From NCBI GenBank assembly GCA_947503625.1, contig CANNEK010000003.1, positions 248,001-312,000 on the forward strand: DNA of 64,000 nucleotides. The letters are read 5' to 3'. The stretch comes from an uncultured Kordiimonas sp. (GTDB taxonomy: Bacteria; Pseudomonadota; Alphaproteobacteria; Sphingomonadales; Kordiimonadaceae). The position numbers and the translations under genes are program-made. The notes under the pieces were generated by a model that ran no database searches, had not been told where the DNA came from, and saw only the letters and a list, made by a program, of their open reading frames with translations. Shown here piece after piece: positions 1-64,000 of this stretch. Every line of letters begins with the position of its first letter. Position 1 is the stretch's first letter.

Positions 1-1
1 T

Positions 2-2380
2 CCCGAGGCTCAGCCCCAGTGGAAAGATGCCATGCGTAACATGACATCCGCAGGCCTTTCACCCACAGGCAAACGTGCCGTTGTGACAGCACGCGGTGAT
101 ATCTACACCGTGCCACTCAAGGATGGCTCCACCCGTAACCTGACCCGTACTTCCGGTGTGCGCGAAAGTACTGCTTTATGGTCACCAAACGGTGGTGAAA
201 TCGCTTACCTGAGCGACGCAACACGCAAGTTGCGGGTTGTTATTACCGATCAGGCGGGCGCCGAAAAGCGCAGCTTTGACCTTGGTGAAGATGACTACAC
301 TTTAGTGGATTGGTCCGGCAACGGCAGCAAGATCATGCTGGCTGACAATCATCTGAGTGTCTGGTCAATGGATGCGGAAAGCGGCGAGCTCACCAAAATA
401 TATACCGACAACCGCCGCTCTGGTGTTCAGATCAGCGTTTCGAAAGATGGCAACTGGCTTGCGTACACCAAAGCGCGCGCCAACTATTTCAATGATGTGT
501 TCCTCTATAGTTTTGAAGACGGAAGCCACACACAGATTACAGATGGCATGAGCCACGCAACGTCGCCTGCGTTCAGCCCGGATGGCAACTATCTTTATTT
601 TGCCGCCAGCACCAATGCCGGACCAACAGCGGTTGGCCTTGATATGTCAACACAGGAACGGCCCATTCGCTTTGGTCTATATGCTGCGGTGCTTGCTGCA
701 GATGGCAAATCACCCTTGCTGCCCAAAGCAGGCGACGAGGACGAAAAGTCAGAGGAAGAAGCCAGCGACAACGGCGAAGAGGACAAAGACGAGAAGAAGG
801 ATGAAGATACCAAGGAAATGATCGTCGATGTTGACGGCATTGCCGACCGTATCGTCGCTCTTCCCGTCGCAGAGCGTTCGTACGGAAGCCTTCAGGTTGC
901 CCATGATGGCGGGCTGTTCTTCCTCGAGTTCACGCAGCCCGGCGGTTCAATTGAACCAAATGGCAATGGCCAGCGTTCCAGCAAGCTGATGCGCTTTGAC
1001 TTCAAAGACAAAAAAGCCGCGAAAGCCATGGACCAGGTGCAGGGTTACAGCCTGTCAGAAGACGGCAAAACCGTCATCGTGCGCACGCAGGGCAATGGTC
1101 TGATGACAGCCAAGGCGGAAAAAGACATCAAGGCCGAAAAGCTGAACACATCGGACGTGAAAGCCTTTATCAACCCGCGCGAAGAATGGGCACAGATATT
1201 TGATGAGGCATGGCGCTTCGAGCATCAGTATTTCTATGCCGAAAACATGCATGGCCTTGATTGGCAAGGCATCTATGACAAGTACCGGCCGCTGGTTGCT
1301 CATGTGGCAACGCGCGCCGACCTGAACCGTTTGATCGTTGATATGGTCTCGGAATTGCAGGTTGGCCACAACCGTGCCGGCCGCGGGGACGTGTATGCAG
1401 ACAAGCCTGTGCAAATCGGCCTTTTGGGCGCAGACCTTCGCCTCGAAAACGGTACGTATCAGGTGACCCGGATATATGACGGCGAAAACTGGAACCCGTT
1501 TGTAAAGGCACCTCTTGCTGCGCCGGGCATTGGCGTTTCTGAAGGCGACTATATCCATGCCGTTAACGGTGCGCCTGTTGGTGGCAACGTAAATATCTTA
1601 GCCCATCTGATCCAGACGGTTGGCAAACAGGTAACCCTGTCTGTCAGCAGTGATGGTGACCTCGCAAACGCCCGGGATGTGGTTGTAGAGCCTATCGCAA
1701 ACGAGCGTCAGCTAAGGCACTGGGCCTGGGTAGAAGGCAACCGCAAGCGTGTAGAAGAAGCGACAGGCGGCAGAGCCGGTTATGTTTATCTACCCAATAC
1801 GGCAGGCGGCGGCTTCACCTACTTCAACCGCATGTTCTTCGCCCAAAGTGACCGGCCGTCAATGATTGTCGATGAACGCCAGAACGGCGGCGGTCAGGCG
1901 GCAAACTACATCACCGACGTGCTCTCGCGGCAGTATCTCTCCAGCTGGGTGGACCGGGACGGCCTGACGTTCGAAACGCCGGGTGGTGCCGTGTTTGGCC
2001 CCAAGGTGATGCTGATTGACCAGGATGCAGGCTCTGGCGGTGACTTCCTGCCCTACTCGTTCAAGCGCATGGGCATCGGCAAACTCATCGGCAAGCGTAC
2101 CTGGGGTGGCCTTATTGGCATCGCAGCCAACCCGCAGCTGATTGATGGTGGCTTTGTCACAGTGCCATTCTTCCGCTTTTATACGCCCGAAGGCGAATGG
2201 CGCGTAGAAAACGAGGGTGTTGGCCCGGATATCGATGTGACGCTCGACCCGGCGCAGGTTAACGCCGGTGTTGATGTGCAGCTGGAGCGAGCCATTCAGG
2301 AAATCATGAACGAGCTCGAAAGCTACGAGCCGATCAAGCGCCATACCCCGCCAGCCCTGCCTACGCAGGTTGGCGGCTAA
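2..2380 (+). CDS. Tricorn-like S41 family peptidase with TolB-type propeller, 5' truncated by window edge
   Basis: The frame is open from base 2 (codons for PEAQPQWKDA precede the first ATG at 32), so the gene starts outside the window and at least 792 residues are visible. Seen: N-terminal WD40/TolB-like blades (repeats such as SPNGGEIAYLSD and SPDGNYLYFAA), a highly acidic Glu/Asp/Lys insert near residues 235-265 counted from the ATG at 32, a PDZ-like segment (GVSEGDYIHAVNGAPVGG), and a C-terminal S41 protease domain with the nucleophile motif GSGGD (Ser668 in the same count). This is the Tricorn protease architecture, which trims peptides; an exported or periplasmic role is possible, but the N-terminus that would show a signal peptide is missing. 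The family is confident, the substrate unknown. Confidence 0.85.
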   Translation, partial: PEAQPQWKDAMRNMTSAGLSPTGKRAVVTARGDIYTVPLKDGSTRNLTRTSGVRESTALWSPNGGEIAYLSDATRKLRVVITDQAGAEKRSFDLGEDDYTLVDWSGNGSKIMLADNHLSVWSMDAESGELTKIYTDNRRSGVQISVSKDGNWLAYTKARANYFNDVFLYSFEDGSHTQITDGMSHATSPAFSPDGNYLYFAASTNAGPTAVGLDMSTQERPIRFGLYAAVLAADGKSPLLPKAGDEDEKSEEEASDNGEEDKDEKKDEDTKEMIVDVDGIADRIVALPVAERSYGSLQVAHDGGLFFLEFTQPGGSIEPNGNGQRSSKLMRFDFKDKKAAKAMDQVQGYSLSEDGKTVIVRTQGNGLMTAKAEKDIKAEKLNTSDVKAFINPREEWAQIFDEAWRFEHQYFYAENMHGLDWQGIYDKYRPLVAHVATRADLNRLIVDMVSELQVGHNRAGRGDVYADKPVQIGLLGADLRLENGTYQVTRIYDGENWNPFVKAPLAAPGIGVSEGDYIHAVNGAPVGGNVNILAHLIQTVGKQVTLSVSSDGDLANARDVVVEPIANERQLRHWAWVEGNRKRVEEATGGRAGYVYLPNTAGGGFTYFNRMFFAQSDRPSMIVDERQNGGGQAANYITDVLSRQYLSSWVDRDGLTFETPGGAVFGPKVMLIDQDAGSGGDFLPYSFKRMGIGKLIGKRTWGGLIGIAANPQLIDGGFVTVPFFRFYTPEGEWRVENEGVGPDIDVTLDPAQVNAGVDVQLERAIQEIMNELESYEPIKRHTPPALPTQVGG

Positions 2381-2406
2381 AGCGCGCACACAAAATCTGA
2401 AACACC

Positions 2407-2434
2407 AAAGCCCCGGCACGCCGGGGCTTTTTTT
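2407..2434. terminator. Rho-independent terminator, bidirectional
   Basis: A 10-bp perfect stem (AAAGCCCCGG / CCGGGGCTTT) closes over a CACG loop and is followed by more T. It lies 27 bases after the protease stop and between convergent genes, so it can serve both strands. The same core recurs near 6061 and 39235. Confidence 0.85.
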
Positions 2435-2488
2435 ATGGGACAGTTTCAAGTGGCTCGTAGCAGACCTGCAGCCGGTATAGCCAGCACC

Positions 2489-2971
2489 TTAGAAAACGCT
2501 CCCGAGCGCGATACCAAACACCAACGCATCTTCATGAGAGAAGTCGTAATGCAACTGGGGGGAAAGAGTAAAACCGTTTTCAAATTCGAACTCATAAAGC
2601 GCACCCAGCCTCAGTGCCGCGTATGAGTTTTCATCGACAAATTCCACACCCGGACCCACCTGGGCGATCAACCCACGCCACAAGTGCAGATCAGCAACAG
2701 CGAGAATGGTTGTGGAGTCGATATTGCCAAAAGCTTGCTCGACAACCAGGCCAAGGCCCAGGAAGTTGCTGACCCGGTACTCATAGTCAATTCCCACTGT
2801 GAAGGCTGTATGGTCTTCATTGACCAGGTCTGTTCCGCCCAATAACACGGACAAATGATGAGGTGACGAATGGTGAAGGCTCCCCTCTTGCTCGCTGGCC
2901 ACGACGCCAGCACTCAGCAAGGTGAACCAACCGCAGCTCATCAGAAGTCGGCCGTAATAAATAGCGCGCAT
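2489..2971 (-). CDS. Small outer-membrane beta-barrel-like protein
   Basis: 160 residues. The N-terminus has a hydrophobic signal-like stretch (around LLMSCGWFTLLSAGVVASE), followed by alternating polar/hydrophobic strands rich in Gly, Tyr and Phe, and the protein ends in Phe (GIALGSVF). A terminal Phe is the usual signature of proteins assembled by the BAM complex. The start at 2971 has a good ribosome site (GGAG, 5 bases upstream). It resembles generic porin-family or transporter-like small barrels, but I recognise no specific family. It is convergent with the upstream protease gene, with a terminator between them, and stands alone on its strand. Confidence 0.6.
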   Translation of the reverse strand: MRAIYYGRLLMSCGWFTLLSAGVVASEQEGSLHHSSPHHLSVLLGGTDLVNEDHTAFTVGIDYEYRVSNFLGLGLVVEQAFGNIDSTTILAVADLHLWRGLIAQVGPGVEFVDENSYAALRLGALYEFEFENGFTLSPQLHYDFSHEDALVFGIALGSVF

Positions 2972-3045
2972 GGAAGCTCCTATTGTATGGCTAAGCTAAA
3001 GTCCGGCGCCGTGTCACGGGGGGGACCACGGCGCCAGAACGCAGG

Positions 3046-3828
3046 CTAAAAGGCCGCTTTGATTTCAGCGACAATCGTCTCTGTTGTATCGATCCGGCTG
3101 GCAATGAAGCGGAAATTGGTCAGGGCAGCGGCATAGCCGTCATAGTGCTCGGTTATGGCGGCGGCCGTCGCATCGGTGACGATCATCACGTCAAAGCCCT
3201 GTTCAACAAGCTCCCGCATATGCGATTCTGTGCACAGGTTGGCTGACATGCCGGCCAGCACAACTTTTGAAATACCGTTTTTTCTGAGCTGCAGCACAAG
3301 ATCGTTGGTATCCGGGCCGTAGACTTTATGCGGGCTGGTGACAACCGTCCGACCATTATTGATGTAAGGCTTGTATTCCTCCAACCAATCAGCACCGGAC
3401 CCCGCAAACCCATCAAGGTTGAGCGGACCCTCGCGGTCAAACATATGGAGGGAGTGCATCAAAACCTCGAGCGCCCCCTCAATTTTCCAGTTATGGTCGT
3501 AAGGGAAATAATAGTGCGGCGATACAAACATCGGCATGCCGGTTTCATGCGCGGCCTTGAACAGATGTTCAAGGTTTCCAACCGTGCCGTTTTCCATCAC
3601 ACTTTTCCCGACGACCCCCCATGTCACACCGCTTGGTGACAAAAAATCAACCTGTGGATCGGTGATGACAATGGCCGTGTCACCTTTGGTGATTTCAAAA
3701 CCCGGCATGGGCAACCCATCATTAACAGGGGCGCGGCCTGCCGCGGCAACGACTGTGTCCTGAGCCATTACCGAACCACCAAAAAAAGTTAGGCACACGG
3801 CTGTACAGATTGACGTAATTTTTTTCAT
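3046..3828 (-). CDS. Exported isochorismatase-like cysteine hydrolase
   Basis: 260 residues with a clear signal peptide (MKKITSICTAVCLTFFGGSVMAQ). The mature part shows the isochorismatase-like hydrolase fold: Asp in ITDPQVDF, a Lys in the SPHKVYGP region, and the nucleophilic Cys in AGMSANLCTES, followed by VIVTDATAA. The family hydrolyses amide or vinyl-ether bonds (isochorismatases, nicotinamidases, N-carbamoyl amidases); most members are cytosolic, so an exported one is less usual. The start is supported by AGAGGA 7 bases upstream. An AraC-type regulator is divergently transcribed across a 171-bp gap and is the likely controller. Substrate unknown. Confidence 0.82.
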   Translation of the reverse strand: MKKITSICTAVCLTFFGGSVMAQDTVVAAAGRAPVNDGLPMPGFEITKGDTAIVITDPQVDFLSPSGVTWGVVGKSVMENGTVGNLEHLFKAAHETGMPMFVSPHYYFPYDHNWKIEGALEVLMHSLHMFDREGPLNLDGFAGSGADWLEEYKPYINNGRTVVTSPHKVYGPDTNDLVLQLRKNGISKVVLAGMSANLCTESHMRELVEQGFDVMIVTDATAAAITEHYDGYAAALTNFRFIASRIDTTETIVAEIKAAF

Positions 3829-3999
3829 GTAATCGTCCTCTTAAAGCAAAAATGCAGGCACCAGTTGCCTGCAACCAAGGGCATAGCAAATCCGGAGTGC
3901 CCAATCGTCTCGACTTCGTGCCCCGCCTGTTTTTGCTTTTTATGGTCTACCTAATTAGCGCTAGCGTATGACAAGTCATGGGGGAAAAGGGGAACCGGC

Positions 4000-4884
4000 G
4001 TGATCACAGACCTTGAAATCAATACTGAATCGCTTCTGCTGTGCGTACTGGAGGGCGACGCAAAGCTGGACCTGCCGGTGCGGCCCAATGCGTCTTTCCA
4101 CTACATAATGCACGGCCGCGGGAAAATTCAGTTTTCTGACCAGCGCACAATTGATGTTGAAGAGGGGTCACTGGTATTTTTGCCGGCAAACCTGGGTCAC
4201 ACGCTATATGCCTGCGAAGGCGGCGAAGCACTGCCACCAACTGCTGGTACGCTCGGTGCCTGCATAGAAAAAAGACAGGTTTCAGGCAACGGCGACGGAG
4301 GCATAATGGGACTGTGCGGCACGCTTAATATACATGTCCGGGGTGCCCGTGCCCTTTTTGATTTTCTGATTTCGCCCATCGTCGTGAATTCACGGACGTC
4401 ACGCTATAGTGACAAATTGATGGATATGGTTCTCACGGAAGCCAACAGAGGCGAGATGGCCAGTCTTGCCATTGTCAATGCCTTGATCCGAACCTGTTTG
4501 ATTTCGATCACACAACACTCTTTGGATGCAGGCGATAGCAAAATGGGGTGGTTGGCAGCTGCAAACGCGCCAACACTATGGCCTGCATTGCAGGAACTGA
4601 TGGCGCACCCGGGCGAAAAACATACGGTTACCAGCCTGGCGGCACTGGCGGGAATGAGCAGGGCGCGATTTGCGAAGCTGTTTCGGAGCACACATGGCCG
4701 GGGACCGATGGACTTCCTCAATCAATTGCGCATGCAACAGGCGATGCATCTGCTGGCGTCATCCCACTACCCGGTCAAAAAAATTTCCTCAAAGGTTGGA
4801 TTTGAATCGCGGTCCGCATTTGCCAGAGGCTTTAAGAAGTATACAGGCCTTTCCCCGACAGATTACAGAGTTCAAAATCAGTAG
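4000..4884 (+). CDS. AraC family transcriptional regulator with cupin sensor
   Basis: 294 residues from a GTG start preceded by AAAAGGGGAA. The N-terminal half is cupin-like (FHYIMHGRGKIQF, then EEGSLVFLPANLGHTL), typical of the ligand-sensing domain of AraC activators such as the cupin_6 group. The C-terminal ~100 residues carry two helix-turn-helix units (LAALAGMSRARFAKLFRSTHG and KKISSKVGFESRSAFARGFKKYTGLSPTDYR, the second quoted in part). It is divergent from the exported hydrolase gene, so local control of that gene is likely. The effector cannot be told from sequence. Confidence 0.88.
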   Translation: MITDLEINTESLLLCVLEGDAKLDLPVRPNASFHYIMHGRGKIQFSDQRTIDVEEGSLVFLPANLGHTLYACEGGEALPPTAGTLGACIEKRQVSGNGDGGIMGLCGTLNIHVRGARALFDFLISPIVVNSRTSRYSDKLMDMVLTEANRGEMASLAIVNALIRTCLISITQHSLDAGDSKMGWLAAANAPTLWPALQELMAHPGEKHTVTSLAALAGMSRARFAKLFRSTHGRGPMDFLNQLRMQQAMHLLASSHYPVKKISSKVGFESRSAFARGFKKYTGLSPTDYRVQNQ

Positions 4885-4918
4885 GAACCTGCACAGCATG
4901 CAGTACTTATACTGTTGT

Positions 4919-5476
4919 TCATCGGTTCAGCGCCGCGTCGCGGGCGCGTTTGAGCTGGGTAATGTCGAGCCCCGCGCGGGCCATGGTGCGCATGCCGGCA
5001 TAAACCGCCAGCAGATGCTCGGCAGCTCCATCTTTATTCGGAACTTCAGTGTCCAAAAGAGCAATCAGCAGTGCATCCCGCATGGCATTCATCGCCTCTT
5101 GCACCATCACACCGGTTTCCGGGTCGTCAGACGCCATGTCAATCGCGGAATTACAGAGGAAACAGCCGCGCCGGTCCCGCCGAACCCCAGCAGCCTCCAC
5201 AACCAGATCCAGATAGGCCTTGATGCGGTCTGCTCCGCTTTGTTCTGCGCTCCTGAGAAGAGCCACAGCCGCTTGCACTTCCTCGTCGATATAAAGCGTC
5301 AGCGCTTTGCGGTAGAGCGCATGCTTGTCGCCGTAGGCCGCATAAATGCTGCCCCGGCCCAAGCCTGTGGCGGCGCTCAGGTCAGCGTATGAGGTACCGT
5401 CATAGCCTTTTTGCCAAAAAAGATCGCGCACGGTCTCAAGCGCTTTCCTATCGTCAAACTCGCGCAGGCGCGCCAT
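4919..5476 (-). CDS. TetR/AcrR family transcriptional regulator
   Basis: 185 residues when started at the ATG at 5476 (MARLREFDD), chosen over an ATG at 5506 because AGGAG lies 6 bases upstream and the family commonly begins MARxREFD. The N-terminal HTH is classic (DLSAATGLGRGSIYAAYGDKHALYRKAL). The C-terminal part contains GCFLCNSAIDMA, a Cys-containing motif common in the TetR group that controls small exported or redox proteins. It is divergent from the DM13 protein gene, and two operator-like sequences lie between them (5514-5528 and 5550-5565). Confidence 0.88.
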   Translation of the reverse strand: MARLREFDDRKALETVRDLFWQKGYDGTSYADLSAATGLGRGSIYAAYGDKHALYRKALTLYIDEEVQAAVALLRSAEQSGADRIKAYLDLVVEAAGVRRDRRGCFLCNSAIDMASDDPETGVMVQEAMNAMRDALLIALLDTEVPNKDGAAEHLLAVYAGMRTMARAGLDITQLKRARDAALNR

Positions 5477-5513
5477 GGGCTTCTCCTCACGATCATGTGA
5501 TGACATCTATTAT

Positions 5514-5528
5514 TGAACATTCATTCCA
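5514..5528. promoter_or_regulatory. Candidate TetR operator copy 1
   Basis: TGAACATTCATTCCA shares 11 of 15 positions with a second copy at 5551-5565 (pattern TGAAC..TC..TCCA). Both lie in the short gap between the divergent TetR and DM13 genes. Binding by the adjacent regulator is inferred from position only. Confidence 0.4.
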
Positions 5529-5549
5529 CAATAGTCATTTGGCTGATTG

Positions 5550-5565
5550 TTGAACGATCGATCCA
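5550..5565. promoter_or_regulatory. Candidate TetR operator copy 2
   Basis: TTGAACGATCGATCCA is an imperfect palindrome centred on CGATCG and partly repeats the element at 5514-5528. This dyad form is usual for TetR-family operators. It lies about 55 bases before the DM13 start. Confidence 0.4.
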
Positions 5566-5618
5566 TAATACATAGGGGCGATCAAATTACCAGGCAACTT
5601 GAAACAGGGAAATTCGAC

Positions 5619-6029
5619 ATGTTTAAGAAATTCATACTCTCCATCATGGTTATCGCGGGCCTTGGGGCTTCGCTTGCAAACACGGCGCAGGCCGATGGTC
5701 ACGGCACATCGCAGGTCGTGACAAGCGGCACATTTGAAGGGCGCAGCGATCACGTTACCACTGGCGGCATCTCGATCATCAAAACCGCGTCGGGCTATAT
5801 CGCCATTCTTGAGAGCAATTTCAGCCTTGACGGCGCACCAGACCCGACGCTGGGATTTGGCAACAATGGCTCATTTGATGTCAAAACAAAATTCACCAAG
5901 CTTGAGAGCATCAATGGCCTGCAAGCCTACGCCATTCCTGCGAGCATTGATGTCTCGGCCTTCAACGAATTCTACGTCTGGTGCGCAGAATTCAGTGTGC
6001 CGCTAGGCGTGGCTGCCTTGTCGAACTAA
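5619..6029 (+). CDS. Exported DM13 domain protein
   Basis: 136 residues from the ATG at 5619 (AGGGA 7-8 bases upstream); the longer frame from 5547 is not used because the signal peptide (MFKKFILSIMVIAGLGASLA, cleaved near AQA) begins here. The mature protein fits the DM13 domain: GTFEGRSDHVTTGG, NFSLDGAPDP, and a late Cys in YVWCAEFSVPLGVAAL. DM13 domains are thought to act in redox or electron-transfer reactions through that Cys; this is family knowledge, not tested here. It is divergent from a TetR gene that probably represses it. A terminator follows. Confidence 0.75.
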   Translation: MFKKFILSIMVIAGLGASLANTAQADGHGTSQVVTSGTFEGRSDHVTTGGISIIKTASGYIAILESNFSLDGAPDPTLGFGNNGSFDVKTKFTKLESINGLQAYAIPASIDVSAFNEFYVWCAEFSVPLGVAALSN

Positions 6030-6060
6030 GGCCTGAACAATTACGGCGCCAGAAAACTTG

Positions 6061-6085
6061 AAAACCCCGGCACGCCGGGGCTTTC
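6061..6085 (+). terminator. Rho-independent terminator after the DM13 gene
   Basis: The stem CCCCGG / CCGGGG with CACG loop, flanked by A-rich and T-rich sequence (CTTTCT), lies about 35 bases after the stop. The core is the same as in the terminators at 2407 and 39235. Confidence 0.75.
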
Positions 6086-6212
6086 TGCATCAAGGTAATT
6101 TTCCTCCCGGGCATGAAAAACAATGATAGACCCGACACTTCGGCGGGAAACAAAACGGGCATATTATTGTCGTGGAAGGCTAATACTACAATGATGGTTA
6201 TGCCGACGAGGC

Positions 6213-7115
6213 TCAATTATCGCTTTCCGGCTCTCTGACAAATTTCAGATATTCCGTATTGACGTTCGTTTGCAGTAATTCAAAATCCTGCAGGAAGATA
6301 TGGGTTTTGTGGCCGTCCTGAAAGTCGGCAAGAAGGCCAAACCAGTATGGCGGCTCATAGCTGACATAATAGTCCCAGTGCTCGCCGTTCTCCCGGATAA
6401 AGTCGAAGCGATAGGCCGCATGAGACCGGCCCTTGGCATCTGTAAAACGATCCGGCCCGATTTCGGCAAGATCGGCAAGCTCATAGCCGTTTTCCCTGCT
6501 TGAGTTCTTGATTGCCACCTTGCGCAGAGTGCCGGGCGAACGCTCCTTGAACGCAAGGGCAAATGGCAGGGCTGCCAGATCAAAAGCGTTGGAAAGCGGG
6601 TATGTCTTTACTTCAGTCCTGGGCTCGGCGCCGTCAAAGGAGAGATCCAGTGTTGTCGTTTGCCCATCGATTACATCGTGGATGGTATTGAAACGACCAC
6701 CACCTGCCGCAAGCACACGCCAAAGGCGCTGAAAATTATCCTGCCGGACAAATGTGATGTCATCGGTAGCACCGTTTTCGCCAAAGCCATACCATTCGAT
6801 TTTGTAGGCTGGCACACCCGCCTGGGAAAGCGGCTCGAACTGAATGAATGTCGGCAGGTCGCCGTGACGACCCAGAATGTTTTCCACATCCACTTCCCAC
6901 CGGAACAGCGAACGAACGCTCTGGATGCGGTCTGGTGTTTTCAGGCTGATAGAGTTGGGCGATAAGGTCCCAACCCGCTCGTAGGATTGATACTTCTCAA
7001 GTTGTTCCTCGATGTAGGCTGCGACGCCATTGTCTTGCGGTGTGGCAGCATAAGTGAAGGAAACGGCAGCCATCATCGCTGCAAATGTCGTGAAACCTTT
7101 ATGACGGACTCTCAT
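6213..7115 (-). CDS. Exported protein of unknown function
   Basis: 300 residues from the ATG at 7115 (MRVRHKGFTTFAAMM), preferred over 7127 because GGAG lies 6 bases before it. The N-terminus is signal-peptide-like (basic, then FAAMMAAVSFTYAATPQ). The remainder is beta-rich with many aromatic residues (YYVSYEPPYWFGLLADFQDG near the C-terminus) and a short coiled stretch early on. I do not recognise a family; the pattern is compatible with a periplasmic beta-protein. It lies 114 bases downstream of, and on the same strand as, the CadC-like regulator, so co-expression is possible. Confidence 0.6.
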   Translation of the reverse strand: MRVRHKGFTTFAAMMAAVSFTYAATPQDNGVAAYIEEQLEKYQSYERVGTLSPNSISLKTPDRIQSVRSLFRWEVDVENILGRHGDLPTFIQFEPLSQAGVPAYKIEWYGFGENGATDDITFVRQDNFQRLWRVLAAGGGRFNTIHDVIDGQTTTLDLSFDGAEPRTEVKTYPLSNAFDLAALPFALAFKERSPGTLRKVAIKNSSRENGYELADLAEIGPDRFTDAKGRSHAAYRFDFIRENGEHWDYYVSYEPPYWFGLLADFQDGHKTHIFLQDFELLQTNVNTEYLKFVREPESDN

Positions 7116-7229
7116 TGGACGCTCCATGTTATTGAATGTCCGGCAAGGCGTGACACGATAGAGCTCGCGCGTCCTAACCGGCAGCTAACAAAAAGCTCAC
7201 AAAAATATCCTTGGTGCGATTTATAGGGT

Positions 7230-9047
7230 TTACTGCCGAGGTCGCAGCACGATGAGATCGCTGCCGACATAACCCTGAACGGTGAAGGCGATTTTATTTG
7301 CCGCGTCCGAAACACTGTATTGGAAACCATCAAAAATCCGCAACTCCAGAGGCGAAATCACCTCGGGATCTCCTCCTCCGTCCGGCAGGTGCATTATGCG
7401 GCCGCTGGCCTCGCCCACATCTTCTACACTGAATTTGGAAGGCTGATACGGTGGAGGCATATCTGTTTCGTTCAGCACTGCCGAAACGCCGCCTGCCCGG
7501 GACAGCTTCAATTGCCCGTTGCCCTGTTCATCCAGCAAAAGGAGATTTAGCCCATCAGCATACCAGCGCAGCTCGGCACTTCTTGAGCACATTGCGTCAA
7601 AGACGTGCACCAGCTGCCGGGTCCCGGAACTCATGTTTTCGACCCATATCTCGCAGCGTCCGGGCTGGTTGGTCAGAAAGGCGAGTTCACTGCCATCGTT
7701 GGAAAAACTCGGGCTGCGGCTAACCTCCGCAGAGTCCACAAGGATTGCAACGCTGGCATCTTGTCCATTCAAGTCAAGGCCGTGAATGTCGATATCATAC
7801 ACAGCTTTGGACAGAGTGATTTCTCCCGCCAATGGCCCGGTATCAAGCGACGAGACAGTTTGGCCGAGAAGCGTAACCCATTGAGGCTCCATGGTATCTG
7901 CTGCAGTGCGCCATAAACTTTCACCGGCTATAAACAGCAGGGACCGGCCCTGCCCGTAACTTGCCAGCCCGCTGACTGTGCTTTCAACTTCGGCCAGTGT
8001 TTCAAGCTGGCCGCCAGCCCTGTCTATCTGCAAAATTCGTGACCCGCTCACAGTTCGCCTAACAAAGGCGACGTCATCCGCTGTATTCATCAAAACCGGC
8101 AATATGTCCTGCTCTGATGGTTCCGGAAAAGTCAGCTGCTGCATCGCGCCAGTGGCAAGATCAAGTGTATGAATAGCATTTTGGCCTGACACTGTCGGCA
8201 GGGAAACCAGCAAGCTGGTTTCGCCGGCCCAATCAAACAAGGCCTCGCAGGAGTTGCAAGGCATGTGGGTCGGCGTGTCGCCTGCCTGCTGCGGCCAATT
8301 CTGTACGGAAATAAAGTCGCTTTCCTGATCATCGCGCCGGTAGGCAAGCCGCGCACCGTCCGGTGACCATCTGGGCGCCCTGAGATGATAGCCCTCTTCT
8401 CGGATCATGCGCGTATTTCCGGTGGCCAGATTGTGCACCTCAAGAAACAGAAAATCACTCTCTTCCTCCGCATAGCGCGCATACGCAATCCATTGGCCAT
8501 CGGGGCTGGTTGAAGGCTCGAATTCCTCACCGGGCATCTGGGTCAACAGGTAACTTGAGAAGGCAGCGGCGTAACGGTCTGTATCCCTCTGCAGACGGCT
8601 ATCTACTATGAAGAAATGCAGTACCACGGCAGCAACAAACAGGATCGCTGTTGCCATTCGCAAAATTTTACGCCGGTCTACTCTTGCCTTTGCCGGCGCT
8701 GAAGATTCAGGGGCTTCAGCAACAGTCGCTACCAGCCTGTAGCCTGATTTGGGAATGGTTTCGATGAAAACAGGCCCGTCGCCGTCCGGGTCCAGACTGC
8801 GGCGAAGCTCCGAAACTGCGCGTGTCAGAACCGCGTCCACCACATGCACCTCAGGCCAGACTTCGTTTAAAAGCTGCTCTCTGGTAAAAAGCTGTCCGGG
8901 TTTTGAACTCATGTACACCAGCAGTTGCATGAACTTTGGTGCCAGCTTGGTTTCCACCTCCTGTTTTTCCAGCCGGTTCAGCGACGGGCGTACCAGCCAC
9001 TGATCCAGCAGATAGTCTTTGGCCATGATTTTCGGTTGCAAGTTCAC
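7230..9047 (-). CDS. CadC-like membrane-bound winged-helix regulator with TolB-type periplasmic propeller
   Basis: 605 residues. Residues ~10-105 form an OmpR/CadC winged helix (LLVYMSSKPGQLFTREQLLNEVWP, quoted in part, then TRAVSELRRSL and IETIPKSGYRLVA). One transmembrane segment follows (ILRMATAILFVAAVVLHFF, ~128-147), then a C-terminal propeller of repeated SPDG-type blades (STSPDGQWIAYARY, RWSPDGARLAYRR, SNDGSELAFLT). CadC-type proteins sense through the periplasmic part and bind DNA without phosphorylation. The start is uncertain: GTG at 9047 or ATG at 9026 (MAKDYLL), neither with a strong ribosome site. Target genes unknown. Confidence 0.82.
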   Translation of the reverse strand: MNLQPKIMAKDYLLDQWLVRPSLNRLEKQEVETKLAPKFMQLLVYMSSKPGQLFTREQLLNEVWPEVHVVDAVLTRAVSELRRSLDPDGDGPVFIETIPKSGYRLVATVAEAPESSAPAKARVDRRKILRMATAILFVAAVVLHFFIVDSRLQRDTDRYAAAFSSYLLTQMPGEEFEPSTSPDGQWIAYARYAEEESDFLFLEVHNLATGNTRMIREEGYHLRAPRWSPDGARLAYRRDDQESDFISVQNWPQQAGDTPTHMPCNSCEALFDWAGETSLLVSLPTVSGQNAIHTLDLATGAMQQLTFPEPSEQDILPVLMNTADDVAFVRRTVSGSRILQIDRAGGQLETLAEVESTVSGLASYGQGRSLLFIAGESLWRTAADTMEPQWVTLLGQTVSSLDTGPLAGEITLSKAVYDIDIHGLDLNGQDASVAILVDSAEVSRSPSFSNDGSELAFLTNQPGRCEIWVENMSSGTRQLVHVFDAMCSRSAELRWYADGLNLLLLDEQGNGQLKLSRAGGVSAVLNETDMPPPYQPSKFSVEDVGEASGRIMHLPDGGGDPEVISPLELRIFDGFQYSVSDAANKIAFTVQGYVGSDLIVLRPRQ

Positions 9048-9202
9048 GTGGAGATAAACCGGTTAGCTTGTTAACGGGATGCACATTCTAGTGCCTGATA
9101 TCAAAAGCTGTCCAGCGATTGAAGATGCGCGGCCTCTTAAGGTGCCCGGACATCCGGGAATAGCCAGCCTCGATCGCGCCTGCCAAAATTATCCTGCGCA
9201 GG

Positions 9203-9745
9203 TTAAAGAGCTGCCCCGACTGATACAGTCGGGAACTCCGGTGACCTGAGCTCAATGAAACGATGATTCATTTGCAGAAGAGACACCTTGCCTTCAATCG
9301 CCATATTTGGAGGCACATCAGGAATACTGAAAAGACTGATAATTGTTGGTTTACCATCACTGGGTGCGAGCGGTAACCGCAACTGTGAGGCAACAATAAC
9401 ATTGCCACCTCCCAGCGCCACTTCTGCTTCCAGCTCTGCGCCAACCTCTTCATTGATGACGGTTTTGGCAACTTCCAGATGCGTTTTCATGTGTGGACCG
9501 GGAGTCAAAAGTGCCTTAACCGGCTCCTGCTGTACGTCACGCTTCATCAGCTGATCAATACGCGTGCCACAATAGTCGATGGTCGGCACCCAGTTCTTCG
9601 TGTCCCATCGCGCCACCATCATGTTTGGCAAAAACGCATGGAACCTGCTCGCTGTCACCTGTTTACGGGTCGGCAAACCTCGAGGGCCCGCCGCCAGGGC
9701 CAAAACCTGCCACTTGGACAAAAACTCTCTAAACTCGGGCTGCAT
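9203..9745 (-). CDS. PAS domain protein (PAS_5 type)
   Basis: 180 residues. The pattern of Trp-x-x-Leu early, GLPTRKQVTASRFHAFLPNMMVA (in part), then YCGTRIDQLMKRDV matches the alphaproteobacterial PAS_5 family, in which a lone PAS domain has no output domain. Such proteins are common and mostly uncharacterised; a sensing or adaptor role is inferred. The 155-bp gap to the CadC-like gene holds nothing I recognise. Confidence 0.65.
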   Translation of the reverse strand: MQPEFREFLSKWQVLALAAGPRGLPTRKQVTASRFHAFLPNMMVARWDTKNWVPTIDYCGTRIDQLMKRDVQQEPVKALLTPGPHMKTHLEVAKTVINEEVGAELEAEVALGGGNVIVASQLRLPLAPSDGKPTIISLFSIPDVPPNMAIEGKVSLLQMNHRFIELRSPEFPTVSVGAAL

Positions 9746-9816
9746 TCAATTCCCCAACCGTGCTTACCCAATACGTCAGGTTTAGCATGCCGGTTTATCG
9801 GCCGGGGGTCAAATTT

Positions 9817-10161
9817 TCAGGAACGCCTGTAATGCGCCCCAAGCATAATGGTCGTGATGTCCCCTTTTGTCTGAAAACTGAGAAACAAAAGATAAGGCGC
9901 CAGAAACATGATGCCGCCAAACAGTGCCAGGATGCCCAGTCCCATGCCCAGCAGCGAGAAATTGTTGCGCCACATCGTCCAGCACATGGACAGGATCAGG
10001 AAACTCATGAAATCTGTATTGAACTGTCCGGGCCAAGTCATCGCGGCAATGTCGCCGAAGAAGACAGGCACAAGGTTCCAGCCATGGTTTGCACCGGTTA
10101 TGCCCGTATAGACCAGAATGTTGATTGTCAGCAGAATGAGTATAAGCCGAAAGATGACCAT
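9817..10161 (-). CDS. Small integral membrane protein
   Basis: 114 residues with three to four hydrophobic segments (VIFRLILILLTINILVYTG; MSFLILSMCWTMW; LLGMGLGILALFGGIMFLAPYLLFL, in part). The start at 10161 has a strong ribosome site (GGGGAG, 6 bases upstream). The central motif GDIAAMTWPGQFNTDF is distinctive, but I cannot assign a family. It lies 17 bases after another membrane protein gene on the same strand and is probably cotranscribed with it. Confidence 0.6.
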   Translation of the reverse strand: MVIFRLILILLTINILVYTGITGANHGWNLVPVFFGDIAAMTWPGQFNTDFMSFLILSMCWTMWRNNFSLLGMGLGILALFGGIMFLAPYLLFLSFQTKGDITTIMLGAHYRRS

Positions 10162-10178
10162 GGTTGTCTCCCCTGTTA

Positions 10179-10604
10179 TTATTGCTCAGTGCAGTTCATG
10201 AAAAAAGCCAGTCCCAGCGCCACACCGGCGCCCCACAAAATTGCGGCACCAGCACCCGCCACCAGTGTAGGCGTACCACCATAAAGGGCAGGAAACCAGG
10301 CAAGGGCAATACCATCAAGCAGCATTGCTGCCAGGTCCATTAATGCCGTACCGATAAAATACTGGTGAGTTTCTAGCCGTGCGAAGCGGAATCCAATGAG
10401 CAGAAATGGCACGGTTCCCGGTATGATGAGCACATAAAGGATGGCGCGGGACGAACCTTCGTAAATACCCATGGGGCCCAATATCTGCAACATCATGGCT
10501 GCAACAAACCACAGCACCGCGCCGACAAGAAGGCTCAAGCCAATCTGGCGCCTCTCAAGTGGTAGGTTGCCGCGCAAGGCTGCGAGTTTTGATATATCTG
10601 ACAT
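10179..10604 (-). CDS. Four-helix membrane protein of unknown function
   Basis: 141 residues from the ATG at 10604 (MSDISKLAALRG), chosen because GGGAGAGAAG precedes it and because the longer frame to 10781 overlaps the TetR gene and reads as non-protein-like sequence. Four hydrophobic spans are visible (LLVGAVLWFVAAMMLQILG; ILYVLIIPGTVPFLLIGF; TALMDLAAMLLDGIALAWF; LVAGAGAAILWGAGVALGL), with a final Cys (NCTEQ). No catalytic motif is seen. It lies between a TetR gene and another small membrane protein, all on the minus strand. Confidence 0.6.
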   Translation of the reverse strand: MSDISKLAALRGNLPLERRQIGLSLLVGAVLWFVAAMMLQILGPMGIYEGSSRAILYVLIIPGTVPFLLIGFRFARLETHQYFIGTALMDLAAMLLDGIALAWFPALYGGTPTLVAGAGAAILWGAGVALGLAFFMNCTEQ

Positions 10605-10698
10605 GGCGCTTCTCTCCCTGATGCCTGAAGCTACAACGCGCCCACTCCGGGAAAGGTTCGCAGAACACCAGAAATATTCTTTTTGCGGAGGGCTTTTG

Positions 10699-11292
10699 CT
10701 AGGTTTCTTTGCCGTAGGCCAGCACCACATCAATGGTGTGGTCGGTGAAACGGGCGAGTTTTTCTTCAGGCTCGCCATCAATTTTCATTACCGATAGCGC
10801 GTGACTTGCCGACAGGAGAATACGGGCATCATCGCGGTTTTCCCGGCTGATATTATCTTCTGACGCCCAGAGAATTTCACTGAGTTTGCTGAGAACCTCA
10901 TCCTGAAACGCAAGAAACTTCGTGCGCATATCAGTATCGAAGCGCGCAGCCCAGCCTTGCTGCACCAGAACATAATTACGGTGCGTATCCACCGTCTCGA
11001 GTGACCGGGCAGCCAACATGCGCAACATAGCAGGCGCACCACCTTTGATCACCTCTATACCGCTGAAAAACTCGAGGAAAAAGTCACCTATTTCCTGCGT
11101 CACCGCTTCCAGAAGCGCTTCGCGTGTCGGAAAATAGACGAATGTCGCCGCCGTTGAAACACCCACACGGCGTGCAATATCAGCATGTTTGGCCTCGCCA
11201 AACCCCTTTTCAGCAAAAAGGTCTATTGCCGCAGCAAGCAGCTGTTTCCGGCGTTGTTCAGGGTTCAATCGTGTACGAACAGCTTGCGCCAT
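10699..11292 (-). CDS. TetR family transcriptional regulator, divergent from alkB
   Basis: 197 residues. N-terminal HTH (LLAAAIDLFAEKGFGEAKHADIARRVGVS, quoted in part, then TAATFVYFPTREALLEAVT). The start at 11292 has AAGGAAA 5 bases upstream. The C-terminal domain is helical and variable, as in the family. It is transcribed away from the alkane hydroxylase gene across 170 bases that contain a palindrome (11363-11376) and a promoter (11383-11410), so repression of alkB relieved by an alkane-derived ligand is a reasonable inference. Confidence 0.87.
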   Translation of the reverse strand: MAQAVRTRLNPEQRRKQLLAAAIDLFAEKGFGEAKHADIARRVGVSTAATFVYFPTREALLEAVTQEIGDFFLEFFSGIEVIKGGAPAMLRMLAARSLETVDTHRNYVLVQQGWAARFDTDMRTKFLAFQDEVLSKLSEILWASEDNISRENRDDARILLSASHALSVMKIDGEPEEKLARFTDHTIDVVLAYGKET

Positions 11293-11362
11293 ATTGGTTT
11301 CCTTAAGCGATACCGCAGGTTAGTCAAAAACCCGTCGTTCCTGCAAGATAATAGTCCTTTAT

Positions 11363-11376
11363 TGATATTTTTATCA
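11363..11376. promoter_or_regulatory. Candidate operator: TGATA-N4-TATCA palindrome
   Basis: TGATATTTTTATCA is a perfect 5-bp dyad just upstream of the alkB -35 element, in the gap shared with the divergent TetR gene. A regulator bound here could affect both genes. Binding is inferred. Confidence 0.4.
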
Positions 11377-11382
11377 TTAATA

Positions 11383-11410
11383 TTGACATACACATTCAGC
11401 CCGCTATTCT
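11383..11410 (+). promoter_or_regulatory. Probable sigma-70 promoter of alkB
   Basis: A perfect TTGACA (11383-11388) is followed after 16 bases by TATTCT (11405-11410). It lies about 50 bases before the alkB start. No other comparable pair is seen in the gap. Confidence 0.5.
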
Positions 11411-11462
11411 GCGAGGATATAAAAATACCCTACGTTCATGGCGCTAAGTGAGAGAGATGCAA

Positions 11463-12635
11463 ATGACCGACATTGCTTACACCGACAAGAAGAAGTTCTT
11501 TTGGCCACTGGCCTCTGTCTTGGGATTAATGCCAGTAATAGGAATTGCGCTTTATTATGAAACGGGCACCGCACTTTGGCTTTGGCTTACACCGATCTTT
11601 TTCTACGGGTTTGTACCGATTATTGAAGTTTTGTTTGGTGAAGATACCAGTAACCCTCCTCGCGAGGCGATACCCGGATTGCGTGATGACAAGTTTTATC
11701 GTTGGTCCGCGTTTGCAGGATTGCCCCTTGTTTATCTCAGCTGGGTGGTGGGCGCATGGTTCCTCTCAACCGAACCTTTCAGCCTGAATGCCTATATTGC
11801 GACAACGGTAGCTGCTGGTCTTAACGGCGCAGGAGCCCTGAACGCAGGCCACGAAATCGGCCATAGACGCGACAAGGTCTCCATCAACGTGGCGCGCTTC
11901 CTTCTCTGTCTGTGCGGCATGGGCCACTTCCGTATTGAACACAACATGGGTCACCATGTGCAGGTTGCCACCCCGGAAGATAGTGCCACGGCCATGATGG
12001 GAGAAAATTTCTACGAATTCGTCCTGCACGAGTTACCAGGTGGATATGTACGCGCCTGGGGCCTTGAAAAAGCGCGCCTTGCCCGCGCCGACAAATCGGC
12101 CTTCTCGCTTGAAAATGAAGTTTTACTGAACACCCTGATCACGCTCTTTATGTATGGTACCATGACGGCTGTTTTTGGCCTGATCATTCTACCCTATCTG
12201 CTGATTGCAGCTCTGCTGTCGAACCTGATGCTTTCCAGCGCCAACTATATAGAGCATTACGGCCTGATGCGCGGCAAGCGGGACGATGGCCGCTACGAGC
12301 GCGTGCAACCTCACCACAGCTGGAACGCGAACCATGTTGTCTCGAACGTAATGCTGTTCCATCTGCAACGCCACTCCGATCATCATGCACATGCAGAGCG
12401 CCCTTATCAGTGCCTGCGCCATTTCGATACGTCACCGCAACTTCCGGCTGGCTACTTCACCATGTACCTGGCGGCATGGATTCCGCCTGTATGGTATAAG
12501 GTGATGGACCCATTGGTGGCCGAGCAAATGGGCGGAGACATGACCAAAGCCTATATCAAACCCTCCAAACGCGACGCGATCATGCGTAAATGGCACAAGG
12601 TGGAGCCTGCTACAAACGCCGTCGCGGCGGAGTGA
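11463..12635 (+). CDS. alkB: Alkane 1-monooxygenase (AlkB), non-haem di-iron membrane hydroxylase
   Basis: 390 residues from the ATG at 11463 (MTDIAYTDKK); GAGAG sits 6 bases upstream, better than the GTG at 11448 or ATG at 11457. All histidine boxes of integral-membrane alkane hydroxylases are present in order: HEIGHRR, EHNMGHH, NYIEHYG and LQRHSDHHAHAERPYQ. Several hydrophobic spans alternate with them. AlkB inserts one oxygen atom at the terminal carbon of medium to long n-alkanes, using electrons from rubredoxin and rubredoxin reductase; neither partner is encoded in this window. A terminator follows. Chain-length preference cannot be read from the sequence with certainty. Confidence 0.93.
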   Translation: MTDIAYTDKKKFFWPLASVLGLMPVIGIALYYETGTALWLWLTPIFFYGFVPIIEVLFGEDTSNPPREAIPGLRDDKFYRWSAFAGLPLVYLSWVVGAWFLSTEPFSLNAYIATTVAAGLNGAGALNAGHEIGHRRDKVSINVARFLLCLCGMGHFRIEHNMGHHVQVATPEDSATAMMGENFYEFVLHELPGGYVRAWGLEKARLARADKSAFSLENEVLLNTLITLFMYGTMTAVFGLIILPYLLIAALLSNLMLSSANYIEHYGLMRGKRDDGRYERVQPHHSWNANHVVSNVMLFHLQRHSDHHAHAERPYQCLRHFDTSPQLPAGYFTMYLAAWIPPVWYKVMDPLVAEQMGGDMTKAYIKPSKRDAIMRKWHKVEPATNAVAAE

Positions 12636-12658
12636 ACGCGCACCATCCAGATCCTTCC

Positions 12659-12680
12659 AAGGCCCTTCGGGGCCTTTTTT
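12659..12680 (+). terminator. Rho-independent terminator after alkB
   Basis: The stem AAGGCCC / GGGCCTT with a short TTC(G) loop runs directly into a T-rich tract, 23 bases after the alkB stop. Confidence 0.8.
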
Positions 12681-12801
12681 TCTGCAAACACCTTGATTTA
12701 TGTAACTTTTTGATCATCTTTCGCCTCCAGTGAATACGCGCACTGCTGGACAGCCACTGGATAAGCACGTAGGCTCCGCAAAAGCGTCAGGGAGGCGATG
12801 T

Positions 12802-14421
12802 ATGGCCAGCTTCAAACCTTTGAAGGGTTACCGGGCCCTTTATCATCCAGCATTCAACAAATCGACAGCCTTCACCCGTGAGGAACGCGACGAGTATGGC
12901 TTGCGTGGATTGCTGCCCTACCGTGTTGGTAATCAGGAAAACCAGTTGGCGAGAGTTCTGGAAAACTTGCGCCGCAAAAGCAACGATATCGAGAAGTTCA
13001 TTTTTCTTGCCAGCCTGCACGAGCGCAACGAGCGCCTGTTCTACCGGACCGTGGTCGAACATATTGAAGAGATCATGCCGCTCATTTACACGCCCACTGT
13101 AGGTCAGGCCTGCAGAGAATTTGCCCATATCTTCCGTCGCCCGAAAGGCTTCTACATAACCCCTGAAGACAAAGGCAACATTCGTGAGATGCTGGACAAC
13201 TGGCCCCGACCGGATACGCGGGTGATTGTTGTAACGGATGGCCAGCGTATTCTCGGGCTTGGCGATCTCGGCGCAAATGGCATGGGCATCCCAATCGGCA
13301 AGTTACAGCTATATGTGGCGTGCGCCGGGATCGTACCACGCCAGTGCCTGCCCGTTATGCTGGATGTAGGTACCAATAACGAAGAGCTCCTGAACGACCC
13401 TTTGTACCTTGGCTACCCACATAAACGACTTGAAGGCGACGCCTATTTTGAACTGGTAGACGAATTTGTTTCTGCCGTACAGGACAAGTATCCGCAGGCG
13501 CTTATTCAGTTCGAAGATTTCCTGACACCAAATGCTTATGGCCTTTTGTCGAAATACAAAGATGAAATTCTTTGTTTCAATGATGATATTCAAGGCACTG
13601 CATCAGTCAGCCTTGCCGGTGTTTACGCAGCGACGCGAGGTACTGGTGTGGCTTTCAGGGACTTGCGCGTCATGTTCCTTGGTGCAGGGTCTGCCGCTAC
13701 GGGGATCGGCGATTTGATGGTGACCGCTTTTGAAGCTGAAGGGCTGAGCAATGAAGAGGCCAGAAAGCGACTGAATTTTGTAGATATTCATGGCTTGCTG
13801 GTGAAGTCGCGCACAGACCTTATGTCACACAATGTGCCTTATGCGCACGACAGAGCACAGCTCGATTTCGTTGACGCCATTCGCGAGATCAAACCTCATG
13901 TTCTTATCGGTGCCACAGGCGCACCGGGCACTTTCACTGAAGAGGTCATCAAGACCATGTCCGACGTGAACGAACGGCCTGCGGTTTTTGCGCTTTCCAA
14001 TCCAACATCACGAGCGGAGTGTACAGCGGAGCAGGCTTATGCCTGGTCTGATGGCCGTGCCTTTTTCTCCAGCGGCAGCCCTTTTGGCCCTGTCGTGCAC
14101 GAAGGACGTACCCACCGCCCGGGCCAGGGTAACAACGCTTATATCTTCCCCGGCATAGGCCTCGGTGTTATCGCAAGCGGCGCGACCCGTATCACCGACG
14201 AAATGTTCATGGTAGCGGCACGAACACTGGCAAACATGGTGAGCGAGGAAGACCTTGCGGCTGGTGCTCTTTATCCGCCCTTAACCGATATCAGAGCTGT
14301 CTCCCTTGCAATCGCAGTGGAAGTTGCAAAAGAAGCGCACCGGGCAGGCCTTGCCGTCGAAGCCATGCCTGATGATCTGGAGGCCGCAATCGCCGACACC
14401 ATGTATGACCCGGTGTATTAG
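12802..14421 (+). CDS. maeA: NAD-dependent malic enzyme
   Basis: 539 residues from the ATG at 12802 (MASFKPLKGY), which has GGGAGG 6 bases upstream; the GTG at 12730 is rejected. The malic enzyme signature is present (FYRTVVEHIEEIMPLIYTPTVG, in part), with the catalytic Tyr in YTPTVG. The metal/Lys region follows, then FNDDIQGTASVSLAG, and a Rossmann motif (FLGAGSAATGIG). The size and motifs are those of the SfcA/MaeA single-domain type, which oxidatively decarboxylates malate to pyruvate. Next to alkB it could help return four-carbon acids to pyruvate during growth on alkanes, but this link is inference. Confidence 0.93.
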   Translation: MASFKPLKGYRALYHPAFNKSTAFTREERDEYGLRGLLPYRVGNQENQLARVLENLRRKSNDIEKFIFLASLHERNERLFYRTVVEHIEEIMPLIYTPTVGQACREFAHIFRRPKGFYITPEDKGNIREMLDNWPRPDTRVIVVTDGQRILGLGDLGANGMGIPIGKLQLYVACAGIVPRQCLPVMLDVGTNNEELLNDPLYLGYPHKRLEGDAYFELVDEFVSAVQDKYPQALIQFEDFLTPNAYGLLSKYKDEILCFNDDIQGTASVSLAGVYAATRGTGVAFRDLRVMFLGAGSAATGIGDLMVTAFEAEGLSNEEARKRLNFVDIHGLLVKSRTDLMSHNVPYAHDRAQLDFVDAIREIKPHVLIGATGAPGTFTEEVIKTMSDVNERPAVFALSNPTSRAECTAEQAYAWSDGRAFFSSGSPFGPVVHEGRTHRPGQGNNAYIFPGIGLGVIASGATRITDEMFMVAARTLANMVSEEDLAAGALYPPLTDIRAVSLAIAVEVAKEAHRAGLAVEAMPDDLEAAIADTMYDPVY

Positions 14422-14505
14422 CGCTCCAATACCGTATAATATGCCAACCAAAACGCACTTCATACCGTTTAGCGGTTTAAGGGCAGGATAATCGGGAAAC
14501 CCACT

Positions 14506-15048
14506 ATGCTACGACAGCTTCTTGTTTTGACAGCAATTACTCTGGCCTCAGCGGCTGCGAATGCGGACTGTGCCGAAGACTACTACGGGCTTTGGTGGAA
14601 CGAGGACCGGACCGGAATTTTTGAACTGCAGGCCAGTCCTGATGGTGGCCTTGAAGGCGTCACCCGGTGGGGTGAAAAACCCGATGTCGACAAAAACAAC
14701 CCCGACCCCGCGCTACGCAACCGAGACCTGAAGGGAATAACATTTCTCTGGGCCTTTGAGTATGTGCCGAAGAAAAACCGCTGGAAAGACGGCAAGGTTT
14801 ACGACCCCAACAACGGCAAAACCTACAGTGCCAAAATGGAGCTGGAAAAAGGCGGCGCGGTCCTGAAGATGCGGGGATACATTGGTGTGTCGCTGTTCGG
14901 TCGCACAGCACGGTTTGAGAGGGTTTTGGAAACCGAATTACCAATCAAATTGAAGGAAGAAATGGCCGCACTAATACCCTCTCAAAGTCACTCGATATCG
15001 CTGAAAACGATGGGCGCATATGCTTTGACGCCTTCAAAAAAACCATAG
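14506..15048 (+). CDS. Exported DUF2147 family protein
   Basis: 180 residues with a signal peptide (MLRQLLVLTAITLASAAANA). The mature part follows the DUF2147 pattern: an early Trp-Trp, GIFELQASPDGGLEGVTRW, NNPDPALRNRDLKGI, KVYDPNNGKTYSAKMEL (in part) and LKMRGYIGVSLFGRTARFERV. DUF2147 proteins are small periplasmic beta-barrels of unknown function. The last ~40 residues run past the usual domain end, and the final 61 bases overlap the 3' end of the convergent ABM-domain gene. Confidence 0.8.
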   Translation: MLRQLLVLTAITLASAAANADCAEDYYGLWWNEDRTGIFELQASPDGGLEGVTRWGEKPDVDKNNPDPALRNRDLKGITFLWAFEYVPKKNRWKDGKVYDPNNGKTYSAKMELEKGGAVLKMRGYIGVSLFGRTARFERVLETELPIKLKEEMAALIPSQSHSISLKTMGAYALTPSKKP

Positions 15049-15320
15049 TGACTTTGCTCAGACAGGTAAGCACACTTACGATCCAGGTCGCGGTAGTTAT
15101 CGCCATTCCGTTTTTGAAATGCCTCATAGTCCGCTTTGTCTCGCCACAAATCCGCTGACATGAACTGCCCGGGCGACGCCACATCTTCGTACAGGTCGGT
15201 TCGAATAAACCCTGGATGCTGCCGGAAAAGTTTTACCCACTCTCCGTCTGGTCCATAAATCTCTATGAAGGCGTCTCTGGACCCCGGGTTGATCCTGTAC
15301 GCCCAAACGGTCGCAAACAT
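14988..15320 (-). CDS. ABM/dimeric alpha-beta barrel domain protein
   Basis: 110 residues from the ATG at 15320 (MFATVWAYRI), which has GGGAGAG 5 bases upstream; the longer frame to 15353 is less likely. The pattern FATVWAYRINPGSRDAF.. GPDGEWVKLF, then GFIRTDLYEDV, fits the antibiotic-biosynthesis-monooxygenase-like ferredoxin fold, which often forms dimers and degrades or oxidises small molecules. No catalytic residue can be fixed. Its 3' end overlaps the DUF2147 gene on the opposite strand by 61 bases. Confidence 0.65.
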   Translation of the reverse strand: MFATVWAYRINPGSRDAFIEIYGPDGEWVKLFRQHPGFIRTDLYEDVASPGQFMSADLWRDKADYEAFQKRNGDNYRDLDRKCAYLSEQSHYGFFEGVKAYAPIVFSDIE

Positions 15321-15421
15321 TGTGTCTCTCCCATTCAAAAACAACGCATTCATAGTGCCATACCGGGGGAAACGGCAAGCCAGACCTACTTACTCGATTG
15401 ATCAGCTAGCGCTGCGGCCCG

Positions 15422-16573
15422 CTATGCTGCAGCGAGGCGGGGGTCAGCACTCACGGCACCGTCAATCCAACCGCCACCCAGAACACGGTCCTCATGGTAA
15501 AAAACGGCAGCCTGACCGGGCGAAACGCCTGCTTCCGGCTCATCAAGTGCAAGGCGGGCTTTGCCACCCTCTTCCGAAAACAATGTTGCAGGAACACCCG
15601 GACGTGTTGACCGAATTTTGGCAACAACGGGCAAACCAGCCTCTGGAATGTTTTCGCCAATCCAACTGACATCCTTGACAGTGATCTCACGCGTCAACAA
15701 TGCTTCTTTGGGGCCAACGATGACGCGCTGGCGGCTTGGGTCCAGTTTCAGCACATATAACGGATCTTGCGTGCCACCAATGCCGATACCCCGGCGCTGG
15801 CCAATAGTGTACCGCACGATACCTTTATGCTGCCCAAGAACATTGCCATCAATATCAACGATATCGCCGGGTTCCATGGCGCCCGGGCGCAGTCGTTCAA
15901 TAACGCTTACATACCCGCCTTCAGGTACAAAACATATATCCTGACTGTCAGGTTTATCGGCCACCGTCAGGCCAAAACGCTCGGCGTGCTTGCGTGTTTC
16001 TTCCTTATCCATGCCGCCCAGCGGAAAGCGCAGAAAGGCGATCTGCTCTTGCGTTGTGGCAAAAAGGAAATAGCTCTGATCTTTACCCTGATCAGCCCCA
16101 CGAACCAGTTGGGCTTTGCCGTCTGCACCGATTACACGCTGCACATAGTGCCCTGTCGCCATACAGTCAGCGCCCAGGTCGCGCGCTGTCGCGAGCAAAT
16201 CTTTAAACTTGACTGTCTGATTACAACGGACACAGGGAATTGGCGTTTCACCTTTGATATAACTATCGGCAAACTCTTCCATCACCTGGTTCTTGAAGCG
16301 GCTCTCATAGTCCAGAACATAATGCGGGATTCCCAGTTCTTCAGACACACGCCGCGCATCGTGAATATCCTGTCCCGCACAACAACTGCCCTTCTTTTGA
16401 ACAGCGACGCCGTGATCATAAAGCTGAAGCGTTATGCCAACAACGTCGTAGCCTTCTTCCGCCAGCAACGCCGCCGTTACCGAACTGTCCACACCGCCCG
16501 ACATTGCCACCACGACCCGCGTTTCCGCGGGGGCGCGATCAAATCCAAGGCTATTTAGCGTTTCGGAGGCCAT
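15422..16573 (-). CDS. mnmA: tRNA-uridine 2-sulfurtransferase MnmA
   Basis: 383 residues from the ATG at 16573. The PP-loop [15 protein letters not shown] binds ATP; catalytic Cys residues lie in [13 protein letters not shown] and [12 protein letters not shown], and DSQDICF is typical of the family. MnmA thiolates the wobble uridine (s2U34) of tRNA for Lys, Glu and Gln in the cytosol. The protein is full length. It has no operon partner on its strand and is followed by the small ABM-domain gene 101 bases downstream. Confidence 0.95.
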
Positions 16574-16667
16574 GATCAAACTCTTGTATTACCTGCTTTC
16601 GGAAATCCATCAATCAATTCTGACCAACTTCATCCGGTTTCAAACGTTGACTGCCATATAAGAGCCT

Positions 16668-16698
16668 TTGTGCCGGGAGGCAAGGGATTCCGGCACAA
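16668..16698. repeat. 9-bp perfect inverted repeat, candidate activator site
   Basis: TTGTGCCGG and CCGGCACAA are separated by 13 bases. It is centred about 140 bases upstream of the sigma-54 promoter of fliK, the usual place for an enhancer. The spacer contains GGCAA, as does the palindrome before fliF. Binding by FlbD is inferred from position; a terminator for an upstream transcript is unlikely because no T tract follows. Confidence 0.45.
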
Positions 16699-16812
16699 GA
16701 CTTTCAATGGAAACAATTTTACCGGGCAAATCCATCCACACACAAAATCAATTTCCGGGTCTCATTGTCGCGACTCATTGATTTCATAGCATTTTGGCTC
16801 GCTGAAAAAAAC

Positions 16813-16828
16813 TGGCCCGCTGTTTGCT
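16813..16828 (+). promoter_or_regulatory. Sigma-54 (RpoN) promoter of fliK-flgD-flgE
   Basis: TGGCCCG-CTGT-TTGCT matches the consensus TGGCACG-N4-TTGCW with one mismatch and exact GG/GC spacing. The expected start of transcription is about 70 bases before the fliK ATG at 16897. The sigma-54 activator FlbD is encoded in this window. Confidence 0.75.
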
Positions 16829-16896
16829 TATCCAAGGGCAACACGAATGGCTGGCCACAGAAATGGCGGAACATCGAGCGAATAAGTAATGAACTG

Positions 16897-18702
16897 ATGA
16901 ACCCTATTGAAAATCCGATGATGCAAATGATGCAGGCCTTTGGCGCCACATCTGCACAATCAGCTGCCGCCATGTTCGGCATTCAAGGTGCCGCCGGCGA
17001 TATTCAGGAAAACTACGCCGCTCTTTTCAGTGGCTACATAGACAGCGCCGAAGGCACCTCAGGTGCCCAGTCTGTGCAATCATTCCTGCAGGCATATCAA
17101 GACCGGGCACAGGCCATTCATGCCGCCCCGGCAGATACAGCTTTTGCAATTGACCCGACAGCTGCATCCTCCACGGCAGACCTTTTTGTTCAGGCCAACG
17201 AAGCTGGCGGTGATGCCCTTGCCAACTTGTTAGCCGGACTTTCGGGTGACAAGAGCCTCGTGTCACCTGAGATGCTTGAAGCATTCTCACTGTCACTTGA
17301 TTATCAAGCCGTAACGCCTCTGGAGCTAAGCCCTGCAAACCTGAATGCCCTGCAAGCCGCTATTTCTGGCGATATGTCTGCGGTTAATGCACAAATGAGC
17401 AAAGAAGGCTTTGTCCTTCAGACTGCTGTCGTGGATGCCACGGGGTCTCTGGCCAACAACCAGAGCAGTCATATGCTGCCCGCGTCCGAATTAAAATATA
17501 TACTTGGTGAAACCACCGCGCTTCCTGAGAGCCTGATGGGTGCTGCCCCCGGGGTTGTGCTGGGCGACGTGCCTCACGCGCAGCAACCCGTCCAGGCAGT
17601 TCAGCCAGTAACTGGTGCTGAACAGGTTCAACAGGTAGTTGTTGCCGGTTCGGCGGAAGCAGCTGGTGTGTCCAATGCATCAAATCAAGCCAGCGGCGGG
17701 TCTGCGCCAGACCTGGCAACAGATATAACGCGCGTGCCCACAGCGGAGAAAACAGCAGCCCCGGCAACGCTTACACAAACCGGAAACCAGGCAGAAACTC
17801 TTGACGCTGATGGCCAGGTACTTGCCGTCAATCAACAGAACCAGCAAAGGAAAACGCCTCAGGCCGCCGCCGCACAGGCAGGCAGCCCGGCGAAAGCTAC
17901 TGAACTGGCACAAACTCTTGCAGCTTCTGCGGGCAACTCGGCCACACCCAGCGCATCGGCTGGTGGTGAAAAACGTGCGGAGCCCGCCGCCAAGACACCT
18001 GAAGTTACAGCAGACGCATCGCGTGCCGCCACCACCCCACCGGCAAGCGCTCAACCCGCGCCCGCGCCCACGCGACCAATTGACTGGACTTCCCCCTGGA
18101 CGACGCCGGAACGTGCTGCCGGTTGGCCGGACGGGTCTGCACCCGGCCTTATTTCCACTGGCCTTGGCGGGCTAATGGGTCAGGGTAACGCCATAAGCAG
18201 TATGGGACTGATGGGCGGACAGCCTAACCCGGCGCTCGGTGGTCAGGTCGCCAAACAACTGAACGTAAATATCACCCGTGCAGTAAAAGCCGGTGAAAAC
18301 CAGTTCTCCATGCGCATGGACCCGCCAGATCTGGGTCGTGTGACAGTCAAACTGACGTTTGGTCAGGATGGCTTGGTAAAATCGCAAGTAATCGCAGAGC
18401 GACCGGAAACACTGGAACTGTTGCAGCGCGAAACACGCGGACTGGAACGTGCCGTTGAATCCGGTGGTCACAAATCAGCACCGGATGGCATCAGCTTCTC
18501 ACTTGATAGCGGCGGACAGGAAAGCGCAGGCAAGGCTTTCGCAGAAGCCATGCAGGAAGACCGCCTGAAAGAGACAATAGAGAACGGCAATGCCGACGTC
18601 ACGGACAGCTTTAACACCGATGGCGAAATAATCGAGCAAGCCGACCTTGATGAAATTTTAGCTCATGTCACGCCGGAAACCGGCCTTGATGTTCGGGTCT
18701 AA
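16897..18702 (+). CDS. fliK: Flagellar hook-length control protein FliK
   Basis: 601 residues from the ATG at 16897 (MNPIENPMMQ), which lies downstream of the sigma-54 promoter; no strong ribosome site is visible. The long middle is Ala/Gln/Pro-rich and low in complexity, as in FliK rulers. The conserved C-terminal Flg_hook domain (roughly the last 150 residues) shows LNVNITRAVKAGENQFSMRM, DPPDLGRVTVKLTF and ETLELLQRETRGLERAVESGG (in part). FliK measures the hook and switches the export gate from hook to filament substrates. It is followed after 17 bases by flgD and then flgE, its functional partners. Confidence 0.92.
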   Translation: MNPIENPMMQMMQAFGATSAQSAAAMFGIQGAAGDIQENYAALFSGYIDSAEGTSGAQSVQSFLQAYQDRAQAIHAAPADTAFAIDPTAASSTADLFVQANEAGGDALANLLAGLSGDKSLVSPEMLEAFSLSLDYQAVTPLELSPANLNALQAAISGDMSAVNAQMSKEGFVLQTAVVDATGSLANNQSSHMLPASELKYILGETTALPESLMGAAPGVVLGDVPHAQQPVQAVQPVTGAEQVQQVVVAGSAEAAGVSNASNQASGGSAPDLATDITRVPTAEKTAAPATLTQTGNQAETLDADGQVLAVNQQNQQRKTPQAAAAQAGSPAKATELAQTLAASAGNSATPSASAGGEKRAEPAAKTPEVTADASRAATTPPASAQPAPAPTRPIDWTSPWTTPERAAGWPDGSAPGLISTGLGGLMGQGNAISSMGLMGGQPNPALGGQVAKQLNVNITRAVKAGENQFSMRMDPPDLGRVTVKLTFGQDGLVKSQVIAERPETLELLQRETRGLERAVESGGHKSAPDGISFSLDSGGQESAGKAFAEAMQEDRLKETIENGNADVTDSFNTDGEIIEQADLDEILAHVTPETGLDVRV

Positions 18703-18719
18703 GGGAAAAGGAAACTGTT

Positions 18720-19376
18720 ATGGTTGACGCAGTTACAGCAGCAACAGCCAACGGCGCCGCAGCGCAAGACGCAAAGAAGCTCGCAGATGACTTTGATGAC
18801 TTTCTGGTTCTATTGACCACACAGCTTCAAAATCAGGACCCGCTTGACCCAATGGACAGCGGCGAGTTCACCCAGCAACTTGTCGCCTTTACCGGTGTGG
18901 AGCAACAGATTCAGGTAAACCAGAATCTGGAGCTGCTGGCGAACCTCTCCCGCCTTCAAAATCTGGCAAGCTCAGCCAGCTATCTGGGCACAGACGCTGT
19001 AACTGTTCGCGATCTTGGTGATCACAACGGTACCGGCATCAAATGGCAATATCAAAATGCCGACGTCACAGATGTTCTCACTCTTGAGGTGCGCGATAGC
19101 GAAGGCGACCTGGTTTATTCAGAAGTGGGTGAAACCGACCTCGGGTTTCATGAGTTCAACTGGGATGGACGCGATGCAGACGGCAATCTTGTGGAAGATG
19201 GCAACTACAAGCTGGAAATTGTTGCCAAGGATACCGACGACAAAGAACTGAACCCGGTGATTCTGGTGCAGGAAACAATCACGGCAGTTGATACCAGCGG
19301 GTTCGAACCTCTGTTCACCATTGGGCCGAACGCGGTTGGTCAAACTGAAATTCTGGAACTGGTTCATAACGGCTAG
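18720..19376 (+). CDS. flgD: Flagellar hook capping protein FlgD
   Basis: 218 residues with AAGGAAA before the ATG. The N-terminal motif FLVLLTTQLQNQDPLDPMDSGEFTQQLV (in part) is diagnostic of FlgD. The later part has the FlgD Tudor/Ig-like pattern, including FNWDGRDADGNLVEDGNYKL. It caps the growing hook outside the cell and is needed for FlgE assembly; it is exported through the flagellar type III gate. It lies between fliK and flgE in one operon. Confidence 0.95.
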   Translation: MVDAVTAATANGAAAQDAKKLADDFDDFLVLLTTQLQNQDPLDPMDSGEFTQQLVAFTGVEQQIQVNQNLELLANLSRLQNLASSASYLGTDAVTVRDLGDHNGTGIKWQYQNADVTDVLTLEVRDSEGDLVYSEVGETDLGFHEFNWDGRDADGNLVEDGNYKLEIVAKDTDDKELNPVILVQETITAVDTSGFEPLFTIGPNAVGQTEILELVHNG

Positions 19377-19498
19377 TTCATTCATTCGCCGGACCGAAGT
19401 GCCCGGCAAACATCCCTAACGGCCCGCCATGGCACCGCAGGGGTACAGTGCAGAAAGCCTACAGCACATAAAACGCAAAAGAGTGTAGGAGAAGTAAA

Positions 19499-20854
19499 AT
19501 GGCATTCACCGCTTTAGCAGCAGGTGTATCGGGGCTACAGGCCTTTACCGAAGGGGTCGGCGTGATCGCCGACAACATTACAAACGTGAACACCATCGGG
19601 TACAAGGAAACCCGGTCACGTTTTTCAACACTGGTGACAGAGAACTCATCGCTTTCCACCTATTCCCCGGGCGGCGTGCGCGCCTTCTCGCAAACGCTGG
19701 TTTCCAAACAGGGCCTGCTGCAACCATCCGGTTCCGCAACCGACCTGTCGGTTGATGGTGCAGGTTTCTTTGTGGTCCGGAGTTCGGATCAGGCAGAAGA
19801 CGAAAGCGGCGAGTTTCTTTACACACGGGCTGGTGCCTTCACGCAGGATTCAGAAGGCTTTTTCCAGAATACCGCCGGGCTATACCTGATGGGCTGGCCA
19901 CTGGACGACACGGGCGCCATTCCATCGAACCAGAATGACCCAACCGAACTGGTGCCGATCAATATCAACAGCCTCAATGGCCTTGGTGACGCAACATCAA
20001 ATGTTTCCTTGCGCGCCAACCTTCAGGCCAGCACTGCTGTGTTTAGTGGCACATATGCTGTTGGAGACATTGCAGCCGGCACCGTAACGCCTGATTTTGA
20101 AACCAACTTCCAGATTTTTGACAGCCTTGGCCGGTCCCAGACTGTTGTTTTCTCGGCAGTGAAAAATGACACCAATGAATGGGCTTATGAGCTCACATTT
20201 GATGACGCGTCAGCTCTGGATGCTGGCACGCATACGAACGGAATGATTGCAAACGGCAACCTTGTTTTCAACCCGGATGGCTCAATTGATCTGGGCACAA
20301 GTACGCTGAACGATGTTTTTGCTGGCGGCCCTGTATCACTGCCAGACGGAGCTTTAACGTTCGACTACAGCAACACTGACGGTGTGGAAGTAAACCCCGG
20401 TTCCTTCGTTCTTGATCTGGGGACTGACGGCGCTGCAAACGGCTTCTCGCAGTTTGACAGTATCTCGACCCTGATCTCTTCAAGCGCGGACGGCGCATCG
20501 TTTGACAACGTCAACGGCGTTTCCATCGGTGAAGACGGTTTTGTCACCGCCCTGTTCGATAACGGTCTGGCGCTGGATGTATTCCGCCTGCCTGTAGCGA
20601 TTTTCCAGAACCCGGACGGCCTGACACGCCGGCAGGGCAATGCCTTTGGCATCTCTGATTTCTCGGGCACCTTTGCCTTGCAACGCGCTGGTGAAGGCGG
20701 TGCCGGTAAAATAGCGCCAAACTCGCTGGAGCAGTCAACCGTTGACCTTGCCAACGAGTTTTCAGAACTGATCAAGGTTCAGCGAGCCTTCTCGGCTTCC
20801 ACCAGAATCATCACAACATCTGACGAGATTCTGGAAGAACTCACCAGACTGTAA
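19499..20854 (+). CDS. flgE: Flagellar hook protein FlgE
   Basis: 451 residues. The N-terminus ALAAGVSGLQAFTEGVGVIADNITNVNTIGYK (in part) and the C-terminal EFSELIKVQRAFSASTRIITTSDEILEEL (in part) are the paired flagellar rod/hook family helices; the insert of beta domains between them fits a hook subunit. GTAGGAGAAG precedes the start. FlgE polymerises into the hook outside the outer membrane. The 122-bp gap after flgD shows no convincing promoter, so it is likely read with fliK-flgD. Confidence 0.95.
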   Translation: MAFTALAAGVSGLQAFTEGVGVIADNITNVNTIGYKETRSRFSTLVTENSSLSTYSPGGVRAFSQTLVSKQGLLQPSGSATDLSVDGAGFFVVRSSDQAEDESGEFLYTRAGAFTQDSEGFFQNTAGLYLMGWPLDDTGAIPSNQNDPTELVPININSLNGLGDATSNVSLRANLQASTAVFSGTYAVGDIAAGTVTPDFETNFQIFDSLGRSQTVVFSAVKNDTNEWAYELTFDDASALDAGTHTNGMIANGNLVFNPDGSIDLGTSTLNDVFAGGPVSLPDGALTFDYSNTDGVEVNPGSFVLDLGTDGAANGFSQFDSISTLISSSADGASFDNVNGVSIGEDGFVTALFDNGLALDVFRLPVAIFQNPDGLTRRQGNAFGISDFSGTFALQRAGEGGAGKIAPNSLEQSTVDLANEFSELIKVQRAFSASTRIITTSDEILEELTRL

Positions 20855-20882
20855 GCAGTCTGACACAACTCTTTTGCAATTT

Positions 20883-20920
20883 AGCGGGCGGCCCGGTGGC
20901 TGCCCGCTCCAATTTTTATT
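20883..20920 (+). terminator. Probable terminator after flgE
   Basis: AGCGGGC (20883-20889) pairs with GCCCGCT (20902-20908), followed by AATTTTTATTT. It lies 29 bases after the flgE stop and separates flgE from sciP. Confidence 0.6.
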
Positions 20921-20967
20921 TCCTTTATTTTCAACATCTTAAGAAAAATTAGATACAATTTTATCTA

Positions 20968-20982
20968 TTAGGTCTTTGTTAA
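20968..20982 (+). promoter_or_regulatory. Near-consensus CtrA box before sciP
   Basis: TTAG-GTCTTTG-TTAA matches the CtrA site TTAA-N7-TTAA with one mismatch. It lies about 75 bases before the sciP start. In Caulobacter sciP is a CtrA target; binding here is inferred. Confidence 0.5.
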
Positions 20983-21057
20983 ACAGCGCCTCGCTACAAT
21001 GGGCTCGTCCAGACGGAATAGCAAAACCACGCAAACACAAAGGCCCATACGACAAGC

Positions 21058-21354
21058 ATGAATATCGCCACTAAAAATATCAGTGTTCCTCCTGCAAACG
21101 ATGACGACACCAGCACGATAGAGCTTCCGAGCCCTGATACAAAACGCTGGGTCGCGCGGCGCAAGGCACAGGTGGTGTATGCGGTGCAGGCTGGTGCGAT
21201 CAGCCTTACCGACGCCTGCGAACGCTATTCTCTTTCGGTGGAAGAGTTTTTAGGCTGGCAACGGGCGATTGAAAGTAATGGCATTCCGGGCCTGCGCGCT
21301 ACCCGCCTGCAAAAATACCGGGCGGAAAATCAACCTGTCATCGCTGATTCCTGA
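21058..21354 (+). CDS. sciP: SciP (DUF1153), small CtrA-inhibitory HTH protein
   Basis: 98 residues. The core ELPSPDTKRWVARRKAQVV, then ISLTDACERYSLSVEEFLGWQ (in part) and GIPGLRATRLQKYR, is the DUF1153 signature. In Caulobacter crescentus SciP represses flagellar and cell-cycle genes and blocks transcription by CtrA in early G1. The ribosome site is weak. The gene stands alone between the hook operon and the fliF operon, with a CtrA-like box upstream, so a CtrA-SciP feedback loop acting on these flagellar genes is likely conserved here. Confidence 0.88.
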   Translation: MNIATKNISVPPANDDDTSTIELPSPDTKRWVARRKAQVVYAVQAGAISLTDACERYSLSVEEFLGWQRAIESNGIPGLRATRLQKYRAENQPVIADS

Positions 21355-21414
21355 TCATTCGCCCACGGTAAAACCCCGCAAAACATTGGTTTTCAGAACA
21401 GCATAAATCAAGAA

Positions 21415-21431
21415 TAGGCAACTTTTGCCTA
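21415..21431. repeat. 7-bp perfect inverted repeat before fliF
   Basis: TAGGCAA-CTT-TTGCCTA lies about 90 bases before fliF and only 3 bases before a CtrA-like box. The short loop and dyad suggest a protein site. In Caulobacter FlbD represses fliF from a nearby site; assignment to FlbD here is inference. Confidence 0.45.
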
Positions 21432-21434
21432 GAT

Positions 21435-21449
21435 TTAACGATCTGTTTA
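21435..21449 (+). promoter_or_regulatory. Near-consensus CtrA box before fliF
   Basis: TTAA-CGATCTG-TTTA matches TTAA-N7-TTAA with one mismatch and lies about 70 bases before the fliF start. Class II flagellar operons of Caulobacter are driven by CtrA from such sites. Confidence 0.5.
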
Positions 21450-21519
21450 CCTTGATCGCGTATTCCTCATCTAACGATCAAAAAAACAGACGCTCAGTTC
21501 ACAATTACCGGAATGAATA

Positions 21520-23217
21520 GTGGATAGCTTTATACAGTTGATGAGGAATCTCGGCACAGGCAGGTTGCTCCTGATTTCCCTTGTTGGTGCAGGCGTGTTG
21601 GCCTTTCTTTTCATCGTCGGTGGCGGCATGCGCACATCGCCCATGACAGCCCTCTACACAGACCTTGACCCCAACGATGCCGCAACTATCGCACAGCGGC
21701 TGGAAACAGACGGCATTCCTTATGAAACCAGTGCCGGTGGCCGCATTGTCAGGGTCCCTCAGGATCAGGTTGATCGGCTCCGTCTTTTGCTGGCTGGCGA
21801 AGGCCTTTCAGGCGGCGTGATCGGGAAAGAAATTTTCGATCGAGAGTCCAGCTTTGGCAGAACAAGCTTCGAACTGAACGTTAACTATGTTCGCGCCATT
21901 GAAGGTGAGCTGGCCAGAACAATAAAGTTCATCCGGTCAGTTTCCGAAGCGCGTGTCCATATAGTTATGCCTGAAAGACGCCCGTTCCAGAGAGAGGGGT
22001 CCGGTCCGTCGGCATCCATTCTTTTAAAAACAAACGGCGGGCTTGGCCAGGCACAGGCCCAGTCCATTCAGGCGCTGGTCGCGTCAGCTGTTCCCGGCCT
22101 TTCACCTGATCGTGTGACGATCTCGGATACGATGGGCCGCCTGCTTGTTGACGGCGCTGAAGAAGGTGAATTCGCAAGCCTCTCGAGCCTTGAGGAAGCA
22201 CGCCTCAGCAAAGAACGTCAGTACCGGACAAAAATCGAACAACTTCTGGCTCGCCGGGTCGGTGATGGCCGCGTACGGGCAGAAGTCTCAATTGATATGG
22301 ACATGAGCCGCACGACCAGAAGCGAGACAACCTTCGATCCGGACGGTCAGGTTGTTCTGTCATCCAACTTGCGGGAAGAAACTGCGACCGAGGCCAATGA
22401 AGTTGGTGGGCAGGTCACCGTTTCCAATGCTTTGCCTGATGCAGGCGGAGGCCCGGCAGCACAGGGCAACAGCAGCCAGACAACAGAAGAAACAACGAAC
22501 TTCGAGAACTCGAAAACCGAAACGGTAACCATACAGGAACCCGGTGAAGTAACGCAGATGCGCGTGTCCGTTCTGGTAGACGGTATTCGCACCCTTGATG
22601 CCGACGGCGCAACCACGGCCTATCAGGACCGCGATAACGCCGAAATCCAGCAGCTGCAACAGCTTGTCGAATCTGCCATACCCTATGATACCAACCGCGG
22701 CGACACTGTGGTGGTGCAAAGCATGCGTTTTGTAGACCCTGCGCCCATTGCAGCAGCAGAAACTGCATTCAGCATGTTTGGACTGAACAAGCAGGACCTT
22801 GTCGACATCTTGTCTACTGGCGGTTCGTTTGTTGCCATTATTCTGGTGATCCTGCTGGTGGTTCGCCCACTGGTTATCCGGGTTATTGAAGCTATTCCTG
22901 ACGCACCGCCACCGCCAGACCCGGCCCAACTTGAAAACAACGTGCCAGAAACACCGGCAATTACAGGGCCGCAGCAATTGACACCAGAGATCATGGCTGC
23001 GGCAGCCGGGGGTGACGAAACCGCATCAGCCATGGTGCTGGCAGCCCGTCAGCAAGGTACTTTGCCTACTGAACAGATGGGAACTGATGCGCGTATTGAT
23101 GTCGCGCAGGTTGAAGGCCGGATTCAGGAATCTGCCGTCAAGAAAGTTGCCAATATTATCAAGTCAAACCCGGACGAGTCAGTCTCGATTGTTCGTCACT
23201 GGTTGTATGCAGACTAG
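21520..23217 (+). CDS. fliF: Flagellar MS-ring protein FliF
   Basis: 565 residues from a GTG start with CCGGAA upstream. Two membrane spans flank the ring-building region: LLLISLVGAGVLAFLFIVGG near residues 17-37 and VAIILVILLVVRPLVIRVI near 435-455. The periplasmic part shows the YscJ/FliF domain (PYETSAGGRIVRVPQDQVDRLRLLLAGEGL, in part; EARVHIVMPERRPF). The C-terminal cytosolic tail (EGRIQESAVKKVANIIKSNPDESVSIVRHWL, in part) binds FliG. FliF forms the ring in the inner membrane on which the motor and export gate assemble. It is the first gene of a long flagellar operon. Confidence 0.96.
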   Translation: MDSFIQLMRNLGTGRLLLISLVGAGVLAFLFIVGGGMRTSPMTALYTDLDPNDAATIAQRLETDGIPYETSAGGRIVRVPQDQVDRLRLLLAGEGLSGGVIGKEIFDRESSFGRTSFELNVNYVRAIEGELARTIKFIRSVSEARVHIVMPERRPFQREGSGPSASILLKTNGGLGQAQAQSIQALVASAVPGLSPDRVTISDTMGRLLVDGAEEGEFASLSSLEEARLSKERQYRTKIEQLLARRVGDGRVRAEVSIDMDMSRTTRSETTFDPDGQVVLSSNLREETATEANEVGGQVTVSNALPDAGGGPAAQGNSSQTTEETTNFENSKTETVTIQEPGEVTQMRVSVLVDGIRTLDADGATTAYQDRDNAEIQQLQQLVESAIPYDTNRGDTVVVQSMRFVDPAPIAAAETAFSMFGLNKQDLVDILSTGGSFVAIILVILLVVRPLVIRVIEAIPDAPPPPDPAQLENNVPETPAITGPQQLTPEIMAAAAGGDETASAMVLAARQQGTLPTEQMGTDARIDVAQVEGRIQESAVKKVANIIKSNPDESVSIVRHWLYAD

Positions 23218-23262
23218 TCGACACGCAAAACGGACCCTAAAGGGACATCAAGAGGACCGGAC

Positions 23263-24273
23263 GTGAGTATTGAAGCAGGTAAATTATCAGGGGCTCAAAA
23301 AGCGGCGGCATTTATGCTGGCAATTGGCGAGGATTATGGCCGCGACATATGGGAAAACCTCTCTGAAGATGAAATCAAAGAGCTTTCCCAACATATGTCG
23401 AACCTTGGTGCAATCAATGCGATGGATGTGGAGGAAATCTTCATTGAGTTCGCCTCGCAGGTGTCGACAGTCGGCAACCTCAATGGCTCTTTCGAAAGTA
23501 CAGAACGCCTTCTTGGCAAGATGCTTCCTGGCGATCGTGTTCAACAGATCATGGACGAAATACGGGGCCCGGCCGGCCGCACCATGTGGGACAAGCTTGG
23601 CAACGTAAACGAGATGGTTCTTGCGAGCTACCTGAAGAACGAGTATCCGCAAACCGTTGCCGTCGTCTTGCAGAAAATCAAGGCAGAGCACGCAGCCCGT
23701 GTTTTGTCTGTTTTGCCAGAAGACTTTTCCATGGAAGTGATCATGCGGATGCTGCGCATGGAATCTGTGCAAAAAGACATTCTGGATAAAGTAGAACAAA
23801 CCCTGCGCGTCGAGTTCATGAACAACCTTGCCCGCACCAGTCAGCGCGACAGCCATGAAACCATCGCTGAAATATTCAACTTCCTTGATCGCAGCGCAGA
23901 ATCCCGCTTCCTTGCGGCTCTTGAAGACCGCAACAGGGACTCAGCCGAACGTATCCGGGCATTGATGTTCACTTTCGAAGATCTGGCAAATCTCGACCCA
24001 AGCGGCGTGCAAACACTGCTTCGGAATGTCGACAAGGACAAACTGGCGCTTGGCATGAAAGGCGCGTCGGACACGCTTCGGGATCTGTTTTTCTCGAACA
24101 TGTCAGAGCGCGCGGCAAAAATTCTGCGCGAAGATATGGAAGCTATGGGCCCCGTTCGGCTGCGCGACGTTGATGACGCCCAGATGGACATGGTGAACAA
24201 AGCCAAGGACCTTGCAGAAGCAGGCGAAATTCTGCTGTCTGACAACAAAGGCGAAGATGAGCTGATTTACTGA
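23263..24273 (+). CDS. fliG: Flagellar motor switch protein FliG
   Basis: 336 residues, GTG start preceded by AAGAGGA. The N-terminal part ([26 protein letters not shown], in part) binds FliF; the middle carries the ARM-type helices with [28 protein letters not shown] (in part); and the C-terminal motor domain has [32 protein letters not shown] (in part) with the charged helix facing the stator. FliG converts stator ion flow to rotation and sets direction with FliM and FliN. Its stop overlaps the fliH start by one base (TGATG). Confidence 0.96.
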
Positions 24274-24941
24274 TGAGCAACCCGGTTAAATATACCTTTG
24301 ATCAAGCGTTCGATGGCGGGGCAAAAACCCGCTTTGATCTTGAGATTGAACGGCTTGTCAATGAAGCCGAAGAGGGCCGGAAGGAAAGCTACACCAAGGG
24401 TGTGGAAGATGGCCGAGCGCAGGCTCTTCAGGAAATTGAAGCTGCAACCCGGGAAGCCATAACGCAGTTCACAAATGCGGCGACAGCTCTTTTTGATCAA
24501 CGCGCACAACTGGAAACCGGTTTGAAACACGAGATGGTGCATTTGGCTTATGCCATCGCCTCCAAACTTTCCAGCGCGCTCATCCGCACACGACCGACGG
24601 CAGAAGTGCAGGCGCTGATAGAAGACTGCCTGGCAACCGTTTCTCAGGAACCAAGGCTCGTGGTGCGGGTTTCTGAGAACGTCAGTGAGCCTATCACCAA
24701 ACAACTGGATGCGATGAAAAACGCTACGAGTTTCGCGGGCGACATCGTTCTTATTGGTGAACCCAAAATGAATGACCTGGATTGCCGGGTTGAATGGCCG
24801 GATGGTGGCTCCGAACGGAACTACAATGCTGTCAAACAGCAAATTGAAGAAACCGTGCAGCGCTTTGTGATGACAGAGCTTGAGGAAAATACAGCAGCGG
24901 AACCTGAAAACACGGTAGAGGCTGAAACTAACGCCTCATGA
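24273..24941 (+). CDS. fliH: FliH-like flagellar export regulator (FlbE type)
   Basis: 222 residues. It opens with a short FliH-like motif (VKYTFDQAFDGG), followed by a charged coiled coil with repeated Gln/Glu/Ala, and a C-terminal FliH/VATPase-E-like half (HLAYAIASKLSSALI, LIEDCLATVSQEPRLVVRVSE in part, DCRVEWPDGGSERN). It is translationally coupled to fliG. In Caulobacter the gene at this place is flbE. It likely holds the export ATPase FliI, encoded at 36849-38249, and links it to FliN. Confidence 0.82.
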   Translation: MSNPVKYTFDQAFDGGAKTRFDLEIERLVNEAEEGRKESYTKGVEDGRAQALQEIEAATREAITQFTNAATALFDQRAQLETGLKHEMVHLAYAIASKLSSALIRTRPTAEVQALIEDCLATVSQEPRLVVRVSENVSEPITKQLDAMKNATSFAGDIVLIGEPKMNDLDCRVEWPDGGSERNYNAVKQQIEETVQRFVMTELEENTAAEPENTVEAETNAS

Positions 24942-25001
24942 GGAAAAGTTTGGCCCGGCCTATATGGTCCTGCCACTGAGTTAGAGAGATAGGGACGAAT
25001 T

Positions 25002-25361
25002 ATGGCTAATGAAGGCGAAACTAACGATGAAGTTGGCTTGACCGATCTGTCCGGTGAAGGTGCCAAGTCACCAGATCTTGCGCCCAAGGAAGACGGTCAG
25101 GTGCGCACTGCACAGGAGCTTGAGCCTGTCTTTGATGTGCCGGTTCGGGTTCAGGCTGTTCTTGGCAAATCGACCCTTGAGGTCAGCCAGCTTCTGAAAC
25201 TGGCGCCAGGCGCCGTTGTTGAGCTGGACCGTAAAGTCGGCGAAGCCATAGACATATATGTAAACAACAGGCTGGTGGCACGCGGCGAAGTGGTTCTTGT
25301 TGAAGACCATCTCGGCGTAACCATGACAGAAATCATCAAAATCGACGGCGCAACGATTTAG
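25002..25361 (+). CDS. fliN: Flagellar motor switch protein FliN
   Basis: 119 residues. After an acidic, variable N-terminus the SpoA domain is complete: VPVRVQAVLGKSTLEVSQLLKLAPGAVVELDRKVGE (in part), then DIYVNNRLVARGEVVLVEDHLGVTMTEII (in part). FliN forms the base of the cytosolic C-ring and docks FliH. A ribosome site (GATAGGGACG) precedes it. FliM is not in the window. Confidence 0.94.
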   Translation: MANEGETNDEVGLTDLSGEGAKSPDLAPKEDGQVRTAQELEPVFDVPVRVQAVLGKSTLEVSQLLKLAPGAVVELDRKVGEAIDIYVNNRLVARGEVVLVEDHLGVTMTEIIKIDGATI

Positions 25362-25388
25362 CCGGTTCTTAGTGAGAAAGCGACGCTT

Positions 25389-26156
25389 ATGAGCACGGTT
25401 TTTGGTATGTTGACGGCATTTTTGCTGGTGATCGGTGCGATCCTGCTCGGGGGCACACCGCTTGCGTTCATCAATCTGCAAGGTGTCATGATCGTGATTC
25501 TCGGAACATTTGCCGTTACTGCGATCAGCTTCCGGCTACAGGAAATGATATCGCTGCCCGGCAACATCTGGACACTATTGCGCCATGGCCAGCGCGACCC
25601 CAACGAGGAAGCGATCAAGGTTCTTAAAATTGCTGTGGAAGCCCGCAAGCACAATGACATTCTGATGCTGGAGCGTTTACTGCCTCGCCTCAAAGACACG
25701 CCGTTTCTGATGAAATCAATCCAGCTGGTTGTCGATGGCGCACAACCGGACGAGATAGAGCAAATCATGCGGCGCGAAGCAAGCACAGCCAGCGCACGAC
25801 ACATGCGCGCAGTTGATTTTCTTAGGCGCGCCGGCGATGTGGCCCCCGCAATGGGGCTGATTGGAACGCTCATAGGGCTTGTTCGAATGCTTGGCAATCT
25901 CGACAACCCTGCGGAAATTGGCCCATCTATGGCTGTAGCCCTGTTAACCACCTTCTACGGAGCTGTTCTTGCCCATCTGGTTTTCATCCCGCTCGCTGCC
26001 AAAACCGAACACTGCACCGAAGAAGAAGGGCTAGTTAATAATTTATACGCCATGGGGGCGACATCAATCCGGCGCAAGGAAAACCCTCGCCGCCTGGAAA
26101 TGCTTTTGAATACGATTTTGCCACCGGCGAAACGCGTGACTTTCTTCAAGTCATGA
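25389..26156 (+). CDS. motA: MotA/PomA-type flagellar stator protein
   Basis: 255 residues with four membrane spans. The diagnostic stretch [21 protein letters not shown], then [22 protein letters not shown] (both in part), is closest to PomA, the sodium-type stator of Vibrio. The cytosolic loop keeps the Arg-Lys and Glu ([17 protein letters not shown]) that contact FliG in MotA/PomA. Stator subunits conduct ions as MotA-MotB complexes; no motB/pomB lies next to it or anywhere in the window. It sits between fliN and flbD, where Caulobacter has no stator gene. Ion specificity is inference. Confidence 0.88.
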
Positions 26157-26190
26157 CAGAGTCCCGGTTGCTATTGAACGGAGAAAAACG

Positions 26191-27585
26191 ATGAGACTTT
26201 TGATCGTTGGTACGCTGAACGGCCAATTGGGTGCCGCCAGTAAAATCGCAATGGATCGCGGCGCGCAAGTTACGCATGCACCAGACACAGAGACCGCACT
26301 GACCCTGCTGAGAACACGCGGCGCGGATCTTCTGATGATAGAGGTCTCAATTGATATCCCCTCCTTCATTCCAAAATTGCAGGCTGAACACTTCTCGGTG
26401 CCTGTTGTTGCCTGTGGTATCGGAACAGATCCCAAAATTGCAGCGGCAGCAATTCGCGGTGGTGCAAAGGAATATATTCCCCTGCCCCCTGATGCCGAGC
26501 TGATTGCGGCGGTCCTTGAAGCGGTTGCTGAAGACAGCCAGCAGTTCATCTACCGGGACGCGGTTATGAAAGAAGTTGCTGCCCTGGCAGAACGCATCGC
26601 GCCCTCAGAGGCCAGTGTGATGATCACTGGTGAAAGCGGTACCGGTAAGGAAGTGATGGCGCGCTTCGTTCATGAGAAGAGCCACAGAGCCAAAAAGCCG
26701 TTTGTTGCTGTTAATTGCGCTGCCATTCCTGAAAACCTTTTGGAATCAGAACTTTTTGGTCATGAAAAAGGGGCGTTTACCGGCGCTGTTGCCCGTCGCA
26801 TTGGTAAATTCGAAGAAGCGGACGGAGGGACCTTGCTTCTGGACGAAATCTCGGAAATGGATGTGCGCCTGCAAGCAAAACTGCTTCGTGCAATTCAGGA
26901 ACGCAAGATCGACCGCGTGGGTGGCTCCAAGCCAGTGAGTGTTGATATCCGCATTATTGCAACGTCAAACCGTAACCTTCAGGAAGAAGTCAAGGACGGC
27001 AACTTCAGGGAAGATCTGTTCTTCAGGCTAAATGTTTTCAACCTGAGAGTTCCTCCGCTACGAGAACGGCCATCCGACATCGCTGCTCTGGCTGCCTTCT
27101 TCGCAGAGAAATATGCAGAAGTGAACCAGGTGGAAAAACGACCTCTTTCCGAAGAAGCGCTGGTCGCTCTCAAGGCACATGGCTGGCCCGGCAATGTCCG
27201 GGAACTTGAAAACGCAATGCATCGAAGCGTTTTGCTGGCATCCGGGCCTGATATCTCGGTCTCTGCAATCATGTTGCCAGACTCGAGCGGCAACCTGACC
27301 ATGCCCTCAACCATGAATGAGACAGCAAGGTCACCGAGCGATGGTTCTGCAATTAGCGAAGCAAGCGACGAAGAAGTGCAAGCGGGCCTGGTGGGAAAAA
27401 CAGTTGCAGAGGTTGAACGTGACTTGATCATCGACACACTGAAGCATTGCCTGGGCAACCGCACACATGCAGCAAACATCCTCGGCATTTCAATTCGTAC
27501 ACTTCGAAACAAACTTAATCAGTATAACTCTGAGGGCGTTACCGTGCCCCAACCGGGCGAAACCGGACAGCGTGCCCCCGTTTAG
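26191..27585 (+). CDS. flbD: FlbD, sigma-54-dependent flagellar regulator
   Basis: 464 residues. Residues 1-115 are receiver-like but lack the phosphorylation site: the position of the acceptor Asp appears to be Glu51 (DLLMIEVS), and the acidic pocket near the N-terminus (LLIVGTLNG) is lost. The AAA+ domain is complete: Walker A GESGTGKE (~147), GAFTGA (~195), which contacts sigma-54, and Walker B LLLDEI (~220). A Fis-type HTH ends it ([17 protein letters not shown], ~430). In Caulobacter FlbD, with FliX, activates late sigma-54 flagellar promoters and represses fliF. Its likely target here is the promoter before fliK. Confidence 0.92.
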
Positions 27586-27640
27586 CCCTGAAAAATATCC
27601 AAATGCCGGGCCAACGCCCCCAAAATGGTGATGTAAAACC

Positions 27641-29764
27641 ATGAGTGATTCAGCGACGGACGATCAGCCTACAGGAGAAGCCGGCGGCCAAAACGCCGTA
27701 TTAACAAGCTTCCTGTCTGCGATGAAGAGCACGGACATTGCCTTTGCCTTTGGCATGGTAACCATCCTGATGATGCTCATCATGCCCATGCCGGGCTGGC
27801 TGCTTGATATTATGCTGGCCGCAAGTATCACTTTTTCCGTCATGGTTCTGATGACCACGATTTTCATTCAGAAACCTCTTGAATTCAGCAGCTTTCCAAC
27901 AATTCTATTGATTGCAACGATGCTCAGGCTTTCGCTGAACCTGGCCTCGACCCGACTGATTTTATCCGAAGGCCACACAGGCACAGACGCTGCCGGGAAA
28001 GTCATTGAAGCTTTTGGTGAATTCCTGATGGGCGGCGAAGTTGTCATTGGCATCATTGTTTTCTCAATTCTTGTGATCGTGAATTTTGTCGTGATCACCA
28101 AGGGTTCCGGCAGGATCGCAGAGGTGGCAGCGCGTTTCAGTCTGGACGCCATGCCCGGTAAACAGATGGCCATTGATGCTGACCTGTCATCTGGCCTGAT
28201 TGATGAAAAAGAGGCAATCCGCCGCCGGACAGAGCTGGAAGACGAAAGCACCTTCTTCGGCTCGATGGACGGCGCGGCAAAATTTGTACGCGGTGACGCC
28301 GTCGCCGGTATCCTGATCACCGTGATTAATGTCGTTGGCGGGATCATTATTGGTGTTGTGATCAACGATCTGTCGTTTGCGGAAGCGGGATCCCGGTACA
28401 CAATCCTGACCGTGGGCGATGGCCTTGTGTCTCAGATCCCGGCGCTGATCGTGTCGACTGCTGCCGGTATGCTGGTCACCAAAGCCGGCGTAAACGGCCA
28501 GGTGGACAAAGCACTGTTTGGGCAGATGAGTGCGGCGCCTCGTGCACTCGGCGTATCCAGTACATTGCTGTTTGCAATGGGGCTGATGCCGGGCATCCCT
28601 TTCCTCCCGTTCGCTCTTTTGGGAGGCACTCTTGCCTATACTGCTTTTGCTGTGTCTCAGCGAAAACAGAAAGAAAGTGATGATGCAGAGCGGGTAAAGG
28701 TGGCTGCTGACGAAAGCGCCAAGCCAACCGAAGAACCAATCTCCGCAACGCTTGCAATCGACCAGCTCCGTCTTGAGCTTGGTTACGGCCTGCTGACAAT
28801 GATTAATGACGACAGTGGCTTCCGCCTAACCGATCAGATCAAGGCGTTGCGTCGTCAACTTGCCAGTGAAATGGGCTTTGTTATGCCGTCGGTGCGTATT
28901 CTGGATAACATGCAATTGCCTTCAAATACCTATGTTCTGCGAGTTAAGGAAACCGAGGTAGGGCGCGGTGATATTCGCCCCGGCATGCTGTTGATCATGG
29001 ATCCCGAGGGCCAGCCTGTACAGATCGCAGGAGAAGCGACCACCGAACCGGCATTTGGCCTGCCAGCCACATGGGTTGATAGTGGGTCACGGGAAGAGGC
29101 CAATTTCCGGGGTTACACAGTGGTGGATGCGCCGACTGTAATCACAACCCATCTGACAGAAGTCATCAAAAGCAATATGGCAGACTTGCTCTCCTACGCC
29201 GAGACCCAAAAACTTCTTGAAGACCTGCCGGGCGAGCATCAGAAGCTTATCGCTGACATTGTACCCAACAGTATTACTGCATCGGGTATCCAGCGCGTAC
29301 TGCAAGGGCTGTTGGTAGAGCGTGTTTCTATCCGTGACCTCCCGACCATTCTGGAAGGAGTGGCAGAAGCAACCGGCTTTACCCAGAACATCGTCAATAT
29401 CACCGAACATGTGCGCACCCGCATTGGGCGTCAGCTTTGCTCTGCTTATGCCAACATTGATGGACTGGTGCCCCTTATCACCCTGTCGCCCGAATGGGAG
29501 CAGGCGTTTTCCGAAAGTCTGGTGGGCCAGGGCGAGGAAAAACAGCTGGCAATGGCACCCACAAAACTGCAGGAATTTATCAATTCTGTAAGGCTGATCT
29601 ATGACCAGCAGGCCGAAAAAGGTGAGCAACCTGTACTTTTGACAAGCCCGCTGGTACGGCCCTATGTACGATCCATTATAGAGCGCTTCCGCCCGGCAAC
29701 CGTCGTCATGAGCCAGAACGAAATTCATCCACAAGCGAAAATCAGGACCCTGGGCCAGATTTAA
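27641..29764 (+). CDS. flhA: Flagellar export gate protein FlhA
   Basis: 707 residues. The N-terminal third has about eight membrane spans (e.g. FGMVTILMMLIMPMPGWLLDIM, in part) and the FHIPEP region (SLNLASTRLILSEGHTGTDAAGKVI, in part; DAMPGKQMAIDADLSSGLI in part). The C-terminal cytosolic domain binds export chaperones (AYANIDGLVPLITLSPEWEQ, in part). FlhA forms the nonameric ring that drives flagellar type III export. It follows flbD by 55 bases and is followed by flhF and flhG. Confidence 0.96.
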   Translation: MSDSATDDQPTGEAGGQNAVLTSFLSAMKSTDIAFAFGMVTILMMLIMPMPGWLLDIMLAASITFSVMVLMTTIFIQKPLEFSSFPTILLIATMLRLSLNLASTRLILSEGHTGTDAAGKVIEAFGEFLMGGEVVIGIIVFSILVIVNFVVITKGSGRIAEVAARFSLDAMPGKQMAIDADLSSGLIDEKEAIRRRTELEDESTFFGSMDGAAKFVRGDAVAGILITVINVVGGIIIGVVINDLSFAEAGSRYTILTVGDGLVSQIPALIVSTAAGMLVTKAGVNGQVDKALFGQMSAAPRALGVSSTLLFAMGLMPGIPFLPFALLGGTLAYTAFAVSQRKQKESDDAERVKVAADESAKPTEEPISATLAIDQLRLELGYGLLTMINDDSGFRLTDQIKALRRQLASEMGFVMPSVRILDNMQLPSNTYVLRVKETEVGRGDIRPGMLLIMDPEGQPVQIAGEATTEPAFGLPATWVDSGSREEANFRGYTVVDAPTVITTHLTEVIKSNMADLLSYAETQKLLEDLPGEHQKLIADIVPNSITASGIQRVLQGLLVERVSIRDLPTILEGVAEATGFTQNIVNITEHVRTRIGRQLCSAYANIDGLVPLITLSPEWEQAFSESLVGQGEEKQLAMAPTKLQEFINSVRLIYDQQAEKGEQPVLLTSPLVRPYVRSIIERFRPATVVMSQNEIHPQAKIRTLGQI

Positions 29765-29826
29765 GCTTGCGGCAGTAGAGTAACAAAGGGCCATTCAGCT
29801 GCCCTAAAGTAAGGATTTGAAAGGTT

Positions 29827-30846
29827 ATGCGTCTCAAGACCTTTCACGCAAAATCGATGCATGAAGTTATGGCGGAGGTGCGAAACACCCTTGGCCCTGA
29901 CGCAATCATCGTACAGATTGATGAAAGCGGCTCCGGTGTGCGTGTCACCGCTGCAATCGAAGGTGCAGCAACACGCGAACCGCCGCGTGCTGCCCCTGAA
30001 CCTGTCCAGACACCGTCGGCTTTCGAGGCCTCAGCCCCTGTTCCAACGGTTCAGGATTATGATCAGGCCGATATCGCCGCAGTTTTAAACCATCATGGCC
30101 TGCCTTTTGAGACAGCTGACCAGATCAAACAGGCTATTGGTGCGGTGGAAGCTGCAAGCCTTAATGAGGCTTTCTCCGCCGCTCTGGACACGATCCTTCG
30201 CTTCAGCCCGCTAACCGACATGGCCAGCAGGCCAGTGATGCTGGTAGGGCCTCCCGGCGTAGGCAAAACAATCTCGACGGCTAAACTGACAGCCGATGCT
30301 TTGCTACATGAGCGCAGTGTTCACATGATCACAACCGACACCATTAAGGCGGGCGGTGTTCAGCAGTTGGACCATTTCGCGGAGTTGATGCAGCAAACGG
30401 TCTCAACAGCAGAGACGCCGGACGAGCTTGCAGCCGTCATCAGGTCAAGGACCACGCCCGCTGACCTGACACTGATAGACACTTCCGGTACCAACCCGTT
30501 CGACATGACCGAGCTTAAAAGCCTGCTGCAATTCATTCAGGCGGTGGATGCCGAACCTGTTCTCGTTATGCCCGCAGGACTGGATCCCCTGGACGCACAG
30601 GAAATTGCCGGTGTGTTTGCCCGCATGGGGTGCCAGCGATTTATCGCAACACGACTGGACGCTGCCCGACGATACGCCGGGTTGATCATGGCGTCCCGAC
30701 CCGGCTTCCTGTCGCTCGCGGCCTTTAGCCGCAGCCCGTTTGTGGCGGACGGACTGGAACCAGCAACGCCGGGTACCTTCTCCAGACTTCTGACCGCCCT
30801 GCCGGGCCGCAGCGTTCAACCGACACAGAATGAGCAAACCCTATGA
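29827..30846 (+). CDS. flhF: FlhF, SRP-type GTPase for flagellar placement
   Basis: 339 residues. The short N-terminal B-like part (MRLKTFHAKSMHEVMAEVR, LGPDAIIVQ) is followed by a Pro-rich linker and the NG domain: G1 GPPGVGKT (~141), TTDTIKAGGVQQL, DTSG in place of the usual DTAG, and TRLD in place of TKLD. FlhF is a membrane-recruited GTPase that sets flagellar site and number with FlhG. Its last four bases overlap the flhG start (ATGA), so the two are coupled. Confidence 0.9.
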   Translation: MRLKTFHAKSMHEVMAEVRNTLGPDAIIVQIDESGSGVRVTAAIEGAATREPPRAAPEPVQTPSAFEASAPVPTVQDYDQADIAAVLNHHGLPFETADQIKQAIGAVEAASLNEAFSAALDTILRFSPLTDMASRPVMLVGPPGVGKTISTAKLTADALLHERSVHMITTDTIKAGGVQQLDHFAELMQQTVSTAETPDELAAVIRSRTTPADLTLIDTSGTNPFDMTELKSLLQFIQAVDAEPVLVMPAGLDPLDAQEIAGVFARMGCQRFIATRLDAARRYAGLIMASRPGFLSLAAFSRSPFVADGLEPATPGTFSRLLTALPGRSVQPTQNEQTL

Positions 30847-31613
30847 CCCAGAAAACAATAGAGAATGAACGCAGGCTGATAACAGTTGCCTCCGGCAAGG
30901 GGGGGGTTGGAAAAACCTGGCTTTCCGTGACACTCGCTCACGCCCTCGCAAGCCTGGGCAAGAAAACACTGTTGTTTGATGGGGATCTTGGGCTCGCCAA
31001 TGTCGACATTCAACTGGGCCTCATGCCCGAACGTGACCTGGGTACGGTCTTGTCAGGAGACGCAAACCTGCGGGAGGTTGTAACTCGCTACAAAGACAAT
31101 TCCGGAACCGGGTTTGACGTGATAGCAGGCAAATCAGGTTCAGGCGCGCTTGGCTCTATCGCCACTGACAGATTATCCGAACTCAAATCTGCGCTGATCG
31201 ACGCCGCGGGCAGTTATGACCATGTTTTACTGGATTTGGCAGCCGGTGTAGACCCGTCTGTCGCTACACTTTCGGACCATGCAGGCACCATTCTTGTTGT
31301 CATGAGTGGCGACCCGACATCTCTGACAGATGCATATGCCTATATCAAACTGACTGTTGCCCGAAACCCGAAGTCCAGCATATCGATTGTGGTCAACAAT
31401 GTCGCCACCAGGAAAGATGGCGAGAAAGCATTTGAAGCAATCAAACGCGCTTGTGAAGGATTTTTGAAGATTTCACCGCCACTCGCAGGTATCATCAAAA
31501 GCGACAGCAAGGTCGTAGATGCCATTCGGGCACAAATGCCATTGCTGGCAAGACACCCTCAGGCAACAGCTGCCGAGGATGTAAAAGCGCTGGCAGGTCG
31601 TATCGCGGGATAG
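30843..31613 (+). CDS. flhG: FlhG (FleN), MinD-like ATPase controlling flagellar number
   Basis: 256 residues. A deviant Walker A (SGKGGVGKTW, ~18-27) and Walker B-type regions (LLFDGDLGLANVDIQLGL in part; DHVLLDLAAGVDPSV) define the MinD/ParA family; NVDIQLGL with the neighbour flhF identifies FlhG. It represses flagellar number by acting on FlhF. An 8-bp G run (30899-30906) lies exactly in the Walker A codons and could be slippage-prone. Confidence 0.92.
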   Translation: MTQKTIENERRLITVASGKGGVGKTWLSVTLAHALASLGKKTLLFDGDLGLANVDIQLGLMPERDLGTVLSGDANLREVVTRYKDNSGTGFDVIAGKSGSGALGSIATDRLSELKSALIDAAGSYDHVLLDLAAGVDPSVATLSDHAGTILVVMSGDPTSLTDAYAYIKLTVARNPKSSISIVVNNVATRKDGEKAFEAIKRACEGFLKISPPLAGIIKSDSKVVDAIRAQMPLLARHPQATAAEDVKALAGRIAG

Positions 31614-31638
31614 GCCTTCCGGAGTTAGGGAGGCATTC

Positions 31639-33885
31639 ATGAGTGACATCGCAGGCCCCCCGGCCCCAAAAGATATCCAGCCATCCGTGCGCAGCACGGA
31701 CAAGGCAAGCTATGTTGCCAAAGACCCTGCCAATGAAGACACGCGCGCCCGTGACAACAGGCGGGAAGACCATGCTGGCGACAAGGATCAAACACGCAAT
31801 ACGCGGGACCCCGCCGTTTCTATAGCTGCGACGGCCGCGCACCTGACTTCAGGTCAGGAAATCATTGAAACTGTTGCTAAAATTGATGCCGAGGGCCGCC
31901 CGGTAGTAGTGACAGACACCGTTACACTGGCCTTGAAACCTGATGCTGGCTTAAAACCAAACGACGAAATACATATCAAGGTGGTTGATTCCGAAAAGCT
32001 GGTGACAGCTGATCTTTTGAAACATAATGGCAACGCGATTGATCCGCCCATCAGACTGAACGTGACCGTCATAGAAATCCACGGCGCAGGAACAGCGATC
32101 AAAAATGATGGGGCGAACGTGCCCCTACCACCAGATACACCCTATCAGGCGCCCAAGAGCCCACCGCTCGCAGTAACGACCCAAACTATACCTGCAGGCA
32201 ATACTCTGGATGATGTTGCAATGCTTGTCGGCACACAAAAAGTCCAGAGCGAACACTCCGCCACCGCCGAAGTGAAAGACAGTAGTGTTGAAACTCAAAC
32301 AACGATTGCTGGGGCAGCACCAAGAGCCAGCAGCGTTGACCTTGCTACTCTTATTCAACAGCAGGCATCAAAACCTGCGACAACAGTCAGTCCGGCGCCC
32401 ACGCACTCAGGTTTGGTCACTGTTCCGTTCACCGCAGCCGAAGGACCGGGTGTCGGCCCGGCGATAACCGGCGTGTCCCTCGCTGGCGAGCCAGCAATTA
32501 TCCAGGCACTCAACCCGGCGATCAGTCAGGTATCCCCTGCCCTCATAGCAACCGTCAATTCCGTACAAACCTTATCGGCTAACGAAGCGCGTGCGTTGCC
32601 GGTTGGCGCGTCGCTTATGGCAAACAGCGGAGCCAATGCCGGCGAACTGGCAAGGGTAGAAACCAACCGGGGAGATTTTGTTCTCCCCGCATTGGCATCC
32701 GCAGAACTCACCGGTGAGATAGTACGCGTGGTGGTTGATGCCAACCCTGCGAACAATCCGGTTTCGTCTCCGTCTCCGAAACCCGCCGCTTACAACGCTT
32801 TGCTGACCATAAATAGTGCAGACACCGCCAGAGTCATAATTTCACCGGAAAAACAAGCGGCGACAGCACAACCTGGCACAGATGAACCCGAGGTCGCATC
32901 GATCACCTCGGTGCAAACGGTGGCAGCATTTTTAAGCCCGGATGGCCCCAAAACCGATGTCAGGCTGGCAACAACTGCCGGAACAATTGCGGTCACCGTG
33001 CCGTCAAATGTAAAGTTTGAGGCCGGGCAATCAATAGCAATAGTCGCTGCACCCGAGATCAAAGCAAGTTCAACAGCTATCCCTTCCATTGTGCCAACGC
33101 ATGAAACAATTGTCCCATCCAGCGAAGCTGCTGACCCCCAGATGCAGCAAGCGACCACTGCAACAGTTTTAACTGGAAGTGCTGCAGCCATCCCGGCCCA
33201 TACACAAAATATACTGGCGCACTGGCCAGCGATGGAAGAAGCCGCAGCGGCCCTCGCCGCCAGCAACATCCCGAATACCGGGGGGTTGCTGGCCAAAACT
33301 GCCCAAGGTGGTGGAAAACTGACCAACAGCCTTCTGTTTTTTCTGGCTGCCGCTGGTCGGGCTGGACCCAACGCGTGGCTTGGTGCCAACATGGAGCAAG
33401 CCTTGACGCAAACCTCACAGGCGGCGCTATCAAACGTGCGGTCGGATCTGCAGCAAATGGCAACACTATCAGGGGAAATAATCGGCGAATGGCGACCCAT
33501 TATTTTGCCCTTTGACGCTCGCGGCGGTGATGTACCACTGGCGGCACTATTGATCGGGCAACGCCACGATATTGACCCGGATGCCAACCGGGATGACACA
33601 GAAAACCCGGAACAGGAAGTCAGCGGGCGCCAACGCTTCATTCTTCAGGTTCAATTCTCCATACTTGGGAATATCCAGTTGGACGGCAGCATAGGCGGCA
33701 ATCTTTTTGATCTGATTGTTCGCAGCACCAGCGAGTTTTCCGGCCAGCTGAAACAGGATGCGGAACAGCTTTTCTATGCATCGCTTGCGGCCAACGAATA
33801 TGGCGGTTCCATCAAATTTCTGGAACAACAGTCCTTTCCTGTCGATGCTGCCACCCTTATTGAAGACCATCTTTTGGGGCGCTAG
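31639..33885 (+). CDS. Large Ala/Pro/Thr-rich FliK-like protein
   Basis: 748 residues. The first ~550 are low-complexity (Ala, Pro, Thr, Ser) with no membrane span. The C-terminal ~190 look folded: a long amphipathic region, then EWRPIILPFDARGGDVPLAAL (~617, in part), RQRFILQVQFSILGNIQLDG (in part), FDLIVRSTSEFSGQLKQDAE. This layout of a disordered ruler followed by a compact domain with a LG-x-[IV]-x-L strand resembles FliK, and the gene follows flhG by 25 bases. I infer a second FliK-like or export-linked protein; direct homology is not certain. An authentic FliK is at 16897. Confidence 0.6.
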   Translation: MSDIAGPPAPKDIQPSVRSTDKASYVAKDPANEDTRARDNRREDHAGDKDQTRNTRDPAVSIAATAAHLTSGQEIIETVAKIDAEGRPVVVTDTVTLALKPDAGLKPNDEIHIKVVDSEKLVTADLLKHNGNAIDPPIRLNVTVIEIHGAGTAIKNDGANVPLPPDTPYQAPKSPPLAVTTQTIPAGNTLDDVAMLVGTQKVQSEHSATAEVKDSSVETQTTIAGAAPRASSVDLATLIQQQASKPATTVSPAPTHSGLVTVPFTAAEGPGVGPAITGVSLAGEPAIIQALNPAISQVSPALIATVNSVQTLSANEARALPVGASLMANSGANAGELARVETNRGDFVLPALASAELTGEIVRVVVDANPANNPVSSPSPKPAAYNALLTINSADTARVIISPEKQAATAQPGTDEPEVASITSVQTVAAFLSPDGPKTDVRLATTAGTIAVTVPSNVKFEAGQSIAIVAAPEIKASSTAIPSIVPTHETIVPSSEAADPQMQQATTATVLTGSAAAIPAHTQNILAHWPAMEEAAAALAASNIPNTGGLLAKTAQGGGKLTNSLLFFLAAAGRAGPNAWLGANMEQALTQTSQAALSNVRSDLQQMATLSGEIIGEWRPIILPFDARGGDVPLAALLIGQRHDIDPDANRDDTENPEQEVSGRQRFILQVQFSILGNIQLDGSIGGNLFDLIVRSTSEFSGQLKQDAEQLFYASLAANEYGGSIKFLEQQSFPVDAATLIEDHLLGR

Positions 33886-34017
33886 AGACTGCTCTTTCAT
33901 CACCAATTTCGCGCTTGTTTTTCTGGTCTGATCCATTAGCAAAAACAACTTGCTTTAATCCATTCCCCGGCAGAAAGTTGGCGCCGAATTGCGCAACTGG
34001 TGCAAGAGGGATCTGTT

Positions 34018-34920
34018 ATGGCTGTCATTCTGGCATTTGTGGCCTGTGTTTTGATTTGGGGTTCCACCTGGTACGGGATCGAGTTTCAGCTTGGTGTGGT
34101 GCCAAAGGAATGGTCGGTCGTTTATCGTTTTGCTCTGGCAGCATTTTTACTTCAGGGGTGGTGCTGGATAAAGGGTATGCGTGCATCTTTTGGCAAACGC
34201 GGGCACATTGCAGCCGCGGGTACCGGCACGATGCTTTTTGGTCTGAACTATCTTCTTGTTTACGCAGGCACTGAATATCTGACGTCAGGCTTGGTTGCTG
34301 TGGCTTTTTCAATGCTGTCACTGATGAACATTCTCTCAGCGCGCGTTTTCCTTAAAGTACCCATTCATCTGCCTGTTCTGGCTGCGGCGGCGCTGGGTGT
34401 TACAGGTTTAGCGCTGGTTTTCGGTCACGAAGTCGCGAATTTTTCCCTTGCCGACCAAACCATGATCGGGCTCGCGTTTTGCATCGGTGGCACAACGGTT
34501 GCCTCGTTTGGAAATACTGTAGCGGCATCAGAGACAGCGAAATCGTTCCCTATTTTACCTTTCACTGCCCTGGGACTGTTTTACAGTACAGGGTTCAATA
34601 CCGCCGTCGCACTGGCTTCCGGGCAACCCATCCTGTTTGATCCCAGTGCGCCATATGTCATCTCACTAATTTTTCTTGCCGTGCTGGGGACAGTTGTTGC
34701 CTTTACTGTCTATCTTTGGCTGATCGCGCAAATCGGTGTGGCCAGAGCGGGATACATCGCAGTTGTGATGCCATTGGTGGCACTGACCATATCGACAATT
34801 TATGAGGGGTTCACCTGGTCAACCGCTAGCCTGGTTGGTTTGCTTCTGATCATTGTCGGGAATGCGATGATGGTACGCTTTAAAGCAGGCAATCCCGCAG
34901 CGCGCGCCGCCGCAGAATAG
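34018..34920 (+). CDS. EamA/DMT superfamily transporter
   Basis: 300 residues from the ATG at 34018 (AGAGGGA 7 bases upstream; the GTG at 34000 is rejected). Ten hydrophobic spans in two EamA repeats; the first begins ACVLIWGSTWYGIEFQLG, with the family motif WGSTW. The second repeat ends LVGLLLIIVGNAMMVRFKAG. Members export amino acids or other metabolites across the inner membrane. It lies between the flagellar run and an aminotransferase on the other strand; no substrate can be given. Confidence 0.87.
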   Translation: MAVILAFVACVLIWGSTWYGIEFQLGVVPKEWSVVYRFALAAFLLQGWCWIKGMRASFGKRGHIAAAGTGTMLFGLNYLLVYAGTEYLTSGLVAVAFSMLSLMNILSARVFLKVPIHLPVLAAAALGVTGLALVFGHEVANFSLADQTMIGLAFCIGGTTVASFGNTVAASETAKSFPILPFTALGLFYSTGFNTAVALASGQPILFDPSAPYVISLIFLAVLGTVVAFTVYLWLIAQIGVARAGYIAVVMPLVALTISTIYEGFTWSTASLVGLLLIIVGNAMMVRFKAGNPAARAAAE

Positions 34921-34925
34921 AGTTG

Positions 34926-36323
34926 TCAGCTGCCTTGCGATTGTAACGCGGCATAAACATCATTGCAGGCTTCGGCCAGCACGCTGCAGATCATATCCAT
35001 TTCAGCATGTGAGATTGAAAAGGGCGGGCACATAACCACCACATTCCCCACAGCGCGCACAATAAGCCCGCGCATAAGTGCTCCTTGCCCTACATGGTCA
35101 CATAACGCCAACTCAAGGGGATACTGATCCCGTGTGCTCTTGTCCTTGCACAATTCGATTGCTGCCATCAAACCGCATACGCGCACTTCGCCTACCAGCG
35201 GATGATCCTGCAAGGCTGCGTTCAGTTTGTCTTCAAAATAAGGGCCCTTGTCATCGCGGATAGCCTCGACCATGCCCTCTTCTTCGATCAGTAACAGATT
35301 TTTCAGCGCAACCGCGCAGGTCACCGGATGCCCGGATGTGGTAAAGCCATGTTGCAGGAGCCCGACACCGTCCTCGATTACGCCCGCAATATCATCCGAG
35401 ATTACTGTTGCCGACACCGGCAAGTAGGATGACGACAAGCCTTTGGCGAGTGTCATGATATCCGCTGTAAAACCAAGCGCCTGCTGGCCAAACCAATGGC
35501 CCGTGCGCCCGAAACCCGACACAACTTCATCCGCGATCAGCAATACGCCGTATTTACGGCAAATTCGTTCAACTTCCGGCCAGTAGGTTGATGGCGGTAC
35601 GATGATACCCATGGTGCCCTGAATTGGCTCGCCGACAAAGGCTGCAACGTTCTCTGGACCTGCCTGCAAAATGATATCTTCAACAGACCTGGCAGCGGCC
35701 AGACCGAAATCTTCAGGGCTCATATCCCCGCCTTCACGGTACCAGTACGGTGCCTGCGCACGCAGTACATGCATGCTTTCTGTATAACCGAACTGGCTTG
35801 CCATCTCCCGATTGCCGTTCAGAGCAGCCGTCGCAATCGTACTGCCATGATAGGCATAATCGCGCGTAATGATCGCCTTGCGGTTTGGCTCACCTTTTTT
35901 GTGCCAATAGAGTGCCACCAGCTTAAGGGCGGTTTCCACAGCTTCAGACCCGGAATTGGAAATAAAAACCTTATTCATTCCATCAGGTGCCAAAGCGGAA
36001 ATTTTTTGAGAAAGAGCAGCCGCATATGGGTTCGTTACAGCCGAGAAACTATGATAATAGGAAAGCTTCTTCATCACATGCGCTGCCGCATCAGCAAGCT
36101 CTTGCCGGCCGTAGCCGATGTTCACGCAACCAAGCCCCGCCATGGCGTCAAGCAAACGAATATTTTGTCCTGTTACATAACAGCCTTCGGCAGACTCTAT
36201 AACAAATGGCGGTGACTGCCGAAGAGCGTCTGGATCGGTAAAAGAGTGCATATGATGATTGCGGTCATATGTCTGCAATTGCTCAAGCGTCAGAGAGCCC
36301 ATGAGGTCCGGTTGCTGGTTCAA
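34926..36323 (-). CDS. Class III pyridoxal-phosphate aminotransferase
   Basis: 465 residues from a TTG start that has AGGAG 7 bases upstream; the next ATG (36302) has no such site. The class III pattern is complete: VFISNSGSEAVETALKLV (in part), YHGSTIATAALNG, LIADEVVSGFGRTG and the catalytic Lys in MTLAKGLSSSYLP. The sequence type is that of omega-amino-acid:pyruvate transaminases (beta-alanine, taurine or polyamine derived). It is convergent with the EamA transporter, five bases apart. Substrate unknown. Confidence 0.88.
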   Translation of the reverse strand: MNQQPDLMGSLTLEQLQTYDRNHHMHSFTDPDALRQSPPFVIESAEGCYVTGQNIRLLDAMAGLGCVNIGYGRQELADAAAHVMKKLSYYHSFSAVTNPYAAALSQKISALAPDGMNKVFISNSGSEAVETALKLVALYWHKKGEPNRKAIITRDYAYHGSTIATAALNGNREMASQFGYTESMHVLRAQAPYWYREGGDMSPEDFGLAAARSVEDIILQAGPENVAAFVGEPIQGTMGIIVPPSTYWPEVERICRKYGVLLIADEVVSGFGRTGHWFGQQALGFTADIMTLAKGLSSSYLPVSATVISDDIAGVIEDGVGLLQHGFTTSGHPVTCAVALKNLLLIEEEGMVEAIRDDKGPYFEDKLNAALQDHPLVGEVRVCGLMAAIELCKDKSTRDQYPLELALCDHVGQGALMRGLIVRAVGNVVVMCPPFSISHAEMDMICSVLAEACNDVYAALQSQGS

Positions 36324-36415
36324 TTCTTATCTCCTATGCCGCTCGTGCGTTACCTGACGGCTAAACAATTGTTGTGCTCTAAGTGCACCGGGCCAGTCGA
36401 CACTGGCTCTCAACG

Positions 36416-36829
36416 TCACGACGGCTGGTTTTCAAATGCCCTGAGGCCAAGGTCATCGAGTTCGTTCTGTTCCTGTCGCTTCAATTCCTTGTCGTGTCTT
36501 TCTTTCTGTCGGGCTTCGGCTATCTCGAATGTTTTCAGCTCCCGGAAAGCCTCTGAAACGATGTCCTGCTTTTCTTCAATTTCTTCATCTTTTTTGCGCA
36601 AGCCTTCAATCAGCCAGGCTCTTTTGACACGAGCACCTTCGATGTAAGCGCCAAGCGTCACCGAGGCGACATCGCTTTCCCGCATTGACTTTTGTTCAAG
36701 CATTTCGGCATCAAGCGCCTGGATAGCCTCTTCGATTTGCGCTCTTTCATCAAGAAGCACACCAAGGTCACGCCGCTTCTCGTCGAGTTCCCATTTACGA
36801 AACCGGATGATGCCATCAAGGTTAGCCAT
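36416..36829 (-). CDS. fliJ: Flagellar export chaperone FliJ
   Basis: 137 residues, almost entirely predicted coiled coil with charged heptads (FRKWELDEKRRDLGVLLDER in part; KRAWLIEGLRKKDEEIEEKQ in part), the FliJ form. It follows fliI by 19 bases on the same strand. FliJ forms the central stalk of the FliI hexamer and activates the export gate. Confidence 0.85.
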   Translation of the reverse strand: MANLDGIIRFRKWELDEKRRDLGVLLDERAQIEEAIQALDAEMLEQKSMRESDVASVTLGAYIEGARVKRAWLIEGLRKKDEEIEEKQDIVSEAFRELKTFEIAEARQKERHDKELKRQEQNELDDLGLRAFENQPS

Positions 36830-36848
36830 GATTAATACCCGGCTTCAT

Positions 36849-38249
36849 CTAACCACTCGCCGCTGCTGGATCGAGCTGTTCGGTTAACAAGTGTGCCGCC
36901 GGTCCCTGAAGCAAAATTGACTGCAATTGCTCGTAGCCCTGATCAAGTGATGTGTTGTCATCTTTCCACTGGCCAAGGAACTCTTCAAGTGACTGATTGT
37001 ATTCGATGGCTGCATCCACTTCCGGATTGCTGCCAATCCGATACGCGCCCAGCCTGATCATTTCTTCCATATCTGCATAGGTCGACAAGAAGCGGCGCGC
37101 TTCCCGAACCAGCAGGTTTTGCCGATCGTCATTGCAACGGGGCATGGTACGCGAAATAGACTTGAGAATATTGATCGCAGGGTACCGGCCCCGTTCAGCA
37201 ATTGCACGTTCCATCACAATGTGGCCGTCAAGGATACCTCGCACTGCATCTGCGACTGGTTCGTTGTGATCATCACCTTCCACCAGCACAGTGAACAAAC
37301 CCGTGATATTGCCCGAACCCCTCGGGCCGGGACCGGCACGTTCCAGCAATTTTGGTAGTTCGGTGAAGACCGTTGGCGTATATCCCTTGCTTGTTGGAGG
37401 CTCGCCGCCAGCAAGACCGATTTCCCGTTGCGCCATGGCGAAGCGCGTTACGCTATCCATCAGGCACATCACATCGGACCCTGTATCGCGAAAATGCTCG
37501 GCCAGTGACATAGTCAGATAAGCAGCCTGCCGGCGCATCAAAGCACTTTCATCGGAAGTTGCCACAACAACCACTGACCGCGCCAAACCGTCTTCGCCCA
37601 GATCATCCTCGATGAATTCCTGAACCTCGCGTCCACGTTCACCAATCAGACCAATGACACTGACATCACTTGAAGAATGGCGCGCGATCATGGAAAGCAA
37701 GACAGATTTTCCGACGCCGGAGCCGGAGAAAATGCCCATCCGCTGCCCCCGGCAGCAAGTGACAAACGTGTTGAGCGCCCGAACACCCAGATCAACTTTG
37801 CCGCCGACCCGTTGTCTGCTGTGGGCCGGGGGGGGCGTGCCCCGCAGCAATTTGGGTTGATGGCCATGGCGAATTGGGCCTTTACCATCGATAGGTTCAC
37901 CAAGCGCATTCACAACACGCCCGAGCCAGGCATTTGACGGAAACACTGCTGGTTCGGACTGTGTCAAAACTGCCCGGCAACCGACGCCAATGCCCTCAAC
38001 GGCATCGAAGGGCATAGCCAGCGCCGCCTGATGGCGAAATCCAATGATTTCGATTGGCACTCGGCGCCGGTCTCTGGTCTCCACTTCAAGTCGAGACCCA
38101 ACCGAAATATACTGACCTATGCCAGCAAGTTCGATGAGCAAACCACGCACACCCGTTACCCGACCGTAACGACGTTCAGTGTGGATTCTGTCGATTTCTT
38201 TGATAAGGCCGCGCACCCATGCCCCCAATAATTGAGTCGTCACGATCAT
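36849..38249 (-). CDS. fliI: Flagellum-specific ATPase FliI
   Basis: 466 residues. Walker [18 protein letters not shown] (in part), [33 protein letters not shown] (in part), Walker [25 protein letters not shown] (in part) and [16 protein letters not shown] are the FliI/F1-beta family blocks. It energises flagellar type III export with FliH and FliJ. The start is ATG at 38249, but a GTG 33 bases downstream has a better ribosome site (TTGGGGG). It is divergent from ctrA. A run of 8 C on the coding strand (37828-37835) falls in the GTPPPAHS segment. Confidence 0.94.
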
Positions 38250-38261
38250 AGGTCGCGGCGA

Positions 38262-38276
38262 TTAACTATTGGTAAA
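38262..38276 (-). promoter_or_regulatory. Near-consensus CtrA box before fliI
   Basis: Read toward fliI it is TTTA-CCAATAG-TTAA, one mismatch from TTAA-N7-TTAA, only 13 bases before the fliI ATG. A CtrA site so close to the start would overlap or repress the promoter; the site is inferred. Confidence 0.4.
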
Positions 38277-38334
38277 GCGATACCTGTCTTCGAGCGATAC
38301 GAACAGAGTTAATTCAATTTTTCTTGGAGTTTTC

Positions 38335-38360
38335 GTTAACCTTGGTTAACATTCGTTAAC
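38335..38360. repeat. Three GTTAAC hexamers at exact 10-bp steps in the ctrA-fliI gap
   Basis: GTTAAC occurs at 38335-38340, 38345-38350 and 38355-38360, each palindromic and one helical turn apart. The TTAA-to-TTAA step is 10 bp, not the 11 bp of a standard CtrA box. They lie about 150 bases before ctrA, within the 260-bp gap that otherwise shows no gene. Confidence 0.7.
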
Positions 38361-38509
38361 AACGCCATTAGTTGCTTGGGGGGCGGACATCGGAGATCGT
38401 CCAAATTCAAGGACTTATGTGGTTAACTGTGCTGGCCAACGATCAGACAGTTACCGCGAAAAGTTGAATTTGGATAGACCGAATGCATAATTTATGACGG
38501 GGACCAACC

Positions 38510-39214
38510 ATGCGTGTTCTGCTAATTGAAGACGACCCAACCATAAGCCGCAGTATCGAACTGATGCTGAATGCTGAAGGGTTCAATATCTATTGTACTG
38601 ATCTGGGCGAGGAAGGCCTGGACCTTGGCAAATTGTACGATTACGACATTATCCTGCTGGATCTCAACTTGCCCGATATGCACGGATACGATGTACTTAA
38701 GAAATTGAGAACCGCCAAGGTTAATACCCCGATTTTGATCCTGTCCGGACTGAACGAGATGGAAAACAAGGTCAAAGGCCTTGGTTTTGGTGCAGATGAT
38801 TATCTCACCAAACCATTCCACAAGGAAGAGTTGGTTGCACGCATCCATGCCATTGTACGCAGGTCAAAGGGGCATTCGCAATCAGTGATCAACACAGGAA
38901 AACTGGCTGTTAACCTGGACACAAAAACCGTTGAGGTCGAAGGCAAGCGCGTTCATCTGACAGGTAAAGAATACGCAATGCTGGAACTGCTCTCTCTCAG
39001 GAAAGGCAGTACGCTGACCAAAGAGATGTTCCTTAACCATCTTTATGGCGGCATTGATGAACCGGAATTAAAAATCATTGACGTGTTTATCTGCAAGCTT
39101 CGGAAAAAGCTCGCTTCGGCCTCAAGTGGACTGAATTACATCGAAACGGTGTGGGGCCGGGGTTATGTTCTCAGAAATCCGGTTGATGAAGAACAGGAGG
39201 CCGCTGCAAGCTAG
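38510..39214 (+). CDS. ctrA: CtrA, cell-cycle response regulator
   Basis: 234 residues. The receiver keeps the acidic pair (IEDDP), the acceptor Asp51 ([14 protein letters not shown]), Thr/Ser and Lys ([12 protein letters not shown]); the OmpR-type winged helix shows [29 protein letters not shown] (in part) and the CtrA-typical [12 protein letters not shown] and [12 protein letters not shown]. CtrA controls division, replication and flagellar genes in Alphaproteobacteria and is phosphorylated through CckA and ChpT. The C-terminus is EEQEAAAS, not a plain Ala-Ala end. It is divergent from fliI and convergent with the che operon, whose last gene lies beyond a shared terminator. Confidence 0.96.
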
Positions 39215-39234
39215 TGCTGTTTTCCTGCATGAAC

Positions 39235-39264
39235 AAAAAAGCCCCGGCATGCCGGGGCTTTTTT
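39235..39264. terminator. Bidirectional terminator between ctrA and cheR
   Basis: A 30-base perfect palindrome: six A, then GCCCCGGC / GCCGGGGC, then six T. It is equally good on both strands, as fits its place between convergent ctrA and cheR. Its core is shared with terminators at 2407 and 6061. Confidence 0.9.
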
Positions 39265-39283
39265 GTGCTTAATTCACAATAAC

Positions 39284-40123
39284 TTAGGTGAGCTGCATCA
39301 ACTCTTCTGCATTACCTGATGTTGAAACATACATGCCTCGTTGCCCCCTCACAGGGCGCAAGGTATCCGTTATTCCGAGCACGGTCTCAGCAGCGCCAAG
39401 AAACAGTGTTCCGTCTTTTGCCAGTGTTCCATGCATCCGCTCCAACACATCTTTTTTCGTCGGCTGATCAAAATAGATCAACACATTACGACAATAGATG
39501 ACATCAAAGCCCCCCAGTAGGCTGAAGCTGCTAAGCAAATTAAACGGCCGGTAGCTGACCATGTTTCGGATATCATCGTTGATGCGCCAAATGTCGCCTT
39601 CCTGTTTAAAATATTTGATCAACATCTGAATGGGAAGACCCCGCTGAACCTCGAACTGACTGTACGTGCCAGCCTTTGCCTTCTCCAAAACCTGAGTGCA
39701 GATATCGGTACCAACAATTTCTATGTTCCAGCCTTGCCATTTTGCCCAGTTCTCCTTCAGCAAAATCGCTAGCGAATATGGTTCCTGCCCTGTGGAAGCC
39801 GCCGCACACCAAATACGTAACTTCTTATTGGGGCGAGCCTTCTCCATCGCTGGCAGGACATGGTTTTTAAAGATGTCGAAAGGTGTGTTGTCCCGAAAGA
39901 AGAATGACTCGTTAGTTGTCATCGCTTCTGTAACATCCTTGATCAAACTGTCGTCTCGGCTGCTGCGCAGCTTCTGCACAAGCGCATCAAGGGTATCAAG
40001 GCCGCGTTTTCGGGCAAGCGGTGTCAGCCTGCTCTCGAGCAGATACACTTTATCCGACGTTAACATGAGGCCGGATTTATCCTTCAACAAACCTGCGAGG
40101 AATTCAAAGTCTTGATTATTCAC
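39284..40123 (-). CDS. cheR: Chemotaxis methyltransferase CheR
   Basis: 279 residues from a GTG start with a very strong ribosome site (AAGGAGG). N-terminal helical part (GLMLTSDKVYLLESRLTPLAR, in part), then the SAM-binding domain: TTNESFFFRD, RIWCAAASTGQEPYSLAI, FDVIYCRNVLIYFD. CheR methylates glutamates of chemoreceptors. Its first four bases overlap the cheB stop, so it is coupled to it; it is the last gene of the che operon. No receptor gene lies in the window. Confidence 0.95.
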   Translation of the reverse strand: MNNQDFEFLAGLLKDKSGLMLTSDKVYLLESRLTPLARKRGLDTLDALVQKLRSSRDDSLIKDVTEAMTTNESFFFRDNTPFDIFKNHVLPAMEKARPNKKLRIWCAAASTGQEPYSLAILLKENWAKWQGWNIEIVGTDICTQVLEKAKAGTYSQFEVQRGLPIQMLIKYFKQEGDIWRINDDIRNMVSYRPFNLLSSFSLLGGFDVIYCRNVLIYFDQPTKKDVLERMHGTLAKDGTLFLGAAETVLGITDTLRPVRGQRGMYVSTSGNAEELMQLT

Positions 40124-41385
40124 GCCATTCCTCCTTGCAACCGTCTTTCGGTCGCAGCGCCAATTTCAGTGATTGGCAAAATTTCAGTACAAAGGCCCGC
40201 GGTAGCGACAGCGCCAGGCATGCCCCAAACCACACTTGTTGCTTCGTCCTGCGCAAGCAGTGTTGCGCCTTCTTTAGTGATTTCGCGCGCACCCTTCAGA
40301 CCATCATGGCCCATTCCTGTAAGGATCACTGCGAGAATTCTGTCGCCGTATATTTTAACTGCACTACGGAACAAAGGATCAACGGCAGGACGGCAGAAGT
40401 TTTCCGGTGGATCATCGGTCAAGCGAATCACGACACGGCCTTCGCGAGAGGCAATCTCCATGTGCTTCCCTCCTGGCGCGATGTAAATCTCGCCAGGTTT
40501 GGGTTCCATACCATCCTTGCCTTCCTGAGCAGGCCACCCTGTCGCCTGTCGAAGGTGATCTGCCAAAATTGCAGTGAAAGTTGCCGGCATGTGCTGGGTA
40601 ATAAAAATCGGTACCGAAGGCGCCTTTTTAAAGGCCGCAAAAAATTTCATCAATGCCTGCGGGCCCCCCGTCGACGACCCGATCAGAAGAACTTTCGGCG
40701 AACGCATTGACCCTTTTCTGAGTGTATAGGCCTGTTCACCCGAAGGCGGCACCGCCATATCCGGCCTGTAAGCTGCTCGTCCTGCAACACTTGCCACCCG
40801 TGCCTGAGGGCGGCTTGCGGAGACAAAGCCCGATGCTGTTGAAGGTCGGTCAGGTTTTGCAAACATTGGCTGGGCAGAAATGGAACGCCCGGAATCGGTA
40901 ACATTCTCCGGCTGCGCTGTTCCCAGTTTCTTGCGACGGCGGGAAGCCCAGGCTTTTACTTTCTCAACCAGTTCACGTCTGAAATCGATGTTGGCATTCA
41001 CGGAGCGAGCCGTTTCCGGCTTTGGCACATAATCAACAGCGCCCATTTGCAACGCGCGCAAGCTTATCTCTGCGTTCTTGCGTGTCAGCGTTGACGCCAT
41101 CACTATCTGAAGGTCAGGCTTCATCTCTATCATTTTGGGCAAAGCCGTCATGCCGTCCATTTCTGGCATTTCTATATCAAGTACAACGGCTTCAATATCA
41201 TATTGATCGAGCTGACGAAGCGCTACAGAACCATTGTTGGCCGTTGTCACTACATCGATGTTCGGATCTTCAGACAAATAGCGACACAAAAATCCCCGGA
41301 TAATAGCGCTGTCATCAACAACCATTACCCGATAAGGGCCACCTTTACCTGTAACGGAACTAGGATTTGATACTACAGAATTCAC
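40120..41385 (-). CDS. cheB: Chemotaxis methylesterase/deamidase CheB
   Basis: 421 residues from GTG (AGGAA upstream). An N-terminal receiver (VMVVDDSAIIRG; acceptor Asp in AVVLDIEMPEMDGM) is joined by a long variable linker (~150-220) to the methylesterase domain with the triad Ser (IGSSTGGPQAL), His (ITQHMPATFTAIL) and Asp (TGMGHDGLKGA). CheB removes receptor methyl groups when phosphorylated by CheA. It is coupled to cheR by a 4-base overlap. Confidence 0.95.
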   Translation of the reverse strand: MNSVVSNPSSVTGKGGPYRVMVVDDSAIIRGFLCRYLSEDPNIDVVTTANNGSVALRQLDQYDIEAVVLDIEMPEMDGMTALPKMIEMKPDLQIVMASTLTRKNAEISLRALQMGAVDYVPKPETARSVNANIDFRRELVEKVKAWASRRRKKLGTAQPENVTDSGRSISAQPMFAKPDRPSTASGFVSASRPQARVASVAGRAAYRPDMAVPPSGEQAYTLRKGSMRSPKVLLIGSSTGGPQALMKFFAAFKKAPSVPIFITQHMPATFTAILADHLRQATGWPAQEGKDGMEPKPGEIYIAPGGKHMEIASREGRVVIRLTDDPPENFCRPAVDPLFRSAVKIYGDRILAVILTGMGHDGLKGAREITKEGATLLAQDEATSVVWGMPGAVATAGLCTEILPITEIGAATERRLQGGMA

Positions 41386-41399
41386 AAGTAATTCCTGAA

Positions 41400-41765
41400 C
41401 TAAATGAGACCAACCTGTGAAAACTTCGCTTCGATAATCTCTCTATCGAAAGGCTTCATGATATATTCGTTTGCACCGGCTTCGATAGCGGTGCGGATGT
41501 GGGACATATCGTTTTCAGTTGTGCAGAAAATGACAACCGGTTGTTCAATGCCTTCTTTGGCGCGAACAGCTTTGAGAAACTCCAGGCCATCCATTACCGG
41601 CATATTCCAGTCCAGCAGCACCACATCAGGCACATTCCTGTCGCAGGCATCGAGAGCATCCTGGCCATCCACAGCTTCTTCAATGTCGAAGTTGAGTTCT
41701 TCAAGAATTCGTCGTGCAACCTTTCTGATTACTTTCGAATCATCAACAACAAGGCATAGTTTCAT
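41400..41765 (-). CDS. cheY: CheY-type single-domain response regulator
   Basis: 121 residues: acidic pair VVDDSKVIRKVA, acceptor Asp in VVLLDWNMPVMDGLEFL, Thr/Ser in IFCTTEND and Lys in IMKPFD. All phosphorylation residues are present. It lies between cheW and cheB in the che operon and is the expected motor-switch signal, binding FliM. CheA also carries a receiver of its own, so phosphate sharing is possible. Confidence 0.93.
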   Translation of the reverse strand: MKLCLVVDDSKVIRKVARRILEELNFDIEEAVDGQDALDACDRNVPDVVLLDWNMPVMDGLEFLKAVRAKEGIEQPVVIFCTTENDMSHIRTAIEAGANEYIMKPFDREIIEAKFSQVGLI

Positions 41766-41820
41766 GTGCGCTTAACTCCCTAACCCGCTTATGGTGTTCT
41801 GTTCTTCTTATACTATATGT

Positions 41821-42306
41821 TTATGCAGCTTTGCTGTTACTTTCGAACGCCAGCAATCTGTCGACATCCAGAATGGGCAGCAGTTGGTCCTTGAGGCGGT
41901 ATATGCCAACACTGACTTCGCGCCATCGTGGGTCCAGGGTCACCGGATTTTTCTCAAACAACTGATCATCCAACGACAATACTTCGCCAACCTTGTCTAT
42001 CTGCAGACTGTATGGCTCTTCATTGTGTTCGACAACAACGGACATACTGGATTTACCCTCTTCAAGCGGAGGCAAATCAAGGCGGCGGCGCAAGTCAATT
42101 GCTGTTACAATACGTCCACGCAAGTTCAACACGCCGGCCACCCAATCAGGAGAACGAGGAATAACCGTCAGCTTTTGTGCATTCAACACATCATGTACCG
42201 CCAGAACCGGAATGCCGACCAACTGGCCTTCCAGCATGACTGTAACGAAATCCTGAGTGCCGGTGGCAACGAGGCTCAAATCATCCCTTACGACTAAATC
42301 GTTCAT
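41821..42306 (-). CDS. cheW: Chemotaxis adaptor CheW
   Basis: 161 residues, one CheW domain: FVTVMLEGQLVGIPVLAVHDVL (in part), VAGVLNLRGRIVTAIDLRRRL (in part), IYRLKDQLLPILDVDRLL (in part). It links receptors to CheA. GGAG lies 7 bases before the start, which overlaps the cheA stop (ATGA). Full length. Confidence 0.94.
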   Translation of the reverse strand: MNDLVVRDDLSLVATGTQDFVTVMLEGQLVGIPVLAVHDVLNAQKLTVIPRSPDWVAGVLNLRGRIVTAIDLRRRLDLPPLEEGKSSMSVVVEHNEEPYSLQIDKVGEVLSLDDQLFEKNPVTLDPRWREVSVGIYRLKDQLLPILDVDRLLAFESNSKAA

Positions 42307-45300
42307 GCCGCGTCTCCTTTAATTTTGAACTGTTGCGACAAACTGCGCAACAAGGTGTCTTTGTCAAACTTGGCGACATAATCATCGAACCCGGCTTCAA
42401 ACCCGCGGTTGATATCCTTTTCGCTTGAAAGCGCCGACAGTGCCACCAGCTTTGTTCCGGCCCATTCGTCGTTTGCCCGAACTGCTTTGGCGAATTCAAA
42501 GCCAGACATGTCTGGCATTTCAATATCGGAGATAATCAGGTCAAATGCCTCTCCAGTCTCCAGAAGGTCAAGTGCCTCTCCAGCGCTGCTGACGGCCTTC
42601 ACCCTGTAACCCGCAACCGAGAGGATGGGGCGTAACATGTTGCGGAAAAAATCGCTGTCATCAACAACGAGAATGTTTGCCGCACTGCGGGCCACCGACG
42701 ATTCTTCGCTCATATCTGCTGTCGCAAGCCAGTCAGGGAATGCAAGACCAAGGAAATAGGTGACATCGATAACTTCAGACGCCTTGCCATTAATGACAGC
42801 GGATCCGATGACGCCATCCTTGTCGGATACCAGTTTGATATCCAACTCGTCTTCGACGATGTCCAAAATCTCGTCAACGGCCAGACCCATGGTGAATTGT
42901 CTATCCGTAAACACCAACACTTGCTGGCTGCCACTTTCGCGCAAGGACATCGCATTATCTGCCAGAATCAGTGGCATCAAGGCACCACGATACTGAACCA
43001 TCAAACGACCATCTGACTTTTCAACATCGTCAATGCTGATTTCTTCAAGACGCGCAACCAGCGAAAGGGGAACAGCACGTGGGTGCTTCTGCCCTGCCCT
43101 GAACACCAGCATGCTTTCTTTGTTATTGGCGGCGGCACGACGGGTCTGCTCATGCTCATCCTCTTCTTCCACGGCATCGGAAACGCCTTGGCTCGCCATA
43201 TTGGCAATACCATTCGGGTCAAGGATCATGATGACACTACCATCGCCGAGGATCGTATTGCCTGAATAGATATCAAGATCTTTCAGGATTGGCGCAACGG
43301 GCTTGACCACAATTTCTTCGGTATCGAAAACCTGATCAACGACTATCCCGAACGTGAAAGCACCAACCTGGGAAACAACGATAAAGTCATCAGTTGCATC
43401 ACGGGCCTCCACTTCCTCCGAAGTTTCGAACCCAAGCACTTCGTTCAGATACACAAGTGGCAGCAAACGATTGCGGAGCCTCAGCACCGGAGTATCATTG
43501 ATCATTTCGATCTTGTGGTCGTTCTCACCGGCCTTTTCAGCATTTGTTGCCCGAACAAGCTCGAGAACACTGATTTGCGGTATCGCGTACCGTTCTTCCT
43601 GCGCCTTCACGATCAAACCTGCGACAATAGCCAGAGTTAGCGGAATTTTAATCGAGAAGCTGCTGCCTTTTCCAACGGTAGAGACCATATCAATGGTACC
43701 ACCGATTTTTTCGATGTTAGACCGAACCACGTCCATGCCAACGCCACGACCCGAAACACTGGTGACCTGTTCGGCGGTTGAGAAGCCAGGATGGAAGATG
43801 AATTTCTGGATTTGGGCTTCTGACATGCCAGCAAGCTCGCCTTCAGATGCCAATCCCTTCTCCAGAATTTTTTTACTGAGTTTTTCCGGGTTGATACCCC
43901 GACCATCATCATTGATTTCGATAATGATATGTCCACCTTCGTGGTAGGCGTTCAAAACGATGGTGCCCATCTCGGGCTTGCCCGCCGCTATACGCTCTGC
44001 CGGCGATTCGACACCATGATCGGCCGAATTTCGTACCATATGTGTAAGAGGGTCTTTGATCAGCTCAAGAACCTGGCGGTCGAGCTCTGTATCGGCACCA
44101 AGCATCTCAAGTTCGATTTTCTTATCGAGCTCAACTGTCAGGTCACGAACAATACGCGGTAGCTTCGCCCATGCATTCCCAATGGGCTGCATGCGCGTTT
44201 TCATAACATTTTCCTGCAGCTCGGTTGTACACTGGCTCAAACGCTGCAAGGGAACACCCAGCTCTGAGTTATCCATGTTGCGGGTAATCTGGAGCAGCTG
44301 ATTTCGTGTTAGAACCAGTTCCGAGACCATATTCATCAGGTCTTCCAGTAGGTCGACACTCACACGAATTGACTGAGTTGAGCGCCGTGTTTCCTTTGCT
44401 GCACCAGCCTGGGACTCCCCTGCCTGCGCCTGTCCGGTGCTCCCGGGCTTCGGTTGGGCCACTTCCTTAGAAGCGTTAATCACGGCTTCACGCACCAGTT
44501 CAAACGTCATCACAGCTTCATCCGCTGCATCGGCATGAACGTGACATTCGACCAAAACACTTTTCACAATTTCCAGTAAGTGATTGAACTGTGCTTCGCC
44601 AAACCCTGCAACACTTATAAGCTGCCGTCCCACTGCATCTGCAGCATCCAGATCATCTTTAAACAAAGCCAGCATAAGGCCCATGAAGCGACCTTTTCGC
44701 TGATCCTGATTCGTACCCGCGAAAAATTTTGCGATCTTTTCGTCGTTTTCAGCACGCTGACTTATCAGGTGTGCAGCAACTGCAACGGTATCTTCACCGC
44801 CAACACGCTCGAACAAGCTGCCGTCATTATTATCAGCGCTTGCGCCTGCAGGGGCAGCGGTATCTTCAGGTTCATCGCCGGGACCCGGTGCGTTGGCAAA
44901 CGCCGCCTCCAGTTCCTCAAGTGAAACCTCGCCCGGTTTAATAGACCGTCCAAGTCCAGGGTCGATTATTTCGCCATCAACGGTGTCAGGCTCGGGATCA
45001 GGCTCGGCCAAAGGAGCCTCGCCACCTTCCGCAATCGCGTCAAGCCGCCCAATCAGATCACTGTCGTCGCCCTCTGGCTCTTCCTCGGTTGCCTCAAGGC
45101 CCGCCAGAATTTCCTTAATCTGGTCAAGACTCTCCAGAATAACCGTTACCGCGCCCTCGGTAACCTGGAGTTCACCATCGCGGAATTTGCCAAGAACATT
45201 TTCTGACGCATGAGCGACCGATTCTAATCGCGGCAAACCGAGAAAACCACATGTCCCCTTAATAGTGTGAACAAGGCGAAAAATGTTATCCAACACTTCC

Positions 45301-45398
45301 TTGTTGTTGGGGTCCTGTTCTAACTTAACGAGTTCAACGTCTACGACATCAATGCTTTCACCTGTTTCCGTAAGAAACTCATTTAATAGATCGTCCAT
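42303..45398 (-). CDS. cheA: Hybrid CheA: Hpt, truncated-globin-like domain, kinase core, two CheW domains, receiver
   Basis: 1031 residues, far longer than the usual ~650-750. In order: Hpt with phospho-His44 (RLVHTIKGTCGF), acidic linker, a truncated-haemoglobin-like domain (~194-310) where P2 normally lies, dimerisation helices (~345-400), HATPase (N-box HMVRNSADHG ~453-462; DDGRGI; GRGVGMDVV), two CheW-like domains (~595-735 and ~760-890), and a C-terminal receiver (VVDDSDFF; Asp958 in IISDIEMPDM; Lys1010). It is a membrane-array histidine kinase that phosphorylates CheY and CheB. The start has CGGGAAG upstream. chpT precedes it on the same strand. Function of the globin-like part unknown. 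Confidence 0.95.
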   Translation of the reverse strand: MDDLLNEFLTETGESIDVVDVELVKLEQDPNNKEVLDNIFRLVHTIKGTCGFLGLPRLESVAHASENVLGKFRDGELQVTEGAVTVILESLDQIKEILAGLEATEEEPEGDDSDLIGRLDAIAEGGEAPLAEPDPEPDTVDGEIIDPGLGRSIKPGEVSLEELEAAFANAPGPGDEPEDTAAPAGASADNNDGSLFERVGGEDTVAVAAHLISQRAENDEKIAKFFAGTNQDQRKGRFMGLMLALFKDDLDAADAVGRQLISVAGFGEAQFNHLLEIVKSVLVECHVHADAADEAVMTFELVREAVINASKEVAQPKPGSTGQAQAGESQAGAAKETRRSTQSIRVSVDLLEDLMNMVSELVLTRNQLLQITRNMDNSELGVPLQRLSQCTTELQENVMKTRMQPIGNAWAKLPRIVRDLTVELDKKIELEMLGADTELDRQVLELIKDPLTHMVRNSADHGVESPAERIAAGKPEMGTIVLNAYHEGGHIIIEINDDGRGINPEKLSKKILEKGLASEGELAGMSEAQIQKFIFHPGFSTAEQVTSVSGRGVGMDVVRSNIEKIGGTIDMVSTVGKGSSFSIKIPLTLAIVAGLIVKAQEERYAIPQISVLELVRATNAEKAGENDHKIEMINDTPVLRLRNRLLPLVYLNEVLGFETSEEVEARDATDDFIVVSQVGAFTFGIVVDQVFDTEEIVVKPVAPILKDLDIYSGNTILGDGSVIMILDPNGIANMASQGVSDAVEEEDEHEQTRRAAANNKESMLVFRAGQKHPRAVPLSLVARLEEISIDDVEKSDGRLMVQYRGALMPLILADNAMSLRESGSQQVLVFTDRQFTMGLAVDEILDIVEDELDIKLVSDKDGVIGSAVINGKASEVIDVTYFLGLAFPDWLATADMSEESSVARSAANILVVDDSDFFRNMLRPILSVAGYRVKAVSSAGEALDLLETGEAFDLIISDIEMPDMSGFEFAKAVRANDEWAGTKLVALSALSSEKDINRGFEAGFDDYVAKFDKDTLLRSLSQQFKIKGDAA
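44469..44819 (-). other. Truncated-haemoglobin-like domain inside CheA (residues ~194-310)
   Basis: The segment SLFERVGGEDTVAV...NDEKIAKFFAGTN..RKGRF aligns without gaps over about 50 residues with group I truncated haemoglobins, whose pattern is S-[IL]-[YF]-x-x-[IV]-GG...D-x-x-[LI]-x-x-FF-x-GTN...KG. The B10 Tyr position reads Ser (LISQRA), and the position of the proximal F8 His reads Ile (GRQLISVAGFGEAQF). So the fold is likely kept and haem binding likely lost. The comparison is from remembered family sequences. Confidence 0.72.
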
Positions 45399-45572
45399 GT
45401 CTACTTCCCGGCGCTTTCGCGTCTGCCAATTCGGTTCAAAATGCCCCCAACACCAGTGGTGCGAGGATCACTTTCGGGAAAAAGAGTTAAAATCGTGTAA
45501 AAGTTTTTCGGAATTGCAGATAATAACGTACCTTGAACACGATAATTTTAAGCTGCGGTCGACATCAACCGG

Positions 45573-46214
45573 TCAGGCGTTTGACCGGAAGCTCGACGAA
45601 ATGACGATGGATTTATCATCCAGATTATCAATAAAAATGTTACCGCCAAGCTCACGCACCACCATACTGGCCAGATAGGCCGGGGCAGACCGGGGTTCCA
45701 GGTCTTGCTCTTTAACCGAGCCCTCAAGCGCGAGCTTGATGTCTTCCGGAAAAATAACCCGTTCGCCACTCGCAGAAATAACAATTTTTACTCGATCATC
45801 ATCCTGAGATTTGAAGGTAACTTCAAGAATACCGCCCCGAATGAGCGCTTCTGCCGTCACAAGGCATAAATTCAGCAATAGTTTGACGCCACCTTTGGAC
45901 AATTCCGAAACCGAAACATTCCAGGACAAATCCACCTTGCTACCTGCCAGAAATGCCCGTAGCGACTTTTCAGCCTCTCTTGTATCAAGGTGAGCAGAAA
46001 ATCCACCAGCCGCTCCAAAGGCCAGTCTGAAGAACTGAAGCTTGTTGCTTGTTTGAGCTGTTGATTTTTCAATCAGGTCAAAAACCGCTTCGCGCATGGT
46101 TTCATCCTGTTCGCCGGAAAGAAGCTCCAGGCCATTATTGATCGCACCAACCGGGCTTACCAAATCATGACAAAGCCTCGAACATAGAAGTGCTGCAAAA
46201 TCCAGTTTGGACAT
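45573..46214 (-). CDS. chpT: ChpT, histidine phosphotransferase
   Basis: 213 residues from the ATG at 46214 (AGGGGGA 3 bases upstream); the longer frame to 46280 is rejected. The phospho-His motif LLCSRLCHDLVSPVGAINNGLELL (in part) and a degenerate HATPase-like C-terminal half (APAYLASMVVRELGGNI) identify the ChpT/HPTransfase family. ChpT dimers pass phosphate from CckA to CtrA and CpdR. The gene lies 174 bases upstream of cheA on the same strand and 6.4 kb from ctrA. The gap to cheA holds no gene. Confidence 0.88.
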   Translation of the reverse strand: MSKLDFAALLCSRLCHDLVSPVGAINNGLELLSGEQDETMREAVFDLIEKSTAQTSNKLQFFRLAFGAAGGFSAHLDTREAEKSLRAFLAGSKVDLSWNVSVSELSKGGVKLLLNLCLVTAEALIRGGILEVTFKSQDDDRVKIVISASGERVIFPEDIKLALEGSVKEQDLEPRSAPAYLASMVVRELGGNIFIDNLDDKSIVISSSFRSNA

Positions 46215-46336
46215 AGTTCCCCCTGAAAAAGACGTGCAATTGTCCGTTTCTATTCTATTGCGCAGCCCACTGCCCACCAACCAAGCTAATAATTTGTCTA
46301 TTTTTGCGAGAATCTACTGTCTAGGCAACAGATTTT

Positions 46337-46355
46337 ATGGTTAACACGTATTTGA
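46337..46355. promoter_or_regulatory. CtrA-like site between chpT and cysQ
   Basis: TTAA-CACGTAT-TTGA (46341-46355) is one mismatch from TTAA-N7-TTAA, and on the opposite strand the overlapping TTAACCAT (46337-46344) equals the half-site described for CtrA. It lies 123 bases before chpT and about 70 before cysQ. Confidence 0.45.
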
Positions 46356-46423
46356 TTGATTATTACCCCGTTTATCTGAGGCTCGTTTCCCCAGTGCCAA
46401 ACTGAAATTCTTGCGAGAAATCC

Positions 46424-47260
46424 ATGCCGACAGACACCAGCCCAAAAGCCGTAGCGACTCTCGTGCCTGCCCTTATAGATACAATGCTAAAAGCAGGCGA
46501 ACTGGTCATGGATGTTTTCAAAACAGACTTTGAGGTTTTTGGAAAAGACGACATGTCGCCTGTCACAGAGGCAGACCGTCGAGGCGAAGAAGTCATCACG
46601 AAAGCTCTCGCCGCAATTGCCCCGGATATCCCGGTCGTTGGCGAAGAAGCAAAATCCGAAGGCCACTGCCCTGATATATCCGGCGGCATTTTCTGGTTGG
46701 TCGACCCGCTGGACGGCACGAAAGAGTTTATAAAGAAAGGCTCCGACTTCACCGTCAATATCGGACTGATCAAGAACGGTGTTCCCATTGCCGGTTTTGT
46801 ACTCGCTCCGGCACTGAACAGACTCTATTGGGGTATTGTCGGTGAAGGTGCATGGATTGCGGATGTTGATCAGCTTCAAATTTCAAACAAGAAAGCGATA
46901 GCGACCCGCACGTCAGACCCTGAGAAGCTGACCATTGTTGCGAGCAAGTCTCATCGCTCGCCTGAGCTAGAAGCATGGCTTGCACACTTTCCATCCGCAG
47001 AGCACGTTTCAATTGGGTCAAGTCTGAAACTATGCCTGCTCGCGACAGGCGAGGCAGACCTTTATCCCCGCCTTGGCCCTACGTGTGAGTGGGATACGGC
47101 CGCCGCGCATGCTGTGCTGCTTGCGGCTGGTGGCTCGGTTGAAGTTAATGGCGGTGCACCACTCACTTATGCAAAGGACCTCAAAACGTTTTTGAACCCG
47201 TGGTTTCTATGCCGTTCAGATGTCGAGTTTCCCATACCTGAAATCGGCAGACCACTCTAG
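46424..47260 (+). CDS. cysQ: 3'(2'),5'-bisphosphate nucleotidase CysQ
   Basis: 278 residues. Inositol-monophosphatase-fold motifs: SPVTEADRRGEE, VVGEEAKSEG, WLVDPLDGTKEFIKKGSDFTVNI (in part; metal-binding DPLDGTKEF is CysQ-type) and CEWDTAAAHAVLLAAGG. CysQ removes the 3'-phosphate of PAP made in sulfate assimilation, in a Mg-dependent, lithium-sensitive reaction. It is divergent from chpT. No sulfate assimilation gene is nearby. Confidence 0.92.
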   Translation: MPTDTSPKAVATLVPALIDTMLKAGELVMDVFKTDFEVFGKDDMSPVTEADRRGEEVITKALAAIAPDIPVVGEEAKSEGHCPDISGGIFWLVDPLDGTKEFIKKGSDFTVNIGLIKNGVPIAGFVLAPALNRLYWGIVGEGAWIADVDQLQISNKKAIATRTSDPEKLTIVASKSHRSPELEAWLAHFPSAEHVSIGSSLKLCLLATGEADLYPRLGPTCEWDTAAAHAVLLAAGGSVEVNGGAPLTYAKDLKTFLNPWFLCRSDVEFPIPEIGRPL

Positions 47261-47342
47261 CTATCCTGCTGTGTTGAAACCGGGGCCATTTGAGGTATCA
47301 TGACTTGAGGGCCTGACATCACGACCGCAAAGGGAATTTAAC

Positions 47343-47906
47343 ATGACTTTACTGGCAATCAGTGTGGCTGCTTTCATTGCCTTGCATCTCATACCCTATT
47401 TCGCGATTGGGTTTCGAACGGCAATGGTGGAAAAAATTTCGACTGGCGGGTACCGGGGAGTGTTCGCGCTTGCCGTTCTGGCAAGTTTTGCCGGCATTAT
47501 CCTTGGGTGGCGTAACGTCGAGCCCATACTGGTTTACGATGCTCCAAGCTGGGGTTTTCACGTCACGCCTCTTTTTGTACTCGCGGGTTTCATTTTGTTT
47601 TTTGCCAGTCAGGCCCCGACCAACATACGCAGGCTGCTTCGACACCCTCAAATGACGGGAATCCTGCTGTGGGCTGCGGGGCACCTTTTATCAAATGGGG
47701 AGGACCGGTCTGTACTGCTGTTCGGCGGTTTTGCGCTTTGGTCTGTCATTGCGATATGGGGATCAAACAAAAGAGATGCGGTCTGGATAAAACCGGAAAA
47801 ACAACCAGTTATCAAAGACATCATCACTATTTTAATTGGCGCGACTGTTTTTACAGTGTTCATGTATTTCCACGAAACTGTAATCGGCGTCCGGCCATTT
47901 CCCTAA
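47343..47906 (+). CDS. NnrU family membrane protein
   Basis: 187 residues, about five membrane spans. HLIPYFAIGFRTAMVEKI, GGYRGVFALAVLASFAGIILGW (in part) and ILLWAAGHLLSNGEDRSVLLFGGFALWS (in part) match the NnrU family. NnrU was found with nitrite/nitric oxide reduction genes, and relatives such as MddA methylate thiols; the function of this copy is open. AAGGGA lies 7 bases before the start. Confidence 0.82.
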   Translation: MTLLAISVAAFIALHLIPYFAIGFRTAMVEKISTGGYRGVFALAVLASFAGIILGWRNVEPILVYDAPSWGFHVTPLFVLAGFILFFASQAPTNIRRLLRHPQMTGILLWAAGHLLSNGEDRSVLLFGGFALWSVIAIWGSNKRDAVWIKPEKQPVIKDIITILIGATVFTVFMYFHETVIGVRPFP

Positions 47907-47924
47907 CGAGGTGGGCGCGCAGGT

Positions 47925-48344
47925 TTAAACCAGTTCAAGAATATGAGCGGGGTCTTTCAGCAGGCCTCGCTTAATCATGCCCTCCATAGGCTCGCCGCTA
48001 TACTGCCATTCTGCAGCGATCTTTCCTTGTGCCCACATCTGTACATGTAGGCCCTCTACGCTATGGTTCACACCTTGCTTGTCAGTGTAACGTCCGGTTT
48101 GCCTGAAAACACAGAATTCGCTGTGTGGATCAATGAACAGGTCTGTGATATGCCCGGAAATGGATGAATTCAATGAAACAAATTGCTCGTATTTCCGACG
48201 GCAAGCGGGCAAGCCTTCGCCAACTATCGCACCATTGGAATACATGATTCCATAGTCTGCCAGGAAATGATCAAGAGCTTCAACAAGCTGACCTGCCTCC
48301 AGCATCTTGATCTGCAGCCAGACCTGCTCTTCAAACGATGTCAT
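47925..48344 (-). CDS. SnoaL/NTF2-like domain protein
   Basis: 139 residues with the cone-shaped NTF2 fold pattern: a helix with LVEALDHFLADYGIMYSNGAIVGEG (in part), then strands HITDLFIDPHSEFCVFRQTGRYTD (in part), GLHVQMWAQGKIAAEWQYSG. Such proteins act as isomerases or ligand binders. It starts 6 bases after the tolB stop with no clear ribosome site and is probably translated with tolB. At this place most Alphaproteobacteria have pal. Function unknown. Confidence 0.65.
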   Translation of the reverse strand: MTSFEEQVWLQIKMLEAGQLVEALDHFLADYGIMYSNGAIVGEGLPACRRKYEQFVSLNSSISGHITDLFIDPHSEFCVFRQTGRYTDKQGVNHSVEGLHVQMWAQGKIAAEWQYSGEPMEGMIKRGLLKDPAHILELV

Positions 48345-48350
48345 GGATCG

Positions 48351-49715
48351 TCAGCGCGATGTAACGGGCAGTGGCGGCGACCATGCTGGATCAGATGCAT
48401 CATACGGTGTTCTTACCTTATGCTCGTTCCGACCCGTCAAATCAACTGACCACAGTGATGGCTTGCCGCCGTTACCTGCAGCATCATAGGGCGGCGTACG
48501 AAAGAACATCAAAACCCGGCCATTTGGCGACCAGGTTGGCCCTTCGTCCTGGTATGCGTCCGTGAGCAAGCGTTCGCCCTTGCCATCAGTTCGCATAACG
48601 CCAATTCGAAATTTTCTGTCGCCGATTTTGGTGAAAGCAATAAGGTCTCCGCGCGGTGACCAGACCGGCGTTGCGTAACGACCCCGGCCAAAGGAAATAC
48701 GGTGTACGTTGCGGCCATCTGGGTCCATTACATAAAGCTGTTGCGAGCCGCCACGGTCAGAGTTGAACACAATATGTCTGCCATCTGGGGAAAAGGACGG
48801 TGATGTATCAATGCCCGGGTCGCTTGTTAACCGAGAAACCTGTCGGGTGCGCAAATCCATCAAATAGATATCTGTATTCCCATCTTCTGCCAGGGACATG
48901 ATCACCTGATTGCCGTCCGGCGAGAAACGTGGTGCAAACGTCATGTTGGGGAAATCACCCAACACTTCAAACCTGTTCGACAGAATGTTGAACAGGTAAA
49001 CCCGAGGCTTGTCGTTGAAGTAACTCAGGAACGTTATTTCCTGACGGTTCGGGCTGAAACGCGGTGTCAGCACCAGATAACTTCCATCGGTCAGGAACTG
49101 CTGGTTTGCGCCGTCCTGGTCCATAATCGCCAGACGCTTTGTGCGGTTCAGCGGATCGCCCTGTTCGGCAATATACACTATCCGCGTATCAAAATAGCCT
49201 GCCTCACCTGTAAGACGTGTATAGATGCGGTCAGAAATGACATGGGCAATACGCCGCCAGTTGGAAGCGGGCGTATTGTAGCCAACACCTTCCATTTGTA
49301 GTTCGCCAACTACATCCCAAAGCCGGAATTCAACGCGCAGGTTACCGTTCGCAAGAATTTGCAAACGCCCCGTTACCAGTGCCTGCGCCGCAAGTGGCCG
49401 CCATGCGTTAAAACGCGGGCGCGTCGGCGCTGCCGTGGTCTTTTCGATAAAAGCGTTCTGGTCGATAGCACGAAACAGCCCTGTCGAGACCAGATTGGCG
49501 GTCACCACTTCAGTAATACTTGCCCCAATATCAGACAGATTCCCTGTCGCGGTTTCCACATCTTCCACCGGCACAAAATCAGGGATCGCGATAGGCACAG
49601 GATCTACGGTCGCATCTTTGATATCGACCTTCAATTGAGCATGTGCGGTCGTGGCTGATAGCGCCAAAAGGAAGAAAACCGAAATCAGTTTTTTTGCCCA
49701 TATTTCTTTCGTCAT
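48351..49715 (-). CDS. tolB: Tol-Pal system periplasmic protein TolB
   Basis: 454 residues from the ATG at 49715 (the upstream TTG at 49724 is rejected). Signal peptide ([18 protein letters not shown]), an N-terminal alpha/beta domain ([30 protein letters not shown]), and a six-bladed propeller with the repeated RFSPDG / SFSPDG / WSPRGD motifs. TolB acts in the periplasm between TolA and Pal to keep the outer membrane attached during division. It is the last tol gene here; pal is not in the window. Confidence 0.95.
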
Positions 49716-49735
49716 TTTGCCCAAAATCCCTACAA

Positions 49736-50611
49736 TTATCCTCCGGCAAACGAAGCCGGGTTAAATTCAAAGTCAATATATGATGTGTTTGAGTCCAAAT
49801 TCTTCGCGGCCTCATCAAGTGGTTCACTCAACAGAACTGCCCGCCGTGCGCTTTCTGCGAAGATTCGAAAAAAACTACGGTCCGGATCATTGAGGTTTCC
49901 AGCTCCAATAAACTCCGGTGCGCGAGAAAAATAACCGTCGGGGCGAAGCCAGATGCGAATGGTAACACGCATATCCTTGATGCCCTTGGCACCGCTTGGA
50001 AATGACCAGTTGCTTTCGACCTTCTGCCGAAGTGCATCCAGAACAGAAGCTGTTGCGATCTGGCCGCGCAGGCCCGGAGACAAAGCAAACTTCTTCTCAG
50101 GCTCCTCGGCCCTTTTAGTTTCCTTTTTGTCCTCTTCAGCTTTCTGTGCCTGTTCCCGCTCTTCTTTGATAGAGCGATCAATAAGTTCCGCAATCCGGCT
50201 ACTTTTCAAGCGCGAAGGCGGCTTTGGTTTTGCACGCGGCTGAACGCGGCTTGCCAATTGGCGATTTTCCGAGACCCGCGGTTTCGGTGCAGGCTTGGGT
50301 GTCGGCGTGGCCTCAACAGGTTTCGCTTTTTCTAGCGTCGGCACCGCATCTTCAATAGGCGGCGGCGCCTGTTCCGCGGCAGCATAATTGGGTTGAGGTT
50401 CAGTCTGGGTTTGTGGCTGTTCCTGCGGAGCTTCAGGGGCAACAACCCGGGTTTCTTCAGCGATGCGAACAAACTCGATTGCGATCGGAGGCGGGGCCTC
50501 GGGGCGATCTCTGGCCAGTTGCGGCAAACCAACCAGAGCCAGTACAGCAACACCGACATGCAGCGCACCTGAAAAAAGCCAACCAGTTTGTTCTAACCTC
50601 AATACAGCCAC
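49736..50611 (-). CDS. tolA: TolA-like energy-transducing protein
   Basis: 291 residues from a GTG start. One N-terminal membrane anchor ([20 protein letters not shown]), a long Pro/Ala/Glu-rich stalk with a charged helical part ([20 protein letters not shown]), and a C-terminal TonB/TolA-like domain ([37 protein letters not shown]). TolA links the TolQR motor in the inner membrane to TolB and Pal. Its place between tolR and tolB confirms the call. Confidence 0.9.
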
Positions 50612-50651
50612 GTCTTCACTCTTACCAAAACCAGTATTGTTTCATCGCCTG

Positions 50652-51089
50652 CTATCGTTGTTCGGCCACCAGCGCAACGCGCGTAAAACCGGCCCTGTTG
50701 ATGATACCGATCACCTGCATCACTTGTCCGTAATCAAGCCTGGTATCACCTCGCACATAGATGCGGGTATCTCGAGCATTACCGGCAATTGCAGTCAACC
50801 TTGGTACCAGTTCATTGATCTGGACTTCAGTGTCCACAAGAAATATGGCACCATTTTGGTCGATGCTTACCTCAAGCGGTTTGTTGTCCTGCGGTAGCGG
50901 CTGCGCTGCGGCTTTCGGAAGATCAACCTGGATGCCTGCCGTTAACAGGGGTGCCGCGACCATAAACACAATCAGTAGAACCAGCATCACATCTACAAAT
51001 GGCGTTACGTTGATTTCTGCCATGGGGCGGTAACGCGCCCGGCGACCACCGCCAGCCTGCCTGCCACCACCTGAAACAGAGGCACCCAT
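50652..51089 (-). CDS. tolR: TolR (ExbD/TolR family)
   Basis: 145 residues. The cytosolic N-terminus is Gly/Arg-rich; ending AEINVTPFVDVMLVLLIVFMV (in part) with the essential Asp of the proton channel in the single membrane span; the periplasmic domain has the ExbD/TolR fold, ending QVMQVIGIINRAGFTRVALV. It forms the stator with TolQ. Its start overlaps the tolQ stop by one base; GAGAGG precedes it. Confidence 0.95.
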   Translation of the reverse strand: MGASVSGGGRQAGGGRRARYRPMAEINVTPFVDVMLVLLIVFMVAAPLLTAGIQVDLPKAAAQPLPQDNKPLEVSIDQNGAIFLVDTEVQINELVPRLTAIAGNARDTRIYVRGDTRLDYGQVMQVIGIINRAGFTRVALVAEQR

Positions 51090-51835
51090 CAGTTACCTCT
51101 CTCATCAAGCTGACGTGACAGGATCGCAGCAAATTCGTCAGAAAACCCTTCGACCCTGCCTGCGTAACGGCCGAGGTCTGTGGATAGTTTGTTGTAGGCA
51201 ATCACCGCCGGAATGGCTGCAACCAATCCAAGAGCTGTTGCCAGCAGAGCTTCTGCAATGCCGGGTGCAACGGTTGCAAGCGACGTGTCAGAGGCCGTCG
51301 CGATCGCGGTAAAGCTGTTCATGATGCCCCAAACTGTGCCAAACAGTCCGACAAAAGGAGCAGACGACCCAATGGTGGCCAGATAACCAACCTGCCCTTC
51401 AAGCCGATCCATTTCACGGCTTGTCGTTACATGCATCACTTTATTGATCCGGTCCTGAACCGTCACTTTGTCGAACCGCGAAACAGCTGACCCCAAGCTA
51501 CGTTGCCATTCCCGCATCGCCGCGACAAAAACAGCGGCAAGCGGATGGTTAGGCGCCTGCTTGATACCGCCATAGAGTTCATCAAGTGAACTACCGGACC
51601 AGAAAATATCCTCAAATTCGTCCGCTTTGGCGCGCGCTTCCTTCAGCCGCTGCCAGGTATTAAAGATAATCGACCAGCCCCAGACACTGGCGGCGAGCAA
51701 CATTATCATCACCATTTGCACAATGATATCCGCCTGCAGAAACATTCCCATCACAGAAAAATCAATTGCGTTGCCTCCCAGCTCAGTCGCCTCAAGCGCC
51801 TGAGTTACCGGGGCATTGATTGTCTGGTCCTGCAT
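51089..51835 (-). CDS. tolQ: TolQ (MotA/TolQ/ExbB channel)
   Basis: 248 residues with three membrane spans (MVMIMLLAASVWGWSIIF; YLATIGSSAPFVGLFGTVWGIMNSF in part; APGIAEALLATALGLVAAIPAVIAYN in part). The motif SSAPFVGLFGTVWGIM is diagnostic. TolQ and TolR form a proton-driven motor for the Tol-Pal system. It lies 30 bases after ybgC. Confidence 0.95.
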   Translation of the reverse strand: MQDQTINAPVTQALEATELGGNAIDFSVMGMFLQADIIVQMVMIMLLAASVWGWSIIFNTWQRLKEARAKADEFEDIFWSGSSLDELYGGIKQAPNHPLAAVFVAAMREWQRSLGSAVSRFDKVTVQDRINKVMHVTTSREMDRLEGQVGYLATIGSSAPFVGLFGTVWGIMNSFTAIATASDTSLATVAPGIAEALLATALGLVAAIPAVIAYNKLSTDLGRYAGRVEGFSDEFAAILSRQLDERGN

Positions 51836-51865
51836 TCAAATCTCCTCAAAACTCTAGTTTTGTTA

Positions 51866-52336
51866 CTATGTAGCGCTTTGTGACCGATTATACCAGTCTG
51901 TCCAACAGGCCCTGGCATCGGCTGGCCAGCGACGAGGTCGTCCGTCAGAGCCAATAATTGCTACAAGTAGCTCTGCTTCCGCAACAGTGTCATCTTCACA
52001 AGTGATCCATTGCTTCACTTCTATCGCAGCAGCGCGCACTTTTGTGACCATACTATGGCCAACCAGAACATCTCCGATCTTCGCCTGCCGATGATAGGAG
52101 ATGGAAAGCCTGCTCACTACATAGGTCAGAGGTCCGCCATCTTTTTCCGGAATATCAAACAAATAATCAACGTCAGCGGCTGATCCGCGAATACTTTCGG
52201 TACGCACGCGCTCAAAAAAACTTACATAGCGAGCGTGATACATCATGCCGCCGACATCGGTATCTTCATAATAGACCCGCATCGGGAAATGAAAAACGCC
52301 ATCTTTCCAGGCACCTTCGCTCAGTGTGCCAATCAT
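51866..52336 (-). CDS. ybgC: YbgC acyl-CoA thioesterase
   Basis: 156 residues, hot-dog fold. The active-site motif [24 protein letters not shown] (in part) has the catalytic Asp and the downstream His. YbgC hydrolyses acyl-CoA or acyl-carrier-protein thioesters and usually heads the tol cluster, as here. Its start overlaps the ruvB stop by four bases, joining the ruv and tol genes into one transcription unit. Confidence 0.92.
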
Positions 52337-53382
52337 TTCTCACCTCCCAGTAAATCCATCTGGCCCGCGCCGGGCGCGGTTGTGGCTGGTGTCAGACCAA
52401 TATGCTTCCATCCATCGGGCGACAGAGTACGCCCTCTCGGGGTGCGCTGCACCAATCCAGCCTGCATCAGATAAGGCTCAATAATATCCTCGATGGCATC
52501 ACGAGGTTCGGAAAGAGCCGCAGCCAGCGTCTCAATCCCTACCGGACCACCTGTGTATGTATCACCTATACACATCAGATAGCGGCGATCCATGGTATCA
52601 AGGCCGAGTTTATCCACCTGAAGACGCGTAAGGGCAGCATCAGCTGCCACAGCGTCTACCGTCTCTCTTTCCGCCACAAGGGCGAAATCACGCACCCGCC
52701 GCAAAAGCCGGCCGGCGATCCGGGGTGTGCCACGAGACCGGGTGGCCACTTCCCGCGCGCCATGGTCGTTGATGTTCAGCTCAAGAAGCCTGGCGCTTCT
52801 GCGCACAACTTCCGTCAGTTCATCCGCCGAGTAAAAATCGAGACGTGTTGGAATGCCAAACCGGTCACGCAACGGCTTGGTGATAAGGCCTGATCGCGTG
52901 GTCGCACCAACGAGGGTAAATCGCGGCAGGTCAATTCTGACCGACCGCGCGGCAGGCCCTTCGCCAATGATCAGATCAAGCTGAAAATCCTCCATGGCAG
53001 GATAGAGGATTTCCTCTACCGCCGGATTAAGCCGGTGGATTTCATCAATAAAAAGCACGTCTCGCTCTTGGAGATTGGTCAAAAGAGCTGCCAAGTCGCC
53101 GGCCTTCGATATCACCGGGCCGGACGTCGCCCTGAAGTTTACCCCGAGTTCGCGTGCAACGATCTGCGCAAGCGTCGTTTTACCGAGGCCGGGGGGGCCA
53201 AAAAACAAGACATGGTCCATTGCCTCGCCGCGGGTACGGGCAGCTTCAATGAATACTTCCAGGTTCTCACGAGCCTGTTGTTGACCGATAAACTCTTTCA
53301 ACGACTGAGGACGCAGCCCGGCATCAATTACATCGCCGAGCGCTTCTTGTCCCTGCACCAGCCTGTCTTCCTCGTCCGTCAT
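52333..53382 (-). CDS. ruvB: Holliday junction branch-migration motor RuvB
   Basis: 349 residues. Walker [18 protein letters not shown], Walker [18 protein letters not shown], sensor [20 protein letters not shown] (in part) and the C-terminal winged helix with [15 protein letters not shown]. RuvB hexamers pump DNA through RuvA-bound junctions. The start overlaps the ruvA stop by four bases. A 7-bp run of C on the coding strand falls in the Walker A codons. Confidence 0.96.
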
Positions 53383-54008
53383 ACGCTACTCAACTCTTTC
53401 AGCGCCGCCGGAACAATCGTCGCAACGTCAGCGTCTTCTCCAAGAGATCCCAAAACCCTGGCAACAGCACCGTGCGCATCAACAGGTTTGTAACCAAGAT
53501 TTGAAAGAGCGGACACCGCATCAGCGATAACCCGGTTATCCGTTTCGGTACCGCCGGATTGGCTGGCACCACTCTCCATCTGAACACCTTTTGGCTGAAA
53601 CACCAGCCCGGTTACCTTGTCTTTCAGTTCCGTCACAATACGGGTCGCGACTTTTGGGCCAACACCTTTCGCACGCGATACAGCGGTTTTGTCCTGTGCT
53701 GCAATGGCATTCTGCAGCTCGGTTGGTGGCAAAGCCGACAGGATAGCGAGAGCCACTTTTGCACCAACACCCTGAACGCTTGTCAGCAGGCGAAAAAGGT
53801 CCCGCTCCTGAATATCCGCGAAGCCAAACAGGGATATCGCATCTTCTCGAACGATGGTTTCAATGTGAAGCGCCGTGGCTTCACCAGCCCGGGGCAACGC
53901 TGCGAGCGTCCGGGAAGAACCGCTCACCATGTATCCAACCCCGGCAACATCCATAATCACCCAGTCTTCACCTGCGCTGTCAACAAGGCCTTTTAGTTTT
54001 GCAATCAC
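53379..54008 (-). CDS. ruvA: Holliday junction binding protein RuvA
   Basis: 209 residues. N-terminal OB fold ([28 protein letters not shown], in part), tandem helix-hairpin-helix motifs ([38 protein letters not shown]), and the C-terminal domain that touches RuvB ([20 protein letters not shown]). A Ser/Gly/Gln-rich linker separates the last two. Four-base overlaps join it to ruvC and ruvB. Confidence 0.95.
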
Positions 54009-54502
54009 CCCAGTTTGCTCCTGATATTTGCTTGCGTGCCAACATGATGCGCATGACAGATCGCAACCGCAAGCGCATCGGCAGCGTCAGGGCCGTTTAT
54101 TTTCACACCCGGCAGCAGGATCTGCACCATTGCATCAACCTGTTCTTTGGCGGCGTGCCCTGCCCCAACCACGGACTTTTTAACATGGTTGGGCGTGTAT
54201 TCCGCAACAACGATTCCTGCCTGCGCCGGCACCAGAAGCGCAATACCTCTTGCCTGTCCAAGCTTGAGTGTTGAAGTCGGGTTCTTGTTTACGAAGGTTT
54301 CTTCGACCGCACAGGAAGCAGGCTGCCATTCAGCGAGCACGTCTGTCAGTCCCAAGTATAGTTCCACCAAACGGTCTGAAAGAGGTTTTTTTGCACTGGA
54401 AGTGACGACACCGTTGGCGACATGTCGAAGCCGGGACCCTTCAGCCTCAACCACACCCCAACCGGTTTTTTGCAGCCCTGGATCAAGACCCAAAAGACGC
54501 AT
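54005..54502 (-). CDS. ruvC: Holliday junction resolvase RuvC
   Basis: 165 residues. The four catalytic acidic sites are present: Asp in [12 protein letters not shown], Glu in [12 protein letters not shown], and the later pair in the [14 protein letters not shown] region. RuvC cuts Holliday junctions in the RuvABC complex. It is 22 bases downstream of yebC and starts the coupled ruvC-ruvA-ruvB-ybgC series. Confidence 0.95.
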
Positions 54503-54524
54503 GCATGCTCCCTACTTCTGGTCG

Positions 54525-55277
54525 TTATTCTTCAGCGAGCGCTGCCATCACATCCGCCGGGATATCATAGTTGCCGAAAACGGTTTGTACGTCATCGTTG
54601 TCTTCCAGCGTATCGATCAGCCGGATAAGCTTCTCCGCTGCATCTTTATCAAGCTCCATCGGCTCTTTCGGTTTGAAGATCAGCTTCGCACTCTCAGGTT
54701 CCGACCCAAGAACCTCGGTAAGCGCTGAAACAACAGCGTGCAGGTCACCTGATTCAGTATAGATAGCATGACCATCTTCATCGCTTTCCACCTCATCAGC
54801 TCCTGCTTCCAAGGCTGCCTCGAACATTGCGTCCGCATCTGCAACGTCAGCCGGGTAGGAGATTTCACCAACACGGTCAAACATAAATCCTACGGACCCG
54901 CTTTCACCCAAATTTCCGCCAGCTTTGGCAAAAATCGTGCGCACGTCAGAAGCCGTCCTGTTACGGTTATCTGTCAGTGTTTCAACGATCACACCGATAC
55001 CACCCGGACCGTATCCCTCATAACGCATTTCATCATAGTTCTCCGCGTCGCCTCCGTCAGCCTTGGCGATTGCACGTTCGATGTTATCTTTCGGCATGCT
55101 TTGGGCACGAGCAGTTGCCACTGCCAGGCGCAAACGCGGATTGCTATCCATATCTGTGCCACCCATTTTGGCAGCAACCGTGATCTCACGGCTGAATTTG
55201 GAGAACATTTTTGAGCGTTTTTTATCCTGAGCGCCCTTGCGATACATGATATTTTTAAATTTGGAATGGCCAGCCAT
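54525..55277 (-). CDS. yebC: YebC/PmpR family protein
   Basis: 250 residues from the ATG at 55277 ([18 protein letters not shown]), the family start, with AGAGG 5 bases upstream; the longer frame to 55334 is rejected. The sequence runs through [14 protein letters not shown] [34 protein letters not shown] (in part) and ends [17 protein letters not shown]. YebC-type proteins are DNA- or ribosome-linked factors that ease translation of proline runs or regulate genes. It precedes ruvC, the common order. Confidence 0.94.
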
Positions 55278-55438
55278 GGTAACCTCTGGATCTTTTCCCT
55301 CGAAGACTTCGATGAGTGATTTTCCCAACCGCACGGCGTAACCGGCGACAATTGGCCCTTTCTTAGCAGATTTAACGCTGTTGAACAGGGCTAATTGACC
55401 CTATAGTGTCACAATCTGTTTGAAGGAGTTTTTCGCCA

Positions 55439-55879
55439 ATGGGTGTGCATCAGGGTAGCTGCTATTGCGGCAACATTACCGTAACTGTCACAACAGACGA
55501 GCAGTTTGTTGCAACTACCCCACGCGAATGCGACTGCGGCTATTGCACCATGCACGGCGCAGCTTGGGTATCAGTTCCGGATGCAGTCCTTGAAATAGAA
55601 ATTCAGAACGAAGCAGCTATCAACCTGTTCGAGCAGGGAAGTGATACAGCCCGGTTCTGGTTGTGTCAGCGATGCGGCGTTGTACCTGCAGTAACCTGCG
55701 ATATTGAAGGCCACCGGAAAGGCGCGGTCAACGCCAATTGCATGCTGGAACGAACCTCTTTCCCGCCTGCCCGGCAAATCAGCCCAAAAGAACTGTCAGC
55801 TGATGAAAAGAAAGACCGATGGTCCGATGTTTGGATAGACAAAGTCATCATCAAGGACTGCTGGGACGTCGGGCTATAA
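55439..55879 (+). CDS. GFA/CENP-V domain zinc protein
   Basis: 146 residues. Zinc-binding cysteines appear as QGSCYCGNI, CDCGYC and WLCQRCGVVPAV, the GFA pattern. The family includes S-(hydroxymethyl)glutathione synthase-like proteins, though most members have no proven activity. AAGGAG lies before the start. It stands alone, divergent from yebC. Confidence 0.85.
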   Translation: MGVHQGSCYCGNITVTVTTDEQFVATTPRECDCGYCTMHGAAWVSVPDAVLEIEIQNEAAINLFEQGSDTARFWLCQRCGVVPAVTCDIEGHRKGAVNANCMLERTSFPPARQISPKELSADEKKDRWSDVWIDKVIIKDCWDVGL

Positions 55880-55961
55880 TGCAAACGACCCAAACGGTGC
55901 AATCACACCAAACTACTCAAATCAGTATACTTTCCGCCTGATAAAAAGCCTGCTGGATGCT

Positions 55962-56846
55962 TTAGTGGTGCATCATGAGGACTGGCATATCTGTTTTTGT
56001 GAGCAGATGCTGCGTCACTCCTCCAAAAACCATTTCATGCAAGCGCCCCTTGCTGTACGCCCCGCAAACCAGCATATCTGCACCTTCACGCCGGGCTTCA
56101 TCGACAAGTGCCTGCGCCGGGTTACGGCCTTGTTTCACACTCTTGCGGCGCGCCTTAATACCATGATGTGCCAGATATCTGATCATATCCTGCGCTGTTG
56201 GACCATGCTTCCCCTCGCGGCCAGCCGTAAGGAAAACAACGTCTTCAGCGGAGCGCAGTAAAGGCAATGCGGCCAAAAGTGTTCGTGCTTCAAAGTTGCC
56301 CCGGTTCCAGCCAATAGCAATGCGCTTTCCAACAACTGAGGCCTCGTCCTGAGGCAAGACAAGCACTGGCCGGTGGCTAGAAAACAATGCCTGCATCAGA
56401 AGGGCTCTGGCCTTTCGGCCTCCGCCCGCTGCAGGGCGGGAAACCACAAGCATGTCGCTAGCAGGACCGATCAGGGGCATGATGTAAGGTGGCGTGCCTA
56501 CTCGTTCTTTCCACAAAGCGACGGGTTTAAATGGTGTTCCCGGCTTTCTAGACAGTGGATAACTGTATTCTTTTGCCAGCCTTTCGAAAAGAGCTCTCGC
56601 GCAAGTGCTCGCAGTCTCAGCTTCATCGGCGGACAACAGAGGCCACTCCTTATCCTGAAACCCAGACAGCCAGTTATTATCAACAGTGAGTGTAACACCC
56701 TCTTGCCGCTGCGCCCTCATATGGCAACCAATAACGTCTGCTCCCGTCCGACGGGCAAGTTCGAAAGTCGTCTTAAGAGCGAAAACACACTCCGGACGAT
56801 CTGCCACAGGCACAAGCATCACGCGCATTGACGTCATCCTATCCAT
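55962..56846 (-). CDS. Universal stress protein (UspA family, two-domain length)
   Basis: 294 residues from the ATG at 56846 (AGG 7 bases upstream; an ATG at 56828 with AGGA upstream is also possible). The C-terminal UspA domain is clear: RIAIGWNRGNFEARTLLAALPLL (in part), then ADMLVCGAYSKGRLHEMVFGGVTQHLL (in part), the glycine-rich nucleotide loop. The N-terminal domain is diverged. It lies 9 bases after the second usp gene in the same direction, so the two form an operon. Role: stress survival, mechanism unknown. Confidence 0.85.
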   Translation of the reverse strand: MDRMTSMRVMLVPVADRPECVFALKTTFELARRTGADVIGCHMRAQRQEGVTLTVDNNWLSGFQDKEWPLLSADEAETASTCARALFERLAKEYSYPLSRKPGTPFKPVALWKERVGTPPYIMPLIGPASDMLVVSRPAAGGGRKARALLMQALFSSHRPVLVLPQDEASVVGKRIAIGWNRGNFEARTLLAALPLLRSAEDVVFLTAGREGKHGPTAQDMIRYLAHHGIKARRKSVKQGRNPAQALVDEARREGADMLVCGAYSKGRLHEMVFGGVTQHLLTKTDMPVLMMHH

Positions 56847-56855
56847 TTTCAATAC

Positions 56856-57800
56856 CTACTTTGAAAAAGCTGGCTTAATCGCCAAAACCGAACATCTGAC
56901 CCGGTCGAGCACATCTTCCGCAGTATTACCGATTAACAGGCCAAGCGCACCTGAACGCGCAATGGTGCCCATGATCAATACATCGGCCTCAAGGGCTTCG
57001 ATCTGGCTGACCAATACCCTGCGCGGCCGACCAAAAACCAGATGCGGAACCAGTTTTGGTGCTGCATTCTCAAACTTTTTGGCAGCTTCACTAATAAACC
57101 CGTCAAGCCATTCGGTGCTGTCGTCTTCAAACTCTTTCATATAGGCCTGTGCTTCATCCGGTGTCAGCCCTGATCGTGCTGATCGCGCCAAATCGGCGCC
57201 AACGGCATCCCAGGCATGCACGATGTCAATTTTGGGCACACCAAGAGCTGTCGCCAATTTCACTGCATGGTCTATCAGCTCCAGATTCAAATCCTCTCGT
57301 TCTGAAGCATCGCTCTGGATATCATGCCTATCAATAGCAACAGCAATTCGGTCAAAACTACCACCGATATCCGGCCGAACCACCCAAACCGGAGCAGCAC
57401 AATTGCGGATCAAACGCTTATCGATGCTGCCAAACGTTGGGCCAGGCTCGCCGGGCTGGACGCTTGCCGCCTTAACGACCATATCCGACTGATTGATCAA
57501 AACCGCCTTCGAAACCTCTTCCGCCAACCGACCGGAAACCATGTTTGTACTGGTGCCAGCAGGCAACACATTTGCAACCTGATCAACTTTGGCCCGCAAC
57601 GTGGAAACTATCTGTTCTGTCAATTGACGCGCTGTATTTGACGATTTTTTGGTTTTGAAAGCTGGCGAAGGAAAATTGGGGGCAACACCAAGCACCGAGA
57701 ATGCGGCTGCAGAATTTTTTGCCAGTGTCTTGGCAAGCGCTGTGATGACCTCCACATCACCTTCGATGTCAACAACGACCAAGATATGACTGAAGGACAT
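56856..57800 (-). CDS. Tandem universal stress protein, UspE-like
   Basis: 314 residues from the ATG at 57800 (MSFSHILVVVD; GAGGAG 8 bases upstream). Two Usp repeats; the second ends LIMGTIARSGALGLLIGNTAEDVLDRVRCSVLAIKP (in part), the UspE-type loop. UspE-type proteins act in oxidative stress, motility and adhesion in E. coli. The promoter region upstream contains six 10-bp direct repeats and a hairpin, facing a small HTH gene on the other side. Confidence 0.88.
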   Translation of the reverse strand: MSFSHILVVVDIEGDVEVITALAKTLAKNSAAAFSVLGVAPNFPSPAFKTKKSSNTARQLTEQIVSTLRAKVDQVANVLPAGTSTNMVSGRLAEEVSKAVLINQSDMVVKAASVQPGEPGPTFGSIDKRLIRNCAAPVWVVRPDIGGSFDRIAVAIDRHDIQSDASEREDLNLELIDHAVKLATALGVPKIDIVHAWDAVGADLARSARSGLTPDEAQAYMKEFEDDSTEWLDGFISEAAKKFENAAPKLVPHLVFGRPRRVLVSQIEALEADVLIMGTIARSGALGLLIGNTAEDVLDRVRCSVLAIKPAFSK

Positions 57801-57824
57801 TACATCAACTCCTCGTTTTTCCGG

Positions 57825-57843
57825 AAGCACATGTTTTGTGCTT
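57825..57843. repeat. 7-bp inverted repeat in the usp leader
   Basis: AAGCACA and TGTGCTT flank five bases (TGTTT), 25 bases before the usp start. It would form a hairpin in the mRNA leader or serve as a protein site; no further evidence. Confidence 0.45.
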
Positions 57844-57848
57844 TCTAT

Positions 57849-57908
57849 GGATACCTACAGATACTTTGAGATACTTTGAGATATTCTAAAGTACTTTGAA
57901 ATACTTTT
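57849..57908. repeat. Six tandem 10-bp direct repeats (consensus AGATACTTTG)
   Basis: Units in order: GGATACCTAC, AGATACTTTG, AGATACTTTG, AGATATTCTA, AAGTACTTTG, AAATACTTTT. Units 2 and 3 are identical; the 10-bp step is exact, so all units face one side of the helix. They lie between the usp operon and the excisionase-type HTH gene. Phased direct repeats are what BldC-type HTH proteins bind in a head-to-tail row. Confidence 0.8.
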
Positions 57909-58031
57909 ACGTTTATACAGCATGGAATATGATTGTAAAGAAGACCCGGGGGTATTAGTAATTGTTTTCAAATCCATGGGATCAGCGTTATCGTACGGAG
58001 AATAGGTTTCCTTGGATTGGAAGGTAGAGGC

Positions 58032-58223
58032 ATGCTGAGCAAGCCCTTTTTGACAACACAAGATATTGCGGAGCTTTTGCAGGTTAGGGAACCCACCGTA
58101 AGGTCTTGGATTCATGAGCAGGAACTACGGGCCGTAAAACTTGGCCGAGAGTTTCGTATTGCGGTTCGTGATCTGGAGGCTTTTGTAAACGAGCGGGCTA
58201 CCAAATCTTCAAACTCGGATTGA
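58032..58223 (+). CDS. Excisionase/BldC-type helix-turn-helix protein
   Basis: 63 residues from the ATG at 58032 (AGAGG one base upstream is close; TTG at 58017 is possible). The whole protein is one HTH_17 domain: FLTTQDIAELLQVREPTVRSWIHEQEL (in part), KLGREFRIAVRDLEAFVNER. This MerR-like winged fold occurs in phage excisionases and in BldC. No integrase or phage gene is near, so a role as host regulator is more likely, perhaps of usp and the antiporter gene 57 bases downstream. The phased repeats upstream are a fitting target. Confidence 0.8.
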   Translation: MLSKPFLTTQDIAELLQVREPTVRSWIHEQELRAVKLGREFRIAVRDLEAFVNERATKSSNSD

Positions 58224-58280
58224 TGACACCAGTGCCTGATAACCTTCAGGTCCCGGCAACCACCAGGAAATGAGGAATGT

Positions 58281-59996
58281 ATGTCGGACGTCATTGGCGG
58301 CTATATCTTTTATGAAATCGCTGCCTTGCTGGTTTTAGCTGCTGCAGGCGGCCTGATTGGCATAAAACTTCGGCAACCTCTTATTGTCAGCTTTATCGCC
58401 GTCGGTATTCTGGCCGGGCCCTCGTTTCTTGATATCGCGCAATCAGATGAGCACATAGATCTTCTGGGCGAACTCGGTATCGCGGTATTGTTGTTTCTGG
58501 TTGGCCTGAAGCTTGACCTCGGGCTTGTCCGAAACCTGGGGCCTGCGGCACTGATTACCGGCACCGGGCAAATTATTGCGACGTTCACTGCAGGGTTTCT
58601 ATTGTGCCTTGCGCTTGGCCTGGACTCTGGCACGAGTATACTTGTCAGTGTCGGCCTGTGTTTTTCTTCAACAATCATCATTGTCAAACTGTTATCGGAC
58701 AAACGAGAGATCGATTCGCTGCACGGCCAGATAGCCCTTGGCGTACTAATCGTTCAGGACATCGTGGTGGTGATCACGATGATTGTCTTGTCGGGCCTTG
58801 GTGGCGCTGGAGAAACTTCGCCCGTTGAAAATATGATAAGAGTGCTTGCGTTCGGCACAGCCATGCTCGCTGGTGTTGGCTTGTTTGTCCGGTTTATTGC
58901 TGATCCATTGGTGACACGATTGGCGCGTACCCCAGAGTTATTGTTGTCGTTTGCGATAGGATGGGCCGCGTTGCTTGCGGCGATCGGGCATTATTTTGGC
59001 TTGGGCAAAGAGCTCGGCGGACTGCTGGCGGGTGTTTCGTTTGCATCAACACCATTCAGGGAAGCGATTGCTGCACGCCTCGCCTCTTTGCGGGACTTTC
59101 TTTTACTGTTCTTTTTCGTCGCGCTTGGCGCGTCGCTGAATTTGTCTGGCCTTGGGTCCAGCGTAGGGCCCGCGCTCGCGATTTCTCTCTTTGTACTGCT
59201 TGGCAAACCCCTTATTGTCTTCTCACTGACGAGAATGCAGGGCTATTCAAGGCGGACCGGTATCCTTGCCAGCCTGACGCTCGCACAGATCAGTGAATTT
59301 TCGTTAATCTTCATGGCCATGGCTGTGACACTGGGACGTGCAGACGAGAGCACAATGGCTCTGCTGACGCTTGTGGCCCTGATCACCATCACAATATCCA
59401 GCTCTGCTATTACTTATTCGCATCAGTTTTATGGTTGGCTTGACCCCAAACTCATTCAGCTGTTTTCTATCCAAACAGATGATTTGCCGGAAGATCAGGC
59501 ACTGGCAGAGAGCAAGGCTCCGGAGATCATGGTTATCGGACTTGGCCGATATGGATCGGCAGTGGCAAAAGCGTTGCAAAAAAACGGCCGCAGCGTCCTG
59601 GGGGTCGACTTCAATCCTGTCGCTGTCAACTACGCTCGCGCTCAAGGGGTTAAAGCACTTTTTGGCGATGCAACCGACCCTGAGTTTCTCGCCCATTTAC
59701 CGTTCACTTCAACACGCTGGATTGTCTCTGCAATACCGGAACACGAGCCAGATGTAGCGCACGACGATCCGCGCAGATCACTGGTCAGGTCTCTGCGCAG
59801 TAACGGTTTCAAAGGTCAAATAGCGGTAGCAGTTCAAAATTCGGAAGCGGTAGCCCCATTGAAGGCGGCAGGCACCGATCTTATTCTAATGCCTTACCGC
59901 GACGCTGCAACAGAGGCTGCAGATTTGATTTTGACTGAACGGTCGCCAAACCAGATCAAGATTGAAGATCCGGAAGGACAACAGGAACTGGTATAA
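58281..59996 (+). CDS. CPA2 family cation/proton antiporter with TrkA-N domain (Kef-type)
   Basis: 571 residues, TGAGGA before the ATG. About 12 membrane spans (AALLVLAAAGGLIGIKL; LLGELGIAVLLFLVGLKLDL in part; LLIVQDIVVV-like GVLIVQDIVVVITMI) and a C-terminal Rossmann domain (IMVIGLGRYGSAVAKALQKNG in part), the RCK/TrkA-N nucleotide sensor. It exports K+ or Na+ for H+. It follows the HTH gene by 57 bases and is probably in its operon. Confidence 0.88.
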   Translation: MSDVIGGYIFYEIAALLVLAAAGGLIGIKLRQPLIVSFIAVGILAGPSFLDIAQSDEHIDLLGELGIAVLLFLVGLKLDLGLVRNLGPAALITGTGQIIATFTAGFLLCLALGLDSGTSILVSVGLCFSSTIIIVKLLSDKREIDSLHGQIALGVLIVQDIVVVITMIVLSGLGGAGETSPVENMIRVLAFGTAMLAGVGLFVRFIADPLVTRLARTPELLLSFAIGWAALLAAIGHYFGLGKELGGLLAGVSFASTPFREAIAARLASLRDFLLLFFFVALGASLNLSGLGSSVGPALAISLFVLLGKPLIVFSLTRMQGYSRRTGILASLTLAQISEFSLIFMAMAVTLGRADESTMALLTLVALITITISSSAITYSHQFYGWLDPKLIQLFSIQTDDLPEDQALAESKAPEIMVIGLGRYGSAVAKALQKNGRSVLGVDFNPVAVNYARAQGVKALFGDATDPEFLAHLPFTSTRWIVSAIPEHEPDVAHDDPRRSLVRSLRSNGFKGQIAVAVQNSEAVAPLKAAGTDLILMPYRDAATEAADLILTERSPNQIKIEDPEGQQELV

Positions 59997-60010
59997 TGCT
60001 CGGCAAACAG

Positions 60011-61081
60011 TCAATCACTCGCCGCTTCATCACCAATTAACGGTAGCACCTCCCCCGAGACGACCTGTTGTTCCGTCATACCGCCTACGGTGAACCATTC
60101 CGAACCCATCTTCAAAAGACCTCTATGATCCATTGAAGGTATGGGTTTGTCGCGGTATGCGATCCAGTTATCACGCGTAAAATCCCACGCGAATACATGA
60201 GCCGTCGGTCTGGACGGCTCATCATTATAGCCAACGCCGTTATAATTATAGGCGTTCGAAGTTCCGCCTGCGAACACTACGCGGTTGCCTTCCTTGTCTC
60301 CCGCGCCGGCCATCCGGTAATTGCCACGCCCCGGCAATTGCGGCAGGCGTCGGTACGTAACCTTCGAAGGGTCATCAGGATCAATGGTTCCCATCCAGCC
60401 TTCGTTGACGGTCTCGAAGCGTCGGTCCCCTTCCTCGCGTGTACCAAAAATCCCGACACCATCAGCAATCACAAACTGATTGCCAACGATCCCTCCAGCA
60501 TGCCCGAAAACCGGCGTTCCGGGATAGTCCGTTGCCTTAAACCAGCGGGTTTGCAAAGTATCGTACACCTGCACATCGCGAATATTTCCTGTATTGTGCC
60601 AGCCTGAAACCAGATAGATATACCTGTCTGCATAGACGAAACTGACCGCATCATCCGTTGAGACCGGCATATCGGCAATACGTTCGTAGGTCCGGTCAAA
60701 CGGATTGTAAACAAAACTTTCAGGTGTTGAGACCTCACTGCCATCTTCAGCGACAGTATAACCACCAAAATAAAATACTCGCTGGCCCACCGCCTGAGCC
60801 GTGGCAGCGAGCCGGCCAACTGCAACGGGCAGGTCAGGCAACCGCTCCCACGCATCCCGACCCTCTACAAACATATAGGCTTCCCTGGAGGTGTCCCGCC
60901 AGGTCTTGCCCGCCTTCAAACCAGCGAATGAAAACAAATGCACCTGGTCATGCAGCTTAACCGCCGCAACAGCGTTATTTGCATGCGGCACCGGCAACGG
61001 TGGAATCTCAAAAGCAAAAACAGATGCAAAACTCGTTGTTACAGACACCAGTATTGCCGTCAATTTACCCAAACGCGTCAT
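60011..61081 (-). CDS. Exported Kelch-repeat protein
   Basis: 356 residues from the ATG at 61081 (AGGGGGAG 5 bases upstream); the longer frame to 61129 is rejected. Signal peptide (MTRLGKLTAILVSVTTSFASVFA, in part), then Kelch blades with paired Gly-Gly and Trp/Tyr (AWERLPDLPVAVGRLAA; RVFYFGGYTV; YERIADMPVSTDDAVSF; WFTVGGMTE). Kelch propellers bind partners or act as mutarotases (NanM type); no catalytic evidence here. It starts 11 bases after the GNAT gene and is likely cotranscribed. Confidence 0.82.
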   Translation of the reverse strand: MTRLGKLTAILVSVTTSFASVFAFEIPPLPVPHANNAVAAVKLHDQVHLFSFAGLKAGKTWRDTSREAYMFVEGRDAWERLPDLPVAVGRLAATAQAVGQRVFYFGGYTVAEDGSEVSTPESFVYNPFDRTYERIADMPVSTDDAVSFVYADRYIYLVSGWHNTGNIRDVQVYDTLQTRWFKATDYPGTPVFGHAGGIVGNQFVIADGVGIFGTREEGDRRFETVNEGWMGTIDPDDPSKVTYRRLPQLPGRGNYRMAGAGDKEGNRVVFAGGTSNAYNYNGVGYNDEPSRPTAHVFAWDFTRDNWIAYRDKPIPSMDHRGLLKMGSEWFTVGGMTEQQVVSGEVLPLIGDEAASD

Positions 61082-61092
61082 CGTCACTCCCC

Positions 61093-61497
61093 CTAAAGTT
61101 GCTTGGCCAGAAAAATCATATCCGTGCATTGTATTCCATTTTCAAATATTGGCTGTTCGTAGTTGCGCAGGAAAAAACCTTTGTCCACGTTTTCGCGTTC
61201 GAACCCCGCAGCTTCATAGAACCTTAACTGATCAAGGCTTGAGTTACCTGTTCCCACCTTTAGCACGCGCGCGCCCAGTTCTTTTGCCTGCACCACCGCA
61301 TGATCCAGCAATTGCCGGCCGACGCCTTGACCCTGAAGCCCCTCTGCAATGGCTATATTCTTGAGTTCCCATTCTTCCGCCTCAAGAGCGACGAGAATGT
61401 AAACTCCAACCGGTTTACCAACCATGCGAGCACCAATCACGCGACCGGTCATAGCATATTCTCTCACCAAAGGTTCGGATGGGTCTGCCAGCAGCAT
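61093..61497 (-). CDS. GNAT family N-acetyltransferase; true start uncertain
   Basis: 134 residues from the first ATG at 61497. The acetyl-CoA loop is clear (GLQGQGVGRQLLDHAV), as is the late GNSSLDQLRFYEAAGFERE. The first beta strand of the fold is missing in this version, but the same frame is open upstream and reads IKELEIRQVEDFEPFLQL, a normal GNAT N-terminus, with no ATG, GTG or TTG before a stop. The gene may start at a rare codon such as ATA, or a base may be in error. Substrate unknown. Confidence 0.8.
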   Translation of the reverse strand: MLLADPSEPLVREYAMTGRVIGARMVGKPVGVYILVALEAEEWELKNIAIAEGLQGQGVGRQLLDHAVVQAKELGARVLKVGTGNSSLDQLRFYEAAGFERENVDKGFFLRNYEQPIFENGIQCTDMIFLAKQL

Positions 61498-61646
61498 GAG
61501 CTGTAAAAACGGTTCAAAATCTTCTACCTGTCTAATCTCTAGTTCTTTTATTGAAACTGTCCTTTATGGCTTTGAGTACATGGTTTAACTTTCAGGAAAC
61601 TAGCGCTGACCAAACAAGGCCGCAAGAAATTGAACTGGAATATATT

Positions 61647-62057
61647 ATGAACAGGAAGGCATACACCCTCATTGGTTTGGCTTGGCTGTCAATATCATCC
61701 ATTGCCCTGGCAGAGGACACCACGGTGAAAGCCGAACCGCTGATCAAAGCGCCGATCACCGGAGTGAACGGGCATGACTTATTGATGACCCGCGTGCATA
61801 TTGCCGCAGATACAACCCTGCCGCTGCATTCGCACCTTACAGAAGAATTCCTTTACATTCTGGAAGGTGAAGCATTCCTGCGTATCGCGGGACAGGATGA
61901 CAGGCTGCTGACGGCAGGGGCGGCGGTAGTTATTCCAGCAGGCGCTATTCATACCGCCGTTACGCAAGAAAGTGACGCTATTGCGCTGACAACGCGGGTG
62001 CACCCGGAAGGCCAACCCGTCCGGATACCGGCACCGGCACCGGCAACTAAGGAATGA
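61647..62057 (+). CDS. Exported cupin-domain protein
   Basis: 136 residues from the ATG at 61647 (MNRKAYTLIGLAWLSISSIA, a signal peptide; TGGAA upstream). Cupin motif 1 is PLHSHLTEEFLYILEGEAFLRI (in part), and motif 2 VVIPAGAIHTAVTQ, with metal-binding His and Glu. Function unknown; cupins can be enzymes or sensors. Its end overlaps the SDR start by four bases (ATGA). Confidence 0.82.
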   Translation: MNRKAYTLIGLAWLSISSIALAEDTTVKAEPLIKAPITGVNGHDLLMTRVHIAADTTLPLHSHLTEEFLYILEGEAFLRIAGQDDRLLTAGAAVVIPAGAIHTAVTQESDAIALTTRVHPEGQPVRIPAPAPATKE

Positions 62058-62836
62058 AAACGATGTTCAGTCTTGAAGGCAAAACCTATCTGGTTACCGG
62101 CACATCACGTGGCATCGGCAGCGCAACGGCAGGTATCCTGCTGAACCTCGGGGCAAATGTTGTTGGTTGCAGTTCTTCCCGACCTGGAAAAATGGAAGAC
62201 CTTGAAGCAAAATATGGCTCGGAGAAGGTCTTGTCGGTTCCAGTTGACCTTTCCAAGCCGGGTACTGGTTTCGAGTTGTGGGAACAAGCCATCAGGTTCA
62301 AGGGTCGTATTGATGGTCTGGTTAACAACGCAGGCATCGCACCCTCAACGCCCTATGATGCTCCAAACGAGCAGTGGACTACCGATTGGGCACGGGTAAT
62401 GCAGGTCAATGTGCAAGCGGTTGCAGACCTGTGCAAAGCGGCCATTCAACACTTTGAAACCGAGCGCGTCAGAAACAAAGACTTTGCCGGGCGAATAGTC
62501 ACGATCGCCAGTCGTGCCGCGTTTCGCGGTGACCAGCCGGATTCTCTGCATTACGCGGCAAGCAAAGGCGCACTTGTAGCATTGATGCGGTCCATTGCCC
62601 GCGGGTTTTCAGGCAACGGCATCTATGGTTTTATCATTGCACCCGGCTGGGTTGCCACTGATATGGCTGCGGTAACAGAAATGCCCGGCAACGAGCACAT
62701 GCTTAAAGAAATTCCCATGGGGGCGATGGCGCCACCTGAAGATATCGGCAACATGATTGCTTTTCTGCTCTCAGGTCTGGTCGACAATGCAACCGGAACC
62801 ACGATTGACATTAACGGCGCCAGCTACGTGCGTTAA
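62054..62836 (+). CDS. Short-chain dehydrogenase/reductase
   Basis: 260 residues. TGTSRGIG nucleotide loop, NNAGIAP, catalytic Ser in TIASRAAFRG and YAASK active site, so all SDR residues are present. It ends in the typical TIDINGASYVR. Coupled to the cupin gene. The NAD(P) and substrate preference cannot be fixed. Confidence 0.9.
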   Translation: MKTMFSLEGKTYLVTGTSRGIGSATAGILLNLGANVVGCSSSRPGKMEDLEAKYGSEKVLSVPVDLSKPGTGFELWEQAIRFKGRIDGLVNNAGIAPSTPYDAPNEQWTTDWARVMQVNVQAVADLCKAAIQHFETERVRNKDFAGRIVTIASRAAFRGDQPDSLHYAASKGALVALMRSIARGFSGNGIYGFIIAPGWVATDMAAVTEMPGNEHMLKEIPMGAMAPPEDIGNMIAFLLSGLVDNATGTTIDINGASYVR

Positions 62837-62886
62837 CCCGCACCCGGGATGCGCCCTGCTTTTTGGATACAGCGTCAAGAACCTGC

Positions 62887-64000
62887 TCAAGACGTCAAAC
62901 TGTCTTTCAGCTCTTCCAGCTCAAGCCAGCGCATTTCCTTGGTGTCCAGCATGTCACGGCTTTCCGTCAGCTTCTCTGAAAGACTGGAAAAGGCGTTTGG
63001 GTCTTTGGAATATAAGTCGGGGTCCGACAGCCGGGCTTCCATTTCGCTGATTTGCATTGAAAGCATCTCAACTTCCGCAGGCAACGTATCCAGCTCACGC
63101 TGGTCTTTGTATGACAACTTGGTCGACTTCTTAGCCGCAACAGGTTTGAGTTCGACCACCTTTGACTTGTTGTCGACAGAGACGCTTGCCGCAATAGCGG
63201 ATGAGACCTGCACCCGGTAATCGCTGTAGCCACCCGCATACTCCATAATCGTGCCGTCTCCCTCGAGCACAATTGTGCTCGTAACAACCCGATCCAGAAA
63301 ATCCCGGTCGTGAGACACGAGCAATATCGTTCCCTTGTAGTCAGCCAGAGCCTCCTGCAACAGATCCAGTGTTTCCATATCAAGATCATTGGTTGGCTCA
63401 TCAAGAACCATCAGGTTGGATTTTTTAGCAAAGTTGGCGGCAATCAAAAGCCGGTTGCGCTCGCCGCCCGATAAACTGGACACAGGCGTACGCGCCTGAC
63501 TGGGGTCGAACAGAAATTCCTTCAGATATGTCATGACATGGCGCGTTTCGTCGCCGACATAAATCCAGTCCCCGCGCCCTCCGGTCAACACGTCCATAAC
63601 GGACATGTCGTCCTGCAAACTGGCGCGCTTCTGATCAATTACGATGGCTTCGAGATTTGTTCCCCGAACAATGGTGCCCTCATCCGGCGATAGTTCACCA
63701 AGAAGTATCTTCAACAGAGTCGACTTGCCTGCGCCGTTTGGGCCAACAATACCGATACGGTCCCCTCTTGCGATACGCGTTGAGAAGTCCTTGAACAACG
63801 CCCGGCCCTCAAACGACTTTCCAATTGACCTCGCTTCGATAACCTTCGCGCCAGACTTTTCACCACCCCCCACTGAGATGGTGACATTGCCTTTCGACTT
63901 AACCACGTTTCGCCGCTCTTCCCGCAGCGCGTGCAAGCGCCTTAATCGACCCTGGTTCCGGGTTCTGCGAGCGCTTATTCCCTCCACGGACCAGCGGGTT
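62887..64000 (-). CDS. uup: ABC-F ATPase Uup, C-terminal part, truncated by window edge
   Basis: At least 371 residues; the frame is open to the end of the window. The visible part holds a linker typical of Uup (WSVEGISARRTRNQGRLRRL, in part), the second ABC domain (Walker A GIVGPNGAGKSTLLKIL, signature LSGGERNRLLIA, Walker B LMVLDEPTNDLDMETL) and a C-terminal coiled coil (EVEMLSMQISEMEARLSD). Uup is a cytosolic DNA- and ribosome-linked ABC-F protein. The N-terminal ABC domain lies beyond the edge. Confidence 0.92.
   Translation of the reverse strand, partial: TRWSVEGISARRTRNQGRLRRLHALREERRNVVKSKGNVTISVGGGEKSGAKVIEARSIGKSFEGRALFKDFSTRIARGDRIGIVGPNGAGKSTLLKILLGELSPDEGTIVRGTNLEAIVIDQKRASLQDDMSVMDVLTGGRGDWIYVGDETRHVMTYLKEFLFDPSQARTPVSSLSGGERNRLLIAANFAKKSNLMVLDEPTNDLDMETLDLLQEALADYKGTILLVSHDRDFLDRVVTSTIVLEGDGTIMEYAGGYSDYRVQVSSAIAASVSVDNKSKVVELKPVAAKKSTKLSYKDQRELDTLPAEVEMLSMQISEMEARLSDPDLYSKDPNAFSSLSEKLTESRDMLDTKEMRWLELEELKDSLTS

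Follow-up and report, generated by a model that had tools for sequence, protein, structure and literature searches.

The chemotaxis kinase CheA encoded in a 64,000-nucleotide stretch of DNA from an uncultured Kordiimonas sp. (the whole stretch is called the window below) carries a globin-like domain in the linker between its P1 and P3 domains. This domain is homologous to group I truncated haemoglobins, is predicted to share their fold, is conserved among related CheA proteins and has lost the usual haem ligands in its own order. We hold with moderate confidence that a haem-binding input module entered the linker of an alphaproteobacterial CheA and became a haem-free regulatory module in the order to which the window belongs.

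The kinase and its globin-like domain

The cheA gene (42303-45398, minus strand) encodes 1031 amino acids. The protein begins with an Hpt domain (P1, residues 3-96, 45111-45392; PF01627, E 4e-16), followed by a linker, a globin-like domain that lacks the usual haem ligands (residues 193-312, ~120 residues, 44463-44822; identified by profile and fold matches), the P3 dimerisation domain (H-kinase_dim, residues 342-401, 44196-44375; PF02895) and the P4 ATPase domain (HATPase, residues 449-588, 43635-44054; PF02518). The C-terminal half consists of a first CheW domain, P5 (residues 594-733, 43200-43619; PF01584), a second CheW-like domain (about residues 761-890, 42729-43118), seen as a second PF01584 stretch with approximate borders set by hand, and a receiver domain (residues 909-1018, 42345-42674; PF00072), all on the minus strand. 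A preliminary description had located a truncated-haemoglobin-like domain at 44469-44819 between Hpt and the dimerisation helices; these coordinates are correct for this minus-strand gene, and the Pfam borders of Hpt and P3 flank the domain as described. Described F5-class CheA proteins of Alphaproteobacteria have two CheW domains and a receiver, according to the available part of an architecture survey (PMC10782961), and those of Caulobacter, Azospirillum and Rhodospirillum centenum share Hpt, P3, P4, two CheW domains and a receiver with the window CheA. This comparison of the described class with the layout found here (Hpt, P3, P4, two CheW domains, C-terminal receiver) suggests that the window CheA belongs to the F5 class. 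The survey's main text contains no word beginning with "globin" and mentions no globin for F5-class CheA, whereas the window CheA has one in its P1-P3 linker.

The gene lies in a che cluster that further comprises cheW (41821-42306; PF01584), a cheY-like single receiver domain (41400-41765; PF00072), cheB (40120-41385; PF01339 and PF00072) and cheR (39284-40123; PF01739), all on the minus strand. Domain searches place a histidine phosphotransferase (45573-46280, minus strand), which we take to be ChpT-like, at one end of the cluster and an OmpR-type response regulator (38510-39214, plus strand), presumably CtrA-like, at the other. At E<=1e-60 (4 of 32 candidates scored) and again at E<=1e-100 (19 of 32 scored), a query spanning P3-P5 has one match in the own genome. 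Relatives of the window CheA with named records come from Kordiimonas, Eilatimonas, Pseudokordiimonas and metagenome-assembled genomes.

Taken alone, the window sequence gives an incomplete picture. The isolated domain matches the Pfam family Bac_globin (PF01152) with E 0.0086 and 16.7 bits (cut-off 21) over 52 residues, the match is not listed when the whole 1031-residue CheA is scanned, and the cyanoglobin 2ksc is found with E 2e-4 over fragment residues 8-112. Homology from this sequence alone is suggestive only, because the PF01152 match is short, below cut-off and unlisted in the full-length scan. The profile of 38 CheA domains finds the truncated haemoglobins THB1 (E 8e-16) and HbN (E 3e-15) in the PDB, where the top 25 of 35 rows are all globins. 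Aligned with hhalign to ten free-standing globins, the CheA domains reach a probability of 99.3% over 123 columns, and PF01152 itself matches 22 of the 38 relatives' domains at E<=1 (best E 6e-9). In the own 4.07-Mb genome, the same profile has a single other match at E<=1e-3, a free-standing globin of 125 residues (E 2.2e-16; 10 of 12 candidates scored). Together with its relatives, the domain of residues 193-312 is thus confirmed as homologous to group I truncated haemoglobins beyond chance; a fortuitous resemblance over 50 residues is ruled out by the family profile, which extends across the full length. The second half of the window domain also matches P-II (PF00543; E 0.042), as do 2 of 38 relatives; this is treated as chance.

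The predicted structure agrees with the profiles. The AlphaFold model of the window domain (pLDDT 91.8) comprises seven helices and no strands, matches solved truncated haemoglobins along its length and displays the 2/2 globin fold. Other globin families appear lower in the VIA-align list, which is not counted against the kinship. The domain therefore resembles the group I truncated (2/2) haemoglobins 1dlw, 1dly, HbN (1idr) and THB1 (4xdi) in fold and sequence profile over its whole length, but differs from them in being fused inside CheA, in having lost Tyr B10 and His F8 and in its shorter EF loop. The truncated-haemoglobin-like domain of the preliminary description is consequently borne out by the 38-relative profile, hhalign and the AlphaFold match; in the profile check proposed there, the relatives' profile gives a significant globin match over the full length, and the window sequence alone stays below the Bac_globin cut-off.

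Haem ligands and conservation

In an alignment of 99 domains, the window domain has Ser B10, Arg E7, Phe E11 and Gly F8. Tyr B10 is present in none of 47 and His F8 in none of 49 CheAs of the own order, or in 0 of 55 and 0 of 57 once eight sequences are added; some His occurs within six columns of F8 in 5 of the 49, and residues 211-272 of the window sequence contain no His. The alignment thus agrees with the earlier reading of the distal Tyr as Ser. The proximal His had been read as Ile; it is indeed absent, but the alignment places Gly there, a disagreement that stems from the EF loop, which is shorter than in haem-type globins and leaves the F8 register uncertain. Judged from these alignments, the loss of both usual haem-contact residues from the domain of the own order is supported. 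In contrast to the window domain, the free-standing globin L001 of the own genome, which is homologous to it (E 1e-6 with the window domain as query), retains Tyr B10, Gln E7, Gln E11 and His F8.

The lost residues are accompanied by new ones. His B7, which is His210 of the window CheA (codon at 44769-44771, minus strand), is found in 54 of 55 CheAs of the own order. The 23 aligned rows of other CheA globins, some of them from the same gene, all have Glu, Asp or Ala there instead. All 17 aligned sequences of family f8 carry a further His at B10. In family f1, to which the window belongs, 22 positions reach a conservation of 90% or more while their residue differs from the commonest one in haem-type globins; six of these (D203, V207, H210, R215, K235 and D293) hold at 85% or more across the order, while the other 16 are not kept across it, and an acidic loop is newly conserved in the family. 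Because family f1 has gained conserved positions, six of them kept order-wide, the domain appears to be rewritten, partly lineage by lineage, beyond mere decay.

Sequence comparison of 22 CheAs (the window and 21 of 24 CheA loci, with two fragments and L167 left out) reveals an almost gapless globin domain with a mean pairwise identity of 0.60 and 17 invariant columns out of 120. The stretches directly beside it reach only 0.19 and 0.31, while the first part of the linker (106-150), the motif region and the receiver reach 0.69, 0.74 and 0.68, respectively. The globin changes faster than the Hpt, P3, P4 and CheW domains, for which identities of 0.95, 0.90, 0.87, 0.83 and 0.72 are found. Against four relatives, dN is 0.115-0.216 for the globin and 0.103-0.194 for the receiver, and lower in the Hpt, P3, P4 and CheW domains, with dS saturated or nearly so.

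The linker without a globin and the spread of the domain

The P2 domain of CheA, which binds CheY, occupies the same position between P1 and P3 and has an alpha/beta fold. The window domain, by contrast, lacks a P2 match, and its model, with seven helices and no strands, is all-helical and departs from an alpha/beta fold, so the structure prediction points to a globin rather than to P2. Pfam models of P2 or CheY-binding domains are absent among the 6 families found at E<=10 for the window CheA and the 2 found for the domain, as well as among the 38 relatives (25 of 28 families covered). A P2 identity of the domain is therefore ruled out by Pfam and the all-helical model.

Whether the globin stands in place of P2, as had been claimed, can be judged from CheAs that lack it. 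Among 29 CheA loci other than the own (L115-L143, the best P3-P5 matches), one has a globin (L141, genome G463) and 28 do not, and 36 further loci chosen by length or kinship comprise 9 with a globin match and 27 without. The resulting 55 globin-less linkers, representing 54 genes since L138 and L214 are the same gene, are of low complexity and span 62-220 residues, with 251 in L191 and 288 in L199. In these 55 linkers, Pfam detects no P2 or CheY-binding domain at E<=0.1; its eight hits are single ones and belong to unrelated families. The claim of a replaced P2 is thus not supported as worded: since globin-less relatives have just a linker of low complexity in which P2 is not matched, the globin looks inserted into a P2-less linker rather than substituted for P2. 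The evidence is good but not final, as HMMER fails to detect many P2 domains; in models of CheAs lacking P2, the linker is unstructured (both from the available part of PMC10782961).

The linker also contains a motif, GEVSLEELEAAFANAPGPGDE (also written GEVSLEELEAAF), at residues 156-176 (44871-44933, minus strand), and similar motifs are found in globin-less CheAs too. With a loose pattern, a GEVSLEELE-like motif is found in 48 of 75 linkers with a globin and in 23 of 55 without, counting L108 as globin-less. As a guess, it could be a docking peptide for response regulators in CheAs without P2.

The CheA core is present at E<=1e-100 in 65 of 98 genomes sampled from the order, and 57 of the 65 have the globin domain. 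It is found in all 29 genomes of family f1, the own included, although contig ends cut it in G007 and G024; G056 is an additional genome bearing the domain, on a cut contig. As 8 of the 65 genomes (G030, G031, G037, G043, G045, G067, G070 and G071) have the CheA without a recognised domain, some lineages do without it. In L191 (G030), the P1-P3 linker of 251 residues holds a helical-looking insert that escapes the globin profile and may be another decayed globin. A quick CheA-core tree of 108 rows, with family f1 thinned to 6, gives 13 changes of presence and 5 changes of haem state among bearers, without telling gains from losses or settling their number. In this tree L108, with its degenerate globin match, and L191, with its unrecognised insert, are scored globin-less by threshold, and the haem state is set to lost by default for loci outside the 99-domain alignment, nine of which were later checked. 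A domain tree of 83 rows likewise does not resolve the number of origins.

Haem-type globins occur in the CheAs of other families. In a class sample of 385 genomes, 61 are matched by the A1 profile at E<=1e-3; most of their longer open frames were fetched and short ones taken as free-standing globins, which yielded globin-bearing CheAs from 19 genomes besides the own, plus a degenerate case in G417. In 8 of the 19 genomes, from seven families, the P1-P3 globin has both Tyr B10 and His F8: G155 (f66), G187 (f98), G191 (f102), G219 (f130), G291 (f88), G303 (f109), G322 (f130) and G400 (f120). G322 has a second CheA (L107), whose globin lacks both haem residues, and in G177 the P1-P3 globin reads Phe B10 and His F8. 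Contig ends truncate the frames of G291, G322 (haem type) and G177; in G394 and G471, the frame stops early. PF01152 scores above cut-off in the three haem-type CheAs scanned (E 3e-17, 1e-35 with two copies, and 3e-16). From their residues, the CheAs of other families look able to bind haem. Across 398 genomes sampled from the phylum, a query of globin plus P3/P4, which misses diverged globins, aligns from its globin end only in Alphaproteobacteria among the matches listed (5 genomes, own included).

Globins are also seen elsewhere in the chemotaxis core. The CheAs L084 (G155) and L092 (G177) each contain two globins, the second of which lies within the P5 CheW-like domain, the array-facing part. 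In L084, a PF01584 stretch begins at profile position 62 right after the inner globin, while that of L092 is placed in P5 by position and reading; Tyr B10 and His F8 are present in both globins of L084 and in L092 in the inner one only. Three CheW proteins, L095 (G472), L105 (G395) and L106 (G306), carry a C-terminal globin-like domain (Pfam E 2e-10 for L095; L105 and L106 assigned as CheW by reading), in all of which the haem residues are absent; no globin is present in the CheAs retrieved from G472 and G395. Separately, L089 (G381) and L085 (G289) are truncated-globin/PAS proteins, L089 with an MCP signalling domain as well, and a truncated-globin/PAS/MCP receptor is known from Corallococcus according to the available part of PMC6194562. 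A gammaproteobacterial frame, L169, encodes two truncated globins in tandem.

Possible functions and meaning

Globins that have lost haem or joined signalling proteins are known in other settings. RsbR, with its N-terminal non-haem globin (2bnl), presumably represents another globin lineage, output domain and system. The RsbR-type non-haem globin carries a STAS output domain, and STAS is not among the Pfam families of the window CheA. Like the window CheA, globin-coupled sensors (for example HemAT) and the Corallococcus chemoreceptor with PAS and Bac_globin domains (available part of PMC6194562) place a globin in a chemotaxis signalling protein. Their globin is in the receptor, whereas that of the window belongs to the kinase, has a predicted 2/2 fold and is devoid of the haem ligands; it is internal and without His F8, unlike the N-terminal globin with a proximal His that defines these sensors. 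The available text of the CheA survey describes CheA as without a sensor domain of its own (PMC10782961), a 2006 globin census names flavohaemoglobins and globin-coupled sensors as chimeric globins (PMC1457004, as available), and globins appear as receptor domains in the accessible part of a 2026 review of aerotaxis (PMC13401364). No paper on a globin in CheA was found in the open-access literature searched. As Pfam scores the haem-type layouts, public domain databases may already show them.

According to the history that we favour, a group I (2/2) truncated haemoglobin would have entered the flexible P1-P3 linker of a CheA with two CheW domains and a receiver. The ancestral domain may have sensed a gas or redox state through haem and passed this input straight to the kinase, perhaps by restraining or releasing the tethered P1. 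An ancestral role as haem sensor is the leading idea because CheAs of other families carry the insertion with intact haem residues. In the own order, haem would then have been lost and the domain would have become a cofactor-free regulatory module, with a new site possibly marked order-wide by His B7 and Lys E8, to which the own family would have added the acidic EF loop and a changed helix H. Such a module, probably by binding a small ligand or a partner protein, would tune the P1-P4 encounter or phosphotransfer. The preliminary description had suggested a response-regulator dock or a sensor of another ligand; either may be right.

Three other readings have to be weighed against this history. 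As the main rival, the haem-free globin could act as a P2 substitute, that is, a tethered dock for CheY and/or CheB that speeds phosphotransfer, which we consider rather unlikely. It sits at the place of P2, variable stretches directly flank it on both sides, no Pfam P2 is found and the acidic loop is newly conserved in the own family, yet 23 of 55 globin-less linkers keep the GEVSLEELE-like motif without a folded dock, so docking may lie in that motif, and haem-type relatives at the same place favour sensing. As several sister lineages without the domain retain the motif, response-regulator docking seems less likely as its main job; the motif in these sisters and the haem-type relatives weigh towards an input function, short of proof.

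The domain could also serve as a folded spacer or be a relic in decay, with neither ligand nor partner. While it is missing in 8 of 65 genomes of the order and very degenerate in L108, L191 and L212, its almost gapless alignment in 22 CheAs with 17 of 120 columns invariant, a dN close to that of the receiver, its lineage-specific conserved positions and its confident predicted fold make this improbable. Slightly more doubtful still is that haem or another tetrapyrrole is bound through a different ligand, for example His B7. The near-constant His B7 in the order (54 of 55) and the further His at B10 in the 17 family f8 sequences would fit such binding, and unusual ligation and swapped sites exist among globins (available part of PMC4476040). 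However, both usual ligands are gone, E7 is Arg and E11 Phe in the window, the EF loop is changed, and His B7, which lies one turn ahead of B10, would need to extend to the iron.

The globins in the CheAs of some distant relatives, which still look able to bind haem, suggest a gas sensor that was built into the kinase and later re-used. On a broader and more tentative view, which we would give somewhat less than even weight, the alphaproteobacterial chemotaxis core may itself be a gas sensor, with haem globins in the CheA linker and in some P5 domains and globin-like domains on CheW, so that O2, NO or redox state would directly affect the kinase array; the kinase globin of Kordiimonadales and relatives would have become haem-free and acquired a new ligand or partner. 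If this is true, the CheA-internal globin would give the chemotaxis core a direct internal input, and CheA globins that are haem-competent by sequence and haem-free ones would be natural intermediates for the loss of a cofactor by a sensor domain. Receptor-independent gas sensing by the chemotaxis kinase would thereby become a testable question.
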